Shown here piece by piece: positions 1-64,000 of a stretch of 64,000 bases of DNA. The position numbers were made by a program, and so were the translations under genes. The notes beneath the pieces were generated by a model. It was not told the DNA's origin. It was given only the letters and a program-made list of their open reading frames with translations, and did no database searches. The stretch covers positions 186,898 through 250,897 of the forward strand of contig NZ_SJPS01000002.1 in NCBI RefSeq assembly GCF_007860015.1, given 5' to 3'. Every line of letters starts with the position of its first letter. Position 1 is the stretch's first letter. The DNA is from Bythopirellula polymerisocia. GTDB taxonomy: Bacteria > Planctomycetota > Planctomycetia > Pirellulales > Lacipirellulaceae.

Positions 1-218
1 CGATTGAGAAGTGTCACGGTTTGCTCACCGCGGGCGACAACGAGATTGAGCCGATCTGCGCCAGTTGGGTCTGCATATTCTGCAGCTGCCCGGCAGAGGA
101 AACAGTCTTCTTCTGCCCCGGGACTCCATCGCTGGGGAACCAGCGTCTGCTCTTTGAGAGATTCATCACCGGCAACATAGCCAATTCTCCAAGGTGCCCA
201 GATTCGCTGTTCGTCCAT
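1..218 (-). CDS. HIT-family nucleotide hydrolase/phosphorylase, 5' part only
   Basis: The first 72 codons of a gene running off the left edge. It starts at the ATG at 218, opposite to scpA. Visible are the N-terminal WAPWRIGYV motif and a CFLC pair about 40 residues in. Both are typical of the HIT branch related to Ap4A phosphorylase and galactose-1-phosphate uridylyltransferase, where the cysteines belong to a zinc site. Family members hydrolyse or phosphorolyse dinucleoside polyphosphates or similar nucleotide conjugates in the cytoplasm. The catalytic HxHxH motif would lie outside the window, so activity cannot be judged. It is divergently arranged with scpA, and the 168 bases between the two starts must hold both promoters. 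Confidence 0.8.
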   Translation of the reverse strand, partial: MDEQRIWAPWRIGYVAGDESLKEQTLVPQRWSPGAEEDCFLCRAAAEYADPTGADRLNLVVARGEQTVTLLN

Positions 219-386
219 GGGTGGATTTCTTTTTTAGGGGGAAACTGTATATCTTCCGAGGAATTTAGGCCCCTGCACTGCTTGCAGCAATACCGCCTTG
301 GCCAACGAGGCCAACGTGGACTGGTGTCCGGGGGGTGGAATCGGCATAATCCCCGCCCAGTCCCCTCCTTTCATTGTAGGAAATTC

Positions 387-1139
387 ATGCGATTTCGCGT
401 CGAGCTAGAACTGTTTGCCGGTCCCTTGGACCTCCTGTGGTATCTGGTCCGCAAACAGGAACTGGACATCATGGACATTCCCATTGCCCGGGTGACCGAG
501 CAATACCTGGAATTGATCGAGGTGATAGAGCAGATCGACGTCAATGCGGTGGGTGATTTTCTGGAGCTGGCAACCCGGCTGATGGAGATTAAGAGCCGGA
601 TGATCCTGCCCCGTCACGAAGAGGATGAGAAAGAGGAAAGCGAAGTCGAAGACCCTCGGCAAGACATCGTACAGCGACTGCTGGAATACAAGAAATACAA
701 GGATGCTGCCAGCATGCTAGCCGAGCGGGGCCAACTCTGGCAGCGACGTTTTGCACGGCGGGTGAACGATCTGCCCACCGGCGGGGCAGATCCCTCGGAG
801 CAGCCCATCCATGAAATCGAGATGTGGGACCTCGTGAGTGCATTCGCTCGAGTGGTGCGTGACAATGCGACCGCCAGACCCTCAGCGATTCGGTACGACG
901 ATACGCCTATCGAGGTCTACATGGACCGCATCCGCGAACGTTTGGCGACAGAATCGTCACTCTCATTTAAGAGTTTATTCCAAGCCGACATGCATCGCTC
1001 GCAACTGATCGGCATCTTTCTGGCTGTGTTAGAGCTGATTCGCCACCACAATATCCGAGCCGAACAGCAGGAACTTTTCGGTGAGATCTGGATCTCGGCG
1101 ATGGCTGGCGAAGACAAAGACGCTCAGGTCGCAGCTTAG
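387..1139 (+). CDS. scpA: Segregation and condensation protein A (ScpA)
   Basis: Kleisin subunit of the SMC-ScpA-ScpB condensin, which bridges the SMC ATPase heads and helps organise and segregate the chromosome. The protein begins FRVELELFAGPLDLLWYLV, the usual ScpA start, followed by a helical N-terminal domain (DFLELATRLMEIKSRMILP), an acidic linker near residue 75 (EEDEKEESEVED) and a C-terminal winged-helix region ending near QELFGEIW. Length is 250 residues, normal for the family. The frame stays open upstream to base 21, but homology begins at the ATG at 387 and the upstream part overlaps the divergent HIT gene, so 387 was chosen. Neither smc nor scpB is in the window. Confidence 0.93.
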   Translation: MRFRVELELFAGPLDLLWYLVRKQELDIMDIPIARVTEQYLELIEVIEQIDVNAVGDFLELATRLMEIKSRMILPRHEEDEKEESEVEDPRQDIVQRLLEYKKYKDAASMLAERGQLWQRRFARRVNDLPTGGADPSEQPIHEIEMWDLVSAFARVVRDNATARPSAIRYDDTPIEVYMDRIRERLATESSLSFKSLFQADMHRSQLIGIFLAVLELIRHHNIRAEQQELFGEIWISAMAGEDKDAQVAA

Positions 1140-1201
1140 AGCACTCACTGAAAGCAATCTCTCAGCAAAACTGCAAATTCAGAAAACCCAAAGATAGCAT
1201 A

Positions 1202-1273
1202 GCCACAGAGGACACCGAGAGCACAGAGAAAACCTTGTTTTCTGTGCTCTGAGATCTCTGTGAGCTCTGTGGC
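1202..1273. repeat. Inverted repeat of the CACAGAG type
   Basis: GCCACAGAG at 1202-1210 pairs with CTCTGTGGC at 1265-1273. Inner pairs such as GCACAGA/TCTGTGC form a long imperfect hairpin followed by ATTTTTT, so it could also end scpA transcription. Related hairpins built from CACAGAG and CGGAGA words occur at 34014-34086 and 34274-34399, which makes this a dispersed intergenic family. The rest of the 1140-1399 gap shows nothing else. Confidence 0.7.
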
Positions 1274-1399
1274 CATTTTTTGATTGGCTATGTTTTCGAC
1301 TTTGCAATTCTGCTGAGCAATATCTACTGCTGCCTTCCCTGAATCTACTTACCTGTTTACGATGGGGGATTCTGCCTTTCGCCCCGCAATAAATCCCCC

Positions 1400-2239
1400 A
1401 TGATTGATAACGCCCCCGTACAGACTCTGGTCCATGATGGACTCACGATTGAGGGGTATTCGAGGGCTGCCGTGCAGACCTATTGGCGGATACCCGAATT
1501 GAAGATCGGGTTCGATCTGGGTGCCCAGCCGTGGTCGTTTATGGGGACTGAGACGTGGTTCGTCTCCCATGGGCATCTGGATCACATCGCTGCTTTGCCG
1601 GTGTATGTGGCCCGACGGCGGATGATGAAGATGGAGCCTCCACGGATTTACATGCCCGAAGAAACCATCGATCCGATGCAGCGGATCATGCGGCAATTCA
1701 CGCGATTGGATCGGGGTCGCATGCCGTGTGAATTGCTACCCGTTAGCCCAGGGGATGAGATTCCTCTTAGCCGCGAGTTGGTCGTCACCGTATCGGCTAC
1801 TAAGCATACGCTGCCGTCTCTAGGATTCATCGTGTGGGATCGCCGCCACAAACTCAAGCCCGAGTATCAAGGTTTGGCCGGCAACGAGATTCGCGACATT
1901 CGACTCAGTGGTAAAGATGTGACCGAAGAGCAGCGAACCCCACTCGTAGGCTATCTGGGCGACACGGCCCCGCAAGGTCTCGACAACTGCCCCGCGATGT
2001 TTGAAGCGAAGATTCTCATCTGCGAAATGACGTTCGTTTCCCCCGAGCACCGCAAAGAACGAATCCATAAGTTCGGCCACATGCATCTGGATGATTTCGT
2101 CGAACGCCGGGAACGATTCAAGAATGAAATCGTTGTCGCTTCTCATCTGAGTACTCGCTACCACGCGAACGCGGTTCGTCGACATGTGGAGCGGGCACTA
2201 CCAGACATGCTCAACGGACGGTTGAAACTGTGGCTGTGA
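1400..2239 (+). CDS. Ribonuclease Z-like metallo-beta-lactamase-fold hydrolase
   Basis: A 279-residue MBL-fold protein. The metal motif HxHxDH is present as SHGHLDHIA near residue 54, preceded by FDLGAQP, and later metal positions are visible as ATKHT near 135, GYLGDTA near 190 and the C-terminal VVASHLSTRYH. This order, with a histidine in the ASHLSTRYH end motif, is that of the RNase Z/ElaC group, which cleaves the 3' trailer from tRNA precursors. The sequence is closer to short plant-like or planctomycete RNase Z homologues than to E. coli ElaC, so tRNA processing is likely but not proven; a small-molecule hydrolase is the alternative. It stands alone between scpA and an oppositely oriented membrane protein gene. 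Confidence 0.75.
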   Translation: MIDNAPVQTLVHDGLTIEGYSRAAVQTYWRIPELKIGFDLGAQPWSFMGTETWFVSHGHLDHIAALPVYVARRRMMKMEPPRIYMPEETIDPMQRIMRQFTRLDRGRMPCELLPVSPGDEIPLSRELVVTVSATKHTLPSLGFIVWDRRHKLKPEYQGLAGNEIRDIRLSGKDVTEEQRTPLVGYLGDTAPQGLDNCPAMFEAKILICEMTFVSPEHRKERIHKFGHMHLDDFVERRERFKNEIVVASHLSTRYHANAVRRHVERALPDMLNGRLKLWL

Positions 2240-2301
2240 GTCAGTTGAATGCCATTATGCTCCATTGACTTCTACGAGCTACTCTTCTTCCAGGCAGTAA
2301 A

Positions 2302-3159
2302 TCAAGTGGCTGCCCGCAGCATTTGATTTCGAACTACTCGATAGTCATTGGAACGAACTACCAGCAGTGAGGCAACGACGATAGTCGTTGCGAGGACCGG
2401 GATCAGACTTGCAGAAATGACCATGAACCACGAGAACGAATGGTAGCCAAAGGCAACCGCAAATGAGACTCCTGACAAGAATGCAATACCGATGACGAGT
2501 GCAATTCGAGACCAGGGTGAATTTAAGCTCAAGGTTGCCCATGCAGCACAAAGGTTATTCATGAGAAAAACTACCAACATCAAGATGAGGCCAGCTACAT
2601 GCGTCCATGAACCAAATCCAATGGAAGTCTGCTCAGATGGTTGCGCTATCTTTGTCAGGCTGAGGACGACTGAACATATCGACATGAGTAACAACAAGTG
2701 AAATGTCGAGTATCGGAGGCGGGTAACTTCTATTTGAGTATTCAATTCAGAGAGATGAACTAAACTAATCCCCTTACGACGAATCAACAAGAAAGCGCAC
2801 GATAAAAGCAGAACCAAAGCGCCATACGAAGAGAACTCGACGAGGAACTCTTTTGTGAACAAAGAATCATAGGCATTGTCGGGGAACGCCAAGAATTGAG
2901 CCATCATAGGCCAAAAGCTCACATAAGCGGTGCCACCGAATGCACCAATCGTGCGACCTACTCCTCTGTTCCTTCCCATCCCGACCCAAAAGGATAAGAG
3001 CATTATCTGAGCTATACTGAGGGATGAGAGAGCCCACATCGCAGGAAACATCCAGTTGGTTTCCGGCAATGAGAACATCGCCAGCGGCGCTATGCCTACG
3101 AGCAAGTGTATGGCAATCAACAACTTGATTCGAGGGAAGTTCGTTGTTGAAGTTTGCAA
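2302..3159 (-). CDS. Uncharacterised multi-pass membrane protein
   Basis: A 285-residue protein dominated by hydrophobic segments, about seven or eight: near residues 12-30, 40-60, 75-92, 112-127, 152-170, 188-208, 215-236 and 240-262. Charged loops such as RRKGISLVHLSELNTQIEVTR lie between them. No family motif, metal-binding cluster or enzymatic signature was recognised. It lies 32 bases downstream of metG on the same strand and may be cotranscribed with it, though nothing suggests a functional link. The last residues are basic (YRVVRNQMLRAAT), consistent with a cytoplasmic C terminus. Function unknown. Confidence 0.6.
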   Translation of the reverse strand: MQTSTTNFPRIKLLIAIHLLVGIAPLAMFSLPETNWMFPAMWALSSLSIAQIMLLSFWVGMGRNRGVGRTIGAFGGTAYVSFWPMMAQFLAFPDNAYDSLFTKEFLVEFSSYGALVLLLSCAFLLIRRKGISLVHLSELNTQIEVTRLRYSTFHLLLLMSICSVVLSLTKIAQPSEQTSIGFGSWTHVAGLILMLVVFLMNNLCAAWATLSLNSPWSRIALVIGIAFLSGVSFAVAFGYHSFSWFMVISASLIPVLATTIVVASLLVVRSNDYRVVRNQMLRAAT

Positions 3160-3191
3160 TGTCGCTCCCTAAGCTTCGGCTAGGACGTGCC

Positions 3192-5249
3192 TTAATGCAC
3201 CCGTTGTCCAGGCACGGCACCATCATCTGGCGAGAGAACGAACACATCGGGGCCACCGGGGCCGCTGGCGATGACCATTCCCTCGCTGAGGCCGAAAGAC
3301 ATTTGTCGCGGCGCTAAATTGGCGACCATGACTACCAGGCGTCCGACGAGCTTCTCGGGTTCGTAGGCGGCCTTGATTCCGGCGAAGACTTGGCGATATT
3401 CTCCTCCACCGAGGCTAAGCTTAAGTTTCAATAATTTCTTCGCCTCGGGGATGGCCTCGGCTTCTACGACGCGGGCCACGCGGAGATCGACCTTCGTGAA
3501 ATCGTCGAAGGTGCATTCGGGGGCCAATGGTTCGGCCGCGAGGGCATCGGCAGAGTCGTTCCAGCGGTCTACAGATTCAGTTATTGATTCGCCGGGCGCT
3601 GAAGCGACCTCGGCCGGTTTGGATTCTTCGATCATGGCGTGTACGTCCTTTTCTTCAATTCGTTTGAGCATGTGTTTGAATTTGGCGACCGGGGTGCCCA
3701 CGAGTGGGGTTTGTGCCTGGTCCCAGGAAGTGATTGGATCATTGAGCAATTCGCCCGTCTGCTGCGCTAAGCGTGGCAGCACAGGGGCGAGATAAATTGC
3801 GATTTGTCTGAAAAGATTCAGTGCGATGGTACAGACATCTTGTAGTCGAGCAGCATTGCCTGGATCTTTGCGCAGTTCCCAAGGTTTATTTTCTTCGACG
3901 AATGGGTTGGCACGATCGGCTAGACCCAATACAAGTCGCATCGCGCGGCTATAGTCGCACGACTCGTAGGCTTCAGCAATCTCATCTCCAAGTTGGGCCG
4001 CGTGAACGAATAGTCCTCCGTCCTCGGGATACTCCTTCGAGAGCCCGATCTGCTCGACGAACTTGGCCGTGCGACTGGCAAGATTCACCACCTTGCCCAC
4101 CAAATCGGTATTCACTTTGGCAATGAACTCATCGAGTGCCAAGTCAAGATCATCGACACGGTCGTTGAGTTTGGCGGCATAGAAATACCGCAAGTAGCTG
4201 GGGTCCAAGTGGTTGAGGTAAGTACGTGCGTTGACGAAGGTCCCTTTGCTCTTAGACATTTTCTCGCCATCGACAGTAAGAAAACCGTGGATATGCACTT
4301 TGGTCGGCAGGCTGTAACCCGCCGTCTTGAGCATCCCTGGCCAGAACAAGGTGTGGAAATAGGTTATGTCTTTGCCTATGAAGTGGTGAATCTCGGTGTC
4401 GGATGACTTCCACCAGTCGTCAAAGTTGCCGCCGGTGCGGTCGCACCATTGCTGCGTAGAAGCCATGTAGCCGATGGGGGCGTCGAACCACACATACCAA
4501 TAGTTGCCAGGGTAGTCTGGGATCTCAAAGCCAAAATACGGAGCAGGCCGCGAGATGTCCCAGTCGCGAAGCGGCTCACCGAGAAAATGTCCCTGCAAGT
4601 AATTCGCAATTTCCGGCTGCAAGTGCTTTCCACTCTGGGACCAGGTCTCTAGAAATTCGTGTAATTGCTCAAGCTCGATAAACAAGTGCTTGGCCGAGCG
4701 AACTTCTGGAGTGGCGCCGCTAAGCGTGCTTTTGGGGTCAAGCAAGTCAGCAGGGCCATAGGTTGAACCGCATTTTGAGCAGTTATCGCCAGGTTGGTCG
4801 GCCGAATTGCATTTGGGACAAGTGCCACGGACAAATCGATCTGCCAGGAAGGTGCCCACCACCGGGTCAAATAGTTGTTCGACATTCTTTTCTTTGACCA
4901 AGCCAGCCTCGCGAATCGAATGCCACATCGACTGGCAGAATCGTTCGTTCTCAGGATCATTGGTGCTGCCGAAATTGTCGAAGGAGATGTCGAAGTCTTT
5001 GAGGTCGGCGACGTGGGCCGCTTGCATGTCGGCGATCAACTCGGCCTCGCTGCGTCCTTCCTGCTGGGCGCGGATCATGGTTGCCGTGCCGTGGGTATCG
5101 TCGGCGCAGACATAAAGGCACTCGTTACCGCGGAGCTTCTGAAAGCGGACCCAGATGTCGGTCTGCACCGTTTCGAGTATGTAGCCCAGGTGGATGTGGC
5201 CATTCACGTAGGGGAGGGCAGAGGTGACCAGCAGGCGGCGTTTAGGCAT
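3192..5249 (-). CDS. metG: Methionyl-tRNA synthetase with C-terminal tRNA-binding domain
   Basis: Charges tRNA-Met in the cytoplasm, for both initiation and elongation. The class I signature HIGH appears as HIHLG at residues 18-22, and KMSKSKG is near residue 330. A zinc knuckle with two CxxC pairs (RGTCPKC and NCSKC) sits around 140-160, indicating the zinc-containing MetG form. After the helical anticodon domain and a short linker comes an EMAP-II/Trbp111-like tRNA-binding domain ([20 protein letters not shown] to the C terminus), which usually drives dimerisation and adds tRNA affinity. Length is 685 residues, normal for the two-domain form. The ATG at 5249 directly precedes [16 protein letters not shown], the canonical N terminus. 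Confidence 0.97.
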
Positions 5250-5705
5250 CTTGAAGGGTTGATTGCTAGCAGTTCAGGAGGGCTATTTTTTTTGAGAGGG
5301 GAGTCGGATCATTGTAACGAGAGATTTCCCTCGGCGGGAGGGTAATAGAATTGTTTTGGCACGACGTGTGCATCTGACAGGAAAAGTTCGAGTTTTGATG
5401 CCTGCGTGGCAGCAATGCTGTCTGGCAAGTTTCTCGTGGAAACAACGGATTCGCGCCGCAACGGCAGATACCATCGCGCGAGTTGCCCTTGTAAGATTTA
5501 CTCGTCATCAAGTAAGTATCCCCTCGTTCAAATTGTTTAGGAACTGATTCGGTTGGCTCATTCGCTTATCGATCTGAATTGAAGATTCCCCAGCTCAGTT
5601 ACTTGCTTGTGGAGAAGGATCTCCCGGCAATGAACCTACGGCTAGCCCCGATGCGCTGGCGGGATGTTACCAATCCGATAGACCGGGTATCCATGGAGGG
5701 AACCG
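5250..5705. other. Intergenic region between divergent metG and the thioredoxin-protease gene
   Basis: About 455 bases without a convincing gene. Short open frames occur on both strands but lack a ribosome-binding site, recognisable domains or protein-like composition. A GGAGGG at 5696-5701 serves the gene starting at 5706. Promoters for both neighbours should lie here; none could be assigned with confidence. Confidence 0.5.
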
Positions 5706-7145
5706 ATGGTCGCGTTGAAAATGTGCTTTTCTACTGCCAGCAGTATTGTGCTAGGCATTCTTCTCTCGGCTAGCGCTTGTCAGGCCGAAATTGTCCTCTT
5801 GGATTTCAGTTCTGCTACTTGCGGACCGTGTCAGCAAATGCGTCCAACTATCCAGCGGCTCTCTGCTGCGGGGTATCCTGTTCGTCATGTGGACATTGGC
5901 CGCGACCCCGATACGGCGAGGCAATATGGAGTTGATGTCGTGCCGACATTCATTGCTGTCACCGATGGCCGCGAAGTCGCTCGCATGACGGGACCTGGTT
6001 CCTACGAACAATTGGTGGAAATGCTCACGACTGCTGAGGGTTCTGCAGCTGCAACTTCTGCTAGTTTGCCAGACTCTGCGCGATCCAATATTGCACCCCA
6101 ATCCGCGGCAGCTACGTTTGCCAACGATACCCAGAGACAAACTAATCAACTGGGAGGTTCACCGACCCTGACCGCCCAACTTCTTGAAGCGACCGTAAAA
6201 CTATCCGTCGAGGATGCCGACGGCATGTCGGCAGGTACGGGTACGATTGTTGATGCCCAAGGTGGGGCGGCGTTGGTGCTGACTTGTGGACATATCTTCC
6301 GCGAATCCGAGGGCAAGGGGCCTATCAAAGTGACACTGTTCTCGGCAACTCCTACAGGTGCTCAAGTCCGCGAAACGGTTGCTGGCCAATTGATGGACTT
6401 CGACCTGGAACGCGATCTGGCTTTGGTAATCATCCGACCGGGTTCTCCGGTGCAGGCGCGGCGGATTGCTCCGCCCAATACAGTATTTTCGCCTGGGGCG
6501 CCGGTTACCACTGTCGGTTGCAATCAGGGTGCGAACCCCACGGTCATTTCTTCTCAGATCACGACGGTTGACCGCTACCAGGGTGCACCCAACGTAGAAG
6601 TAGCTGGCGCTCCTATCGAGGGTCGCAGCGGTGGCGGACTATTTAATTCAGCGGGTCAACTGATTGGTGTCTGCTTTGCCGCTGATCCGCAAGGCAACGA
6701 AGGACTGTACGCTTCGCTCCCCTCAATTCAAGCGAAACTCAAGAGCATGAATCTGGCGATGGTTTTTGAGTCACCTGAAAAATCGCCGACTGCCAGTGGA
6801 CCTCAAGTTTCTCTCGCCAGCGCAACCGTCCAAGAGCCTCTCGCGATTCGTGGCCAAGATGCCGTGGCGGAAGTAGCACCCCAGGCACCAATCGTCAGTG
6901 ATCGTACCATGTCGATTCCGCAAAACTTGAATCCAGCGGAGGATGCTGCTCTTGCAGAAATCAAGCGTCGTGGGTGTGATTCCGAAGTAATCTGCATCAT
7001 TCGACCCAAGGACCCGACCGGCAAGAGCGAAGTTATCACCCTGGGCAGCATGTCTCCGGAGTTCGTCGAATCACTAGTAAGAGAGCAAACTGCTACAGCG
7101 GGGCGTTCCCCAGCCACGGCCGCCGCCGGCCAACTGCTGAAGTAA
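5706..7145 (+). CDS. Exported thioredoxin-trypsin-like protease fusion
   Basis: A 479-residue protein with an unusual two-enzyme layout. A signal peptide (residues 1-27, hydrophobic SSIVLGILLSASACQA) leads straight into a thioredoxin domain with the redox motif CGPC at 39-42 and the cis-proline VVPT at about 80. An Ala/Ser-rich linker (110-150) follows, then a trypsin-like serine protease fold with a complete candidate triad: His196 (TCGHIF), Asp237 (RDLALV) and Ser308 (GRSGGGL). The last 120 residues are low-complexity with a short conserved-looking tail (EIKRRGCDSEVICIIRP). The start at 5706 has a good GGAGGG upstream. It probably acts in the periplasm or at the surface in protein quality control or redox-coupled proteolysis; that role is inferred. 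The target is unknown. Confidence 0.8.
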   Translation: MVALKMCFSTASSIVLGILLSASACQAEIVLLDFSSATCGPCQQMRPTIQRLSAAGYPVRHVDIGRDPDTARQYGVDVVPTFIAVTDGREVARMTGPGSYEQLVEMLTTAEGSAAATSASLPDSARSNIAPQSAAATFANDTQRQTNQLGGSPTLTAQLLEATVKLSVEDADGMSAGTGTIVDAQGGAALVLTCGHIFRESEGKGPIKVTLFSATPTGAQVRETVAGQLMDFDLERDLALVIIRPGSPVQARRIAPPNTVFSPGAPVTTVGCNQGANPTVISSQITTVDRYQGAPNVEVAGAPIEGRSGGGLFNSAGQLIGVCFAADPQGNEGLYASLPSIQAKLKSMNLAMVFESPEKSPTASGPQVSLASATVQEPLAIRGQDAVAEVAPQAPIVSDRTMSIPQNLNPAEDAALAEIKRRGCDSEVICIIRPKDPTGKSEVITLGSMSPEFVESLVREQTATAGRSPATAAAGQLLK

Positions 7146-7309
7146 TTCGATCTCGCGTCCCCTACGATCAGTATAGCCGTCGCATCCCACGGCCCCACTG
7201 AAATCGCTAATCCTCATTCGGCTGCAGCAAACATCGCTGAGCAACGTAGGCTTACCTAGATGTGCTCTACGTTTCGTTGCTCAAATTGTAGCCGATTGGA
7301 ATCTGCGTT

Positions 7310-7780
7310 ATGGGACTGATTGTTGCCTTTTTGTCGCTCGTAAATATTGCCATTGGCTATGGGCTGGCAGTATATCTCCAGCGAGCTTCGAAACCCTTCA
7401 CACCCTTGCCGATAGTGACACCCGCGCCGGCGGAAGTGCCCGTGCCGGTTGCAGTCAATGAATCGCCTTCGCCAGTCATGAAAAAGGAGGGTACACTTCC
7501 TGACGTTCCTGCGGCTGTCATTGAAGAGGTTGCACCTATACCGTCGCCAGAAGAACAACCCCTGCTTGCTGAAATACCTGCGCCTGTAGAAGAACCAGAA
7601 TCCGTAGTCACCAATTCTGCTTCTGAATCAGTTGATTCCGTTGAAGCTGAAGAGACTACAGAAGCAGTCGATGAAGAAAGTGTATTAGCTGGTATCGAGG
7701 CGTTCCGCGCACAGTTAGCCAATATGAAAGACGATGGCGAACCCGCAGTCGAAGAAATAGAAGAGCTGGCTGCGACTTGA
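7310..7780 (+). CDS. Small membrane-anchored Pro/Glu-rich protein of unknown function
   Basis: A 156-residue protein. Residues 1-21 form one hydrophobic segment (GLIVAFLSLVNIAIGYGLAV), followed by a short basic stretch and then a long acidic, Pro/Val/Glu-rich region without predicted fold (for example VPVPVAVNESPSP). The end is more helical and acidic (GIEAFRAQLANMKDDGEPAV). This is a single-pass anchor with a disordered extramembrane tail. It lies 160 bases downstream of the thioredoxin-protease gene on the same strand and converges with mutY, whose stop is 7 bases away. No family recognised. The composition is coherent across the frame, so a real gene is likely. Confidence 0.6.
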   Translation: MGLIVAFLSLVNIAIGYGLAVYLQRASKPFTPLPIVTPAPAEVPVPVAVNESPSPVMKKEGTLPDVPAAVIEEVAPIPSPEEQPLLAEIPAPVEEPESVVTNSASESVDSVEAEETTEAVDEESVLAGIEAFRAQLANMKDDGEPAVEEIEELAAT

Positions 7781-7787
7781 GTAGAAC

Positions 7788-8894
7788 CTAATTCTTACTC
7801 ACACTCTTTTCGATTCGATTCGCCAGCTTCCGCCCAGTTGTGCTGAGAGGCAAATCAGCAAGTTCAGCAGGGCGGATCCAGCGTGTATGCCTTTTCAATC
7901 GTCCCGACACGAATTGAGCTGAGTAGCAATCAAGCGTGATCCGGTAACGCGTTACCCCATGTTTCATCGTAGTCAGCAAAGCCCCCGGCTTGGCAGTTAC
8001 GCCGGTTTGCTGACAAACCTTTTTGATTAGTTCTTCTTCGACGAACAGTGGCCCTTCACTTTCGATCGCGAAGCGAGGGAAATCCCAGAGCCCCGCCCAA
8101 CGCTCCCCCGTTCCGCATTGCCGCACTATGACTTGACCATTCTTCCGCACTACAACCGCTGCCTCGTGAACATCAGTGAATTTCAATTTTGCCGCAGCGC
8201 GCGGCAGTTCGTCCTGCAAGCCATTTTGATATGCCCCACAATGGCGAGAGACGGGGCACTCTTCACATTTCGGTTGAGTTGGCGTGCAGACCAGCGAACC
8301 CAGTTCCATGAGTGCCTGATTGAAGCGAGAGACATTGGTACTCGGCAAGATTTCCTCAGCCGTAGCCCATAAGAGTCGCTGCCCAGCAGATTTCGTTGGA
8401 TCATCAGGATAGGCCAACAGCCGTGCAAGCAACCGGATAGTGTTCGCTTCCAGGATGGGTTCCCGCTGGTTAAAGGCAATCGAAGCGATTGCCCCCGCCG
8501 TATAGCGTCCGATTCCTGGCAACGACTGCATCGTAACGACATCCTGAGGGAATTGCCCTCCATGCTCAGCGACAATCTGTTTCGCCGCTGCATGAAGCCC
8601 CCTTGCGCGGCGATAATATCCTAACCCTTCCCACAACCGCAGCACTTGGCTCTCCTCGGCGGCCGCGAGATTCTTCACGGTGGGGAAAGCCTTGAGGAAC
8701 CGCTGGAAATACGGTTTGACGGTCTCCACCTGAGTCTGCTGGAGCATGACTTCGCTGACCCAGACACGATAGGGATCCTGCGACTTTCGCCAAGGGAGAT
8801 CACGTTCATGCTTGGCATACCAAGCAAGCAGTCGTCGGCGAAATGACTGCTTCCATTTGGAATCAACTTCAGGTGATGTGCAATCCGTTGCCAT
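7788..8894 (-). CDS. mutY: A/G-specific adenine glycosylase (MutY)
   Basis: Removes adenine mispaired with 8-oxoguanine or guanine in base-excision repair. From the ATG at 8894 the protein has 368 residues: the N-terminal helical domain with catalytic-type Glu48 in SEVMLQQTQV, the HhH motif LPGIGRYTAGAIA near 125-137, a [4Fe-4S] cluster with Cys203, 210, 213 and 219 in the exact C-x6-C-x2-C-x5-C spacing, and a C-terminal NUDIX-like domain that recognises 8-oxoG. The usual catalytic Asp (LDGN in E. coli) is replaced by Glu149 in PILEANTIR. An upstream in-frame TTG at 8984 would run the N terminus through a dispersed repeat at 8913-8964, so the ATG was preferred. It follows the feo genes on the same strand. 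Confidence 0.92.
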   Translation of the reverse strand: MATDCTSPEVDSKWKQSFRRRLLAWYAKHERDLPWRKSQDPYRVWVSEVMLQQTQVETVKPYFQRFLKAFPTVKNLAAAEESQVLRLWEGLGYYRRARGLHAAAKQIVAEHGGQFPQDVVTMQSLPGIGRYTAGAIASIAFNQREPILEANTIRLLARLLAYPDDPTKSAGQRLLWATAEEILPSTNVSRFNQALMELGSLVCTPTQPKCEECPVSRHCGAYQNGLQDELPRAAAKLKFTDVHEAAVVVRKNGQVIVRQCGTGERWAGLWDFPRFAIESEGPLFVEEELIKKVCQQTGVTAKPGALLTTMKHGVTRYRITLDCYSAQFVSGRLKRHTRWIRPAELADLPLSTTGRKLANRIEKSVSKN

Positions 8895-8912
8895 GAGAGT
8901 TCGTGTTCCCTT

Positions 8913-8964
8913 GGTTAGCCGCGACGCGTCCGCCGAGTTCTGCTCGGCAAAGCGGAGGGAGTTT
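8913..8964 (+). repeat. Dispersed repeat, GTTAGCCGCGACGCG family, copy 1
   Basis: Starts GGTTAGCCGCGACGCG, continues through CGCCGAGTTCTGCTCGGC (itself hairpin-forming) and ends AGCGGAGGGAGTTT. Similar sequences occur at 52198-52252 in the same orientation and at 59143-59198 inverted. It fills the space between the small Cys-rich feo gene and the mutY start. Unlike the other two copies it carries no heptamer array. Confidence 0.7.
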
Positions 8965-8980
8965 AAGTCAGCCTCGGCAA

Positions 8981-9160
8981 TCAATATTCCTTCTTCACAG
9001 AACTAAGCCGCTCAATCTGCACTACATTTTTTGCATTTGACGAGCAACTGCCACAACTACCGCACCCTGACGAAGTTCCTTTTACAAATCGTAACCAAGC
9101 TAGGCGACCGAGGTAGGCCGCGGCGGCGAGGACGATCAATATGGCCAAAGTGTCTTGCAT
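8981..9160 (-). CDS. FeoB-associated Cys-rich membrane protein
   Basis: A 59-residue protein: an N-terminal membrane helix (residues 4-25, LAILIVLAAAAYLGRLAWL), a cysteine cluster CGSCGSC near 33-39 and a basic tail ending KKEY. This is the usual form of the small proteins encoded directly after feoB (FeoB_associated family), whose role is unsettled; the cysteines could handle iron or act as a partner for FeoB. The ATG at 9160 lies two bases after the feoB stop codon, which supports translational coupling and membership of the feo operon. A longer frame starting within feoB exists but was rejected because the family starts at the membrane helix. Confidence 0.82.
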   Translation of the reverse strand: MQDTLAILIVLAAAAYLGRLAWLRFVKGTSSGCGSCGSCSSNAKNVVQIERLSSVKKEY

Positions 9161-9162
9161 GA

Positions 9163-11415
9163 TTACAGCCACAGACGGCTGGTGATTTGGTAGGTGGCCA
9201 GCGCCCCTACGTAGGCGAGCATTGTCATGTAGGTAAACGTAAACACAGGCCAACGCCAGCTGTTGGTCTCACGGCGAATTACTGCTAGGGTGGCAGCGCA
9301 TTGGGCACATAATGCAAAGAACACCATCAACGACAACGCCACCGGTAGATTATACACTCGCTCTCCGGTGTCGTCCCAGCGGGCGGCCTGCAAACGCTCC
9401 TGCAAGCGGGATTGGTCTCCTTCGCTTCCGACATCCAGATCGCTTCCCAAGTTGTAAATCACACCCAAAACTCCCATTACGACTTCACGGGCAGGGAACG
9501 AGGCAATCGCAGCACAACCGATCCGCCAGTCCCAACCAAGAGGCCTCACGGCAGGTTCGATGAATTGGCCGGCACGGCCCAGGAAGCTCTGCTGCTGATG
9601 CAGGCTGGCCGCGAGGTGATCGAGATTCTCCCGTTGGTCAAACTCGGCGAGTGACTGTTGGGCTCGGTCGTAGTCCGGAGTTCCTGGCTGGGTCGCGGTT
9701 GCTTGTGATTCCAATTCCGAGCGTTCGGCAGCAACCATTTCGGCTACCTGCGCTTCGTTACGAGGATAGTAGGCCAAAGCCCATACGACGATCGTGACGG
9801 CGAAGATAACCGTCCCGGCTCGCTGTAAGAAATCCCAGCCGCGCTCTTTCATCCGAAAGAAGACTGTCCGCAACGAAGGCAATTTGTAACTCGGAAGTTC
9901 CAATACGAAGGGGGGCGTTTCGCCGCGAAGGAGCGTTTTCTTCAGCAGCCACGCCACGACCACTGCCACGATGATTCCCACCAAATACATCGCCAGCAGG
10001 GTGAGTCCTCGCAGGCCGACGATGCCACCGAAATAGGTGTGGGCAGGGACAAACGCACCGATCAGAATCACATACACCGGAAGCCGGGCAGAGCAACTCA
10101 TCAGCGGAGCGATGAGGATTGTCGCCAGCCGATCGCGGCGGTTTTCAATCACCCGTGTGGCCATGATCCCCGGGACGGCACAAGCGAACGACGACAGCAA
10201 TGGGATGAACGATCTGCCGCTCAGACCCACGCCGGCCATGAGTCGATCCATCAGATACGCCGCGCGGGCCATATACCCACAGTCCTCCAATACGGCGATG
10301 AAGGCAAACAGAATAAGAATTTGAGGCAGAAAGATCACGACCGCTCCCACCCCACCAATGATGCCATCCACAATGAGCGAACGCAACGCTCCCTCTGGCA
10401 AAAGCGAACTCACCGAGTCGCCAAGCCAGCCCACGCCATCGTCGACCACATTCATAGCCGGTTCAGCTAGAACGAAGATCGAAGAGAACAATAAGGCCAT
10501 CACCGCCAACAAGACAAGTGTGCCCCACACTTTGTTCGTAAGAACGTGGTCGATGCCGTCACTCACGGTGAGATGCCGTTCGTCGGGGATGTGCACAATG
10601 CCATCGAGTATTTTGGCGACCCACTCATAGCGGGAAATTGCTTCGACGGCCGGCACGGGGAGTCCTTTCGCTGCCAATGACTGGCGAATCGCTGCAAGCT
10701 GCTCCCTTTGACCGGGTGTCTCACTGGGGAGGAGCTGATGTTCGAGGTATCCGTTGTTATCGAGGATTAGTCGTCCCACCAAGTAGCGCGGTAATGATTC
10801 GGCTCGATCCCGATTGAGCTCATTGGCGAGTTGATCGGCATGTTGACGGAATACCGGCGGAAAAGGGTCATGATCTGGCGGAGTACTTTGCGTAGCAGCT
10901 TTGATGAGAGCAGTTTTCAGTTCGTCGAGCCCTTGCCCTCGATTCGCCTGGATTGGGATGACAGGGACGCCGAGGCGTTCCGAGAGTGTCGCGACATCCA
11001 TTTCGATACCACGTTCCGCAGCAACGTCGACCATGTTGAGCGCAATCACCGTCGGCAACCCGCACGAAAGGACCTGGCTCACTAGATAGAGATTACGCTG
11101 CAGGTTGGCGGCGTCGATGATAGAGAGCACGATATCAGGAGGCGACATGCCACTCCCGCGACCCAAGAGCACGTCGACCGCCACCATCTCATCAGGTGAT
11201 CGTGGAGCCAGACTGTATGTGCCCGGAAGATCAATTATTTCGAAAGTTTGCTCAACATTTTTAAACCGCCCAACTTTTTTCTCTACGGTGACGCCTGGAT
11301 AGTTGCCCACACGTTGATTGATCCCCGCCAGTGCATTAAAAAGCGTCGACTTACCCGTATTGGGGTTGCCTACCAGGGCGATGCGGAGAGTCGAGAGTGA
11401 GACGGTCGAGGACAT
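9163..11415 (-). CDS. feoB: Ferrous iron transporter FeoB
   Basis: Inner-membrane Fe2+ importer with a cytoplasmic GTPase domain. G motifs are clear: GNPNTGKSTLFNAL (G1) near residue 16, DLPGTYSL (G3) near 62 and NMVD (G4) near 125. The GDI-like helical region precedes the membrane part, which begins near 300 (VWGTLVLLAVMALLFSSIF) and contains two Gate regions, one recognisable at SFACAVPGIMATR and the other near ASFPAREVVMGVLG. Length is 750 residues, full size. It sits 12 bases after the second feoA and is followed by the Cys-rich partner gene, a complete feoA-feoA-feoB-Cys arrangement. Fur control would be expected for this operon, but no Fur box could be defined. Confidence 0.96.
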   Translation of the reverse strand: MSSTVSLSTLRIALVGNPNTGKSTLFNALAGINQRVGNYPGVTVEKKVGRFKNVEQTFEIIDLPGTYSLAPRSPDEMVAVDVLLGRGSGMSPPDIVLSIIDAANLQRNLYLVSQVLSCGLPTVIALNMVDVAAERGIEMDVATLSERLGVPVIPIQANRGQGLDELKTALIKAATQSTPPDHDPFPPVFRQHADQLANELNRDRAESLPRYLVGRLILDNNGYLEHQLLPSETPGQREQLAAIRQSLAAKGLPVPAVEAISRYEWVAKILDGIVHIPDERHLTVSDGIDHVLTNKVWGTLVLLAVMALLFSSIFVLAEPAMNVVDDGVGWLGDSVSSLLPEGALRSLIVDGIIGGVGAVVIFLPQILILFAFIAVLEDCGYMARAAYLMDRLMAGVGLSGRSFIPLLSSFACAVPGIMATRVIENRRDRLATILIAPLMSCSARLPVYVILIGAFVPAHTYFGGIVGLRGLTLLAMYLVGIIVAVVVAWLLKKTLLRGETPPFVLELPSYKLPSLRTVFFRMKERGWDFLQRAGTVIFAVTIVVWALAYYPRNEAQVAEMVAAERSELESQATATQPGTPDYDRAQQSLAEFDQRENLDHLAASLHQQQSFLGRAGQFIEPAVRPLGWDWRIGCAAIASFPAREVVMGVLGVIYNLGSDLDVGSEGDQSRLQERLQAARWDDTGERVYNLPVALSLMVFFALCAQCAATLAVIRRETNSWRWPVFTFTYMTMLAYVGALATYQITSRLWL

Positions 11416-11427
11416 CTGGAGATCATA

Positions 11428-11655
11428 CTATGACAGCTGGATTTCGATCTGCTCTGCTTCCGTACGTCGCATGCAGAGTCGATAGCCTCGGAGTTCAAAT
11501 TCCAAGGGATCACCAAGTGGAGCAGCACCAACGAAACGGATCGCAACACCGGGCGTCACGCCCATCTCCAAGAGTCGCTGCGCGAGTTCACCTCCCCGGG
11601 CGATCTGAACTACCTGGGCCGACTGACCGCGGTCAAGCTGTGCCAGCGTCGTCAT
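11428..11655 (-). CDS. feoA: FeoA domain protein (second copy)
   Basis: A 75-residue SH3-like FeoA domain: LAQLDRGQSAQVVQIARGG, then ELAQRLLEMGVTPGVAIRFV, and a final strand-rich part GYRLCMRRTEAEQIEI. FeoA proteins bind the cytoplasmic side of FeoB and are needed for Fe2+ uptake. The ATG at 11655 overlaps the stop of the preceding feoA as ATGA, indicating translational coupling. The two FeoA copies differ clearly in sequence, so this is an old duplication or a specialised heteromeric pair rather than a recent copy. Confidence 0.88.
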   Translation of the reverse strand: MTTLAQLDRGQSAQVVQIARGGELAQRLLEMGVTPGVAIRFVGAAPLGDPLEFELRGYRLCMRRTEAEQIEIQLS

Positions 11656-11918
11656 CCAGCTTGCCTGGTGGTTGTTAGCGGTGTGACCATCACACGCAAG
11701 AGTTCGTCTCCACGGACGCACAGCTTCGTGCCATTGATCCGCAGTATGCAGGTGCTTCCCGGCCGTAACATTTCCAGCAGCGCGCCCTCATGGATGCCAA
11801 GCTCGCTGAGATGTCGTACAAGCTCTGTGGAACCGACCAGAGAGTGCACGGTTGCCTGCTGACCTGACCGGAGCATACCGAGGGTAATCAAAGGCTCTAT
11901 GTTTTCGACATGAGGCAT
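11652..11918 (-). CDS. feoA: FeoA domain protein (first copy)
   Basis: An 88-residue FeoA-like protein and first gene of the feo operon. After a short leader (MPHVENIEPLITLGML) comes the SH3-like core: GQQATVHSLVGSTELVRHL, SELGIHEGALLEMLRPG and the closing strands NGTKLCVRGDELLRVMV. The start at 11918 was chosen over an upstream in-frame start at 11951 because PHVENIEP is where the compact protein begins. The stop overlaps the next feoA start by four bases. Expected role is FeoB modulation; the need for two copies is unknown. Confidence 0.86.
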   Translation of the reverse strand: MPHVENIEPLITLGMLRSGQQATVHSLVGSTELVRHLSELGIHEGALLEMLRPGSTCILRINGTKLCVRGDELLRVMVTPLTTTRQAG

Positions 11919-12028
11919 AGCGACAAATCCGCTAGTGAGACTGGGTATCAATATCTACCTACGATTCTAGCGGCAATTTCTCAGACTAGCAACAGGGAGG
12001 GCGGGAGGATTTATCTGGAATTATCGCC

Positions 12029-13501
12029 TCAGCGATCCTTGAGTGCCGCCACCAATTCCATCAAGACCTGCTTGGCATCACCGAAGAGCATCAAGCAGTT
12101 GTCAGCTGCAAAAAGTGGGTTGGGAATACCTGCGAAACCAGGGCTAAGGCTCCGTTTCACCACTATCACCGTACGGGCATCTCCGACATTGAGAATCGGC
12201 ATTCCCGCAATCGGGCTTGAAGGATCGGTATTCGCCACGGGGTTAACGACGTCGTTCGCACCGATCACAATTGCTGCGTCGCATTGAGAAAATGTCGGGT
12301 TGATTTCGTCCATTTCCTTGAGTTGGTCATAGGGAACATCGGCTTCGGCGAGCAGTACATTCATATGGCCAGGCATGCGGCCTGCGACCGGATGAATCGC
12401 GTATTCGACGGTTACCCCCTCAGATTCAAGCAATGTGGCCATTTCACGGACTATGTGCTGGGCCTGGGCGACAGCCAAGCCGTAGCCCGGCACCACGACG
12501 ACACGTTGCACTCCGTCGAGCAGCATGGCCACCTCTTCGGGAGAGGTACTCTTGATCTTGCCGGCGTAGACCTCGTCGTCACTTGGGCCGTCAGCACTCG
12601 GTTCAAATTTGGCAAACAGCACATTGAGAAGCGAACGATTCATCGCCTTACACATGATATTTGTGAGGATAATCCCCGAGGCCCCGACGAGTGCCCCAGC
12701 CACGATCAGCACATTGTTATTGATGACGAATCCGGCAGCCGAGGCTGCCAACCCCGAGTAGCTGTTCAAGAGTGCAATCACCACGGGCATGTCGGCACCT
12801 CCGATTGGAGTGACCAGGAACACCCCTAACACTAGTGCTATCGTCGTTAGCAGAAAATATTCCCAAGCTGATCCATCCATCATGTTGAGGCACAGGATTA
12901 ATGTGACGGCAATCAAGACGGCATTGATAATTTGATGCCCAGGGAGGCTGAATGGCTTTTTGAACTGCGAAAGTTCTTGCAACTTGCCAGCGGCTACTAG
13001 GGATCCGGTAAAGGTGACCGAACCAATTAGTCCCGCCAGCCCCGCAGCGAGTCCCGCCACCGCAATATTTCCCGATGTGGGGGCACTGCGTAAGACTTCA
13101 GCCCCCGCGACCAATACAGAGGCAATGCCGCCAAAGCCGTTGAACAACGCCACCAATTGTGGCATTTGAGTCATCTGGACGGTGTTGGCAAACCAGGTTC
13201 CCGCCGCCGTTCCGACGGCTATGCCTGCGATCGCCACTGGCCAACTTACTTGGCCTCCGACCAGAGTGACCAAAACGGCAATAAGCATGCCAGCGGCTCC
13301 GAGCAGATTCCCCCGGACGGCGGTCCTCGGGTGGGTCAGCCCCTTGATGCCCATGATAAATAGCACAGAGGCGACTAAATATCCCAGGTTGGAAAACTCG
13401 GACAAAGAGGCTACTTCAGCTACCTTTTCGGCAGCCTTGGCAACTGGCTTTTCGAGCCCTTGCTCGGCCATCACAAACTGTTTCAGCAAGATGTCAAACA
13501 C
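12029..13501 (-). CDS. pntB: NAD(P) transhydrogenase subunit beta (PntB)
   Basis: Membrane and NADP(H)-binding subunit of the proton-translocating transhydrogenase, which uses the proton gradient to make NADPH from NADH. The 490-residue protein has an N-terminal set of about nine membrane helices (for example LGYLVASVLFIMGIKGL and GLAAGLAGLIGSVTF), then the soluble dIII domain with the nucleotide motif VVVVPGYGLAVAQAQH near 340, the HPVAGRMPGHMNVLLAEADVPY-type segment, and KRSLSPGFAGIPNPLF near the C terminus, all hallmarks of PntB. It lies 28 bases after pntAb, last in a three-gene operon. Confidence 0.96.
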   Translation of the reverse strand: MFDILLKQFVMAEQGLEKPVAKAAEKVAEVASLSEFSNLGYLVASVLFIMGIKGLTHPRTAVRGNLLGAAGMLIAVLVTLVGGQVSWPVAIAGIAVGTAAGTWFANTVQMTQMPQLVALFNGFGGIASVLVAGAEVLRSAPTSGNIAVAGLAAGLAGLIGSVTFTGSLVAAGKLQELSQFKKPFSLPGHQIINAVLIAVTLILCLNMMDGSAWEYFLLTTIALVLGVFLVTPIGGADMPVVIALLNSYSGLAASAAGFVINNNVLIVAGALVGASGIILTNIMCKAMNRSLLNVLFAKFEPSADGPSDDEVYAGKIKSTSPEEVAMLLDGVQRVVVVPGYGLAVAQAQHIVREMATLLESEGVTVEYAIHPVAGRMPGHMNVLLAEADVPYDQLKEMDEINPTFSQCDAAIVIGANDVVNPVANTDPSSPIAGMPILNVGDARTVIVVKRSLSPGFAGIPNPLFAADNCLMLFGDAKQVLMELVAALKDR

Positions 13502-13529
13502 TAGAGTGCGCCCTTAGCTTGGGTAGGAG

Positions 13530-13799
13530 TTACTTCTTTTTCTTGAACATCGCCAGCATGCGGTGAGTGACCAGGAATCCGCCGATGACATTAGTCGTCG
13601 CAAATACGATCGCCAGGAATCCTAGCATGCCTCCCAGGAATCCTTCGCCTGCAAGCAGAGCCCCCACGAGGGTGATGCCGCTAATGGCGTTCGAGCCACT
13701 CATGAGAGGAGTATGCAGTGTCGGCGGAACCTTAGTAATGACTTCGACGCCAACAAAGACCGCGAGAACAAAGATGGTAAGTCCGGTGATGATATCCAT
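13530..13799 (-). CDS. pntAb: NAD(P) transhydrogenase subunit alpha part 2 (PntAb)
   Basis: An 89-residue membrane subunit with three hydrophobic helices (DIITGLTIFVLAVFVGVEVI, then ISGITLVGALLAGEG and FLAIVFATTNVIGGFLV) and a basic tail MFKKKK. It corresponds to the C-terminal membrane part of E. coli PntA, encoded separately in bacteria with split alpha subunits such as Rhodospirillum. The ATG at 13799 precedes DIITGL, the normal start; a longer frame to 13892 adds a non-homologous leader. Spacing to pntB is 30 bases. Confidence 0.93.
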   Translation of the reverse strand: MDIITGLTIFVLAVFVGVEVITKVPPTLHTPLMSGSNAISGITLVGALLAGEGFLGGMLGFLAIVFATTNVIGGFLVTHRMLAMFKKKK

Positions 13800-13896
13800 A
13801 GCGGAATAGTTGTAAGTGGCTAGTGGTTGGTGTTGTTTGTCTACATCCGGCGAACTGAGAGTGTTAGCGACCGGAGTACCTCTTGTTAGCAAATCG

Positions 13897-15105
13897 CTAT
13901 GATTCGCTCGCCAAGTGATCTACGGGAGGTGATGCTGGTGGTAATACGAGCGGCTCTTGACCTAACATGCCGCGCAGACGACTGTTTTGGACTTGGCCAT
14001 CCTTGGCAACCAGCGTGTCGCGGATGATTTCATCTTTTTGATCCATTTCCAGTTCTCCTGCCTTGGTCATAAGCAGGAGGAAAGTGACCAAATTCTTGGC
14101 GTACATTTGGCTGGCATGTTGGGGGACTCCGGCGGGGAGATTGGTGGGGCCAAGAATGGTCACACCGTGCTCTACCACTGTCTGGTCCGGCTGCGAAAGG
14201 CAACAATTACCGCCTCGTTCGGCTGCCAGGTCTACGATCACCGAGCCCGGTCGCATTCGCTTGACCGCATCCTCGGTGATCAACAAAGGCGATGGTCGGC
14301 CGGGAATAGCAGCCGTGCTGATGCACACATCGCAATCGGCGATCACATCGGCCAGTTGTTCCTGTTGTCGGCGGACTTGGTCTTCACTGAGTTCCTTGGC
14401 GTAGCCCCCTTTGTCTTCGGAACCGGCAGTGTCGAGATTCAGTTCGACAAATTTTGCTCCTAGGCTTTCGATCTGCTCTTTCACCACGGGCCGTACGTCG
14501 TAGGCCTGCACGATGGCACCCAAACGACGGGACGAAGCGATTGCCTGTAGTCCTGCCACTCCTGCGCCAATGACTAAAACTTTTGAAGCGACGAGAGTAC
14601 CCGCAGCAGTCATGAGCATGGGAAACATCTTCGGCAAGTGATCGGCGGCCTTCAATACAGATTTGTACCCCGCAATGGTCGCCATCGACGAAAGCACGTC
14701 CATGCTCTGTGCACGCGTAATGCGCGGGATCAGTTCCATCGCAAACACTATCGCGCCGCGCTCGGCCAATTCTTGGATCGCTTGGGGTTTGCCGAGAGGA
14801 TCGCAACATCCTACAAGGACTTGGTCACGACGGATAAGGTCTAAATCTGCACGACCAGCCTCAGGATTGGCACCCAGACAACGGACTTGCAAGATAACGT
14901 CTGACTGGGAATATGCCGCCTGGCGATCGGGAACAATTTCCGCACCCTTGGCTTGGTAATCGGCGTCTGGGAAACCGGCGGCCACTCCGGCCCCTGTTTC
15001 AATAATCACTTGCCAGCCTGCCTTTATAAGGGGTGCAAGCAGGTCAGGCACCAGCGCCACACGATTTTCGCCTGGGTACGTTTCTCGGAGGACAGCAACT
15101 TTCAT
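13897..15105 (-). CDS. pntAa: NAD(P) transhydrogenase subunit alpha part 1 (PntAa)
   Basis: NAD(H)-binding soluble subunit (dI) of the transhydrogenase, 402 residues, related to alanine dehydrogenase. It starts MKVAVLRETYPGENRVALVP, the family N terminus. The Rossmann motif VLVIGAGVAGLQAIASSRRLGA lies around residue 175, followed by YDVRPVVKEQIESLGAKF. The RQQEQLADVIADCDVCISTA segment carries the mobile loop region. The protein ends in a Pro-rich tail (VLPPASPPV) where fused PntA proteins would continue into membrane helices, which confirms the split-subunit form. First gene of the pntAa-pntAb-pntB operon. Confidence 0.95.
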   Translation of the reverse strand: MKVAVLRETYPGENRVALVPDLLAPLIKAGWQVIIETGAGVAAGFPDADYQAKGAEIVPDRQAAYSQSDVILQVRCLGANPEAGRADLDLIRRDQVLVGCCDPLGKPQAIQELAERGAIVFAMELIPRITRAQSMDVLSSMATIAGYKSVLKAADHLPKMFPMLMTAAGTLVASKVLVIGAGVAGLQAIASSRRLGAIVQAYDVRPVVKEQIESLGAKFVELNLDTAGSEDKGGYAKELSEDQVRRQQEQLADVIADCDVCISTAAIPGRPSPLLITEDAVKRMRPGSVIVDLAAERGGNCCLSQPDQTVVEHGVTILGPTNLPAGVPQHASQMYAKNLVTFLLLMTKAGELEMDQKDEIIRDTLVAKDGQVQNSRLRGMLGQEPLVLPPASPPVDHLASES

Positions 15106-15345
15106 AGTGACTCTGGGGTGGCAAGTCGGAGGCGATGGATTTTAAATCAGCCGCGGTAAGTTAGCATGCGGTTTTTGCATCGCAAAAGGAACATGTTGCT
15201 AGCGCTATGCGGCTGAATATACACTTTGCTGGTTGGCCGATTGTGGCACAAATCCGTCTCTTTCAACAGTAGCATACTGCGTAGCTATCCCATTTTATCC
15301 AGCGGAACCACATTCTCCAAATCATGCGAGAGGGATTTTGTGGTA

Positions 15346-16944
15346 TCAATGGGGCCGTACCGACAGCATATCGCCAAGGTTGGGACCAGCAATTGGAAAT
15401 GAAAAATGGGCAACCACGATGGGCTCTGATAGTCCTGAAAGTGCGGGGATTTTCGAGGACGGGTCGCTCACGATACTGCCAACGACCCCAAGTTGTGTCC
15501 CAAGATGAGGAGAATCACCTCCCAAGAGTACAGAAATCGACGCTCCCATTTCTCCCAATTTCACATGGGCTAGCGAACCAGCAGCGGTCTTCTCAACACG
15601 CTCAACACTTCCGGTCAGCACAATTCCCGGTGAGGGTCGGGACACAAACTCCCACCATGGTCCAGCGATCTGCGGAAGATCTGCTAGGACATCGGGACTG
15701 GAAAAAGTAGTTTCCAACAATTCCTGGGCTTCGGCGACATGATCGGCATCCTCGGCAGAATGTCCGGGCTGGTTCATGAACGAGCACTTGTCGGCGAGCC
15801 GACAGAGGGAGATGTACGCGTGTCCCATGCGGGACTTATCTGATTGAGCCGCGAGATCTCCCGCGATAAGATCCGGCGCGGCTTGAGAGGCGACAGATAA
15901 CAGCTGACTAAACTCCTCGCCATCAACCATTTCGAATCGTGGGCCGTTGTAAGCTGGCACTTCCGCAGTAGCCGGCTGGACTTCGGGATCGGCCACTAAG
16001 GGTGGCGTCGCTTGCTCATCTTTGGACGGCAAGGGTTCGGAACGGTTTAGTGCAAGAGTCTCTGCATTCTCCTCAAGACTCGAAGTTGGAGATTGCATCG
16101 AGGGAGGCAAAATGAATTGGGGCAAGTAGTTTGCCAGATGGGCCATATCTGCTGCGGGGCCCTTGATCCACAACAAGGCATACAGCCCCAGAGGGATCCC
16201 AACGACGCCCAGACTAGCACTGAGCATTGTCCGAGAGAGACTGCGGTTTTTCTTCTTACGGGGACTTGATGTTTGAGTGGTATTGATCACCATTTCCGGT
16301 GAGGTAGGCTGCACGAGATTAGCTGTAGTAGCATCGGCAGACGTACTTATGGTCGATTCAGCGGAAACGAACTCGAACTCTTCAGTTTCTGCCGCCGACA
16401 ATGGGCCCGTTGAGGGCTCCAACTCAGGCTCAACCTGCGGTTCAAGGTCTTCGTGGGGAAAGGAGAAGTCTTTGAGTTCGTCGATACTCTTATTTTCCAG
16501 CTTGAATTCTGTTTCGCAGGATAGTTGAGGATCGTCGCCGGTAGAATCTTCTACCATCTCGCTCGGCGCAGTATCTGAAATGGCTCGTTTGAGCCGAGCT
16601 TCCCAGTCGGAGAGCGTGGCATTCAGGTCGGGATCAATGCTCTCCGGCATTTTCGGTTGAAACTGATAAGGTTCTTCTTCATCTGATTCAACGGGTTCAT
16701 CCACCGCTGCGCAGAAGTCTGTCTGCTTGCCTTCTAGGGGTTTCGCGGCCCATTCGACAACCTCGCTGGAGGTATTCCGTTCGTTCGCTGGTATCAATTC
16801 GGCAGTGGGGATGGAAAACTGTACTGCTTCCATCAAAGGGAACTCTTCACCACAACGAGGGCAACGGGCCTCGTCACTAAGCGTCGCTTCTTCAGGCAAC
16901 GCCAGTTGAGTAGTACAGCCAGGACAGGTGGCCAGTTTCGCCAT
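15346..16944 (-). CDS. Zinc-ribbon single-pass membrane protein, function unknown
   Basis: A 532-residue protein with an N-terminal zinc ribbon (CPGC at 8-11 and CPRC at 28-31), then about 200 acidic, probably disordered residues. A basic stretch (RKKKNRSLSR) leads into one membrane helix near 245-265 (TMLSASLGVVGIPLGLYALL). A C-terminal globular extracytoplasmic domain (about 330-532) contains SLCRLADKCSF and GPWWEFVSRPSPGIVLTG. This order, a cytoplasmic zinc finger, disordered linker, membrane helix and external domain, recurs in planctomycete proteins of unknown function. It is monocistronic, with a 200-base gap to the oxidoreductase gene. No catalytic motif seen. Confidence 0.7.
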   Translation of the reverse strand: MAKLATCPGCTTQLALPEEATLSDEARCPRCGEEFPLMEAVQFSIPTAELIPANERNTSSEVVEWAAKPLEGKQTDFCAAVDEPVESDEEEPYQFQPKMPESIDPDLNATLSDWEARLKRAISDTAPSEMVEDSTGDDPQLSCETEFKLENKSIDELKDFSFPHEDLEPQVEPELEPSTGPLSAAETEEFEFVSAESTISTSADATTANLVQPTSPEMVINTTQTSSPRKKKNRSLSRTMLSASLGVVGIPLGLYALLWIKGPAADMAHLANYLPQFILPPSMQSPTSSLEENAETLALNRSEPLPSKDEQATPPLVADPEVQPATAEVPAYNGPRFEMVDGEEFSQLLSVASQAAPDLIAGDLAAQSDKSRMGHAYISLCRLADKCSFMNQPGHSAEDADHVAEAQELLETTFSSPDVLADLPQIAGPWWEFVSRPSPGIVLTGSVERVEKTAAGSLAHVKLGEMGASISVLLGGDSPHLGTQLGVVGSIVSDPSSKIPALSGLSEPIVVAHFSFPIAGPNLGDMLSVRPH

Positions 16945-17147
16945 GAACGTGATTCCTCAGGACTCTACCAATTCGCTAAGTTGAATGCAGCCTCATTCGT
17001 GCGATACCGTCAATTTTACGGCAATACCGCCTCCAATGCAGCAGGAATCGCGATGAAAGCGAGGAAGGATTTTCCTTCTGCCAGCACATGCGGTGAATGC
17101 GGGGGGATTGTAGCGGTTGCTTCGATTCGAAAGGAGTCGAAAGCCAC

Positions 17148-18299
17148 TCAATATTCCACGGCGGTCCACTGCTTCTTGCGGCCGCTCTTGAGCACCGCAT
17201 CGCAAATCGCGATCTCATTGTGGCCATCAATGAAAGTGGCAAAGTCGCCCCCTGCCCTCTTGCCAGCAATGAATCCGTACACATTGCGGAACAGATTCTT
17301 CGGCCCATCGGGATAGGCCTCGTTGTGCCCGCCTGGGTAGTGAGCATACTCGCGGGCCGCAGGATAGAGCAGGCTGGGATCCTTCATGATCGTCTGATTC
17401 GGTCCGTCGCGACGGCCCACCCACAATTCGTTGGGCCGTTCCTGGTTCCAAGACAAGGCACTGTTGCTTCCATCAATCTCAAAGTAGAGCCGGTTCTTTC
17501 GCCCTGCAGCACATTGGTTAACAGTAAGAACGCCGTGCATGCCCGAATCGAATTCCAAGAGTATCGATGCATAATCCTCGGTACTGATCGGTACTTCTTC
17601 CATATCTTCGGGTTGAAGTACTTTGCCGGCGTAAGTCTCGACTTCCACCTTGGGGCGCTTCCGCGAGGGATGAATCGTGACCAGATCGGCCATCACTTTT
17701 ACGATTTTTTGTCCAGTAATGAACTGGATCAGATCACACCAGTGGGAACCGATATCAGCCACGGCCCGGGAGTCGCCACTCATCTCGGGCACCAATCGCC
17801 AGTTCCAATCAGTTTCTTTAAGCAACCAATCCTGCAGATAGGAACCGTGAACGGCAAGGATTCTCCCGACTTCGTCCGATGCCTGACACATCAACCGGGC
17901 CTGCTGCACGAGAGGCATATAGCGGTAGTTAAAGTCGATCGCATGCACAACCCCGGCGGCTTCTGCGAGCTTTACCAGTTCCCTCGACTCAGTAGAATTC
18001 ATCGCCAGCGGTTTTTCGGAGATCACATGCTTGCCGGCTGCGAGGATGTCGCGATTCACTTCGAAGTGGAGATGGTTGGGAGTGCAGTTGTGCACGACTT
18101 GAATATCGGGATCGGCAAGCAACTGGTGGTAGTCACTGTACGCTTTAGGAATCGATAATTCGTCGGCCTTCGCTTGGGCAAGAGCCGTGTCGCGTTCCGC
18201 AACTGCCGCGACTTGGACGTATCCAAGACGACGCAGAGCTTCGACGTGTGCGGGGCCAATGAATCCCGTGCCGATGATGCCAGCCTTGATTTGATTCAT
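17148..18299 (-). CDS. Gfo/Idh/MocA-family oxidoreductase
   Basis: A 383-residue NAD(P)-dependent dehydrogenase of the sugar or inositol type. The Rossmann motif GIIGTGFIGPAHVEALRRLG lies near residue 8, the EKP motif (ISEKPLAMN) near 95-103, and the central DIGSHWCDLIQF segment provides the usual catalytic His region. The C-terminal part is the alpha/beta GFO domain. Substrates in this family are sugars, inositols or amino sugars; none can be assigned here. It lies 52 bases downstream of a second family member, and the two are probably an operon acting on related substrates. Planctomycetes carry many such paralogues. Confidence 0.88.
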   Translation of the reverse strand: MNQIKAGIIGTGFIGPAHVEALRRLGYVQVAAVAERDTALAQAKADELSIPKAYSDYHQLLADPDIQVVHNCTPNHLHFEVNRDILAAGKHVISEKPLAMNSTESRELVKLAEAAGVVHAIDFNYRYMPLVQQARLMCQASDEVGRILAVHGSYLQDWLLKETDWNWRLVPEMSGDSRAVADIGSHWCDLIQFITGQKIVKVMADLVTIHPSRKRPKVEVETYAGKVLQPEDMEEVPISTEDYASILLEFDSGMHGVLTVNQCAAGRKNRLYFEIDGSNSALSWNQERPNELWVGRRDGPNQTIMKDPSLLYPAAREYAHYPGGHNEAYPDGPKNLFRNVYGFIAGKRAGGDFATFIDGHNEIAICDAVLKSGRKKQWTAVEY

Positions 18300-18351
18300 T
18301 TCTTTACTCGGTTAGATATTGGTTAAGAGAAGCTTTACGTGGCCGCAAGGT

Positions 18352-19515
18352 TCAATCGATCATTTCTACTTTAGCCCAACTGCCTGAATCAACCGAGGCA
18401 TCTACTGCTTCCAAGACGGCTACACATTGGGCACCATCGCGGAAGTCGGGAACGCAACGCAGATCCTTGGCAATGGATTGCGTGAGGTTGTAGGCCGCGT
18501 GAGAGAAACCATGGTCGTAACCAAGCATGTGCCCGGGCGGCCACCAGTTTCCGGCGTAAGGATGGTCGCCCTCAGTAGCAATGATCCGGCGGAATCCTTG
18601 TTGATTGCCTGGATCATCCGTTGAGTAGTAGTCGAGATAATTCAAATCCTCAAAACACCATACAAGCGATCCGGTACTGCCATTGATTTCAAAGCGGTTG
18701 AAGTTCTTACGACCAGGTGCTAAGCGTGTCGCCTCGAAGGAGCCCAAGGCACCGCTAGTGAACTTGGCTAAAAAGAGCGACGAATCGTCAACGGTCACTT
18801 GCTCAGTCCCTTCGCCCGCCGTGGCAGTGAGTCCATCGGAAGTCCCTTCAGCAGGACGCTCGGTAATAAAAGTCTTCTTCGTGCCGACCACTTCATCAAT
18901 CTCGCCGACCAGGAAGCGGGCCAAGTCGATGGAGTGCGCACCCAGGTCGCCGTGGGCTCCCGAGCCGGCGGCATCTTTGCGAAGGCGCCAATTCATCGGA
19001 AACTCAGGGTCCACCAACCAATCTTGTAAATAAGTGCAGCGGATGTGGCGAATCTCGCCAATCGCTCCTGAGTCGATCATCTGCTTGGCGAGCGCGACGG
19101 CAGGACAGACGCGGTAATTGAAGTTGACCATATGCTTCACCCCCGCTTTGCGAACAGCGGCAAGCATTTTCTTTCCTTCAGCCACCGTGAAAGCGAGTGG
19201 CTTTTCACAGAACACGTGTTTGCCCGCCTGGGCTGCGGCAATGCTTATCTCGGCGTGGGTGCTCCCGGGAGTGGAAACATCGACCACGTCGACATCATCG
19301 CGACCGACAACCTCTCGCCAATCGGCGGAAGAGTTTTCCCAGCCCCAGCGCTCCGCGAATTCTGCCACGGCCTTCGTGTCTCGCCCGCAAACCACTTTCA
19401 TCACGGGATCGAGATCAAGATCAAAAAAACGACCGACCGTTCGCCAAGCCTGGCTGTGGGCCTTGCCCATGAACTTGTAGCCGATCAGAGCGATGTTGAG
19501 TGGCTTATTCGACAT
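18352..19515 (-). CDS. Gfo/Idh/MocA-family oxidoreductase
   Basis: A 387-residue relative of the adjacent gene. The N-terminal nucleotide-binding region reads ALIGYKFMGKAHSQAW, with the glycine pattern slightly altered (GYKFMG instead of GxGxxG, as in many planctomycete members). The EKP motif is FCEKPLAFTV near residue 97, and the His-bearing DLGAHSIDLARFLVGE lies near 195. The C-terminal GFO domain includes NRFEINGSTGSLVW. It is the upstream gene of a probable two-gene operon with the oxidoreductase starting at 18299. The substrate is unknown; sugar or inositol oxidation is the family expectation. Confidence 0.87.
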   Translation of the reverse strand: MSNKPLNIALIGYKFMGKAHSQAWRTVGRFFDLDLDPVMKVVCGRDTKAVAEFAERWGWENSSADWREVVGRDDVDVVDVSTPGSTHAEISIAAAQAGKHVFCEKPLAFTVAEGKKMLAAVRKAGVKHMVNFNYRVCPAVALAKQMIDSGAIGEIRHIRCTYLQDWLVDPEFPMNWRLRKDAAGSGAHGDLGAHSIDLARFLVGEIDEVVGTKKTFITERPAEGTSDGLTATAGEGTEQVTVDDSSLFLAKFTSGALGSFEATRLAPGRKNFNRFEINGSTGSLVWCFEDLNYLDYYSTDDPGNQQGFRRIIATEGDHPYAGNWWPPGHMLGYDHGFSHAAYNLTQSIAKDLRCVPDFRDGAQCVAVLEAVDASVDSGSWAKVEMID

Positions 19516-19725
19516 AACAATTTCCAGAAAATATTAAATAAGTAATCGCACAGAAATTAGACCGGCCATTCTAGCAAATGAGTTGGGAGCGACTAGGCTC
19601 GTCTTGCATCAAAGGATAAACCCAGAAAAAAAATGTAGGCCGGTACAAGTTCTACAATTTCCAGCACTGACCCTGAAACCGCTAATCGATTGCCGGGACT
19701 TGCGTGGCTCGGTCAGGCCTACAAA

Positions 19726-20355
19726 TTACCGAGGTACCAAACCCCCACGAGTCATGAACAGTCCGGAATTATGGGGGCCCTGTTCGTTGGCGAACATTCG
19801 CTGCTGAGAGAGGTGCGACATTTCAGGGCCGATATACCACGGTTCTTCGATGACGTCGTCGTCGAGGAGATTGCGATCGTGAATTTCCCATCCGGGCCCC
19901 TCGGGCTTGCCGTTGTCATTGCGGGTAACCGTAAGTACATAGTGGCATACGTCCACAGTTGGCACACGGCTAGCGAAATCGTCTTGCATCGGACAGCGGA
20001 GCAACGGGGGCCGTGGGAAGTCAGCATTTCGATCGTAATTGTCTTTCATCATGTCGGCCAGGGGTCTCTGTTCCATCCACTTGAGAATGTCGACCGGCCA
20101 GCGATTAGGTGTCGGGAATGTTCTTTTCACGTCTATGAATTGATACATCGCAAAGTGAAGTTGACGTATATTGTTTTCGCAAACAGTGTCCTGGGCACGA
20201 TTGCGGGCACCTTGCAAAGCAGGGAGTAGGAGGCTCATCATGATTCCTATGATGAACAACACAACCAACAACTCGATAAGCGAGGCGGCGGATCGTTCCC
20301 GTGACTGCATAGATTGCTTCCGACGAGAACTGACGGCGGGGAGTGGAGTTGCCAT
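19726..20355 (-). CDS. Prepilin-like protein with atypical cleavage site (DUF1559 style)
   Basis: A 209-residue protein with a type IV pilin-like N terminus: a basic leader, then SAASLIELLVVLFIIGIMMS and a long hydrophobic helix ending LLPALQGARNRAQ. The conserved Glu at mature position 5 is present, but the usual Gly-Phe at the peptidase cut is Ala-Ala. The rest is an extracellular domain with a CENNIRQLHFAMYQF segment and GPHNSGLFMTRGGLV at the end, resembling the pseudopilins that planctomycetes encode in large numbers. An internal ATG at 20310 could give a shorter leader. Expected location is the inner membrane or a pilus-like structure; the role is unknown. Confidence 0.75.
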   Translation of the reverse strand: MATPLPAVSSRRKQSMQSRERSAASLIELLVVLFIIGIMMSLLLPALQGARNRAQDTVCENNIRQLHFAMYQFIDVKRTFPTPNRWPVDILKWMEQRPLADMMKDNYDRNADFPRPPLLRCPMQDDFASRVPTVDVCHYVLTVTRNDNGKPEGPGWEIHDRNLLDDDVIEEPWYIGPEMSHLSQQRMFANEQGPHNSGLFMTRGGLVPR

Positions 20356-20445
20356 CCCAGAATTATCGCCGTAAACACTGTCTAATCAAGTAGATCGTTT
20401 GCTAATGACGACTTTGAACAATGTTCGCGTAGACACCTTAAAATG

Positions 20446-21960
20446 CTATTTTAGGACCGAGGTCTGCCACATCATGGCCCACACCTCAGCCCAGAGTCCA
20501 GCCCCGCTCACTGTAGCAACTACTAGCAAGATCACGGCGGAAAGAACACTTCCCAACAGCATCCACCAACGGGTGCGATAAACAGGAGGGAGCTGGAAAT
20601 TGAGATATAGCGCTGCAAGCATCGAAATAGCCACAGCGAGGTTTGTGGTTAGGAAGGCCACGATATGGGTAATGGTGTCGAACTTAAGATTGCTCCATAC
20701 AACGAGCGATGCAGCGGCAAAAACATAGACGATTACCGACAGATGGACCTTTCGGTAAGTCCAATGACTTTCTGGCCAGATCGCCTGGGAAAAATCATGA
20801 ATCACGCGAGAGTAGATTTCCGGAAAGGCCTGCAACGTACCCCAGAGCGCAATTAGCACACATACATAATAGACCCAGACTAGTGCGGGGTGGATATTCC
20901 TCCACACCTGCGCTTGATCGGTTAACAAACTCCAATCGGAAAATGCTTCAGGAAGCTTACCACTGGCCAACAGTGGGTAGAGCACAGCTGCCCCGGCCAT
21001 CATGAACGACGCACTCACTATCCACAGCACAAGTGCCCCGCAGCCGACGTCCCACTTAAGCGGCAGGAGCGAGCGGCGAATCCTTTCCACTTGTGTCGGT
21101 TCGGTAGGGAGATAATCGCCAGGAACACCGGCAGCGGCCCGCATGCGAATCTCATCAATCTGGGGATGACCCGTGAGTCCCCAGCCATGCAGGCCGATCC
21201 AGTTAGCATAGACAATGTAGCCGAGGACACTTCCTCCTACGTAGCCAAATGTCGTTGCCAAGGCAGTTGCAGGTTGCTGGCGGACACCTGCTGGTGCCCA
21301 TTCTGGATAGGATGGTACATGACCGAAGGAAATGCTTCCTTTGAGAGCGGCCCAAAGATCAGGACGGACCAAGATCGTACCCAGCAACGTACCTACGACC
21401 AGCAGGCAACAAATAACCACCTGCTGCCTTTCCAGGCGACTGTAATTGAGTAGAAAACTAAACCCCAACGCCGCGAGAATAAACAGCGTGGTAATCCAGC
21501 GCTCGACATGGAGTTCACGGCCTGGCGCTGCAGAAGCATCTTCGAACAAGAGAAAATACAACAGGTCGCCACAAGGCCGAGCAACTGCAGCCCACAAGGG
21601 TCCAGCAGCGGCCATTTCCAAGAAAACGATTAAGAACAGCAACCAGCCGCGTGGACCCGGCGCACGGGCCAGCCTGTGACTCAGTGGTTCTCCACTTACC
21701 GCAGTGTAGCGGCCCAACATGTAGGTGACGAACACTCCCTTTACAAGAACACTCAGAAGCACAAGCCACATCAAGTCGTAACCGGCCCAGGAACCGGCTC
21801 GCACCACGACAATTGTTTCTCCAGCCCCGATGGCGACGGAGGCCACTATGGCCGCCGGGCCAAACACCGCCAAGAGCCGCAAAAGTTTTCCTCCAGACCA
21901 CGGCTCGGCCAGCGCACCAGTGTACTCCAAAGGGACGATCTTGTTTGAGGAATCCGCCAT
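20446..21960 (-). CDS. Nramp-family transporter homologue with altered metal site
   Basis: A 504-residue protein with about eleven membrane helices. The first helix (FGPAAIVASVAIGAGETIVV, then the GYDLMWLVLLS continuation) aligns with the Nramp first helix, where the metal-binding DPGN motif is expected; here the four residues are GAGE. In the sixth-helix position, usually with an MPH motif, the sequence is ASFMMAGAAVLYP. Nramp proteins import Mn2+ or Fe2+ with protons. With both ligand motifs changed, substrate and even transport direction are uncertain; Mg2+, Al3+ or a non-metal substrate are possibilities. A start at 21999 is possible, but the ATG at 21960 begins the hydrophilic leader MADSSNK. 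Monocistronic. Confidence 0.78.
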   Translation of the reverse strand: MADSSNKIVPLEYTGALAEPWSGGKLLRLLAVFGPAAIVASVAIGAGETIVVVRAGSWAGYDLMWLVLLSVLVKGVFVTYMLGRYTAVSGEPLSHRLARAPGPRGWLLFLIVFLEMAAAGPLWAAVARPCGDLLYFLLFEDASAAPGRELHVERWITTLFILAALGFSFLLNYSRLERQQVVICCLLVVGTLLGTILVRPDLWAALKGSISFGHVPSYPEWAPAGVRQQPATALATTFGYVGGSVLGYIVYANWIGLHGWGLTGHPQIDEIRMRAAAGVPGDYLPTEPTQVERIRRSLLPLKWDVGCGALVLWIVSASFMMAGAAVLYPLLASGKLPEAFSDWSLLTDQAQVWRNIHPALVWVYYVCVLIALWGTLQAFPEIYSRVIHDFSQAIWPESHWTYRKVHLSVIVYVFAAASLVVWSNLKFDTITHIVAFLTTNLAVAISMLAALYLNFQLPPVYRTRWWMLLGSVLSAVILLVVATVSGAGLWAEVWAMMWQTSVLK

Positions 21961-22055
21961 GCCATGCCGAGCTGAATTAAGAAGCGAAATGAAACACAAG
22001 AAGCCCTAAGAATCATGCAGGGCAAATTCGATTAGACGGTATGATTCTCGACAAG

Positions 22056-23177
22056 TCATTTCAAACGTGGCCAGCATCCTGCTAAAGTCAACGCTAAAAA
22101 ACACAAAGACCTACTAATCGGTTCCGGAACGACCTTCAACGTAGAACTCGTCGAGAAGTTGGATCCAAACTGGCGTTGCCACTGAAGGAAATCAGCCCCA
22201 TCTGTATCGGCATCTACATCTGCATCAGCCACGCTTCGAATTCCGTAAGCTGTCTGCCAAAGATCGAGATCAAGAGCGTCCACATCGCCATCTCCTTCAA
22301 AATCTGCAGAGTATGCCAGGAAAGTCCGAGGAGATCCCGCATTCACCCAAGCGGTGTACCAGGAGGCTGCAACAGCCTCGGCCGCCTGTTGAAATAAATC
22401 GTGCGTGAATTCGCCCGTTTCTGCCCACATGCCTGCATAATAGGCCTCGTCGTGTGGACCAGTATACATAGTGTCTGCCGCCAAGATGTCCTCAACAAAC
22501 CCATAGTGGGAGTCTATTCCATCGAAAACAAAATCTAGCATTGAAGGCACATAGGCAGCTTCTGTTTCGGAAAAAGTCAGTTCATCGAGGTGGCGGAAGA
22601 TCATTTCTCCCTCATATCGCGCATGAATGCCTGTGTTACCCGTGTATTGTCCGTTGTAGTTGTAGGTTAGATGCAACGGGTTGTGCAAATCCTCAATGTA
22701 ATGTGCTTGAGCAGCGGCTAGGGATATCAGGTCAATCCAATCCTGCTGGCTACTAGCTGCTGCCATCGCTGCAGTCAGAGTCTCGACATAATCAACAAAC
22801 GTCCATGGCCCTTTGCCAACGCTTGTAACGTAGGGAGCCCCATAGATACCAACTAAGACATCCAAGTCTCGAGGAAAGGTGCCGGCGAAGAACTCAGGAT
22901 ATACATCAATATCGATGTAGTGAGCACCAGGGGGCTCTTGCCCCGACATAAAGATCAAGTCTGCAGCTTGAGATTGAAAGAAACCCTTCAGCGGATAGGG
23001 AAGATATTCAATCGCCCCTTCCGTGATGTGGCGATGACCGTGATTCCACCAAGCGAAGGTGCTTGATTGGCCAATCAAGAGAAAGACAAGTACGCTACAA
23101 GAGTGAATAACTGTTTTCAAGTTAAGCCTACGCTCACTTTGCCACGAATTAGCACTCGTCCTGGACGAGGCTGACAT
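22056..23177 (-). CDS. Secreted zinc phospholipase C/S1-P1-type enzyme with dockerin-like repeats and PEP-CTERM tail
   Basis: A 373-residue surface enzyme. The signal peptide ends at STFA, so the mature protein would start with Trp43 (WWNHGHRH), as in zinc phospholipase C and S1/P1 nucleases, where the N-terminal Trp binds zinc. Further ligands match the phospholipase C spacing: His159-x3-Asp163-x5-His169 (AHYIEDLHNPLH) and His185-x3-Glu189 (IHARYEGE). GAHYIDID near 85 supplies earlier ligands. Residues about 290-340 hold two Asp-rich calcium-type repeats (DFEGDGDVDALDLDLWQ and DADVDADTDGADFLQWQ) like dockerin repeats. The tail VVPEPISRSLCFLALTLAG is PEP-CTERM-like. It should hydrolyse phospholipids or nucleic acids outside the cell; which one cannot be told. 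Confidence 0.82.
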   Translation of the reverse strand: MSASSRTSANSWQSERRLNLKTVIHSCSVLVFLLIGQSSTFAWWNHGHRHITEGAIEYLPYPLKGFFQSQAADLIFMSGQEPPGAHYIDIDVYPEFFAGTFPRDLDVLVGIYGAPYVTSVGKGPWTFVDYVETLTAAMAAASSQQDWIDLISLAAAQAHYIEDLHNPLHLTYNYNGQYTGNTGIHARYEGEMIFRHLDELTFSETEAAYVPSMLDFVFDGIDSHYGFVEDILAADTMYTGPHDEAYYAGMWAETGEFTHDLFQQAAEAVAASWYTAWVNAGSPRTFLAYSADFEGDGDVDALDLDLWQTAYGIRSVADADVDADTDGADFLQWQRQFGSNFSTSSTLKVVPEPISRSLCFLALTLAGCWPRLK

Positions 23178-23257
23178 GCGAGTAGAAACTGCGAACTACT
23201 TCTTAATCGAAGACCACCGAGGCCGGATCGTCACCTACACTCCCAACAGTTCCAATT

Positions 23258-24508
23258 TTAATCACTGAGCACAGGCTTAGCGACCTCGATGGTTTGGCTC
23301 TCAGGGGAAGCTTCATGGCTCGCCTGAGGTTCTCCCAAGAGTTTGCGGAGTTCGCGTTCTAGGATGGGGCCTCGGGCATTCATGCTTACGACTTTTCCAG
23401 CCTGATCGACTAGAATCGCGCGAGGGATGCCGGTGATTCCGTAATAAACAGCTAGTGGTTGTTCCCAGCCTCGTTGGGCATCGTTCTCACTAAAAATTGT
23501 AACCCAGGGGATGCCTGTTTGTTGAATGTAACTTTGGGCTTGTTCTCGCTTTTCGTCGAGGCTGATTCCGACCACGTCAAATCCCTTTCCATGGTAGGCT
23601 TCGTAGAGTTTGAGAACATTCGGCACTTCTGCTCGACACGGTCCACACCAAGTCGCCCAGAAATCTACGAGAACTACCTTGCCGCGATAGCTTGACCAAT
23701 CGAATTTAGTGCCATCGAGCAATGTGCCTTCGACAAGAATTGGGTTGCCGGGCAACGCCATCCGCCTTGCAATCCCTTCCAGCATCGGCACGATCTGCTG
23801 TAAGTCCGGATCGTCGGAATTCTTATAGATGGGAATCGTAGCATCCAGGAGCCGTTTGGCTTGGGCAGATCCTCCTCGATCCCCTAAAAAATCAACCACG
23901 GACATCACCATCTGCAAGTTTTTTCCATCGGGTGTCCCACGGGTGACAAATGCGATGAGCGAATCAATGACTTCGTTTCGCTGCGCTTCATCCAACTTAT
24001 TCCACATACCCAACCCAAGTTCGATATTGAATTTCATACCTATATCGTTCACTTCTGGGCGCTCGTCGGCGAGAGCCGCTTGGATGGCTTGGCCGAAAAG
24101 ATCGGGAGCACCGGGCTCACCCAGTTCCCGCAAATACTGCAGAGCTTGCAGCCTGTAGAAACTCGCCTCTACCGCTTGCTCATTAGTGATCTCCATCGTG
24201 AGGATTTTGTTTGCCGCATTTAGCACTGTGCGAAATATCTTCTTCTGGTGGTCGATCACTTCCTCATCGCTCTTGCCTTCAGGTTCCATCTCTCCCAGTC
24301 CGTCCATGAACTCGAACAGCTCCTCGGCAGTCTGAGCATCGGCTGGTACGGGTATCGAATCGGCGTCTTTATCGGCAAGGTTAATCGGTGCTGGCTGAGC
24401 AAAGGTGAATTGAGGAATCGATGTCATTGTCAAAAGGGCGATCACTGGCATCAAGCAGATACAAAACGGACGCACAGAAGGTTTATCTTGAAAATTCATG
24501 AATCTCAT
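23258..24508 (-). CDS. Exported TlpA-like thioredoxin with helical N-terminal domain
   Basis: A 416-residue protein. An N-terminal signal segment (MPVIALLTMTSIPQFTFAQP) precedes a roughly 200-residue all-helical region (for example EASFYRLQALQYLRELG) that looks like repeat helices. From about residue 260 comes a TlpA/AhpC-type domain: VEGTLLDGTKFDWSSYRG, the redox motif WCGPC in VDFWATWCGPCRAEVP, and the cis-Pro TGIPRAILVD. Such proteins reduce disulfides in the periplasm, for example during cytochrome c maturation. No cytochrome genes are nearby, so a general envelope redox role is inferred. The first ATG at 24508 was taken; a second at 24499 is equally possible. Planctomycetes have many TlpA paralogues of this layout. 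Confidence 0.85.
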   Translation of the reverse strand: MRFMNFQDKPSVRPFCICLMPVIALLTMTSIPQFTFAQPAPINLADKDADSIPVPADAQTAEELFEFMDGLGEMEPEGKSDEEVIDHQKKIFRTVLNAANKILTMEITNEQAVEASFYRLQALQYLRELGEPGAPDLFGQAIQAALADERPEVNDIGMKFNIELGLGMWNKLDEAQRNEVIDSLIAFVTRGTPDGKNLQMVMSVVDFLGDRGGSAQAKRLLDATIPIYKNSDDPDLQQIVPMLEGIARRMALPGNPILVEGTLLDGTKFDWSSYRGKVVLVDFWATWCGPCRAEVPNVLKLYEAYHGKGFDVVGISLDEKREQAQSYIQQTGIPWVTIFSENDAQRGWEQPLAVYYGITGIPRAILVDQAGKVVSMNARGPILERELRKLLGEPQASHEASPESQTIEVAKPVLSD

Positions 24509-24600
24509 CGCTGGGGTTGAAAGGGTTGCTGTGTCGACTCTGGTTGCATCACGTAGGTCTGTCTCTCAGAGTCAGTCATTTCGACGCTGTCGAATGAAAT

Positions 24601-24621
24601 CCGAGTCTCGGAGAGACTCGG
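24601..24621. repeat. Perfect hairpin CCGAGTCTC-GGA-GAGACTCGG
   Basis: A 9-bp perfect stem with a 3-base loop in the 24509-24718 gap between two same-strand genes. No T-run follows on either strand, so it is more likely a short intergenic repeat unit than an intrinsic terminator. The motif CGAGTCTCTCCGAGACTCG resembles repeats I associate with other Pirellulales, but its copy number here cannot be counted. Confidence 0.55.
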
Positions 24622-24718
24622 CTACGTAACTGTCTCGGTAATTATCCCAAGGGGTAGCCCTGGTGCAAGGCTCGAATATAGCCTGGAACCACAGATATGC
24701 GCTAATTAAGGGAGAAAA

Positions 24719-25564
24719 TCAGCCAACGTGATGAAAATCGGCAATGATCTTCCACGCCTCTGCCGGGGTATCAGCATAGTAGCAGAGTTCCAGGTCGTCA
24801 TCCGCCACGACACCGTGGTCAGACAGGTATTGGAAATTGATCACATTTTTCCAGTACTCTTTCCCATAGAGAATGATGGGAATCTCCTGCATTCGCCCCG
24901 TTTGGCGCAACGTGAGTGTATTAAAAAGTTCGTCGAGTGTTCCAAACCCACCAGGGAATACGACCAGCGCTGCCGCGCGCAACACGAAGTGGAATTTCCG
25001 CAACGCAAAATAGCTGAACTGGAAACACAACTCCGGCGTGATGTACGGGTTGGGTTCTTGCTCATGAGGCAACTCGATGTTAAACCCGATGCTCTTGGCA
25101 CCGATTTCAAAAGCACCCCGATTGGCAGCCTCCATTACACCCGGTCCTCCGCCGGTTGCAATAACGAAGTTGCATATGCCATCGTGTTGGCAAGATGACG
25201 AAACGATACGGCTAAACTCTCTTGCGTCGTCATAAAAACGAGCCTTGGAAAGCACGCTCTCGGCGCGAACAACTCCTCGTTTAGCAGAGTCGTCGGAGGG
25301 ATTCTTGGCAAACAGCTTTTTTGCCGTGTCGAGTCTTTGCTCGGCAATATCGCGCTCGACGACTCGAGTTCCTCCAAATACGACGATGGTAGAGTCGATT
25401 TTGTTCTCGCGCAGCAGCGTCTCAACTTTGTGCAGTTCGAGTTGCATTCGGATCGGTCTTTGCGCAGCCCGCCCCAAAAAGTCGATATCGACTTCAGCCA
25501 TGCGATAGCTTGGCGAACGAAGTATCGCCTGTCTGTTTTCTTCAACTTCGGGGGGAAGGTCCAT
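24719..25564 (-). CDS. LOG-family protein (Lonely Guy/lysine decarboxylase-like)
   Basis: A 281-residue Rossmann-fold protein with the LOG signature PGGxGTxxE as FPGGFGTLDELFN near residue 205 and an earlier nucleotide-binding glycine run ATGGGPGVMEAANRGA near 138. The family cleaves the N-glycosidic bond of cytokinin- or purine-type nucleoside monophosphates, releasing ribose 5-phosphate; most bacterial members act in nucleotide turnover. The N-terminal 60 residues are longer than in short LOG proteins, matching the larger bacterial subfamily (TIGR00730-like). The substrate is uncertain. It sits between a TlpA-like gene and a beta-CASP gene, all on one strand but with spacing above 120 bases. 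Confidence 0.85.
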   Translation of the reverse strand: MDLPPEVEENRQAILRSPSYRMAEVDIDFLGRAAQRPIRMQLELHKVETLLRENKIDSTIVVFGGTRVVERDIAEQRLDTAKKLFAKNPSDDSAKRGVVRAESVLSKARFYDDAREFSRIVSSSCQHDGICNFVIATGGGPGVMEAANRGAFEIGAKSIGFNIELPHEQEPNPYITPELCFQFSYFALRKFHFVLRAAALVVFPGGFGTLDELFNTLTLRQTGRMQEIPIILYGKEYWKNVINFQYLSDHGVVADDDLELCYYADTPAEAWKIIADFHHVG

Positions 25565-25687
25565 CGTTTCTCTTCTGATTGGGGACTTGTCGGGCCCAGG
25601 GATGGGCTGGGTCGCTCTGCAGTATTACCTTGTTTTGCAACTTTAACTTATCGACAAGCTTGGCACGAGAGGGCAAGTAACTTCCCA

Positions 25688-27073
25688 TTATTCAAGTTCT
25701 ACAGCTTCTCCCAGGGTAGGAAGATGCACGTCCCAGCCGCGAGAATCCTTCAATTCCGCAGCAAGCGACTCACTGCTTTCTACTTCCCCATGCGTGAGAA
25801 ATACCCGCTTGGGATCGGGGAGTGGATTGAGCCACCGCAATAGTCCGCTCCGGTCGGCATGACCGCTAAGGCCGGGAATCTTTTCGATTGCAGCCCGTAT
25901 AGGAATTTCCTGTCCGTGCATGCGGAGTGTTTTTGCGCCCTCTTGGAGATATCGGCCTCGCGTCCCCTCGGCCATGTAGCCAGAGAGTACAACGGTATTT
26001 TCCGGATCGGGGAGCCGTCGCTTGAGGTGATGCACGATCCGGCCACCTGTCATCATGCCGCTGCTGGCGATGACAATGGCGGGTCCAGGATGCCGATTAA
26101 GGGCCTTCGATTCCTCTGCCTTGCGACAAAGAAAGACACGTGGGCCAGCCAGGAGCGGATGGTCGCGATCAAGATCCCCTTCGCTAAGGTCGTGGTCTTC
26201 ATTGTGCTCGCGATAGACTCCAGTAGCATTGCAGGCCATGGGGCTATCCAAATAGATTGGCAGGTCGGGGATGCGGCCTTCCTTCTTCAGTAGTTGCAAG
26301 AGATATATCAACTGCTGTGAACGGCCAATGGCAAACGCCGCTACGAGCATTAACCCGCCCCGTTTGGCAGAGCGGTTCACTACGTCGGCCAAGCTCTGCA
26401 TCAAATCAACTTCGGGATGGTCTCGGTTGCCATAGGTGCTCTCGCAGATCAAGTAATCGCAGGCTGGTGGCGGTGTGGGGTCGTGGTAGAGCGGTCCATC
26501 GTAGCGACCGACGTCGCCGGAAAAGACAATTCGCAGAGGTTGTTTGCGGTCTCGAATCTCGACCTCGATCAGGTTGGAACCCAGGAGGTGCCCCGCGTCA
26601 TGGAATCGCATCGCGATCGGTTCGGCCGGCGAAAACCAGTGTTCGCGGGCCTGGGTGCGAAACAACTTCAATGTTTCCTTGACATCGCTCCCTTCATAGA
26701 GTGGAAACGCTGGAATATGTTTTGAGAAACCTTTCTTATTGGCGTAGTCCGCATCTGCTTCTTGGATCTTGGCCGAGTCCAAAAGAATGATCTCCGCCAA
26801 CTCTGCTGTGGCAGGGGTGCAGTAGACTTTGCCGCGAAAACCCTGTTTCACGATTCGCGGCAAATAGCCAACATGATCGAGATGGGCATGCGTCAGCACG
26901 ACCGAATCGATTTGTCGAACATCAAACGCAGGTGACTCCCAATTCAACTCGCGCAGCTTCTTCAAACCCTGGAACAAGCCGCAATCCACCAGGACTTTAG
27001 CATCGCCGGCCTCAAGCAGATATTTAGAACCGGTCACCGTCTGAGCGGCTCCGTGAAATGTGAGCTTAACCAT
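25688..27073 (-). CDS. Beta-CASP metallo-beta-lactamase-fold ribonuclease (CPSF/YSH1-like)
   Basis: A 461-residue MBL protein of the beta-CASP group acting on RNA. Motif 2 is HAHLDHVG near residue 60, with DCGLFQG before it. Further metal positions include HDAGHLLGSN near 160 and SGDVGRYD near 185. The beta-CASP insert carries the motif series VAAFAIGRSQQLIYLL, SSGMMTGGRI near 340 and the C-terminal SGHADRSGL and VFLTHGE. This layout is that of bacterial CPSF-like or archaeal-type endo/exonucleases, distinct from RNase J. It should process or degrade RNA in the cytoplasm. The start at 27073 (MVKLTFHGAAQTVTGS) is canonical. Confidence 0.9.
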   Translation of the reverse strand: MVKLTFHGAAQTVTGSKYLLEAGDAKVLVDCGLFQGLKKLRELNWESPAFDVRQIDSVVLTHAHLDHVGYLPRIVKQGFRGKVYCTPATAELAEIILLDSAKIQEADADYANKKGFSKHIPAFPLYEGSDVKETLKLFRTQAREHWFSPAEPIAMRFHDAGHLLGSNLIEVEIRDRKQPLRIVFSGDVGRYDGPLYHDPTPPPACDYLICESTYGNRDHPEVDLMQSLADVVNRSAKRGGLMLVAAFAIGRSQQLIYLLQLLKKEGRIPDLPIYLDSPMACNATGVYREHNEDHDLSEGDLDRDHPLLAGPRVFLCRKAEESKALNRHPGPAIVIASSGMMTGGRIVHHLKRRLPDPENTVVLSGYMAEGTRGRYLQEGAKTLRMHGQEIPIRAAIEKIPGLSGHADRSGLLRWLNPLPDPKRVFLTHGEVESSESLAAELKDSRGWDVHLPTLGEAVELE

Positions 27074-27177
27074 CTAGAGGAGTCCTCTTGTGAGAATGGA
27101 CAATGTTGTTCCCTCAAAGATAACGATAAATGTGCCATTCCTGAACAGGAGTTTGTAGGCCACCAACGGTGATTCCG

Positions 27178-29061
27178 CTAAATTATTCCGTGAAGTGGTC
27201 CACCTGGAGTGGCAAGGGAATCGACTCGGCGGGTGATTTCTGGGGGCTCCTCCAGCACGGGGGCATGGTGCGGCTTAATGCGGGCATCGAACACCAGCGG
27301 TCCCCTGCATCCCCAATGTTTGTCAAAAACGAAACTCTCGATTCCATAGAGATCTGCGGCTGGGTTGGTGCGTGTGAAAGTAACCCACAAGAAATTACGT
27401 AGAGACTCCGCGACAAACTGACTTTCGTCTACGACCACGATCCAACGTATTCCGTCCAAATTTACGGGTGAAATCTCGGCGCAGAATCGTTCCAAAGGCG
27501 TGGCAACTTCGCGGCGAGACTCCTGATGCGCAACGTGTGAGACATCGTAGTCAAACGAAGGTGCCGGGCATCGTGGACCAGTGATCGCCATCAATCCAGG
27601 CAAAACCAAGCGTGCATCGCGGAAGCCAGAGGGAAGTTTTAAGTCACTGGGGACGCTTGTTGCTAGTTCATAGCGTGCCGGACCAGCGGCGGCCATCACT
27701 ACCTTGGAACCTGCGTTTAACTCCGTCCCGCTGTAGTCGAGTGTGTCGACCGTGGTCTGAGTATGAAAATGTAAATCGCGGGACCAATCAGCCCGCTGTA
27801 ACAGATGACGCAGAAATTGCTCGATGTGGTGGATATCAAGTTGTGGATCGTCTTGTTCAGCGACTATCAAAAGAAACTTGGCAAGTGACAATTGCCCTTG
27901 CCCCAGAATGGCACTTGCCTGAGTAAGGATCTCTTGTGGGCGGCCCGCTGTGAGGAAAGGCATGTAACGTTCGCTACCGATTGCCAGGAGCAATGGATGT
28001 ACCCCGGCGGCATCGACGGCATTCACACCTCGCACCCCCGGCAAGACCTCGGGGATGAGCGGCCCCGTGATTTCGTGAATCAGCTCCCCCAACATCGAAT
28101 CTTCCTGCGGCGGCCGGCCTACCACAGTAAAGGGCCAAATAGCTCCGTCGCGGTGGTAAACTTCTTTCACGCGCATGACGGGGAATGGATGAGTCAAACT
28201 ATAATACCCCAGGTGGTCACCAAACGGCCCTTCCGGTTCGAGTCGGTCAGGGATCACTTCCCCAACGATGCAGAAATCAGTATCCGCATGGAAAGGCAAC
28301 TCTCCAGGGCGTGAAATCATTCGGACCCGGTGCCCCCCCAATGCCCCCGCAAAGCCGAGTTCACTCATTCCCTCAGGCAAGGGCATCACTGCTGCCACCG
28401 TCATCGCCGGCGGTCCCCCTACGAACACATTCACACGAAAAGGTTTTCCAGCCGCGAGTGCTGCTGCATGGTGCACGCCAATCGAACGGTGGATTTGATA
28501 GTGGAGCCCAATCTCCTCATCTGGCTTGTAATGCTCGCCGGACAACTGCACTCGATACATCCCCAGATTACTGTGCTTCAGGCCGGGCTGGCGCACATCC
28601 TCTGTATAGACCTGCGGCAGAGTAACAAACGCCCCGCCATCCTGGGGCCAGCTCTTGAGTTGTGGCAATTGACTGATCGTAGTACGATTGGCGAGTATTG
28701 GTCCTCGTGCGACTTTCTTGGGAAGCATAGAGAGTCCTACCAGCGGCACACCCCGAAAGTGCCATGGCCGGCGTAGCAATTGTTGGGGGTCGCTTCGCAA
28801 TAGCACTAACTGCTTAATCGCCTCGATGCCATCGCGGAATATTAGTCGCGTCCTCTCTCGCGTTCCGAATAGATTCGCCAGCATCGGAAATCGGCAATTG
28901 ACGACATTCGTGAATAAGAGGGCAGGCCCACCCGCGGCTACCACACGTCGCTGTATGGCCGCCGCCTCCAGATTCGCGTCGATGGGAGCATCGATGTGCA
29001 CCAGTTGCCCCTGCCGCTGGAGATCGTCAACACATTGCTGAAGGCTTTGATAACCCATCAC
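27178..29061 (-). CDS. UbiD-family decarboxylase
   Basis: A 627-residue member of the UbiD family, which uses prenylated FMN to decarboxylate aromatic or alpha-beta unsaturated acids. The N terminus (SLQQCVDDLQRQGQLVHI) and the split-beta-barrel region YRVQLSGEHY to HRSIGVHHAAAL are typical. The prFMN and metal region shows EGMSELGFAGALGG near 253 and EGPFGDHLGYYSL near 300, the latter being the conserved E-x-PFG block. In this lineage the enzyme could serve menaquinone or ubiquinone-like biosynthesis or an unrelated acid. No UbiX (prFMN synthase) gene is in the window. It starts at a double ATG (29061 or 29058). Divergent to it lies a decayed iron-sulfur gene. Confidence 0.9.
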   Translation of the reverse strand: MMGYQSLQQCVDDLQRQGQLVHIDAPIDANLEAAAIQRRVVAAGGPALLFTNVVNCRFPMLANLFGTRERTRLIFRDGIEAIKQLVLLRSDPQQLLRRPWHFRGVPLVGLSMLPKKVARGPILANRTTISQLPQLKSWPQDGGAFVTLPQVYTEDVRQPGLKHSNLGMYRVQLSGEHYKPDEEIGLHYQIHRSIGVHHAAALAAGKPFRVNVFVGGPPAMTVAAVMPLPEGMSELGFAGALGGHRVRMISRPGELPFHADTDFCIVGEVIPDRLEPEGPFGDHLGYYSLTHPFPVMRVKEVYHRDGAIWPFTVVGRPPQEDSMLGELIHEITGPLIPEVLPGVRGVNAVDAAGVHPLLLAIGSERYMPFLTAGRPQEILTQASAILGQGQLSLAKFLLIVAEQDDPQLDIHHIEQFLRHLLQRADWSRDLHFHTQTTVDTLDYSGTELNAGSKVVMAAAGPARYELATSVPSDLKLPSGFRDARLVLPGLMAITGPRCPAPSFDYDVSHVAHQESRREVATPLERFCAEISPVNLDGIRWIVVVDESQFVAESLRNFLWVTFTRTNPAADLYGIESFVFDKHWGCRGPLVFDARIKPHHAPVLEEPPEITRRVDSLATPGGPLHGII

Positions 29062-29111
29062 TGTTCCTATTTTCAGTCCGCAGGAATTCTAGTGGCTTAA
29101 CTTGCTGGTAA

Positions 29112-29366
29112 GACAGTAGAATAAGCGATGCCAGCTGCGACTGGCAGTTTCATGCTGTCTCGGCCCGCGTGACCGCACCCGTAGCCCTGGGCAACACCAA
29201 CTTCAATCTCCGCCTGGATCTGATCGCTGGTGAGCAGGAAGAAATCAAAGAAAAACTGGTGGCCGAACGAGCCGTAGCCTGCGACCAGTGCAGCAGCCTC
29301 GGCGGCAAACGGCACGCGTGTGTCTACGCCTGCCCCCACGAATCCGCCTAGCGTGTCGACGCCTGA
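29112..29366 (+). pseudogene. Relic of a 4Fe-4S cluster protein (C-terminal end)
   Basis: The plus strand is open from 29112 to a TAG at 29349, encoding DLIAGEQEEIKEKLVAERA, then ACDQCSSL and ACVYACPHESA. The CxxC plus CxxxCP pattern is the second half of a ferredoxin-type binding motif as seen in iron-sulfur proteins of the cyclic nucleotide-binding planctomycete type. Directly after the TAG the frame continues RVDA before another stop, which is what an intact protein would plausibly read through (CPHExAxRVDA). No start codon with ribosome site and no upstream domains remain. Best read as a truncated, stop-containing remnant. The opposite strand has an 80-codon open frame that is a shadow. 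Confidence 0.55.
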
Positions 29367-29394
29367 GTAGTGTTTCCTATAGTTTAACAGGCGT

Positions 29395-29465
29395 TAGGAT
29401 TTGGGGGCTGGGGGAATTTGCAAGATCTTGATTTACAAACTCTAGCCCCCAGCCCCCAAATCCTA
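29395..29465. repeat. 20-bp perfect inverted repeat (TAGGATTTGGGGGCTGGGGG)
   Basis: The left arm at 29395-29414 pairs perfectly over 20 bases with CCCCCAGCCCCCAAATCCTA at 29446-29465 around a 31-base AT-rich loop. It lies between the iron-sulfur relic and the 3' end of the next minus-strand gene. A related imperfect copy follows at 29955-30028. Very GC-rich arms with no T-run; probably an intergenic repeat unit rather than a dedicated terminator. Confidence 0.75.
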
Positions 29466-29473
29466 GGCCCCTC

Positions 29474-29941
29474 TTACGGCAGCGACCAGATGATTACTCC
29501 CGTGTGGGGATCCTGGCGCCCTTCTAACAAAAGTGGCCAATAGCGTTCAAAGGCTGTGGGAGCAGGTCGGATGCCTTCGAATGGTTTGCCGGTGGCATAT
29601 CTTGTCGGGGTTAGTCCGTATCCGGGCCGTCCAGTCGAGGAAGATGCTATGCCCTGCTGACCCCTGCCACGCGTTGCCGAAGGATAGTAGCCAGTCGATT
29701 GCTGGTTCTTTGCCCCAGGCTGAAGGCGCGGATTCAAGACGCTGGGAGCCGTCGAGGAGCTTCGCAACCGATAGAACGCCAAGGCGGCGTTGGAACTTAA
29801 GCCCGGCGAGGTCTCGCGCCACATGGCCAAAGGATCATTTCCAGGGGGCGAGCCCTGCCCATAGAGAAATGGAGAAGCGAAACAGGCGGCAACAGAGCCG
29901 GCCAGGATCAGGCCAATAAGATCACTGGGTAAGTATTTCAT
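29474..29941 (-). CDS. Small exported protein of unknown function
   Basis: A 155-residue protein with an N-terminal signal-like helix (DLIGLILAGSVAACFASPF) and a low-complexity body rich in Pro, Gly, Ser and Arg (for example QPGAKNQQSTGYYPSATRG). It closes with a better ordered segment, APTAFERYWPLLLEGRQDP and HTGVIIWSLP. The last part could be a short conserved motif in planctomycete proteins of this type. Flanked on both sides by related GGGGGCT repeats. No family recognised. A real gene is favoured by the signal peptide and the coherent composition up to the stop. Confidence 0.55.
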   Translation of the reverse strand: MKYLPSDLIGLILAGSVAACFASPFLYGQGSPPGNDPLAMWRETSPGLSSNAALAFYRLRSSSTAPSVLNPRLQPGAKNQQSTGYYPSATRGRGQQGIASSSTGRPGYGLTPTRYATGKPFEGIRPAPTAFERYWPLLLEGRQDPHTGVIIWSLP

Positions 29942-29954
29942 GTTCGGAACTGAA

Positions 29955-30028
29955 GTTAGGGACTGGGATTCGGGGGCTGGAGGTTGATATCAATGCTTTC
30001 AACCCCTAGCCCTCGGGTCCCTGACCCC
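29955..30028. repeat. Imperfect inverted repeat related to the GGGGGCT family
   Basis: The left arm TTAGGGACTGGGATTCGGGG and following GGCTGGAGGTTGA face TCAACCCCTAGCCCTCGGGT followed by CCCTGACCCC, with a 12-base loop. It shares the GGATT(T/C)GGGGGCTGG core with the 29395-29465 repeat, so the small gene at 29474-29941 is bracketed by two members. The rest of the 29942-30330 gap shows no gene or other structure. Confidence 0.6.
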
Positions 30029-30330
30029 AAAAGTGCAACCGCAATGCCAATTCGTCCCCAGAACCCAGGCAGAAACATTGTACTGCAGCATGCCCCCCTC
30101 ACGGAACGCCGAAAAGTACTGCGGTAGAAGCGGTTAAGTGTAGCTGGGGTTCTACCAAAAAGAGAATCCCCCCGATCTGTTTAAGGGAATTTGGCTAGAT
30201 AAAAGTGTCGCGATTGAGATGCAATTGCGATCAGGTATGCAACACGGGGAAATTCAGAGAGTTTGGGAAATCCCCCGTTCCCTATGTAGCGGAGAATGGG
30301 ACCAGGCAAGAGATGAAGTGGAAATCTCGC

Positions 30331-31419
30331 CTAGTCCTTGGTACGACTAAGGACGATACCGATCATGCTCAATCCGACCAAGACGAGGGTGGCTGGCTCG
30401 GGAACATTCAAATGGCCCAACGCCAAGCCGCTGTCTTGATCTGATAAATTCATGGGCACGCCGAACTCCATCAGCGTTCCATCGGCCGAGTCGAAGATTC
30501 TGCTTGAATGGCCCACTCCATCAAACGCGACAAGATTCAATCCACTGGCAGGAGTGTAGCGGGGCATCCAATCGACGTTAATGAGGTACTCGCTAAGATC
30601 GATGTAAGGAAGCACACGAATTTCGCCTGGTAAGTCCAGTTCGACGGGATTCTCTACCACTTCACTAACTGGCGGTGGCTCAATTGGTTCTTCCAATGAA
30701 GGTGGCGCTGGTGTGACTGGCGGAGATGCCGTTGGTGGTGACGACGGCTGAGATGGAATAGCAGGTGTAGGCTTCCTTGTGGAGCAATTGCTTGAACACG
30801 CCGGGATAGTGGTCTCTTCTAGTATGAAGGGTGCGGGAATTTTCCCGGCTGCGATCTGCGCTGCTAGTCGCTCTCCGAGATTTATTCGTTCGGGCAGTTC
30901 AACTCCATTACATTCTCCCAGACAGAGCCCCTGGGCAAACACATTGCTGGATACGTCTCCCTCAGTACCGTCATATAAGGGGTCCTCTCCTTCTACATCG
31001 ATCGAGAGTTCAGTGAAACCTGTTCCCAAAAGGGTATACTCGATCTGGGCGAAAAGTTGGGTTCCCGATTCAACAAATCCCGGGGTCAGAACTGAGAAGG
31101 CCCTCAGTTCACCAACAGAATCGCTGGAGATGTCTCTAGCCACCACTAGTGCCCAATTCTCCTTATCGTTGTTCACTTGGGCGGCAGTGAACTGAATGAC
31201 ACCCTGTCTGGAGCTCGAGAGATTGAGGCTAATTCCCCCATTAGCGAATGTAAAGTTGTCCGGTTCACTATCATAGAGAATCTGCAAGATTCCAGTATCT
31301 CCCACTTCGAGTGCCGGCTGAGTCACTTGCACAGAGAATAAAGCTGCCATGCATGGCAAGCTTGAAGCGCCCCATAGCATCAGCAAGAAGAAAGATGCTT
31401 TACTCATTGTCTCTGCCAA
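30331..31419 (-). CDS. PEP-CTERM surface protein with cohesin-like domain and Pro-rich linker
   Basis: A 362-residue protein. After a signal peptide (SFFLLMLWGASSLPCMAA) comes an approximately 140-residue beta-rich domain with GDTGILQILYD, GVIQFTAAQV and EGEDPLYDGTEGDVSS. A cysteine-containing segment and a Pro-rich linker (IPSQPSSPPTASPPVTPAPP) follow, then a second globular part. The tail is the sorting signal VPEPATLVLVGLSMIGIVLS followed by RTKD. The first domain is clearly homologous to that of the neighbouring 31623-32204 protein and looks cohesin-like in strand pattern; that assignment is inference. The tail should direct it to the exosortase pathway and the outer surface. No exosortase is in the window. 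Start at 31419 or at the Met at 31407. Confidence 0.78.
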   Translation of the reverse strand: MAETMSKASFFLLMLWGASSLPCMAALFSVQVTQPALEVGDTGILQILYDSEPDNFTFANGGISLNLSSSRQGVIQFTAAQVNNDKENWALVVARDISSDSVGELRAFSVLTPGFVESGTQLFAQIEYTLLGTGFTELSIDVEGEDPLYDGTEGDVSSNVFAQGLCLGECNGVELPERINLGERLAAQIAAGKIPAPFILEETTIPACSSNCSTRKPTPAIPSQPSSPPTASPPVTPAPPSLEEPIEPPPVSEVVENPVELDLPGEIRVLPYIDLSEYLINVDWMPRYTPASGLNLVAFDGVGHSSRIFDSADGTLMEFGVPMNLSDQDSGLALGHLNVPEPATLVLVGLSMIGIVLSRTKD

Positions 31420-31550
31420 ATTCTCTAACGTGTAGCGAAAGAATCAAATTCACTCAGAATAGAAAAACGTGAACTCCTGCGAATTCACTCCCCTGAGAGG
31501 TACCCATTAAAAGAGGCAGAATTGAGCTCAAACTGCAACATCTAAAGTTA

Positions 31551-31591
31551 CAAAAAAAGAAAAACCCCTGCACCAATCTGATGCAGGGGTT
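31551..31591 (-). terminator. Intrinsic terminator after the PEP-CTERM gene 31623-32204
   Basis: Read on the minus strand: ACCCCTGCAT, loop CAGATTG, GTGCAGGGGT, followed by TTTTCTTTTTTTG. A strong GC stem plus a T-run 30 bases after the stop codon at 31623. It separates this gene from the downstream paralogue at 30331-31419, so the two are probably transcribed separately. Confidence 0.9.
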
Positions 31592-31622
31592 TATTAGTTA
31601 CGTAACTAAGAGCTAACTAAGC

Positions 31623-32204
31623 TTAGCCGTTGCGACGACGCACGACCAAACCAATGAGGCTCATACCGACCAAAGCCAAAGTGGCTGGCTCAGGAATAGG
31701 TGCACCGGCAACTCTTACCTCAGCCGTACCAAGCATAGTGGCAGACGAAAGATCGCCCTGGGAACCATCAAAGATCGGATCTTCGCCCTGGACTCCAATA
31801 GAAAGCAACGTGCTACCTGCAGCCAGTACCTTGTAGCCAACTTGGGCATAAATCGAGGTTGCACCGGTAGGCAAGCCAGGCGATCCAACGGAGAAACCAT
31901 TTAAAGGAGACGCCGCATCAGCACCAAAGGACGCCTGAACAGCAGTCCAACGACCCGCTGGATTCAATACTTCAGCACTGGTGAACTCAATAACACCTGG
32001 AGTGCCGCTGGTCAGCTGAAGGCCAAGGCCACCATTCTGGAACGAAGCACCCTGCGGAGCAGGATCGTAAACGATGTCGAGGAGCCCAGTAGCTCCGATG
32101 GTCAAATCACCGCCACCGACGATCGAAAACGAAGCGGCTTGTGTGGCAACGGAAGCACAAAGGACGATAACTGCGGACAAAGCAAAAATGTTGATTTTCT
32201 TCAT
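31623..32204 (-). CDS. Small PEP-CTERM surface protein with cohesin-like domain
   Basis: A 193-residue protein: a signal peptide (KKINIFALSAVIVLCASVATQAA), one beta-rich domain and the sorting tail IPEPATLALVGMSLIGLVV followed by RRRNG. The domain parallels that of the 30331-31419 protein block by block: GATGLLDIVYDP, GVIEFTSAEV and QGEDPIFDGSQGDLSS. So this is a tandem paralogue without the Pro-rich linker and second domain. The strand pattern and the LxIxYD start are reminiscent of cohesin modules, and the neighbouring 32448-33269 gene carries dockerin-like repeats. Expected location is the outer surface after exosortase processing. It is followed by a strong terminator. Confidence 0.8.
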   Translation of the reverse strand: MKKINIFALSAVIVLCASVATQAASFSIVGGGDLTIGATGLLDIVYDPAPQGASFQNGGLGLQLTSGTPGVIEFTSAEVLNPAGRWTAVQASFGADAASPLNGFSVGSPGLPTGATSIYAQVGYKVLAAGSTLLSIGVQGEDPIFDGSQGDLSSATMLGTAEVRVAGAPIPEPATLALVGMSLIGLVVRRRNG

Positions 32205-32447
32205 AGTAGATTCTTTCTTTTTATTGGTTATTCAGATTGATTTAATGGATCAAACTACAATCAGTGTCGATTCAAGGCTGCCTCTTCTTAGGCACCACCG
32301 TAGTACCCTGGAAGACACAACCTACCGCTTTGCGTTATTAAGACTGTCGCAACCCAGCCACATTAAAGCTCACGAGCACCTCAACTAAAATCACATCAAA
32401 TCTTTTTTACGTATCTCTTAAAACCGCTCAACCTGTCACCAGTTAGC

Positions 32448-33269
32448 TTAACGATTTCTTCGGAAACCAAGCAGGCCCATAGCCCCGAACATAACCAAAC
32501 CAATGCTGGATGGCTCAGGAACAGCAGCAACACTTGCCCCAAGAGGACCGGTCAACTTAGCAACGTAAGAACCAGTGTCAGAGTTACTGACAGTACCCGA
32601 TTGATTGAAGTCACCAGCAGGATTGTAAGCACCAGCTCCACCTGTCAGAGCAGCAACATAACCAGCCGTATCAGCATTTGAGATAGTCCCCGTGCTGTTA
32701 AAGTCACCAAGCGTGACAACCGTGGTCAGAATGCTATCAGCCACGGTAGCAGCACCGCCACCAGCCAAGAAGCCGCCGTCACTCAGATAGACAGGGAAGG
32801 TAGGCTTGTTGTCATTACCAAAGACAGGCCGAGGACCTGCGGGCCAAGTACCCGAGGCTATGAGTGTGTCTTTGGTGGCTGGTGAATTGACGCCGATACC
32901 TGCCGTAGTGGCCAAACTGAGGTCTTGACCGTAAACGATCTCAACGGTGCCTTCAGGGTCACTCGGAAGAACCTGCGTGTTCGCAGCGCCGTTAGCATTG
33001 ATTGCACCGTTAAACGTAATTCCGGTAGGGGTGATGTTGTCGATAAGTGCCCGAAGACCGGCAATACCAGTCGAGCCATCGACGCCAGCACCGGTATCAA
33101 CTACGCGGGCCCAGAGCGTCCAGCTTCCGCCGCTCATGTTGTTCGAGCGACTTGTGTTGTTCAGGTCAAGAGTGAGTTGCAAGTTGTCAGCTTGTGTGTT
33201 GGCTGTTGGCAGAAGAGCCATCAGAGTTGCACAAACAGAACACAGTAGTAGGCTTCGCTTCATGTTCAT
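32448..33269 (-). CDS. PEP-CTERM surface protein with two dockerin-like repeats
   Basis: A 273-residue protein. The signal peptide (RSLLLCSVCATLMALLPTANTQA) precedes an approximately 170-residue beta-rich domain (SGGSWTLWARVVDTGAGVDG and VYLSDGGFLAGGGAATV). Two calcium-type repeats follow: GDFNSTGTISNADTAGYVAAL and DFNQSGTVSNSDTGSYVAKL. They match the DxNxxGxxxxxDxxxxxxxL plan of dockerin type I. The tail is VPEPSSIGLVMFGAMGLLGF plus RRNR. Dockerin pairs can bind cohesin modules or simply serve as calcium-binding spacers, and here they sit beside two proteins with cohesin-like domains. Surface anchoring by exosortase is expected. The 243-base gap to the next gene has no clear terminator. Confidence 0.82.
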   Translation of the reverse strand: MNMKRSLLLCSVCATLMALLPTANTQADNLQLTLDLNNTSRSNNMSGGSWTLWARVVDTGAGVDGSTGIAGLRALIDNITPTGITFNGAINANGAANTQVLPSDPEGTVEIVYGQDLSLATTAGIGVNSPATKDTLIASGTWPAGPRPVFGNDNKPTFPVYLSDGGFLAGGGAATVADSILTTVVTLGDFNSTGTISNADTAGYVAALTGGAGAYNPAGDFNQSGTVSNSDTGSYVAKLTGPLGASVAAVPEPSSIGLVMFGAMGLLGFRRNR

Positions 33270-34013
33270 TTCTCCAGTTTCCCCATTTTCAATTAGGTAG
33301 AAGATAAAACTTGTTGTAGAATTCCTTGTTTGCTGGGGTTTACGTCCATTGTATCAACAACGAACGCAAATTGCACGCGAATACTTGTCAAAAAAAAGTT
33401 TTTTAGATTCTGCCCCACGCGTGACGTGACTCTGCTCGTATTACTTAGGAGCCTGAGTCGATTGTGCCTTGTGCCTCAAAAACGTTTTGACGGCGGCGAG
33501 CCACGTGCGACTTTTTTTCCTCACAATACGCTGGTTACCTCACATTGTTGTCAAATCAAAGCGGTGTAACTTCAAGGTCGTTGACAAGACAAGAAACCCG
33601 ATTCGATGGCAGACCAATTCTGCCATTCCTCTGTCACTTTACCAAGGATTTAACCAGTTGCAACAGTTTTGGCGCTTGGAAAAGGAATATTTTCTAGGAA
33701 AACTTAACCGGTAAGCAAAGGGATCGGCGAATCTTCTTATGCTCCAACAACTTGCGTCAAATTGCCCATGTTGGTTTTTTTGGGGAACTTTGGGGATTCT
33801 GGGCCGCTTTCGGGGACAATTTTTAAAAAATTCTACCAGATCTAATAACCGAACAATCAACCATTAGATCGCGATTGACTTGAGCCTAGCTAGCAGACAA
33901 CCAATTTGAACTGCCAAAGGAGTTTTGGAGTCTAAGCTCAAAGGTACTTTCGTTCGAAATTCTGAATCCTGACAAACCTTGTTACCCCAGTATGCTAGCG
34001 AAGAGAAGAATAG

Positions 34014-34086
34014 TCTCTCGCAGAGGAGCAAAGACATGCAGAGGATAGCAATATATGCTCTGCGATCTCCGTGTCTCTGTGAGAGA
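34014..34086. repeat. Imperfect hairpin of the CACAGAG type, second copy
   Basis: TCTCTCGCAGAGGAGC and GCAGAGGATAGCA face TGCTCTGCGATCTCC and GTGTCTCTGTGAGAGA. It shares the GCAGAG/CTCTGTG words and hairpin plan with 1202-1273 but has diverged further. Located in the gene-poor stretch before thrS. Confidence 0.5.
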
Positions 34087-34273
34087 AATCTATTCCTTGA
34101 AGCACAAGCATGGCTGGGTAGGATTGATGACCAAAGGAATCGCTTTCACCGTGTTGTAGCAGTTGACAATCAACAGCCGTAGATTCTTTGTTTGCGAGCG
34201 ACTAAGCTATCCGCTTTCGTTCACCCATGGACTTGCTACTCACGATCCCAAAAAGAAAAGAGACGAATAATTT

Positions 34274-34399
34274 ACCACAGAACACACGGAGAACACCGAG
34301 GAATTTAGGCAAGTAGTCGAAGCAAGTGAAGCAGGTAGAGAGCATACATCATTCTCCTTGGTGTCACTTTCATTCCTCACCTCAGTGACCTCTGTGGTT
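34274..34399. repeat. Imperfect inverted repeat of the CACAGAG type, third copy
   Basis: ACCACAGAACACACGGAG and AACACCGAGGAAT at the left face ATTCCTCACCTCAGTGACC and TCTGTGGTT at the right, with CATTCTCCTTGGTGTC between. The outer ACCACAGA/TCTGTGGT arms match the 1202-1273 copy (CCACAGAG/CTCTGTGG). It lies 80 bases upstream of thrS. Confidence 0.6.
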
Positions 34400-34478
34400 C
34401 AATTCTTTTCATATTGGGTAGATGATAATTAATGCGAACCGTTCTTTCATGCGACGAGAAGGCTAAAACCAGGAATCC

Positions 34479-36488
34479 ATGCTAAGCGTAACTTTGCCTG
34501 ACGGCACCAGGCGTGAATACTCTAATTCGGTAACTCCCTACGACGTAGCGGCAGAGATTGGCCCAGGCCTAGCCAAGGCTGCGATTGCTGCCGAAGTGGA
34601 TGGCGCGCAGATCGATCTGACCACTCCTCTGCCTGCCGAAGGGTCAGTTAATCTGCGGCTCTTGACCAAGCGCGACCCCGAGTCGCTCGACATTCTGCGG
34701 CATTCCTGCGCGCATGTGATGGCCCAGGCGGTGATGCGTTTACACGAGGGGGTTCAATTGGCCTTTGGCCCCTGCACGAGCAATGGTTTTTACTACGACA
34801 TGCTGCTAAAGGAGCCTCTTTCTGAAGAGGACTTCCCGGCAATTGAAGCGGAAATGGCTAAGATTGTCAAAGAAAACCTCGGCTTCGAGCGAATGGATGT
34901 TCCTCGTTCTAAAGCTCTCAGTTTGTGTCAGGAATTGGGCCAAGAATTCAAAGTCGAGCACATTGATACCGGACTGTCTGACGAAGAGACCTTGTCGTTC
35001 TATCGTCAAGGAGAATTCTTAGACCTTTGTCGAGGCAGACATATTCCCAGCACAGGTCACATCGGCAAGGCATTCAAACTGACCAGCCTTGCCGGAGCCT
35101 ATTGGAAAGGCGACGCAGCACGACCGCAGCTACAGCGTCTCTATGCGACCGCCTTCTTCGACAAGCAGCAACTCGACGACTACCTACGTTTGTTGGAGGA
35201 AGCCAAACGGCGCGATCACCGTGTACTCGGAAAACAATTGGAACTGTTTACAATCAGTCCACTGGTGGGATCAGGACTCGTGTTGTGGCTCCCCAAAGGA
35301 GCGATCATTCGCCAGACACTCGAAGACTATCTCAAGAGTGAATTACGACAGCGTGGCTACGATGCGGTATATACCCCCAACATTGGCAAGGTTGATCTCT
35401 ATGAGATCTCGGGGCATTTCCCCTATTACAGCGACAGTCAGTTTCGGCCGATCGAGATGGAAGACGGCGAGCGCTATCTGCTCAAGCCGATGAACTGCCC
35501 TCATCACATCATGATCTACAAGTCCAAGCCCCGCAGTTACCGCGATCTCCCCGTGCGGTTGGCCGAGTTCGGCACGGTGTATCGGTACGAGCAATCGGGG
35601 GAGCTCAGTGGCATGACCCGAGTTCGCGGGTTCACTCAGGACGACGCGCATATTTTCTGCACCGAAGATCAAGTGGCCGGAGAGATCCGCGGTTGCCTGG
35701 AGATGACCCTCAAGGTGCTTAAATCGCTCGGCATGGATAAATACCGCGTACGGCTCGGCTTCCGTGACCCGGAGAGCGATAAGTACGTTGGCAACATTGA
35801 AGTCTGGGATCGGGCCGAGGCAGCCATCCAGCAGGTGGCCGAGGAGATGGACCTGCCCGGACGCGAACCGGAGCCAGGGGAAGCTGCCTTTTATGGGCCG
35901 AAAATCGATTTCGTGGTAACCGACTGTATTGGCCGGGAATGGCAGCTGGGGACCGTTCAGCTTGACTACAACCTTCCCAGCGAGGAGAGGTTTGGCCTGG
36001 AATACATCGGTGCCGACAATCAACCCCATCGACCTGTGATGATCCATCGGGCCCCGCTGGGGTCGATGGAGCGGTTTGTCGGGGTTCTTATCGAGCATTT
36101 TGCGGGGGCATTTCCGCTCTGGCTAGCGCCGGAGCAGGCTCGGGTTCTCACAGTTAGTGAGAAAAGCGAGGAATACGGCCGGGAAATCGAAGCACAACTT
36201 CGAGCGGCCGGATTTCGTGTAACCGGCGATTATCGCGGCCAAAAACTAGGTGCCAAGATACGGGAAGCACAGCTCGAGTTGATTCCTTACATGCTGGTCG
36301 TCGGCGAGAAGGACGCCCAAAACGACACAGTCACCCTCCGCGACCGGATCGAAGGAGATCTGGGGGCTCTGCCAGTTGCGGAAGCCCTGGCAAAACTCCA
36401 GCAGGAAGTGGCGGATAAGACGGTCAGGCAGGTGGCCGACACTGGCGGAGCAGCCCTGGTGGATCGTAGCAAGAAAAACGAATATTGA
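34479..36488 (+). CDS. thrS: Threonyl-tRNA synthetase
   Basis: Class II synthetase charging tRNA-Thr, 669 residues. The N-terminal TGS domain ([20 protein letters not shown]) is followed by the editing SAD domain with [11 protein letters not shown] near 77-87 and [13 protein letters not shown] near 185, which hydrolyse mischarged Ser-tRNA. The catalytic core includes [20 protein letters not shown] (zinc Cys/His), the motif 2 region [20 protein letters not shown] and motif 3 [13 protein letters not shown]. The C-terminal anticodon domain begins near 575 ([14 protein letters not shown]). First gene of the translation cluster; infC follows after 92 bases. Confidence 0.97.
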
Positions 36489-36565
36489 CTTGAATGCATT
36501 GGGACAGTGTTGACGTCTCGTCGCTTTGTGACCGATACTTGTCTTTCGTCTATTTTCTAACCTGA

Positions 36566-36583
36566 TAGGAGGCACTTAAGATC
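36566..36583 (+). promoter_or_regulatory. Strong ribosome-binding site placing an ATC start for infC
   Basis: TAGGAGG at 36566-36572 is a near-perfect Shine-Dalgarno sequence, followed by an 8-base spacer and ATC at 36581-36583. There is no ATG, GTG or TTG at the proper distance. The next candidate, TTG at 36629, would remove conserved N-terminal residues and has no such site. Confidence 0.85.
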
Positions 36584-37084
36584 GAACGAACACAGCAACG
36601 GATCAATGACCAGATCCGCACTTCGCCATTGCGGGTGATCGGCCCGGACGGCACTCAATTGGGGGTAATAACTCGTGATGAGGCATTGGAACAGGCACAA
36701 CAGTTGGGGTTCGACCTGGTAGAGGTAGCTCCCCTAGATAAGCCTCCAGTCTGCCGAATCATGGACTATGGCAAGTTCAAGTATCAGCAGAAGAAGCGAA
36801 CGAGCAAGGGACACGTCCATCACGGCAAGAATAAAGAAATCCGCCTGCGTCCCAAGATTGGTGACCACGACTTTATGACCAAGGCAAATCATGCGCGGCA
36901 ATTCCTGAAGGCCCGTGACAAGGTGATTTGCTCGGTGATCTTTCGCGGCCGTGAGAATGCTCACGTCGAAGAGGGCTTCAAGCTTGTCAAGCGACTCATC
37001 ACAGAGTTGGAAGATGTAAGTAAGGTCGAGCAGGCACCCGGGATGCAGGGCCGTCGGATTGTGCTAATTCTCGCTCCGAAGTAG
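36581..37084 (+). CDS. infC: Translation initiation factor IF-3, ATC start codon
   Basis: IF-3 keeps 30S subunits free and proofreads the start codon and initiator tRNA. Translation from ATC at 36581 gives 167 residues, beginning with the family-typical RINDQIRTSPLRVIGPDG stretch after (M)ERTQQ. The N-domain ends near GFDLVEVAPLDKPPVCRIMD, with YGKFKYQQKKR as linker, and the C-domain includes KEIRLRPKIGDHDF and RGRENAHVEEGF to the IVLILAPK end. In E. coli infC starts at AUU and IF-3 represses its own synthesis by discriminating against that codon. The AUC here, with a strong ribosome site, suggests the same feedback; this is inferred from the known case. The usual infC-rpmI-rplT order follows. 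Confidence 0.93.
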   Translation: MERTQQRINDQIRTSPLRVIGPDGTQLGVITRDEALEQAQQLGFDLVEVAPLDKPPVCRIMDYGKFKYQQKKRTSKGHVHHGKNKEIRLRPKIGDHDFMTKANHARQFLKARDKVICSVIFRGRENAHVEEGFKLVKRLITELEDVSKVEQAPGMQGRRIVLILAPK

Positions 37085-37143
37085 GTAGAGAAGTCGAGGG
37101 CTGAGAGTCGAGAGTCTCGAGCGATTCTGTTCGACATTCGCCC

Positions 37144-37205
37144 TTCCCGCGCAGGCGGGGATCCAGCCGCCAACCGTTATCACGTGGTTCCCGCCTGCGC
37201 GGGAA
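37144..37205. repeat. Inverted repeat TTCCCGCGCAGGCGGG between infC and rpmI
   Basis: TTCCCGCGCAGGCGGG (37144-37159) pairs with CCCGCCTGCGCGGGAA (37190-37205) across a 30-base loop. The same palindromic word appears in dispersed repeats of several bacterial groups (dRS3-like in Neisseria, by memory). Its position in a ribosomal-protein operon could let it act as an attenuator or RNA stabiliser; no T-run follows. Confidence 0.7.
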
Positions 37206-37310
37206 TGACGGGTGCAGCTTTTCCAGAAACAGCCACCTTTTCAGCTGTGGGAAATCTGCTATGATGCGGGGCTAACCAATTCCCTTGATCATTAGCCGGA
37301 GCAGTCCACC

Positions 37311-37514
37311 ATGCCCAAGCAAAAGACCCACAAAGGCACCAAGAAACGATTCCGCTTGTCGGCAACTGGCAAGGTGATGCACCGTTCTGCTGGTACGAGC
37401 CATCTAGCTGCTCGCATGAGCCAGAAACGCAAGCGCAACCTGCGGGGAACCCAGACGACGGCTTCTTGCAACGAAAAAGGGATCAAAAAAGCACTGGCTG
37501 GTAACAGTTACTAG
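37311..37514 (+). CDS. rpmI: Ribosomal protein bL35
   Basis: A 67-residue basic protein: PKQKTHKGTKKRFRLSATGK, then VMHRSAGTSHLAARMSQKRK and RNLRGTQTTA, the standard L35 pattern. It is a large-subunit protein encoded between infC and rplT as in most bacteria. A weak GGAG precedes the ATG. The 226-base gap from infC is long for this operon and contains the inverted repeat at 37144-37205. Confidence 0.96.
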   Translation: MPKQKTHKGTKKRFRLSATGKVMHRSAGTSHLAARMSQKRKRNLRGTQTTASCNEKGIKKALAGNSY

Positions 37515-37626
37515 ATCAGGGCTGGTCTGGCAATAAGTTGCTAGATCTCAAGCACGCCGGGCGAATGAACGCCTTTCATTGTTGAAAGGGGCCTGGGCGC
37601 GACATTAAGCTGAGAGGGTTTCTCCT

Positions 37627-37983
37627 ATGAGAACCACCAAAGGAAGTGCCCGCAATCGGGCCAAGAATCGTCTCTTTAAAAAGACAAAGGGCTACCGTGG
37701 CGGACGAAACAATCTGCTGCGTACGGCCAAGGAAACGCTCATCCGGGCCGAAGCCTATGCGTTTCGCGATCGCCGTGTCCGCAAGCGTGAGTTCCGCAAG
37801 TTGTGGATCATCCGCATCAACGCCGCTGCCCGTGAACGGGGTCTGCGCTACAGTGAATTGATCAACGGTCTGAACAAAGCCGGGATCGAACTGGATCGCA
37901 AGACGTTGGCCGAAATGGCAGTCCATGATACGGCGGCCTTTGACTCGGTTGTGGAAAAGGCTCGCGAAGCCTTGGCTGGCTAG
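37627..37983 (+). CDS. rplT: Ribosomal protein bL20
   Basis: A 118-residue large-subunit protein needed early in 50S assembly. The sequence [20 protein letters not shown] is followed by [20 protein letters not shown] and the helical [20 protein letters not shown], with the C-terminal RNA-binding end ([20 protein letters not shown]). In other bacteria L20 represses rpmI-rplT by binding its own leader; a comparable leader could be the 112-base rpmI-rplT spacer or the infC-rpmI gap, but no pseudoknot could be assigned by eye. Confidence 0.96.
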
Positions 37984-38004
37984 AGCAAGCGGAGGCAACG
38001 ATAC

Positions 38005-39030
38005 GTGGCCCTCGCCGACTTTCTCGCCAATCTGGATTCCCTGGCCGATGAGGCTCAGGCTCGGTTCACAGCCGCTGTCGATGCTGCTGCGCTCGAAGAA
38101 GCAAGGGTTGCATTTCTGGGAGCTAAGGCGGGCAAGCTTCGCCAATCGCAAAAGGGTCTCGGCAAGGTCCCCCCTGCAGACAAGCCTGCAGCCGGAAAGC
38201 GTTTCAACGAAGTTAAGACTCTCGTTGAAGCTGCTTTTGAGGGCGCCCAGGCGCGGCTAACTTCCGGCGAAACCTCAAGCGGCGAGGCCTTCGATGTAAC
38301 GCTGCCTGGAAAGGCCCGCCGGATTGGTCATCTGCACCCGATTACTCAGACCATCCGCTCGATGAAGGAGATCATGGGGCGGCTTGGTTTCACTGCCGTC
38401 GAAGGGCCTGAGATCGAAGACGAATGGCATAATTTCGAGGCGCTCAATATCCCGTTAGTGCATCCGGCCCGGGACCCGCTTGATAATTTTTATCTAGGCG
38501 GTGAGAACGCGGCCGCCGAAGCGGCCTCACCTCTTCTCTTGAGAAGTCAGACGAGTACTGTGCAGATTCGCGTGATGGAATCGACGCCGCCGCCGGTTCG
38601 AATCATATCGCTCGGTCGGGTGTATCGACCAGACACGGCAGACGCAACACACTATCCGATGTTTCATCAGATCGAGGGGTTGTTGGTAGATCGCGGCGTG
38701 ACGATGGCCGACCTCAAGAGTGTGCTGCGGCTTTTCTGTCAAAGCTACTTTGGCGGGGATAACGAAGTGCACATCCGCTTTCGTCCGTCCTTTTTCCCTT
38801 TCACCGAGCCAAGTGTCGAAGTAGACATGAACTGGCAAGGAGGATGGATGGAAATGGGAGGTGCCGGCATGGTCGATCCCAACGTGCTGCGTGCAGTCGG
38901 CTACGACCCCGAAGAAGTGACCGGGTTTGCCTTCGGCTTGGGAGTCGAGCGGGTTTGCATGCGACAGCATGGCATCACTGATATTCGGGCGATTTACCAG
39001 AACGACGTCCGATTTCTCGAGCAATTTTAG
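38005..39030 (+). CDS. pheS: Phenylalanyl-tRNA synthetase alpha subunit
   Basis: Catalytic alpha subunit of the alpha2-beta2 enzyme charging tRNA-Phe, 341 residues. The N-terminal coiled-coil arm (residues 1-85, [15 protein letters not shown]) is followed by the class II core: motif 1 [19 protein letters not shown], motif 2 [15 protein letters not shown] and [20 protein letters not shown], and motif 3 [14 protein letters not shown]. It starts at a GTG with GGAGG nine bases upstream, 21 bases after rplT. In most genomes pheT follows directly; here a four-helix-bundle gene with repeat-like flanks intervenes. Confidence 0.96.
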
Positions 39031-39074
39031 AGTAGAGGTAAGAGGTTGGTGGCTAGAGGCTAGTGAGGGATACA
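39031..39074. repeat. Left flank of the inserted four-helix-bundle gene (AGAGGTTAG-type words)
   Basis: Contains AGAGGTAAGAGGTTGG and GGCTAGAGGCTAGTGAGGG immediately after the pheS stop. These words are the reverse complement type of the TCTAACCTC copies at 39449-39480, so the inserted gene is bracketed by an imperfect inverted repeat. Confidence 0.55.
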
Positions 39075-39461
39075 ATGGGTTCTGACATTCGCAGCCATCA
39101 TGACCTAAAAGTTTGGCAACTGGGAATGGATCTAACTGAGAAGATATATACGCTTACAAATTCCTTTCCCCGGGAAGAAATGTACGGTCTCACTAGCCAA
39201 CTACGTCGAGCGGCAAGTTCAATTCCAGCCAATATTGCTGAAGGCAACGGGCGAGATTCGACAAGAGAATATTTGCACCATCTCTCGTTTGCTGTAGGTT
39301 CATTGTGCGAAGTCGAGACCTTCTTGCAACTCAGTCTACGATTGAAATATGGTAATTCTAAACACATACAGGAATTGATGAATCTATTGGCAGAGGAAGG
39401 GCGAATGCTGCGTGGATTGCAAAAATCTCTGATGTCAAATCTCAATAATTCTAACCTCTAA
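39075..39461 (+). CDS. Four-helix-bundle protein (23S rRNA intervening-sequence protein family)
   Basis: A 128-residue helical protein of the IVP/S23 family (TIGR02436 type): HDLKVWQLGMDLTEKIYTLT, then SFPREEMYGLTSQLRRAASS, IPANIAEGNGRDSTREYLHH and a final helix LMNLLAEEGRMLRGLQKSL. The family was first seen encoded in intervening sequences of 23S rRNA genes, but it also occurs alone at many sites; its function is not established. Here it lies between pheS and pheT, where no gene is normally found, with related repeats on both sides. The ATG at 39075 starts in line with the family; a GTG at 39063 is possible. It is shorter in GC-rich codons than its neighbours, hinting at acquisition. Confidence 0.9.
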   Translation: MGSDIRSHHDLKVWQLGMDLTEKIYTLTNSFPREEMYGLTSQLRRAASSIPANIAEGNGRDSTREYLHHLSFAVGSLCEVETFLQLSLRLKYGNSKHIQELMNLLAEEGRMLRGLQKSLMSNLNNSNL

Positions 39462-39480
39462 CCTCAAGCTTCTAACCTCT
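39449..39480. repeat. Right flank of the inserted gene (TCTAACCTC copies)
   Basis: TTCTAACCTC, TAACCTC and TTCTAACCTCT in 32 bases, running from the last codons of the inserted gene directly into the pheT ATG at 39481. No Shine-Dalgarno sequence remains before pheT, so pheT translation may depend on coupling to the inserted gene. Confidence 0.65.
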
Positions 39481-41496
39481 ATGATTGTCTCTTGGAATTG
39501 GTTAAAAGATTACGTCGCGCTCTCGATGTCCGCAGATGAGCTGACCGAGCGGCTAACGCTCACAGGTCTGAATCTGGAAGGGGTTTCTCAGATTGGTGAC
39601 GACACGGCCATTGATCTGGAAGTGACCAGTAATCGGCCCGATTGCCTGGGACATATTGGAGTGGCGCGCGAGGTGGCGGTGCTGTGGGAGAGCCAACTTA
39701 AGATTCCCGACGCGAAACCGCAAGCGAAGGGGCCGGGTGTTGATGGACTGGCCAGCGTCGCGCTGGAATGTCCCGATTTGTGCCCGCGATATACAGCCCG
39801 AGTGATTCGCGGAGTAAAGGTCGGCCAAAGTCCCGAGTGGCTTGCGGGCCGACTGCGGAGCGTGGGAATCGCGGTTATCAATAATGTGGTCGATATTTCA
39901 AATTACGTGATGCTGGAATGTGGTCAGCCGTTGCATGCGTTCGACTTTGCGAAGCTCTCAGGTCACAAAATCATCGTTCGACGCGCGCGGATAGGCGAGA
40001 AGTTTGTCGCTATCAATCACCAGACCTACGAACTCAACGCAGACACCTGTGTGATTGCCGATGCAGAAAAGGCAGTCGCCTTGGGTGGTGTGATGGGAGG
40101 GGCAACCAGCGAAGTAAGCGACGCGACAACCGACCTCTTGATCGAAGCCGCCGACTTCTCTCAACTCTCAGTTCGCAACACAGCCCGTCGGCTGAATCTG
40201 CATAGCCCCTCCTCCTATCGATTCGAAAGAGGGGTCGATCCCGAGGGAATCGACTGGGCCAGTCGCCGGTGCTGCGAGCTGATCCTGGAACTGGCCGGGG
40301 GAGAACTTGCCGACGGGGTCATTGATGTCGGCGCGCAGTCTCCTCCACGAGAACCGGTAAAACTGCGGTTCGATCAATTGGAAAGGATTTTGGGAATCCG
40401 CATCCCTGACGAGCGTGTTCGACAGATCCTTACCGCCTTGGGTAACGACGAAACTCATGTTTGCGATCACTGCGTAAAAGTAGTGCCACCGAGTTGGCGG
40501 GCCGATCTCACGCGAGAAATCGACTTAGTTGAAGAGGTTGCTCGAATTCATGGTTACGAAGAAATCCCCGAGGATGCGGGGGTAAAGATGGTCGCATCAA
40601 CACGCAGTCGAGAAGATCGTGTGCTCGATCAGGTTCGTGATTCGATGGTGGCTCTTGGCTTCGATGAAGCGATGACCATTAGTGCGGTCGAGAGCACCTG
40701 GGTCGATCCATTTCGACCCTGGAGTTCGGCCACGCCGCTTTCCACCAGCACTCCTGTGCTAAGAGGGGCCAACCATCTGCGTCAAAGCTTACTCCCCAGC
40801 CTTCTGGCGGCCCGTCGGATCAATGAAACACTTTCCAACAATGTGATCGAACTCTTTGAAATCGCGGAGGTTTATCTCCCGCAGTCGAGTGGTCTGCCCG
40901 ATCAACGAAGGATGTTGGGCCTCTCCAGCGGTGGTGGATTCCTGGAACTCAAGGGAGTGATCGAGACCTTTCTAGACAGTATCTCACCCGGCTCAAAGCT
41001 CGATGCAACAATTTACGATTCACCTCTCTTTGCGACAGGGCGAGGGGCAGAACTAAAGCTCGGTGATCGGATATTCGGCTATCTCGGCGAAGTTAGCCAA
41101 TTGGCTTGCGATCAGTTTGAGCTCCGCAGTGCGAGTTCCGTCGCGGAAATTGATCTCAGTGTTTTGATTGACACTGCTGTCCTTGTCCGCTCGGCAGAGG
41201 AATTATCACCTTTCCCTCCGATGGGCCGCGACATGAACATCGTAGTTGACGAGCAGGTGGCGTGGGCGGACGTCGAGAAAATCGTCCGGGCCGGCAGCGG
41301 CGAGCTGCTGGAAACACTCGTTTTCCAGGAAGAGTTCCGCAGCAAAGAAAAGTTAGGACCGGGCAAGAAGAGCCTGCTATTTTCGATTCAACTTCGCTCG
41401 GCCAAGGGTACGCTGACCAACGAACAAGCAGACGAAGTCCGGGACAATCTGGTGGCAGAGTTAGGCAAACAACTCGGAGGACAACTACGGGCTTGA
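39481..41496 (+). CDS. pheT: Phenylalanyl-tRNA synthetase beta subunit, form without tRNA-binding domain
   Basis: Beta subunit, 671 residues, which binds tRNA and edits Tyr-tRNA-Phe. It begins IVSWNWLKDYVALSMSADEL, but the EMAP-II-like tRNA-binding insertion normally found at about residues 40-150 is missing: GLNLEGVSQIGDD runs straight into DLEVTSNRPDCLGHIGVARE. The B3/B4 editing domain (NNVVDISNYVMLECGQPLH), B5 and catalytic-like domains and the C-terminal FDX-ACB anticodon domain (PFPPMGRDMNIVVDE to LGKQLGG) are present. That explains the 120-residue deficit from the usual near-800. The start sits directly after repeat sequence with no ribosome site. Confidence 0.95.
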   Translation: MIVSWNWLKDYVALSMSADELTERLTLTGLNLEGVSQIGDDTAIDLEVTSNRPDCLGHIGVAREVAVLWESQLKIPDAKPQAKGPGVDGLASVALECPDLCPRYTARVIRGVKVGQSPEWLAGRLRSVGIAVINNVVDISNYVMLECGQPLHAFDFAKLSGHKIIVRRARIGEKFVAINHQTYELNADTCVIADAEKAVALGGVMGGATSEVSDATTDLLIEAADFSQLSVRNTARRLNLHSPSSYRFERGVDPEGIDWASRRCCELILELAGGELADGVIDVGAQSPPREPVKLRFDQLERILGIRIPDERVRQILTALGNDETHVCDHCVKVVPPSWRADLTREIDLVEEVARIHGYEEIPEDAGVKMVASTRSREDRVLDQVRDSMVALGFDEAMTISAVESTWVDPFRPWSSATPLSTSTPVLRGANHLRQSLLPSLLAARRINETLSNNVIELFEIAEVYLPQSSGLPDQRRMLGLSSGGGFLELKGVIETFLDSISPGSKLDATIYDSPLFATGRGAELKLGDRIFGYLGEVSQLACDQFELRSASSVAEIDLSVLIDTAVLVRSAEELSPFPPMGRDMNIVVDEQVAWADVEKIVRAGSGELLETLVFQEEFRSKEKLGPGKKSLLFSIQLRSAKGTLTNEQADEVRDNLVAELGKQLGGQLRA

Positions 41497-41507
41497 ACTT
41501 ATCGCTC

Positions 41508-41768
41508 TCATGGCAGCGGTTCAATTCGATCTGGTTGTTGCAATGCCACAGCCAAGTCCCACGCCTGCAGCAACTCATCTTGATGAAGACTCGCCCATTC
41601 CACGATCAGCTTGGTGGCACGCGTGGGGAGGTTGCCATGAATGACTTCTGAGGAGGGGATGGCAAAGACCGCTTTCGCGCCTGCGTAATAGGCATGGAAA
41701 TGAGGTGGATCGTGATCACCGAAATACATGCGGATTACGATCCCGTAAAAACGGCTCAGCTCAGGCAT
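41508..41768 (-). CDS. DUF4160-domain protein
   Basis: An 86-residue protein with the DUF4160 pattern: PELSRFYGIVIRMYFGDHDP, PPHFHAYYAGAKAVF and a C-terminal helix WASLHQDELLQAWDLA. The GDHDPPHFHAYY block with its His/Asp residues is the family mark. Function is unknown; these genes usually pair with DUF2442 genes, as here, where the two overlap by eight bases. The pair is often listed among candidate toxin-antitoxin modules without firm proof. It converges with pheT, whose stop is 11 bases away. Confidence 0.88.
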   Translation of the reverse strand: MPELSRFYGIVIRMYFGDHDPPHFHAYYAGAKAVFAIPSSEVIHGNLPTRATKLIVEWASLHQDELLQAWDLAVALQQPDRIEPLP

Positions 41769-42042
41769 GCGAATTAAGACTCGAACCTGGAAAAACTTCT
41801 TCGGGCGACTTTCCGGTCAATTGCAAGTAGAGCGCATCTGGACAAAGATCGATACCCTGCCCCCACGTCAATTCTCCAAATTCTCCCACTTTCACTTGAT
41901 TGAAGAAGCTGACATCTTGCCAAGCGGAAAACACCCCTTGTCCCACAAGGTGAGATAAATTGACCTTGCCAGTCGTACCATCTTCATAGGAAACCTGAAG
42001 ATAGTAACTGGGCAAAGCTGATACAGCAACGAGACTCGGCAT
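41761..42042 (-). CDS. DUF2442-domain protein
   Basis: A 93-residue protein with the DUF2442 pattern: a first strand pair LPSYYLQVSYEDGTTGKVNL, LSHLVGQGVFSAWQD, the central FFNQVKVGEFGELTWGQGID and LCPDALYLQLTG. It is the upstream partner of the overlapping DUF4160 gene, with translation coupled through an eight-base overlap. DUF2442 proteins resemble DNA-binding or antitoxin-like small proteins in some genomes. Two-gene cassette of unknown function next to pheT. Confidence 0.88.
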   Translation of the reverse strand: MPSLVAVSALPSYYLQVSYEDGTTGKVNLSHLVGQGVFSAWQDVSFFNQVKVGEFGELTWGQGIDLCPDALYLQLTGKSPEEVFPGSSLNSHA

Positions 42043-42146
42043 GATTAGTCCTTAGTTGGCCGATGTTAATGAGCCATCTGTCTATTATCGAAGATGTCCC
42101 TCCTTCCGGCAAGAAGTGATTTGGTTAAACTCAGGCAGAATTTGCT

Positions 42147-43751
42147 ATGCCAGAACATTACACCATTCCAGAGTTGTTGTCGGACACAGTTGCTCGATAT
42201 CCAGATAAGCCTGCCCTTGGGACGATTCTCGGAAGCCAGCTCTCCTGGCGAACGTGGCAGCAGGTGTCTGACGACGTGCAGCGATTCATCGCCGCCCTCC
42301 AGCGCAAAGGAGTGAAACCTGGTGATCGAGTCGCCCAGTTTGCACCTAACAGTTACGAGTGGATTCTTACCGATCTGGCAATTCTCTCGCTTGGAGCGGT
42401 GCATGTTCCGCTGCATGCTTCACTGGCGGCGGTGCAACTGTCGGAGCAGGTCGCCAAGTGTGAAGCTTGCTTGCTGATTCTCGACGGCGAAACGGGCAAG
42501 CCGGAGACATCGCTATTGCAGCCGAATGGAAAATGCCTCACGTATTCAGCCTTACTCGATGGCTCAGCTTCTGGAATTCCGCAATCCTCAAACCGCAATC
42601 CGCAATCGGAAGATCTTGCGACAATCCTCTTTACCTCTGGCACAACGGGTCAACCGCGTGGCGTGATGCTCAGCCACGGCAACCTGGTCAGGAATGCAAT
42701 CGCAACGACCGAGGCCGTTGGCTCGCCAAGCGATGAAACACGGCTCTGCTTTCTCCCTTTAAGCCACATCTACGCCCGTACCTGCGATCTCTACACCTGG
42801 ATCTTCCGCGGGAGCCGGTTGGTACTTGCCGAAAGCCGCGAAACCATTCTGCGCGACTGCCAATTGGTGAAGCCGACGGTCCTCAATGGCGTGCCGTACT
42901 TCTATCAGAAGGTGGCTCAACAACTGTACGCCGCCGGTAAGTCAAGGCAGCCGGGCGTCTTAGGAGAGGTATTCGGTGGCAAAATCAAGATGCTGTTTTG
43001 CGGGGGGGCTGCCATTGCGCCCGAGACCGAGTCCTTGTTTGCTAGTCAAGATTTGCCATTGCTTGCTGGGTACGGTCTGACCGAGTCGTCGCCGGTGATC
43101 TCAGCGACGAAATTGGAAAACTACCAGGCCGGCACCGTCGGGCGACCGCTCCCGGGTGTCGAGGTACGTATTGCTGAGGATGGGGAGATACAGGTTCGCG
43201 GCCCCAATGTGATGCAAGGCTATTGGCAGGACGATGCCGCAACGCGCGAGGCCATCGTCGATGAGTGGCTCTACACGGGAGACCTGGGCGAATTTGACCG
43301 AGAGGGCAATCTGCGGATCGTCGGTCGACGCAAAGAGATCATAGTCCTCTCGACAGGCAAGAATGTTTCCCCAATGGCGGTGGAGCAGAGAATTCTTGGC
43401 TCGCCGCTTGTGGAGAGCGTTTGTGTCTTCGGGGAAGGGCGAAGTTGTCTGGCGGCACTCATTGTTCCAAACCCGGTGGCCCTGCGTGAGCAGATTCGTA
43501 AGAGGCGGTTGTGGGTCTGGTCACGTCACAGGGCAGTGACTCATCCTCAAATCGTAAAACTCTATCGTGAAGAGATCGACCGCCTCTTATCGGAGGCCAG
43601 CCGCGAAGAGAAAGTTGGACCATTTGTAATTCTTGATCGAGCATTTTCACAAGAACGAGGTGAAATCACGGCGAAACTCTCTCTACGCCGTGAGACGATT
43701 GCCACCAATTTTGGCCGCGAGATTGCAGTACTTTTTCGACGCGCGACTTGA
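42147..43751 (+). CDS. Long-chain acyl-CoA synthetase/AMP-binding enzyme
   Basis: A 534-residue adenylate-forming enzyme. The P-loop-like motif LFTSGTTGQPRGVMLSHGN lies near residue 165, the aromatic and hinge motifs are GYGLTESSPVIS near 312 and WLYTGDLGEFDREGNLRIVG near 373, and the catalytic C-terminal lysine region is EITAKLSLRRETI near the end. The layout fits FadD-like or long-chain fatty acid ligases (AMP then CoA thioester). Its size is at the short end for FadD, and the 16-residue Arg-rich stretch REQIRKRRLWVWSRHRAVTH is somewhat unusual. Substrate chain length cannot be read from sequence. Monocistronic. Confidence 0.9.
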   Translation: MPEHYTIPELLSDTVARYPDKPALGTILGSQLSWRTWQQVSDDVQRFIAALQRKGVKPGDRVAQFAPNSYEWILTDLAILSLGAVHVPLHASLAAVQLSEQVAKCEACLLILDGETGKPETSLLQPNGKCLTYSALLDGSASGIPQSSNRNPQSEDLATILFTSGTTGQPRGVMLSHGNLVRNAIATTEAVGSPSDETRLCFLPLSHIYARTCDLYTWIFRGSRLVLAESRETILRDCQLVKPTVLNGVPYFYQKVAQQLYAAGKSRQPGVLGEVFGGKIKMLFCGGAAIAPETESLFASQDLPLLAGYGLTESSPVISATKLENYQAGTVGRPLPGVEVRIAEDGEIQVRGPNVMQGYWQDDAATREAIVDEWLYTGDLGEFDREGNLRIVGRRKEIIVLSTGKNVSPMAVEQRILGSPLVESVCVFGEGRSCLAALIVPNPVALREQIRKRRLWVWSRHRAVTHPQIVKLYREEIDRLLSEASREEKVGPFVILDRAFSQERGEITAKLSLRRETIATNFGREIAVLFRRAT

Positions 43752-43958
43752 ACCAGACTGGAGCCTTTAGCGGTCACAAAAGGCCCTCGTATCCTCACAA
43801 TCCCTAAGATCCGAATTTGGCGGTTTTAGGTTTTGACCGAGCATCTGCAGCGACCTATATAACATAGGGAAACCACTGCTTTCCTGGTGACGTTCACTGA
43901 CAAGTGACGCTTAGAGTTTCCCACAGTCTTAATCTGCGCGGCAACGGTATTTTTGGTC

Positions 43959-46184
43959 ATGGAAGAAGCACAACAAGGATCTCCACCTGCTGAAGACTGG
44001 TCGACCAAGACCGGCGAGGCCCTGCACGTCCTGCGCGCAAAACTGGCGACACGTCAGGAACCAGACGGTCGAACTGCCACCGAGAGCCAAGCAGATATCA
44101 TCGCGCGAATTTTTCAAATCGCCGAAGAGATGGCCGCGGAACAGTCGACCGAAGCCCAGGCCACGGCCCTTCTCAATGAAGAGAGGGTTGCCAAACTTCA
44201 AGATTCTCTCACGGAGCGAGATGATGCTATCTCCCAACTGCAAGCCCAGCTAGCCAACTTGGAACTTGAAAAAACGAGTTTGCATGATGAACTCGAATCC
44301 GAAAGGGCTGAGGCAGAGGAGTTGCGAGCGAGAGAATGCAGCAAATGCTCCGAGTTGCGCGAGAACCTTATTTCCTTTGAAGATAGAGCCGTAAAAGCGG
44401 AATCATTAGTTGACCAGCTCAAGCAAGAAGCCGAGGAATCTTCCAGGGAAATCGCTGAGTTGCAGTCTTGGAGAGAATCAGCGGCCTCTCAGGATGAACA
44501 GTGTGCCAGACTTCGCGAAGAAGCAAAACAGGCGGAGCAGCGATGTGGAGAACTTAGCGAAGAGGTGGCAACCCTGGCCTCTGAGCGTGACTCCCTTACC
44601 GAAGAACTCTCAACTGTCTGTTCTGATCTAGAGCAACAGTTGACCAATGCAGCCAGCACCGAATCTGACTTGCGCGCTGAATTGGAAGCTGCCTTGGAGC
44701 AGATCACCGCTGCGCAAGAGCACGAAACAAATATCCAACAAGAACGCGACGCTCTAGTTGCTGAACTTGCTGAGGCAATGGCGACGATTGATCGTGTCAA
44801 AGAAGAGGCAGCGGGCCTGGAATCTCGCTGTCAAAACGAATTTTCCGAAGAACGCCAGAAACTCGAAAGTGCTGAGGAAGAACTTAAGAACTTGCAACAG
44901 CAGCGAGATTCTCTCGCCGAAGAACTTACAGAGGTTCAGGCTAATGTAGCACTACTTCAAAACGAAAAAGACTCAGAAAGCGACCGCCTGACCAGAGAGC
45001 TTGCGGAAGCCAAAGAACTTGCGGAACGAACGCAGTCCGAATTCCAGGCACTCTCTACTGAACAAGAGAAGCTCTCTGCAGAACTTGAGTCACTTCGCGA
45101 GGAACTATCCGGAAAGGAATCGCAATCGACAGCAGAGACAGCCGAGTGGGAATCAGAATATGCTGCCGTCAAGGAGCAACTATCTCAAACGGTTGCTGAG
45201 AAGCAGCAGTTGGAGATTAGTCGCGAAGAACTCTCGCAGCTGTTAGACGAAGCCAACTCCAAGGTCGAACAATCAGCGGGCCGATTGGAAGAAGTTGAGA
45301 AACAATTACGTGAACTGCCTGATCAGCGAGAACAGGCTGACGAACTCGAGAAATCTGAGCGCAAGTTCGAGTTAGTTCAAGCGGATGTCCAGAAACTTAA
45401 ACGCGAGAATGCAGCGTTACAAGAGGAATTGGCAAGCCGCCCTGAAGTGAGCGATCAGGAATCTCCCGAGATGGTCAGTCTCCGCTTAGAACGAGATGCC
45501 TTGGCTGCTCGCGTTGTGGAGTTGGAGGAAATGCCCGCTCAAGTTGTCGACGAGGACGCCGAGCAGAGCATGGCAGATTTACGGCGTCGCTTTGAGTTGG
45601 CCGTGGACGATCTCCGCCAGGTGAAACAAGAAAAGGCCCAACTCGAGGAAAGACTAGCAAATGCCTCTCATGGGGCTGCTCCGCAAGTCGACAGCGGCGC
45701 GATGGACTGGCAATCGCAAAAGGCACGCCTGTTGGCATCTCTGGATTCGGATGAGACTGACGATGAGCCAACACCAGAGCGAGCGCAGGAAAAACTGACG
45801 ATCCAAGGGACAATCGACATCACCGATCAGGTCGTGGCCGACAAGGATCGCGAGATCGCTGAATTGCAGGATCAACTGGCTAATCGTGCCGAGGAAACCT
45901 GCCAGGACCCCATAGCAGACGTTTGCGACAAAGACGAACTCATTCAAGCCGAACGGGCAAAATTGGAGCAGTTGCAGGCCGAGTGGCGCGAGAAACTACG
46001 CGGGGCAGAATTGGAAATGTGCACGCAACGAGCTGCCCTGGCACGCAAGGAAGCAGAGTTGAAAGAGATGATGGCCGCTGCCGAAGAAGCTGCTGCAGAT
46101 ATATCACGAACTAGCGATGGCAAGCCGCGCCGGCGCTGGTTATCCGCCTTAGGATTAGGCGACGAGGAAACGACGCAGGAATAG
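43959..46184 (+). CDS. Long coiled-coil protein, acidic
   Basis: A 741-residue protein that is nearly all coiled coil from about residue 60 to 690 with heptad-like runs such as LQDSLTERDDAISQLQAQLA and many Glu/Gln/Lys. The first 50 residues are helical and acidic (EDWSTKTGEALHVLRAKLAT). The tail turns basic with RTSDGKPRRRWLSALGLGDE. No membrane segment or signal peptide, so it is likely a cytoplasmic rod-like scaffold or filament-forming protein. The ATG at 43959 was chosen over a TTG two codons earlier. It converges with the DUF3299 operon, stop to stop by three bases. Not recognised beyond the coiled-coil class. Confidence 0.75.
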   Translation: MEEAQQGSPPAEDWSTKTGEALHVLRAKLATRQEPDGRTATESQADIIARIFQIAEEMAAEQSTEAQATALLNEERVAKLQDSLTERDDAISQLQAQLANLELEKTSLHDELESERAEAEELRARECSKCSELRENLISFEDRAVKAESLVDQLKQEAEESSREIAELQSWRESAASQDEQCARLREEAKQAEQRCGELSEEVATLASERDSLTEELSTVCSDLEQQLTNAASTESDLRAELEAALEQITAAQEHETNIQQERDALVAELAEAMATIDRVKEEAAGLESRCQNEFSEERQKLESAEEELKNLQQQRDSLAEELTEVQANVALLQNEKDSESDRLTRELAEAKELAERTQSEFQALSTEQEKLSAELESLREELSGKESQSTAETAEWESEYAAVKEQLSQTVAEKQQLEISREELSQLLDEANSKVEQSAGRLEEVEKQLRELPDQREQADELEKSERKFELVQADVQKLKRENAALQEELASRPEVSDQESPEMVSLRLERDALAARVVELEEMPAQVVDEDAEQSMADLRRRFELAVDDLRQVKQEKAQLEERLANASHGAAPQVDSGAMDWQSQKARLLASLDSDETDDEPTPERAQEKLTIQGTIDITDQVVADKDREIAELQDQLANRAEETCQDPIADVCDKDELIQAERAKLEQLQAEWREKLRGAELEMCTQRAALARKEAELKEMMAAAEEAAADISRTSDGKPRRRWLSALGLGDEETTQE

Positions 46185-46187
46185 TCA

Positions 46188-46679
46188 TCAATCGACGGAT
46201 CCTTCCTGCAAGAGATAAATGGCCCTGGTAGTGCCATCCATGTCGGCAAATTCCTCGAATCGCAGGACCCCTTCGACGGCAATAGGTCGGATTGAAAATT
46301 CCGCAGTCTCATCGGTATCCATCTCGACGCGAATACAATCGTACAAGGCTGCCCCTGGCCCGAAGCAGCACTCAAGATTGTCTCGCACCAGGACAAATCC
46401 TTTGAGACCTTTGCGTTTGAGCGTCGGATACATGTAGCCACGGATGCGAATCTTGCGATCGAAGACATCCTCGATCTTCGGAGTAATCATTGACCGCGCA
46501 AAATCGTCGGTCTTCTCCATTTCGAATTTGAGATCGTCGAAGGTCGTTTCCCTGACTTCTGCCGTATTGGTCGAGGGCTTCGCCCCCGTGACAGCAGCCA
46601 CAGGGGTTCGCTCGCAGCCTATGCTTCCGCTCAGCAGCAAGAAGGCCAGTATCCATACTGAGTGCCGTAGAACATTCAT
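46188..46679 (-). CDS. DUF3299-type lipoprotein
   Basis: A 163-residue lipoprotein: the signal sequence ends in a lipobox (LLLSGSIGC, Cys21), then comes a domain of the DUF3299 kind (IRIRGYMYPTLKRKGLKGFV, LVRDNLECCFGPGA and IAVEGVLRFEEFAD). The same order of IxIxGYM, VLVRDNxxCCFG and VxGxL blocks occurs in the next gene upstream, so the two are paralogues, one lipid-anchored and one with several membrane helices. The CCFG pair could bind a metal. It is last in the five-gene ABC operon and overlaps the upstream gene as ATGA. The link to zinc or another metal is inferred from the company DUF3299 genes keep. Confidence 0.82.
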   Translation of the reverse strand: MNVLRHSVWILAFLLLSGSIGCERTPVAAVTGAKPSTNTAEVRETTFDDLKFEMEKTDDFARSMITPKIEDVFDRKIRIRGYMYPTLKRKGLKGFVLVRDNLECCFGPGAALYDCIRVEMDTDETAEFSIRPIAVEGVLRFEEFADMDGTTRAIYLLQEGSVD

Positions 46680-47398
46680 CGTACGTAGTCGGCTTCCAAG
46701 GTGTAGACCGGGGCGCTGAGCCCATCCTTCAGATTTTCAGGGTGCAAGTGGAGCGTCCCTGCAATCCGATACAGGCCCGTCGAATAGTCTGTTGTTACGT
46801 TGTCTGCAAGCTGCACAAGCACCTGATCATAGTATTTCAGGTTCGACATATCGCCAAAGCAACACTGATTATTGTCGCGCACCAACAAAAAGCGGCGGAC
46901 ATTGTGCCTCACAGGCGTAGAGTCGGCCCTCATATAGCCTTTGATGAACACACGCTTACCATCCAAGTCCTGCACTTTCTTGGGAATAAACATCCCTGAA
47001 GCCATCTGCTGCTCTTCGGGACGGAACTCTTGAAACGATGTGCGTATGGCATCCGGTGGCACTTCGGTTGCATGGACATACCCTGCATAGCTGAGCCCAC
47101 CAATCAATCCAATTGCAGAGAGAATCACGCCTCCAAGCGCCAGGTTGCGACCACTCAATTGGTCCGGCATTGCACGGATCGAAGCGAGTGCCCGGATACC
47201 TACCACGAGCCCGACCAGTGGAATAGGGACCAGCAGCAAGCAGGATTCCAGGCTGTCGCGGCCTGCGAAGATGGTCAGCGGCGACAAAGCTCCAAATATG
47301 GCAGCCACGATCGCTCCCGTGCTGAGCGCCTGATATTCAAATTCGCTTCCTTCTCGAGCCGCAGAAGAGAAATCGGTCAATGATTCTGAAGTAGCCAT
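46676..47398 (-). CDS. Membrane protein with DUF4190-like helices and DUF3299-type domain
   Basis: A 240-residue protein. The N-terminal half has three membrane helices (GAIVAAIFGALSPLTIF, LVPIPLVGLVVGIRALASI and LALGGVILSAIGLIGGLSYA), resembling DUF4190. The C-terminal half is a DUF3299-type domain: VFIKGYMRADSTPVRHNVRR, FLLVRDNNQCCFGDMS and YRIAGTLHL. It shares the NxxCCFG motif with the lipoprotein gene that overlaps its stop by four bases. Probably an inner-membrane component of the same system as the ABC transporter genes upstream. The charge pattern places the DUF3299 part outside. Confidence 0.8.
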   Translation of the reverse strand: MATSESLTDFSSAAREGSEFEYQALSTGAIVAAIFGALSPLTIFAGRDSLESCLLLVPIPLVGLVVGIRALASIRAMPDQLSGRNLALGGVILSAIGLIGGLSYAGYVHATEVPPDAIRTSFQEFRPEEQQMASGMFIPKKVQDLDGKRVFIKGYMRADSTPVRHNVRRFLLVRDNNQCCFGDMSNLKYYDQVLVQLADNVTTDYSTGLYRIAGTLHLHPENLKDGLSAPVYTLEADYVR

Positions 47399-47453
47399 GG
47401 TCGATTCTATCTAGTCTCAAAGTAGGCTGGTGAGTGGATTCGGGAAAGTTCTC

Positions 47454-49055
47454 TCAGGAGGTGCTGTGTCCGCCGCGGAGCATGACGCCAAACAACCCGA
47501 CGAGTAAGAGTCCAATCGCCAGCGGTACGACGATTATCATCGTCCGGCTCGGCGCAGGTGGCTCCGAGTCCACTTCGAGGGGACCCTTTGCCATGACACT
47601 CCCGGTTTCGGCCAACTCTGATACTGCCATTCCTGTCTGGGGGTCAAGCTCCTCTTCAATTTCAGGAATGATCGGCTCGGTAGTGTCGGACTCGTCTGCG
47701 AGCTCTTCCACATTCTGCACCTCTTTTTTTTCTTCTACAGGAGCCACACTCCCTCCACCCCGCGCCATCAGCCCGAATGAGAGGTAGCTGCGGGCCCGTT
47801 TGACAGCCGTGGGATCGATTGCTTCCAATTCTTCGACTGCTGCAGTAGCCTTTGTGCCGACATCATCTGGCTGCTCGGCGGCAGTCAACAGATAGGCCAA
47901 CACGGGTTGGCGGATCCAGCCATCCTCATCCGAATCTTTGAACTGTTGCACCAGTTGATCCATGATTTCCCAATCCTCCCAACGGGTAAGATCGGGGATT
48001 ACCTGGTCGGCAATCTCCGTATTGTTCAACAACAACCGCAAGGACTTCACGAGCCGTTCCCGTGGAATTTCACTTGATTCTTCCCCATGGAATCTCAGGG
48101 CCATGATTGTCGAGTAGAGCTGTGTGTACTCCGCCTGGGGATTGCTAAGGAATCGTTCTTCGACAAGTTTCAATCCCTCGGGTCCCTTCAATTTCAAATA
48201 AGCAGCGATCAAGGCGTCAAGACATTGTTGCTTAGCCCGCACATCGGCATGTGCCAATTCATTCACCAGTGGCATGCCCAGCGAGGAGCCCCCTACACCC
48301 ATCGTGGCAATAAGCGTTGCAATCCCTGGTCGCATCGATTCGTAGTCGTATTTCAACAGCGATTCAAGCATCACGGCATCCTCGGCCGTCCCACAGACCC
48401 CGAGCATTGTCAAATACAAGCGGCGGTGCGTGGGCCCAACTTTTGAATCATTAATCCAGGTGACCAACTGCTCGCGATCCAGATCGTCCTTCAAGTCAAT
48501 CAGCTCTTGATAGGGAGCCCGCGCAAATTCGTCGTAACCGTCCTGAGCCAGCAGCGGGTCGGCGTCTTCCAAATGCCCCATGAAAAACTTGAGTCGCTCC
48601 TTGCCGTTTGCGGGTAAGGAAGGGAGCTTCTCGATGTATTCCACCCCCCGAGGCGATAAGGGCAACGGAGTTGTCCAATCGAGCTTCTCACCCCCCAGCG
48701 AATTGATCAGAAATTGTTTGTCCACCGGGTCTGCACCGAAATAAACCACCTCGATCTCGTCTCCCACCTTAACGCGGTCTTCCCCTTTTAGCACTTTTTG
48801 CACTCTGAAAATTGCTCCAGTGTAGGCATCGCTGGCACTCTCCGCACTGGGATCGTTCAAGTCCGCCGTCGGTGCCGGTTTCTCAAGAGTTGCGATGACC
48901 GTAACATCAGCCGCAGCGAGTTCTTCGCTGAGCGTTTGTGAAGTCGCATTACAGAAAGGACAAGCATTCGCGTCGACCGACAACCAACAAACAGCGGTGG
49001 CGGCAATCAAGGAAAATGTCAAATGATATTTGATCTCGTGATATCTCATGTTCAT
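47454..49055 (-). CDS. Exported CPFC protein with TIMP-like start and C-terminal anchor
   Basis: A 533-residue protein of the ABC operon. After a signal peptide (FSLIAATAVCWLSVDANA) the mature part begins CPFCNATSQTLSEELAAADV, then VTVIATLEKP and FRVQKVLKGEDRVKVGDEIE, a beta-barrel-like start that resembles netrin/TIMP domains. A long helical HEAT-like middle follows (for example ALIAAYLKLKGPEGLKLVEE). An acidic stretch leads to a C-terminal membrane helix IIVVPLAIGLLLVGLFGVML. The CPFC Cys pair at the mature N terminus could bind metal or form a disulfide. ATG choices are 49055 and 49049. Function unknown; its place between permease and DUF3299 genes suggests an accessory role in the transport system. 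Confidence 0.75.
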   Translation of the reverse strand: MNMRYHEIKYHLTFSLIAATAVCWLSVDANACPFCNATSQTLSEELAAADVTVIATLEKPAPTADLNDPSAESASDAYTGAIFRVQKVLKGEDRVKVGDEIEVVYFGADPVDKQFLINSLGGEKLDWTTPLPLSPRGVEYIEKLPSLPANGKERLKFFMGHLEDADPLLAQDGYDEFARAPYQELIDLKDDLDREQLVTWINDSKVGPTHRRLYLTMLGVCGTAEDAVMLESLLKYDYESMRPGIATLIATMGVGGSSLGMPLVNELAHADVRAKQQCLDALIAAYLKLKGPEGLKLVEERFLSNPQAEYTQLYSTIMALRFHGEESSEIPRERLVKSLRLLLNNTEIADQVIPDLTRWEDWEIMDQLVQQFKDSDEDGWIRQPVLAYLLTAAEQPDDVGTKATAAVEELEAIDPTAVKRARSYLSFGLMARGGGSVAPVEEKKEVQNVEELADESDTTEPIIPEIEEELDPQTGMAVSELAETGSVMAKGPLEVDSEPPAPSRTMIIVVPLAIGLLLVGLFGVMLRGGHSTS

Positions 49056-49464
49056 TCCCAACCATTTCTCAATGGAATTTTTCGCCACGAATGAAACCCA
49101 GTGCGGCCGCTGGCTGCAACCAACTTTCATGAAACAGGAGGTAACGGAGCTAACAGAGAGAATTCGCGGAATGAAGAGAGGAAAACTTATCCTCGCACAT
49201 CTTCACCAAGTTAGTTTGTTTCGACTACTGAAAATTAGTCTTCCAATCTACTTTTCTTTCTCTCTGTTGTCTCTTTTTTCTCCTATTCAAATAATTTACA
49301 CAAGCTGCGAAGATTTGAATCGTTAGTAGTACGGATTAATTTCTTAGGCCTTGAATAATCCGTGTTCAATCTTTGAAAGTCCGCGACCAATAAATGATTT
49401 ACCGCACTTAACGCTTACCTATTCTAACGAGTTATCGACCGGGAGAACACTCTCGCGTTCTGCC
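49056..49464. other. Gap between the permease gene and the CPFC gene
   Basis: About 400 AT-rich bases on the operon strand, with no gene seen. The spacing is long enough for a separate promoter for the three downstream genes, so the five-gene set may be two transcription units. Runs such as TCTTTTCTCTCTGTTGTCTC are present on the plus strand; no terminator hairpin found. Confidence 0.45.
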
Positions 49465-50805
49465 CTAGCGTCCACCCCCTAGAATACGGCCGACATCCGT
49501 CCGATAGGCGGTCAGTGCAGGTAGGAAGCCGACCAAGGATGCGAACACGACGAGCCCTGGGATCAGCAGGCTCTCTTTCCAATTAAAATCCCAAAACCGC
49601 AGCGCGACTCCTGTGTGTTCTTCGACATAGGGGCTGGCCAGTCCAAGTAGTGCGTGGCCTAACAGCACTCCTGCCAGTCCTCCTAGTAGCGATAACAGAA
49701 TCGACTCAGCGAGAATGATGCCCATCACTGCCGTGCGGCTTGCTCCCAAGGCCCGCATGACGGCAATGTCGTGACTCCGCTCGCTCATCGAATTGTAAAT
49801 ACTCACCAGGATACTGACCCCCGCCACGACGATGATCAATACCGTGAGCACCATGAGGATAATCCGTACCGGGCCGACGATGCCTTCCAACAATCGCGTA
49901 ACAACCCCACCAGGAGCCACTGCCTGGGCGATCCGCTCTTTATCCTTGTTGATTTTCGTATCCAAAATCATCGGCCCGAATTCGTCTTTGCAGTTAACTA
50001 GAATGGACGTCACTTCACGTTGCGCCTCGGGAAGTGGCTTTAACCCGTAATTAGGATCGTCGCTCTCAACATGCTCTTTGTGCAATTTGTCTGCCGAGAC
50101 ATGAGCCACTTCCCCTTCATCAGTGCTCAGAGCATGTCCTTCGAGCAAATAAAACCCTTCGATATTGGCAAAGACTGCCCGATCGTTGGCAGTCCCAGTA
50201 TGATCCAGGATGCCGACGACTGTGAACTCGGTGTGCTTGTCCCCCGAAGCACTCATTCCGTGGGTCGGCTGAAACTTGTCGCCAACTTTCAGACCTGTCT
50301 TGCGTGCGACCGTCGAGCCGATCACCGACTCAAAGAAATGGTCAGCCTTGAAGTTGCGGCCTTCCTGGAATTGGTACAGCTTGTCAGTCCCATCAGGATT
50401 GGCGCCGTAGGGAAGCTTGTCGAACAAATCAGGAGTCGTCGCCACGACGCGGAACTGTTGATCCCCACCCTGAAAACTATCTCCCAGGCAATACGGCACG
50501 GCAACTTTTGTGTAGGGAGCAAATTCTCCCTCGGTGAATTTCTTGTAGTAGCTATAGGGAATCGGATAGAGCGGCCGGCCCAGGTGAAAAACCGTCGTCA
50601 TCACCAGTTGCAAATCCCCTCCCTTACTGCCACCGACAATCAGATGGTACCCCTGGGCGTCGTTCTCGAACTGCTCGACCGTGACATCGTGAATCACGAT
50701 CACCAGGATCATCAGCGCAACCCCCAGTGCCATCGACAGCCCCGTGAGCGAGGAAGCGAGTGCCCTTTGACACATATTTCGCCAGGCGATTTTCCAAAAG
50801 CTCAT
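49465..50805 (-). CDS. ABC transporter permease, FtsX/MacB-like
   Basis: A 446-residue permease with the four-helix FtsX/LolC plan: the first helix near residue 15-40 (ASSLTGLSMALGVALMILVI), a large extracytoplasmic domain of about 250 residues (including GVVTRLLEGIVGPVRI at its end), then three C-terminal helices (IILMVLTVLIIVVAGVSILV, ILAESILLSLLGGLAGVLLG and SLLIPGLVVFASLVGFLPAL). The coupling motif RSHDIAVMRALGASR is present. Type VII permeases act as mechanotransmitters with periplasmic partners rather than as channels. It overlaps the upstream ATPase gene as ATGA, so the two form one transporter. Substrate unknown; the neighbouring DUF3299 genes hint at metals. Confidence 0.9.
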   Translation of the reverse strand: MSFWKIAWRNMCQRALASSLTGLSMALGVALMILVIVIHDVTVEQFENDAQGYHLIVGGSKGGDLQLVMTTVFHLGRPLYPIPYSYYKKFTEGEFAPYTKVAVPYCLGDSFQGGDQQFRVVATTPDLFDKLPYGANPDGTDKLYQFQEGRNFKADHFFESVIGSTVARKTGLKVGDKFQPTHGMSASGDKHTEFTVVGILDHTGTANDRAVFANIEGFYLLEGHALSTDEGEVAHVSADKLHKEHVESDDPNYGLKPLPEAQREVTSILVNCKDEFGPMILDTKINKDKERIAQAVAPGGVVTRLLEGIVGPVRIILMVLTVLIIVVAGVSILVSIYNSMSERSHDIAVMRALGASRTAVMGIILAESILLSLLGGLAGVLLGHALLGLASPYVEEHTGVALRFWDFNWKESLLIPGLVVFASLVGFLPALTAYRTDVGRILGGGR

Positions 50806-51473
50806 ACTGCACTCACCGCTCGATTAATTTCTTCTAAGACCTCGACCCGGTCGAACTGGTTGGCTACTTCGGGGCTGTGGGTTACCAGCAGCATCGCCAC
50901 CTGCTCACGATTGCATGCCTCGCGCAAGAGATCGATGATCTGCTGCTGATGCCCCGGATCGACGTTGGCCGTTGGCTCGTCGGCCAGCAAGAGCGCCGGC
51001 TGGTTGGCCAGTGCCCGGGCTACCGCCACGCGCTGCTGCTCGCCCACCGACAATGCCGCCGGTTTGTGGGTCAGCCGGTGTCCCAGCCCGACGTCTCGCA
51101 ACAGACTTTCCGCACGAGCAGCATCGGACCGTTGCCCGGTAAACGACATTCCTAGCTGCACATTCTCCAGGGCCGTGAAAGCTGGCAGCAGATTGAATGT
51201 CTGGAACACAAAACCGATGTACTTGGCGCGAAAACGATCACGGCTCACCTCTTGCAGCCGCACAATGTCTGTGCCATTGATGCTGATGCGACCCGAATCA
51301 ACGGTGGTCAGCCCGGCGATGCAGTTCAATAGGGTCGTCTTGCCACAGCCGCTACGACCCTTCAACACAACTTGCTCCCCCTTGGCCACCGAGAAGGTAG
51401 GAATATCCAAGATGGAGAGTTCTTCGCCATTCGGTTCGCGATAGGACTTGCGGACGAGTTCAAGCGAAAGCAT
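50802..51473 (-). CDS. ABC transporter ATP-binding protein, LolD/MacB-like
   Basis: A 223-residue ATPase with Walker A GRSGCGKTT near residue 41, Q-loop VFQTFNLLPAF near 90, signature LSVGEQQRVAVARALA near 140 and Walker B LLLADEPTANVD near 160, with the H-loop VTHS at 195. The FQTFNLLPA and ADEPTANVD forms are those of the LolD/MacB/FtsE branch that pairs with FtsX-type permeases. It starts at the ATG at 51473 (MLSLELVRKSY); an upstream in-frame start adds 16 residues that do not fit the family. First gene of the ABC operon. Confidence 0.93.
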   Translation of the reverse strand: MLSLELVRKSYREPNGEELSILDIPTFSVAKGEQVVLKGRSGCGKTTLLNCIAGLTTVDSGRISINGTDIVRLQEVSRDRFRAKYIGFVFQTFNLLPAFTALENVQLGMSFTGQRSDAARAESLLRDVGLGHRLTHKPAALSVGEQQRVAVARALANQPALLLADEPTANVDPGHQQQIIDLLREACNREQVAMLLVTHSPEVANQFDRVEVLEEINRAVSAV

Positions 51474-51633
51474 GGCGGGTGAGCGGGGAAAGGAAGGATA
51501 TTGCAGTGGAATGGCTGGCAAGCAAGCAGAATATCCTAGCGGCAGACCTCAGCAGCCGACAGGCGAAATCGCGGAGTAGGCTTCCGGTGCTTCGTCTAAC
51601 TCTAGGAAATCTGGTTGCAATCGTGCGCGGAAT

Positions 51634-51673
51634 GGCGCTAGCCACCGGTAATTTCAGGCCGGCGGCTAGCGCC
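51634..51673. repeat. Inverted repeat GGCGCTAGCCaCCGG
   Basis: The left arm 51634-51648 pairs with CCGGCGGCTAGCGCC at 51659-51673 with one mismatch and a 10-base loop. It lies upstream of the ABC operon in a gene-free stretch (51474-52328). GGCGGCTAGCGCC words recur in other planctomycete intergenic regions, from memory, so this is probably a dispersed repeat. Confidence 0.65.
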
Positions 51674-52081
51674 GTACCGCTCATTTCAATTTCTAGGGCA
51701 AACCATCAATCTGAACTATGACAGCCAGGATGGCTGCCCCACGCAGTGCTAGTACGCAATACCAGACCCAAAAGTTCGCCACTCTTAGCAAGTCCTACAA
51801 GCAACTATTGCAGTTTTTACAATTTTACAAACCTGCGCCCAAGGTGCTATCGATGGCCAGAAACCAGCATGATTCCTGCGGTTTCAAGGGTTTTGTACTT
51901 GTTGAGGGTCCCTGCCCTGCCCCGAGCCAGACTTTTGGCATCCCCTTTGCTTTATCAATCCGACGGTAGAAGAGAATGTGGTCGGCAGGCGGCTCAGACC
52001 CGCGGGCGAACCAGGCCAGAGCCAGACGGTCCGCCGATCACCATGTGAAAAGTCCCACCTTAAAAGTCTCCCCCCCTCCGA

Positions 52082-52121
52082 GGGTCGACGAGGTCTCCCG
52101 CACCTCGTCGACCCTTTTTTT
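52082..52121 (+). terminator. Strong intrinsic terminator without a known gene upstream
   Basis: GGGTCGACGAGGT, loop CTCCCGC, ACCTCGTCGACCC, then seven T: a perfect 13-bp stem with T-tail on the plus strand. No coding gene precedes it on that strand for about 600 bases (51474-52081), and the nearest minus-strand genes point away. It probably ends an unannotated small RNA or a transcript starting near the divergent ABC operon promoter. Confidence 0.85.
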
Positions 52122-52140
52122 ATGCGCGCAGCACCCTCCC

Positions 52141-52252
52141 CGTTAACCGCAACGCGCCCGCCCAAACCGTTGGCCGCGACCCGCCCAGCCACTCCCCGTT
52201 AGCCGCGACGCGCCAGTCGAGTCCTGCGAGGCAGAGCGGAGCGCGTATTCTC
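52141..52252 (+). repeat. Dispersed repeat, GTTAGCCGCGACGCG family, copy 2 with tandem starts
   Basis: Three successive degenerate starts, CGTTAACCGCAACGCG, CGTTGGCCGCGACCCG and CGTTAGCCGCGACGCG, spaced 27 and 29 bases apart. The last continues CCAGTCGAGTCCTGCGAGGC and AGAGCGGAGCGCGTATTCTC, the full element as at 8913-8964. It is followed directly by a heptamer array. Confidence 0.75.
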
Positions 52253-52260
52253 TCGCACTA

Positions 52261-52330
52261 ACCACTCACCATTCACCATTCACCATTCACCACTCACCAT
52301 TCACCACTCACCACTCACCACTCACCACTC
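52261..52330. repeat. Tandem heptamer array (ACCAYTC), ten units
   Basis: Ten consecutive copies of ACCACTC or ACCATTC, 70 bases in all, ending at the stop codon of the 52329-52685 gene. The same repeat type, inverted and degenerate, adjoins the third copy of the GTTAGCCGCGACGCG element at 59113-59142, so array and element appear linked. Arrays of this kind can change length by slippage. Confidence 0.85.
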
Positions 52331-52685
52331 AAATCTCCACATGCGTCACCCCACCAACTTCATCAAAGTGGCCAATCTTAAGAACCACCCCATCCGATCC
52401 TGGCATCTCGGCCACAAAGACCGGATCGCAAACCACGATCGGCGGCGTCGACACAACCCAGACGAGCGTCGATACGTACGATGCCGTTAGCGACAACGCG
52501 ACGAACCAAGGCACGGTCCCAGCAGCAATACTCAGCAACTGGGCTCGCTTGGCCCGTGAGAGCTCATGCTCGATGCAGTATTGCTCGATCACATCGGTCC
52601 GCTCAAGCGGACTGGTCAGCTCCAGTATTTCGTCAAAGCTGCAGCCGTCCGTGCGGTACTTGCGATGGGTTCGGGCGACTCCCAA
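52329..52685 (-). CDS. Hypothetical small membrane protein with uncertain start
   Basis: A 118-residue open frame with one hydrophobic helix (IAAGTVPWFVALSLTASYVS and TLVWVV) and a protein-like first half (EILELTSPLERTDVIEQYC). No family known. It is assigned a TTG start; the frame stays open further upstream through ARQKAIEAYHAQLEF-like sequence into the palindrome at 52757-52801, with no ATG. So the 5' end may have been replaced by repeat sequence, or the gene may be a fragment. The stop lies at the end of the heptamer array. Confidence 0.4.
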   Translation of the reverse strand: MGVARTHRKYRTDGCSFDEILELTSPLERTDVIEQYCIEHELSRAKRAQLLSIAAGTVPWFVALSLTASYVSTLVWVVSTPPIVVCDPVFVAEMPGSDGVVLKIGHFDEVGGVTHVEI

Positions 52686-52756
52686 GGCGAGCTTTCTCCG
52701 CTTGAATTCCAGTTGGGCATGATACGCCTCGATGGCCTTTTGTCGACGCTGAGAAG

Positions 52757-52801
52757 AAAAAGGGTCAGAACTATTTTCTATAAATAGTTCTGACCCCTTT
52801 T
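52757..52801. repeat. Palindrome GGGTCAGAACTATTT / AAATAGTTCTGACCC
   Basis: A 15-bp perfect stem (52762-52776 with 52782-52796), loop TCTAT, flanked by AAAA and TTTT that extend the pairing. This AAAAGGGGTCAGAAC...GTTCTGACCCCTTTT form is typical of REP-like elements moved by Y1 (RAYT) transposases. No transposase gene is in the window. It could also act as a bidirectional terminator. Confidence 0.75.
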
Positions 52802-53696
52802 CTTCATCGGTCCCCTGGCTTGCCTCCTTCTATCCAGCCAAATAGGGTCCATCTGAGTAAAGCATGTGCTGGGTTCATCGAATTGGGGTGGCTCCGATAC
52901 CTGGGCGTGAGTGGCGGCATTTTCTGCTCTGGCAGTCAGGGCCTAACCCTATACCGAAATTTCTCTAATCCCCTCCCCGGCCGCTACCGCGTCCGACCCT
53001 CCCGGGGGAGGGTATTGGGAGAGGCAGTTTGTCAAAAGTTTGCTCACGCTTTTGGCCGCGCGGTTTGTTAGAATCTCAAAGTAAGCTGTTAGCCGTTAGC
53101 TTTTAGCTTTTAGCCAGAGATCGCCGCAGTTTCGCCTTTTTTCTGGCCAAATGCTAATAGCTAATAAGCCTGAAGCAGCAAACACCGTGGATTCAAGTTA
53201 CTGGGTCGGCAACTGTTTTCACTTTGAGTTAGAATCACCCCTCGCAAAAGTTGCCGTGGCCCACGTTCGTGCTGCGCAGATCTTTGACAATCGAATCATT
53301 TCTCCCTAGCTCAGGTAGCCACCTCGCTCGCAGCGACTGGGCTAGGGATCCATCGGTAGAGTGCCTGGCCTTCGATTGCGCGAAGCGATTTATTTTTGTC
53401 ACGCGGAGAGGTAGTTTTGTATTACAAAACTCACATAAACCTAAAGAGTCGTTTGCTACACAAGTCCTGACCTGCAAATGAGTTGAAACGAACGTGAACA
53501 ATAGAAAATGAGGGAGTTTTGTTTTGTAAAAAAAGTTTTCTACGAAATGACCGTGACAAAACCCTTGCCGCGTTGCGCAGAAGCGAGCAAAGATAGTTGG
53601 CTTTACGCAGCTCGCCAGCGGACGCCTTGTCTGGAACATCCACCCCCTTGAAATCGGCCAATCTCAGTTTACTCAGTGTCCTCCTGTTCCAAAGTT
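52802..53696. other. Gene-poor intergenic stretch
   Basis: No convincing gene. It holds CCTCCC/GGGAGG-rich sequence near 52970-53020 (CCCTCCCGGGGGAGGG) and the TTAGC-type repeat at 53083-53169. Open frames on both strands lack ribosome sites and domains. Confidence 0.5.
53083..53169. repeat. GTTAGC/GCTAAT-type inverted repeat
   Basis: TGTTAGCCGTTAGCTTTTAG with a further CTTTTAGCCAGA at the left face GGCCAAATGCTAATAGCTA and ATAAG at the right. It is a degenerate inverted repeat of TTAGC words in the gene-poor stretch before katG. Confidence 0.5.
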
Positions 53697-53926
53697 TCAA
53701 TAGGTCGCCGCCACCTCAATGAATCCGGCGAACAACTTGTCGGACTGCTGATCGGGGAAGTTGCCATAGATGTCTTTGAAGCCGCTTCCCGGTACCAGTC
53801 CTGCTACACCGGCCAGCACGATTAGATTGTCGATCAGCAGCGGACGGTATTCCAGGCGCTGCTAATGTCGGTGCCGATGTGCTTGTTGATGCCCGAACCG
53901 TGTACTTCAGCAAGCCAACCTGTAGG
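53697..53926 (-). pseudogene. Frameshifted relic of an outer-membrane-type protein C terminus
   Basis: On the minus strand one frame reads PTGWLAEVHGSGINKHIGTD and ISSAW; the next frame continues YRPLLIDNLIVLAGVAGLVP and GSGFKDIYGNFPDQQSDKLF to AGFIEVAATY and a TGA at 53697. Joined by a one-step frameshift near 53862 these give a coherent C terminus of the kind seen in beta-barrel-like or multi-heme-associated proteins (alternating polar/hydrophobic strands, terminal aromatic). No start or upstream part remains. The protein family is a guess; the frameshifted coding character is the visible part. Confidence 0.5.
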
Positions 53927-54082
53927 TCACGCTCTTCCCTTTGGACTTGCTGTGGGAAGTTCCTGGGCAAAGGCTGAAATCTGAAAGTCGTGAGCCCTCT
54001 TTCCTGCTCTGGACCGTATTGAATTGCCGGAACTCGCGTTGCACATTTCGGCCTCCGGGTGAGTGGTGTGAGCCACGAGTGA

Positions 54083-56437
<2,355 letters not shown>

Positions 56438-56570
56438 AGGAAGCGAGCGAGATCTTCACCCACCAACACCTACTCACTTCATTTTTCCGCGCTCCGCAGT
56501 ATCTCGCGCTCCCCTGCGGATCGCGGCTGGTCGGTGGGGATTCTCCAGCATCCTCGGAAGTTAATCTATC

Positions 56571-58157
56571 GTGTTTACTGAAACCGCAGGTAGTCGCAAG
56601 GCGATTGGTGACGTCGATCTCCTCTACCATGAGGGCCTTTATCATCTGTTCCACCTGGTGTTGCCGAATCATGACTTCATCGCGCACGCTGTCAGCACCG
56701 ACGCGATTAACTGGCGTCGCGTGAACAATGCGCTGTTTATCGGCGATCCCGGTTCGTGGGACGATCTCATGTTGTGGACAATGGCGGTGTCGCCGGATCC
56801 GTATCAGCCTGGCCAGTGGCGGATGTTCTATACTGGCCTCTCGCGTAGGGAGCAGGGGAATGTTCAGAGGATCGGTTTAGCCGTTAGCGACGATCTTTTC
56901 CATTGGCGGAAGTCGCCGGTAAACTGGAGTGACGAGCGTGGCCCCCAGGACCCAGCCGCAGTGGTCCGCGCCCGTGAGATCGCCCGACAGCAGCCCACGA
57001 GTGATCGCAACGCGACACTTGATCCAGAGAGCCATTTTCCGCTGGAAGCACCTCCAGAGTTCTATGAGTCGTCCCTCGACGAGGGCCGCCGTTGGGTCAG
57101 CTTCCGAGACCCATTCTATTTCCGCGAAGGGGAACGCGGCTGGCTGATCATGGCCGCACGCACTAAGGAGGGCCCCATCGTGCGGCGTGGCTGCGTGGGA
57201 GTGATGGAAGAGACCGCGCCGGGTAAGTTCGCTGCCCGCCCCTCATTGCATCACCCGGGACTCTACGACGATATCGAGGTGCCCAACCTCCTTCGAATCG
57301 AAAATGAATACTACCTGATCGGCAGCATCCGGGAAGATTCGAAGATTCGTTACTGGCATACGAATCAAATTGGCGCGCCGTGGCGAAGCTACCACGACAA
57401 TGTATTGCTCGCTCAAGGAAACTATGCCGCTCGGGTGTGCCAAGATGATCATGGATGGCTGCTGTGGAACTTCTTCTCACTTGTTGACCTGGATCGCACG
57501 TCCCAGAACCTGATGCCACCTCCAAAACGATTGTACCGGACAAAGAAGGGCTTGCTGCGTGCAGCCACATTTGAAGGACTCGAACAATGGCTGGGTGAGC
57601 GGGTTGACACTCGCTGCGTGCGACCGCTGCGTTCAGACCTGGACGACCAAATTTGCTCGGTCGATGGTAATGCTTTCGACCTGGCTTGCGAGGCAGGGTT
57701 TCAAGCGTTTGTGTTCGATGGCTCGATCGCTTCGGCGAGGTTTAATGCAAAGATTGACCTTTGTGGACTAGGCAAGTGCGGAATCGTGTTCCGTGTCGAC
57801 CCAGATACCCAAGACGGCTACTACCTGTCGCTCGATCTCCTGAAGGGGATCGCTCAACTGCGGGCGTGGCATACCGGCGAGCCAGGCAGCGGAGAGCACA
57901 TGATGCAATTCCGCGCACTTCAGGGTGGCAATTGGCATGGCAGCGCGCCCGGAAAAGCAGAGCTGAGTCTGATGGCTTTTGGAAGCTACCTGGAATTATC
58001 TGTCGACGGTCGCGTGGTTCTCTCGCTTGCTGACTCAACATTCACGGAAGGACTCTTCGGCGTCTACCTTGAATCCGCCAGAATGCAACTTTACGACGTT
58101 GATCTCCGGAAAATGCGCGAGCCTGAGCAGTCTTCTGGTCATCTTGTAACAGGTTGA
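56571..58157 (+). CDS. Glycoside hydrolase, GH32/GH43-like beta-propeller with beta-sandwich
   Basis: A 528-residue protein. The first 330 residues fit a five-bladed propeller of the GH-J/GH43 type with candidate catalytic acids: Asp16 in [16 protein letters not shown] (nucleophile), RDP at 179-181 ([10 protein letters not shown]) and the acid/base Glu236 in DDIEVPNLL. The C-terminal 200 residues form a LamG/GH32C-like sandwich ([18 protein letters not shown] and [16 protein letters not shown]). Such enzymes cleave fructans, arabinans or related beta-linked sugars, or act on sucrose. No signal peptide was seen, so an intracellular oligosaccharide role is inferred. It uses a GTG start at 56571 with no strong ribosome site. 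Specificity unknown. Confidence 0.78.
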
Positions 58158-58296
58158 TCCGGGAAGAAAAAGGAGACGTAAGTTCGAGCAACACCTAGGT
58201 ATTTATCCTGATCTAAGTCACGGAGCTAAGCGACTTTTACTTGACAGATCACTTTCCGCGACTCGCTTATCGCGGTTGTTAGGAGGCAAGGTATCA

Positions 58297-58668
58297 GTGG
58301 GAGTGCGAATTCAAAGTGTGCAGCCGGTCCTGATGGTGCGAGATGTGGCAGCATCCATCGCATTCTACGGCCAAATCGGTTTTGTTCTGTGTTTCCGAGA
58401 CGACGCGACGAGGCCACGTTATGCGGGTGTTCGTCGCGATGATATCGAGCTCCACCTGCAATGGCACGATGCTGTGGAATGGGAATATCCCAATGATCGT
58501 CCGACTTACCGTTTCGTTGTTGAAGACGTGGACGCATTGTTGGACGAGCTTAGGAAATCCGAAGTCGTAGCAATGGATACTGAAGCGCGCGAGACGACCT
58601 GGGGAACTTATGAGTTCCAAATGCAAGACCCTGACCAAAATGGATTGCAATTCTATCGTGACCTCTAG
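58297..58668 (+). CDS. VOC-family (glyoxalase/bleomycin resistance-like) protein
   Basis: A 123-residue protein of the vicinal oxygen chelate fold, with beta-alpha-beta-beta-beta modules visible as VQPVLMVRDVAASIAFYGQI and RFVVEDVDALLDELRKSE, and the closing metal Glu-type segment DPDQNGLQFY. GTG at 58297 was chosen because AGGAGG lies ten bases upstream; a GTG at 58303 is possible. Members are glyoxalases, dioxygenases or antibiotic-binding proteins; the sequence alone does not decide. Monocistronic. Confidence 0.82.
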   Translation: MGVRIQSVQPVLMVRDVAASIAFYGQIGFVLCFRDDATRPRYAGVRRDDIELHLQWHDAVEWEYPNDRPTYRFVVEDVDALLDELRKSEVVAMDTEARETTWGTYEFQMQDPDQNGLQFYRDL

Positions 58669-59218
58669 CCCGTCGCAGTCGACCGCTGACGCCCACAACG
58701 GTCACTAGAATTGTCTTAGTGGGCCCTCTTGGCGGCGGCCGGCAACTGAGCCTATTGACTATAGCGGCTTAAGGAACGCGTGACCTTGATGATTTGGTTC
58801 AAACAATAAACATCCATGGATGCTCGATGGTCACGTGAGAGCAATGACTATGCCGCGTAGGTCACCCCCTACGATGTAGAGTTGGCAATACTATTGAAAT
58901 GCGTCGGCCCGATCCGCCCGTATGGGTTACGAATGCGAGTGGTTTTCGGAAGATACTTCCTGATTCTCGTCTCTTTTTGCTCCGAAAAACAGCCTTTATG
59001 TTGGATCGATCGGTGAAAATCTGGACCAAGCACGTCTCGGTTTTAGCGAAGCCTTTAAGGCCTATGGTGGATTCTTGCTGAGCTTGGCGTTTTGCCACTA
59101 TACATTTTTTGGTTTGGTGGTTGGTGACTGGTGGTGGCTGGAGAAAACTCGCTTCGCTCTGTCTCGTAAAACTCGGCGGGCGCGTCGCGGCTAACCAATA
59201 CTGATAGGCAGCACGGGA
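58669..59218. other. Intergenic region with a GTTAGCCGCGACGCG-type repeat
   Basis: About 550 bases without a supported gene. Open frames at 58862-59098 and 58899-59081 lack ribosome sites. The right part (59113-59198) holds repeat copy 3. Confidence 0.5.
59113..59198 (-). repeat. Dispersed repeat, GTTAGCCGCGACGCG family, copy 3 (inverted) with heptamers
   Basis: On the minus strand: GGTTAGCCGCGACGCGCCCG, CCGAGTTTTACGAGACAGAG and CGAAGCGAGTTTTCTC (59198-59143), then CAGCCACCACCAGTCACC and AACCACC (59142-59113). This is the same element plus ACCAxxC array order as at 52198-52330. It forms the third copy in the window. Confidence 0.72.
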
Positions 59219-59650
59219 TCACGACTCGATCTTCGGTGGATCGACGTGGCGGATGTCTTCGCCGGAATATTGATTGGGGACGGGGACACCGTTTTCTGTT
59301 ACCTGGTAACTGAGTGCTCGCGCTTTGGGGTCCCAGTGGATCTCGTGAATGATGGCGGTACGAGGGGTGTTGCGCATGCCACGAGAGAGGACTTCGACCC
59401 AGTCACCAATATCGAAGCCCTCGGGCTCGACGGCTTGCCAGAGAGTACGCTTGACGCGAAGTTGAAGATCGCCGTAGTGCAGCAGGACGTACTCTCCCTG
59501 TTCGCCGTCACGGCGGAAGACGCGCGGACTAGGAATAATGCCGCGGGCCAACTCGGCGTCTTCGGGATGGATCCAGTCGTCGCCATCTTCGGGCCACCAG
59601 GGATAATAGCCGTATTTGGGATCGGTTTTTATGGGGGGTACGTTCGACAT
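59219..59650 (-). CDS. Uncharacterised planctomycete-type small protein
   Basis: A 143-residue protein with a well-conserved look: KYGYYPWWPEDGDDWIHPED, GIIPSPRVFRRDGEQGEYVL and IGDWVEVLSRGMRNTPRTAI, ending in VPNQYSGEDIRHVDPPKI. No signal peptide or membrane helix. The aromatic- and Asp-rich start recalls the DUF6960-type family of planctomycetes, but this label is from memory and unverified. The ATG at 59650 (SNVPPIKTD) was preferred over 59665 because it lies nearer the conserved part. Cytoplasmic, function unknown. Confidence 0.65.
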   Translation of the reverse strand: MSNVPPIKTDPKYGYYPWWPEDGDDWIHPEDAELARGIIPSPRVFRRDGEQGEYVLLHYGDLQLRVKRTLWQAVEPEGFDIGDWVEVLSRGMRNTPRTAIIHEIHWDPKARALSYQVTENGVPVPNQYSGEDIRHVDPPKIES

Positions 59651-60026
59651 TGAGCTACCAATCAAGTCACGATTTAGGAGCGCGATAGGATGTCAGTTTT
59701 TGAACCACCAAGTGTACTGTGAGGTCAGAAGGTGAATTGTCCTGGTCACGAAAAACACAGAAATGTACGAAAAGAGATGTAATTGTTCGGCAATCTAGTT
59801 TTCATCCTCGTAACTTTTGGTGCTTATTTTCGCTACCAATCAAACCTCTTTATAGGTTAACCAATGAGTGCGAAGGTGACCAGATTGCGCGGGTTGTATC
59901 GGTCGGGCGTTTTGGCACTTTGGCGTGGGGTTGTAGAGTTGGCGACCTATACTTGAAGGAACGAAATTTGCCCTTGCTTAGGTGACACTTGTTTGTGTTC
60001 CCTATAATCCCCCCGACTAACATGCC
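59651..60026. other. Intergenic region
   Basis: About 375 bases between divergent genes. Nothing beyond short open frames is seen; promoters of both neighbours should lie here. Confidence 0.45.
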
Positions 60027-61523
60027 ATGAATCTTCACGACCTACTAGATCACCACGGAATGGCTACGAACCCGTTTGCGGACGAAGATGCGCAGACGGA
60101 TCCTGTATTTCAGGGAAGTTGCCGGACCAGCACATATCATCCGAATTGGGACAAGGTGTATGGCGATCCCGCGAACCCGGGCACGTCGATTGTGTTTGGT
60201 GAAAAGGGGGCGGGCAAGACTGCAATGCGATTGCAGGTGACCTCCCAGATTGAAGAATTCAACCAAACACATGAAAACACTCGCGCGTTTGTGATCGAGT
60301 ACGACGATTTCAATCCTTTTCTGGATCGCTTTGCTGACCGGCTGAGTAGTCGCACCCGTCGCAAGCCTACGAAGGTCCTCGAAGAATGGAAAATGTGGGA
60401 TCACATGGATGCGATCCTCTCGCTGGGGGTTACCGACGTGGTCGACCGATTGCTGGGGGCTTCGCAACCGTCGGGTCCAGCCGGGAATGCATTGCCCGAA
60501 AATGCCTTGAGTCGACTGGATCGCTTTCAGCGCCGCGACCTTTTGCTGCTGGCTGCCTGTTACGATAACTCCTTTACGGAATCGTTCGATTCGCGCTGGT
60601 TCCGCTTACGCAATAAGGTCCATTATTGGCCGTGGCAGAGTTGGGGGATTCGGGGCCTTGGAATCGTGACCACCTTGGCCGTACTGGGGACGATCTTCCA
60701 TGTGAAGCACTACGAATGGCTCAAGACCGTTTGGCCCTGGTTGATTATGGCAATCGGTTGGTCACCGTGGCTTGCCCAAGTATGGAAATGGTGGATGCAG
60801 GCGTTTAGCGTAGGCCGACACATGCGAAGTGTCACCCGAGATGCTAACCCTCTGCGAAAAGTGCTGATGCAGTTCTCAGGGAAAGACATCAACGGCCAGC
60901 CGCTGCCTAACAAGTGGCGAACCGATGATCGCTATGAACTGCTCTATAAATTTCAGGGTCTGCTGCGGGCACTTGGCTTTACGGGGATCATTGTACTGGT
61001 AGACCGCGTCGATGAGCCGCACCTGATCAACGGTTCGCAGGAAAACATGAAGGGGCTTGTATGGTCAATGCTGGACAACAAGTTTCTCAAACAGCCGGGC
61101 TTGGGACTCAAGCTCCTGTTGCCGATTGAGTTAGCCAAGTCCATGCAGCAGGAGGGCCATGATTTTTTCCAGCGTGCCCGGCTGGACAAGCAGAATATGA
61201 TTCCGTCGCTGGAGTGGACTGGCGCGTCGCTTTATGACCTGGCAAATTCCCGCGTTGCTGCGTGCGCGAAACCGGGGGCCTCGCCTCAGTTGCAAGAGCT
61301 ATTTGACGAGGGGGTGACGAGCACTCGATTGATTGAGGCTTTTTCTGCGCTGCGAGTACCGCGGCATCTGTTCAAGTTTCTCCACCGCTTGTTGGTTGCC
61401 CACTGCCAGAGTTATGTCAGTAGCGAACCTTCGTGGAAGATCAGCGCGGCTACGTTTGAGTCACAGCTAGCACTCTACCGGCGGGACCAGCAGGCGGTGG
61501 ATGAGGGGTTAAGTGCAGGTTGA
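60027..61523 (+). CDS. Membrane-associated P-loop ATPase (Sll1717/KAP-like)
   Basis: A 498-residue P-loop protein. Walker A is GEKGAGKTAMR at 58-68 and Walker B is GIIVLVDRVDEP at about 320-331. Between them lie two close membrane helices (GLGIVTTLAVLGTIFHVK near 210-228 and WLKTVWPWLIMAIGWSPWLA near 231-250), so the ATPase domain is split by a membrane hairpin as in KAP-type NTPases; the NPFADEDAQTDPVF start resembles Sll1717-family ATPases. KAP-like proteins occur in signalling and phage-defence settings; no partner gene adjoins here. The helical C-terminal part includes LFDEGVTSTRLIEAFSALRV. Cytoplasmic face at the inner membrane; role unknown. Confidence 0.75.
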   Translation: MNLHDLLDHHGMATNPFADEDAQTDPVFQGSCRTSTYHPNWDKVYGDPANPGTSIVFGEKGAGKTAMRLQVTSQIEEFNQTHENTRAFVIEYDDFNPFLDRFADRLSSRTRRKPTKVLEEWKMWDHMDAILSLGVTDVVDRLLGASQPSGPAGNALPENALSRLDRFQRRDLLLLAACYDNSFTESFDSRWFRLRNKVHYWPWQSWGIRGLGIVTTLAVLGTIFHVKHYEWLKTVWPWLIMAIGWSPWLAQVWKWWMQAFSVGRHMRSVTRDANPLRKVLMQFSGKDINGQPLPNKWRTDDRYELLYKFQGLLRALGFTGIIVLVDRVDEPHLINGSQENMKGLVWSMLDNKFLKQPGLGLKLLLPIELAKSMQQEGHDFFQRARLDKQNMIPSLEWTGASLYDLANSRVAACAKPGASPQLQELFDEGVTSTRLIEAFSALRVPRHLFKFLHRLLVAHCQSYVSSEPSWKISAATFESQLALYRRDQQAVDEGLSAG

Positions 61524-61694
61524 TTGCTTGAAGTGGCGCAGGCTTCCAGCCTGGGTGAACTGAAGAGACAGCCGGGATGGCTGCCCCACTTGGGTTAGCT
61601 CTTGACCACTTTTGGGGATTCTGGAAGACTCCCGCCCCATGCCGGTTGGCTAATAGCCGGACAAATCTTATTAGTTCCCCAATCGAGGTCTCCG

Positions 61695-62255
61695 ATGCGT
61701 TGCTCCCTGATTCACGTTCTGGCACTCCCATTGTTGGCGGTATCGATCGGGTGTGGAACGCAAGGTACTTCAAGCGATTCGGCCGGAGGGGATGTCCCCA
61801 ACGATCCGGTAGCGAAGGTTGTCTATGAATTCCTGAACGCCGTCCGTGCCGGAGAGACAGAAGCGGCGAGTGTGCGGCTTACCCCATTGGCTTTGCAGCG
61901 AACTAGCGAATTGGAACTGAATTTTTCGCCTCCCGGAAGCGCAACGGCGTCCTTTGAGGTCGGGGCAGTAGAGATGATCGATTCCGACAAATCAGTGGTA
62001 GAGTCCACCTGGAAAGACCTGGACGCCGATGGTCAACCCCACGAAGAGAAGATCACTTGGGCGTTGAAGCTGAACCAGGGGCAGTGGAGGATCTCAGGAA
62101 TGGCTGCCGAATTGGGCGAGGATCAGCCCCCGATCGTGATGGATTTTGAAAATCCGGGCCAGTTCGCGGCGCCAACTTCTCAGGGCCCGAATACTTCCGC
62201 CCCACGACAGGCTTCCCAGCCTCAACAGGATCCGTTTCTTTCTGGGCCTCGATAG
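61695..62255 (+). CDS. Lipoprotein of unknown function
   Basis: A 186-residue lipoprotein: signal sequence MRCSLIHVLALPLLAVSIGC with the lipobox Cys at 20, then a Gly/Ser linker and a single alpha/beta domain. It resembles an NTF2-like or DUF4878-type fold (AKVVYEFLNAVRAGETEAAS and WALKLNQGQWRISGMAAEL), with a Pro/Gln-rich tail. The start at 61695 has a GAGG upstream and puts the lipobox in the normal place; an earlier in-frame start at 61602 does not. After the stop lies a hairpin TTCTGTCA/TGACAGAA (62260-62281) of uncertain function. Confidence 0.75.
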   Translation: MRCSLIHVLALPLLAVSIGCGTQGTSSDSAGGDVPNDPVAKVVYEFLNAVRAGETEAASVRLTPLALQRTSELELNFSPPGSATASFEVGAVEMIDSDKSVVESTWKDLDADGQPHEEKITWALKLNQGQWRISGMAAELGEDQPPIVMDFENPGQFAAPTSQGPNTSAPRQASQPQQDPFLSGPR

Positions 62256-62821
62256 TATCTTCTGTCAACTCTCTGACAGAAATCGATCATCCTTCTAGAC
62301 TTTGCCCGACACGGCACTGGTGTCGACCTAGTCGTCTTATCTTGCTTAAGTTAACGCATTGGATGTCGCTTTCAATCTCTCGGTCACAGGACAATTTTGG
62401 CTTGCCTGAAGGCGATCATAGTGAAGACCATTTCCTTGGGAATTCGGCTCCTTCTGGACTTATTGGGAATACTGCTAATCAGTTGATTTCTATCACAATT
62501 GGTAATGTCAGGTAATTTGGTTCTTTTAGGCTAGTGGGCCACTTGACACAAAAAGTAGCCATGTTATTTTATCGGCCTATGTTTTCTAATGCTCAAAGTT
62601 GGTAAGCTAAACAGCGTGGCCGTGCGTAGGATGCCTCTAGGCGAGATACCTCCGGCAGCTGAAACAATACATTTTTGGTTTCCCCACAGCTACCGCCGTC
62701 GTAGCACCTTGGGGTAAAAGATTTTGACGGTGAGAGAAGAAAAGAATTTGTAGCGTCGTTGAAGGAATTGTGTTCCTAAGCACAACGACGCTGGTTTTTC
62801 CCAATGAGGAGGGATTACGTT
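62256..62821. other. Long leader or intergenic region upstream of the Cys-rich gene
   Basis: About 560 bases. It contains the hairpin at 62260-62281, AT-rich sequence, and near the right end the attenuator-like hairpin listed separately. No open frame with a ribosome site was seen. The promoter of the Cys-rich gene should be here. Confidence 0.5.
62752..62799 (+). promoter_or_regulatory. Attenuator-like hairpin in the leader of the Cys-rich gene
   Basis: AGCGTCGTTG (62752-62761) pairs with CAACGACGCT (62783-62792) around AGGAATTGTGTTCCT, which can form its own small stem. GGTTTTTC follows at once, and the ribosome site of the next gene lies 13 bases on. This has the form of a transcription attenuator or an RNA switch; the ligand, if any, is unknown. 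Confidence 0.5.
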
Positions 62822-63292
62822 ATGAGACGTGTTTTGATCGTGTTGACCGCCCTAGTTGTGGTCATGGCCGGCTTTGCCGCCACGGATGTTGAAGCTGGTT
62901 TGTTCAATCGCAAGAAGTGCAAGCCTTGCTGCCAGCCAGTTTGCTGCCAAGCTCCTGTTTGCTGCGAAGCACCTGCTTGCCCATGTGAAGCCGCTCCCGC
63001 TCCTTGCGGTTGCGAAGCTGCACCTGCTTGTGGTTGCTCAGCTGCCGCTCCTTGCGGTTGCGAAGTTCAGCAGTGCAGCTGCCAATGCATGACCCGTCGC
63101 GAAGCCCGTAAGGCTAAGCGTGCTGGTTGCTGCACCCAGTGCAGCACCTGCTCGACTTGCTCGAGCTGTGGCGAAGCTCCTTGTGGTTGCGGCGCCCCCG
63201 CAATCGAGGGTTGCAGCAGCTGTGGCGAAGCCGCTGGCGAGATGGCTCCTGAAGCAGCTCCCCAGGCTCCCCAGAGCGATTCCACCACCTGA
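62822..63292 (+). CDS. Secreted cysteine-rich protein
   Basis: A 156-residue protein. The signal peptide (RRVLIVLTALVVVMAGFAAT) is followed by a region with 28 cysteines, mostly in CC, CxC and CxxC groups separated by Ala/Pro (for example CKPCCQPVCCQAPVCC and CGCEAAPACGC), a basic insert MTRREARKAKRAG and an acidic tail. There is no known fold; such proteins may bind metals (zinc, copper) or be cross-linked in cell envelopes. The ATG at 62822 has GAGGAGGGA upstream; an ATG at 62804 overlaps that ribosome site and was rejected. A strong terminator follows. The leader hairpin just before it may regulate expression. Confidence 0.85.
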   Translation: MRRVLIVLTALVVVMAGFAATDVEAGLFNRKKCKPCCQPVCCQAPVCCEAPACPCEAAPAPCGCEAAPACGCSAAAPCGCEVQQCSCQCMTRREARKAKRAGCCTQCSTCSTCSSCGEAPCGCGAPAIEGCSSCGEAAGEMAPEAAPQAPQSDSTT

Positions 63293-63336
63293 GCATTCTG
63301 CTTAAGCAGAGTACCAAGGTTGTAAAAATCAAAAAG

Positions 63337-63366
63337 CCGGCCCTTAATGTGAGGGCCGGTTTTTTT
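63337..63366 (+). terminator. Intrinsic terminator of the Cys-rich gene
   Basis: CCGGCCCT, loop TAATGTG, AGGGCCGG, then seven T, 44 bases after the stop codon at 63292. Typical GC stem and T-run. Confidence 0.9.
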
Positions 63367-63385
63367 GTTGGGGTGCAGTGGTTGG

Positions 63386-63988
63386 CTACTTCAACAAGAT
63401 GATTGCCAGAATCACAGCCATCAGGCAAATCAAACCTGTTAGGGCGATCGCGATCGCCCTTGCACGCTGACGGCGTGCACGCTGAAGACGGCGGTGGGTC
63501 GTTACGATCTCAGACTCTTGAGGTACTATTTCATCTGCCAATATCGGGGACTGTTGTGGCTGCGCAGTGCCTGCGGTGATTCCAGGGCCGGTCGGAGCTC
63601 CTAACTCCGGGAAGACATCACTTGCACGTTGCCAATCAAGCCAGTCAGACCTCCAGACCCAGCTGTCTTGATCGATACGTTTTTCTCCGATCCAGGCTTT
63701 TACTAGAGAAGTGTTGGCCGGCCCGAGTTGTTCCCCTCCCGCGGTGCGGATATGCCAGACATCACTCGCTATCGTGACACCTGAATCTGTGGGTATTCCC
63801 ATGCCACTATTTGAAGATGGTGGAAAACCTTGGCGAGGAGGGGCTTCGATGATTCCCTCTACTTGGCCTCCACTTTTTGAGGGAACCAGAAAGCGAGCAT
63901 CACAATCGGGACAGATGCCCCGTTTGCCGGCGAGATGTTCTTTCACATTAAGCTTGTGGCCGTTCGGGCACAGGAAGCGAATTCCCAT
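63386..63988 (-). CDS. Zinc-ribbon GYF_2-domain membrane protein
   Basis: A 200-residue protein. The N-terminal zinc ribbon (CPNGHKLNVKEHLAGKRG, ICPDCDARF) is followed by a disordered stretch and a GYF_2-type domain: DVWHIRTAGGEQLGPANTSL, VKAWIGEKRIDQDSWVWRSD and WLDWQRASDVFPEL. A basic segment (RRLQRARRQRARA) leads to one C-terminal membrane helix (IAIALTGLICLMAVILAIIL). This layout is frequent in planctomycetes; the function is unknown, with GYF domains thought to bind Pro-rich peptides. The gene lies 12 bases from the right edge, starting at 63988. Confidence 0.85.
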   Translation of the reverse strand: MGIRFLCPNGHKLNVKEHLAGKRGICPDCDARFLVPSKSGGQVEGIIEAPPRQGFPPSSNSGMGIPTDSGVTIASDVWHIRTAGGEQLGPANTSLVKAWIGEKRIDQDSWVWRSDWLDWQRASDVFPELGAPTGPGITAGTAQPQQSPILADEIVPQESEIVTTHRRLQRARRQRARAIAIALTGLICLMAVILAIILLK

Positions 63989-64000
63989 GATAGTTCGTTC

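Follow-up and report, generated by a model that had tools for sequence, protein, structure and literature searches.

The IVP/S23 family (PF05635) is a widespread protein family of unknown function. Its solved relatives are, as we take it, pentameric rings. The family has been treated in the context of rRNA intervening sequences (IVS; PMC4990558), and its likeness to Avd has been discussed (PMC10053308). A second body of work concerns short repeats: arrays of heptamers in the gaps between genes of bacteria have repeatedly been catalogued, and an origin for them was never given. The heptanucleotide repeats of cyanobacteria (STRR) have been on record since 1990. Rehm et al. 2015 (PMC4692102) described quadruplex-forming GGGAATC and GGGGA(C/T)T heptamers in Xanthomonas and Nostoc, generally not associated with mobile elements, with 70–75 inverted heptamer pairs per Xanthomonas genome. 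MacGregor 2015 (PMC4679880) described TAACTGA heptamers in Beggiatoaceae as possible regulatory sites and proposed no mechanism for their spread.

Here, we analyze a 64,000-nucleotide stretch of the genome of the planctomycete Bythopirellula polymerisocia (hereafter the window), in which the two subjects meet. The gene order is thrS-infC-rplT-pheS-[insert]-pheT, where the first three genes were named by reading of the open reading frames (ORFs) and where pheS and pheT are essential genes of a tRNA-charging enzyme; all window features given here lie on the forward strand. Upstream is pheS (38005..39030; ORF list, PF01409/PF02912), whose TAG stop stands at the foot of a left (5') arm at 39031..39064. 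This arm consists of degenerate G-rich heptamers (GAGGTAA/GAGGTTG/GTGGCTA/GAGGCTA; AGAGGTTAG type, full reading AGTAGAGGTAAGAGGTTGGTGGCTAGAGGCTAG), identified by direct reading, by self-match at lag 7, and by its inverted match to the right arm. The IVP/S23-family gene follows at 39063..39461, encoding 128 residues from the ATG at 39075 (39075-39461) or 132 from the alternative GTG at 39063. The right (3') arm at 39449..39480 carries the inverse-complement words TCTAACC/TCTAACC/TTCTAACC (TCTAACCTC type, full reading TTCTAACCTCTAACCTCAAGCTTCTAACCTCT), again by direct reading and lag-7 self-match, together with RNA-fold pairing to the left arm; it overlaps the last IVP codons and the stop and directly abuts the ATG (39481) of pheT (39481..41496; ORF list, PF03483, PF03484, PF17759, PF03147). 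Direct reading found no GGAG-like Shine-Dalgarno sequence in the right-arm words, in agreement with the earlier note on this DNA, which had them adjoining the pheT start without a ribosome site.

The assignment of the gene is secure. A profile search matches its product to PF05635 with an E-value of 2.8e-37 (127.6 bits against a curated cut-off of 33.8) and to TIGR02436 with 4.4e-35, and the AlphaFold2 model is a four-helix bundle with a pLDDT of 95; score and fold together place it in the IVP/S23 family. The nearest fold in the PDB according to Foldseek is Xcc0516 from Xanthomonas campestris (2GSC, TM 0.86), followed by BT_0352 (2RLD) and then by Avd of a Bordetella phage retroelement (4DWL, TM 0.73); the fold also matches Avd in 8UB7, a ribonucleoprotein structure of diversity-generating retroelements (DGRs). 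For close IVP pairs, dN/dS is 0.02–0.14, and to judge by these sequences the protein is under purifying selection.

The claim of an IVP-like gene between pheS and pheT bracketed by inverted words is likewise borne out by the flanks, whose inverted similarity of 15.8 stands at the 99.8th percentile when compared to 3000 positions with identical geometry across this genome. The arms match themselves at lag 7 (right 0.72, left 0.65), with values of 0.14–0.32 at other lags. With narrower flanks, this copy is among the weaker ones, scoring 12.8 and thus falling under the shuffle 99th percentile of 13.4, and the case therefore rests on the whole family.

We examined that family at several levels. 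The own genome holds seven IVP genes, every one with a separate inverted word pair, such as CGAGTTTCGAG, GTGATTGGTGATT, AGCTATTGGCTATT, and GGGGGAATG. Of the 14 genomes of the genus, 12 contain IVP matches, 45 altogether, and the layout is the same wherever it was read. Scanning named genomes with a profile built from a six-sequence IVP alignment, and choosing loci by a conserved motif, added 80 loci from many phyla; the loci span Planctomycetota, Cyanobacteriota, Chloroflexota, Pseudomonadota, Bacteroidota, and Acidobacteriota, among others. By reading of the flanks, the junctions include carA/carB in Ramlibacter, dnaK/dnaJ in Chitiniphilus, nuoC/nuoD in Bosea, and ruvA/ruvB in a betaproteobacterium. 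The largest number of matches within the family of the window genome, 20, occurs in one genome (G022), and these are mostly low-scoring, more distant members. In a plasmid of Anabaena sp. 90 (L205, 1495-1863), the cas6 and cas4 genes of a type I-D CRISPR operon are separated by an inserted IVP gene whose left-hand words are GGTGACA and whose right-hand words are CTGTCAC.

At the 111 loci with usable flanks, the IVP gene is bracketed by degenerate tandem 7-nt words that are inverted on the left relative to the right. The mean inverted similarity of the arms is 21.4 within a copy, compared to 9.9 between copies and 9.0 after shuffling; it exceeds the shuffle 99th percentile at 95 loci, while the same test found no significant arms at the other 16. 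For 58 copies, the own right arm is the best match among all 111. Self-match reaches 0.62 at lag 7, with 0.585 at lag 14, compared to 0.25–0.32 at lags that are not multiples of seven, and the 5' arm is G-rich, with G exceeding C in 87 of 95 cases (the cyanobacterial arms, for instance, are heptamers such as GGGAATA and GGGGATA). The word itself differs: 98 well-formed arms yield 73 distinct consensus words. What is conserved across arms is thus the 7-nt period and the purine bias, not the word. In copies at different sites, arm similarity is about 11 below 45% IVP identity and 27.4 at 65% identity or more. Arm words consequently follow the IVP lineage, so that the arms either move together with the gene or evolve jointly with it. 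This raises a sharp question, namely how two ends stay mutually matched while the end sequence varies between copies. An idea that the heptamers supply stop codons in every frame does not hold in general, as a stop is found in 46 of the 98 words, compared to 38.6 expected.

Neighbors on both sides share the strand of the IVP gene at 99 of 125 loci, where orientation was scored from amino-acid composition and not from gene annotation, longest-ORF calls having misjudged GC-rich loci. The unit hence lies mostly between co-directional genes, which reflects a preference for, or survival in, same-strand junctions. A rule that copies are always co-directional was discarded: it describes most of them and is broken by reversed copies, with L170, L174, and L206 opposed to their operons.

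The earlier note had proposed that gene and flanks could form a mobile cassette, to be sought as empty sites in relatives and as further copies in the genome, and that the same gene at the same site in all relatives, with different flanks, would speak for a stable old arrangement. Both kinds of evidence were found. A second copy of the flank-gene-flank unit lies on another contig of the own genome (L007), 71% identical in DNA over 444 nt and sharing GAGGTTA words; the homology starts at the outer edge of the left arm, at about 39024, and stops within the right arm. In two close relatives, pheS and pheT overlap without an insert (G001, whose pheT is 85% identical, and G012), and among genus genomes with a readable junction an intact IVP gene is present at pheS-pheT only in the window genome (G000) and in G004; the sign of a stable arrangement named in the note is thus absent. 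The IVP of G004, like one present at this junction in a genome of another genus (G014), is accompanied by different words (GGGGCTG, GTGGCTA), and the three pheS-pheT IVPs do not form a clade in the IVP tree, in which some branches are weak. Different words per species at one junction can reflect either repeated insertion or a joint change of both arms. Two further genomes (G003, G013) have gene-less arrays at this junction, and in G010 arms and an IVP C-terminal remnant (EGRMLHGLRMSLQKKLNP) surround an unrelated zinc-ribbon ORF. As a separate observation on that locus (L045, 989-1500), the zinc-ribbon ORF stands where the remainder of the IVP gene would be, possibly an exchange of cargo. Four more pheS-pheT spacers of relatives (L049, L050, L052, L062) hold inverted repeats with 'CGCAAAG...CTTTGCG' or 'CGCGGAG...CTCCGCG' words that are not clearly heptameric.

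These comparisons bear on the idea that the IVP gene is an old resident, long fixed in operons, and that the words are ordinary slippage repeats. Purifying selection fits such a resident, as does the occupation of the ABC-transporter, sucC/sucD, and RND efflux sites in several species. However, the pheS-pheT junction is empty in close relatives, at least two separate IVP lineages occupy the ABC-transporter junction (some branches of the tree again being weak), and the arms are inverted and specific to each copy, a pattern that slippage next to a gene does not yield. We therefore regard long residence as highly improbable overall, and for the plasmid element described next it is already refuted by a clean insertion with target duplication.

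In a family of cyanobacterial plasmids, filled and empty sites occur within flanks that are 97–98% identical. The empty site (Tolypothrix PCC 7601, Nostoc linckia) reads AAAAAGTAATTAAC, or AAAGTTAAAAAGTAATTAACAAATAAATATG over a longer stretch, whereas the filled site (Trichormus variabilis, Scytonema) reads AAAAAGTAAT, then the element, then GTAATTAAC. In detail, AAAAAGTAAT is followed by a unit that begins with AAATCAGAATTCAG, contains the IVP gene, and ends with CTCCTGAGTTCTTCTTT, after which comes GTAATTAACAAAT; the inserted unit comprises both arms and the gene, and it is accompanied by a 5-bp target duplication, GTAAT. This was the only filled/empty pair with flanks similar enough for a clean reading. 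The same element (83%) sits at another site in Aulosira, where the homology is confined arm to arm, and Nostoc C052 retains a truncated relic at the first site. At a TraM-gene junction of Nostoc plasmids, three different units are found beside an empty relative: one contains an IVP gene and has GGGAACA arms, and the other two, with GGGAACT and AAAATTC words, respectively, are gene-less. In plasmid 2 of Aulosira, an IVP from a different subfamily lies reversed between two genes and is flanked on either side by AAAATTC arms. An imperfect duplication (GACCG/GACTCG) accompanies a gene-less hairpin (L211/L212), and at one site (L199) there is no target duplication and possibly a small deletion; the L166, L206, and Calothrix NIES-4105 sites have diverged too far for their boundaries to be placed. 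A search of 50,697 phage records for phages as carriers gave no match.

Filled and empty sites in near-identical flanks, the presence of the unit at different sites, and the one clean target duplication are what is expected of a mobile element. That arms and gene constitute one mobile unit that inserts at different sites is, in our judgment, very probable, and with the empty pheS-pheT junctions, the second genomic copy, and the plasmid pair the proposal of a mobile cassette has gained support. The window feature itself is probably one copy of this small element of about 430 bp, comprising a left heptamer array, the IVP gene, and an inverted right array. The 5-bp duplication, resting on one clean pair, leads us to conclude that the unit entered at a staggered break.

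An inverted-ended unit with a 5-bp duplication, found in imperfect form also at the gene-less hairpin (L211 vs L212), is what a passenger of a DDE transposon would look like, that is, an IVP gene carried as cargo where a host transposase recognizes the ends and makes the duplication. A transposase needs conserved ends, though, and the 73 words among 98 arms offer no common end sequence; the purifying selection on IVP likewise speaks against mere cargo. We consider such a passenger unlikely.

A further alternative is that the element spreads through an RNA copy, with IVP acting together with a reverse transcriptase in trans, like Avd in DGRs. The match of the fold to Avd (8UB7, 4DWL) and the weak sequence matches to bAvd and DivGenRetAVD are in line with this, and a short target duplication is compatible with it. 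Against it, the window element encodes no reverse transcriptase, and RVT_1 is absent from the IVP-rich genomes G016 (5 IVP genes), G042 (6), G014 (7), G017 (4), G009 (4), and G049 (4). Several IVP-rich genomes lack RVT_1, so that the element can be carried without a resident reverse transcriptase, and dependence on one found no support in the family-wide RVT_1 search. Spread as a retroelement thus appears improbable.

The mobile unit might also be shaped, or kept in place, at the RNA level. The mRNA of the window region has a predicted fold with z = -4.0, where left and right arm pair with each other and the resulting stem takes in the pheT AUG; the stop codon of the IVP gene lies 19 nt ahead of this AUG. 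From these two features, coupling of pheT translation to the insert, as the earlier note had suggested, is plausible at the level of the predicted fold. A stronger version has the unit retained at pheS-pheT for regulation, with ribosomes that finish IVP opening the stem and permitting pheT translation. The position of AUG and stop agrees with this, but pheS and pheT overlap without an insert in G001 and G012, and the content of the junction varies freely among relatives, leaving retention for regulation with a rather small probability. Alternatively, selection on an RNA stem could keep the arms complementary, as in 23S rRNA IVS, with an RNase III cut freeing the IVP message. Here, the paired arms of the window mRNA (z = -4.0) are joined by the precedent of the Coxiella IVS, which has complementary ends and is excised by RNase III (PMC4990558). 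G-U-compatible arm mismatches nevertheless show no excess (133 compared to 164 in the mirror class), and the operon-opposed copies L170, L174, and L206 do not fit. RNA-level compensatory selection on the arms thus gets no support from the wobble-mismatch asymmetry, and we hold it to be doubtful as the force that keeps the arms matched, although it could coexist with mobility.

Arrays without a gene also occur. In 464 kb of the own genome, we found 11 arrays at lag 7 and four at lag 14, a multiple of seven, compared to 0–1 at the other lags tested between 5 and 15; by extrapolation, gene-less arrays are several times as numerous as the arms that belong to the seven IVP genes of this genome. Their words score a mean of 17.6 against the own-genome IVP arms, compared to 12.3 ± 1.2 against seven foreign arms (60 draws) and 13.7 ± 1.4, with a maximum of 18.1, against arms of other genus members (40 draws). 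Gene-less heptamer hairpins with the words of resident elements thus occur in the same genome. The lag-7 scan found two in the window: an array of about 11 CACCATT/CACCACT units at 52255..52337, for which a search gave no clear inverted partner, and a hairpin at 53084..53164 (AGCTGTTAGCC...GCTAATAGCTAA; inverted partner score 13.4), whose word type is that of the resident IVP element L005. One gene-less copy in the own genome is a hairpin with a 13-nt loop directly ahead of the next gene.

Several gene-less copies have features of their own. The hairpin at 53084-53164 and positions 8508-8592 of L179 are copies of a dispersed repeat in opposite orientation, sharing loop and flanks and differing slightly in the heptamer arms. 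Elsewhere in the own genome (L191, G000:C2:300001-320000; 9049-9142, 12810-12990, and 14163-14412), heptamer hairpins are located in frame within the N-terminal leaders of consecutive prepilin-like genes and precede the hydrophobic start of the mature protein; insertions seem to be tolerated in this part, which prepilin peptidase likely removes. In a plasmid of Nostoc sp. C057 (L210, 1040-1380), a gene-less unit with AAAATTC arms surrounds a tRNA-like hairpin (TCAGTGGGGGCTTGAACCCACCACTGA), and in L202 and L203 solo arms are followed by similar sequence of the GGGGGATTCAGAC type.

As for how the unit might move, the arm-gene-arm unit holds the IVP gene only; no cutting or joining enzyme was found, and no Y1 transposase gene was seen inside it. 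We propose, tentatively, that the IVP protein, as a relative of Avd, would bind the heptamer arms of its own element as single-stranded or hairpin DNA (or as RNA), a possibility to which we give somewhat better than one chance in three. It would act in cis on the element that encodes it and in trans on hairpins without a gene, and a separate enzyme would make the staggered cut. Insertions between genes would be those that survive; there, the element would be read from the promoter of the host operon and its arms would fold into a stem around the ORF. The broader proposition, which we put a little short of an even chance, is that IVP genes define a class of mobile elements present in many phyla, with no recognizable recombinase and with copy-specific heptamer ends, which mobilizes gene-less hairpins in trans and of which the heptamers of cyanobacteria, Xanthomonas, and Beggiatoaceae are arms and relics. 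If true, one small type of element would explain both PF05635 and the heptamer arrays between genes. Operon expression may also be altered by the element, as it lands between essential genes that are transcribed together.

To the best of our knowledge, this is a widespread and apparently undescribed kind of mobile DNA; we found no literature joining IVP genes to heptamers, which is weak evidence, as the coverage was without preprints and most subscription journals. The closest described relatives are the 23S rRNA IVS of Leptospira and Coxiella, which share the S23/IVP family, an ORF within a stem loop of complementary ends, a length of about 430 nt, and a sporadic distribution. The analogy drawn in the earlier note therefore stands for the protein family and for the stem-with-ORF layout, the arms of the window copy pairing in the predicted fold, but not for the target: IVS replace loops of 23S rRNA helices, whereas the unit described here occupies gaps between protein genes such as pheS and pheT, and it has copy-specific heptamer-array ends and a target duplication. 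Avd of DGRs is similar in fold (TM 0.73 to 4DWL) and weakly in sequence; unlike DGRs, however, the IVP unit is without reverse transcriptase, template repeat, and variable repeat, and the window protein falls under the Avd equivalog cut-offs (DivGenRetAVD 32 bits compared to 80, bAvd 25 compared to 40), which places it outside that group.

MITEs and REP/RAYT elements are likewise small palindromic units between genes whose gene-less copies outnumber the gene-bearing ones, but their conserved ends are tied to a known transposase, while IVP arms conserve only period and purine bias and, unlike the ends of a classical inverted-repeat transposon or MITE, match within a copy and not between copies. 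The Xanthomonas and Nostoc heptamers resemble IVP arms as G-rich 7-nt units between co-directional genes, near stops and starts, although PMC4692102 makes no link to IVP. The TAACTGA repeats and the cyanobacterial STRR are similar in that they are heptamer arrays closely preceding start codons, with a scattered distribution over Beggiatoaceae, Cyanobacteria, and Bacteroidetes, and differ from IVP arms in being mostly direct arrays. The published GGGAATC and TAACTGA heptamers may be arms of IVP elements or relics of such arms.
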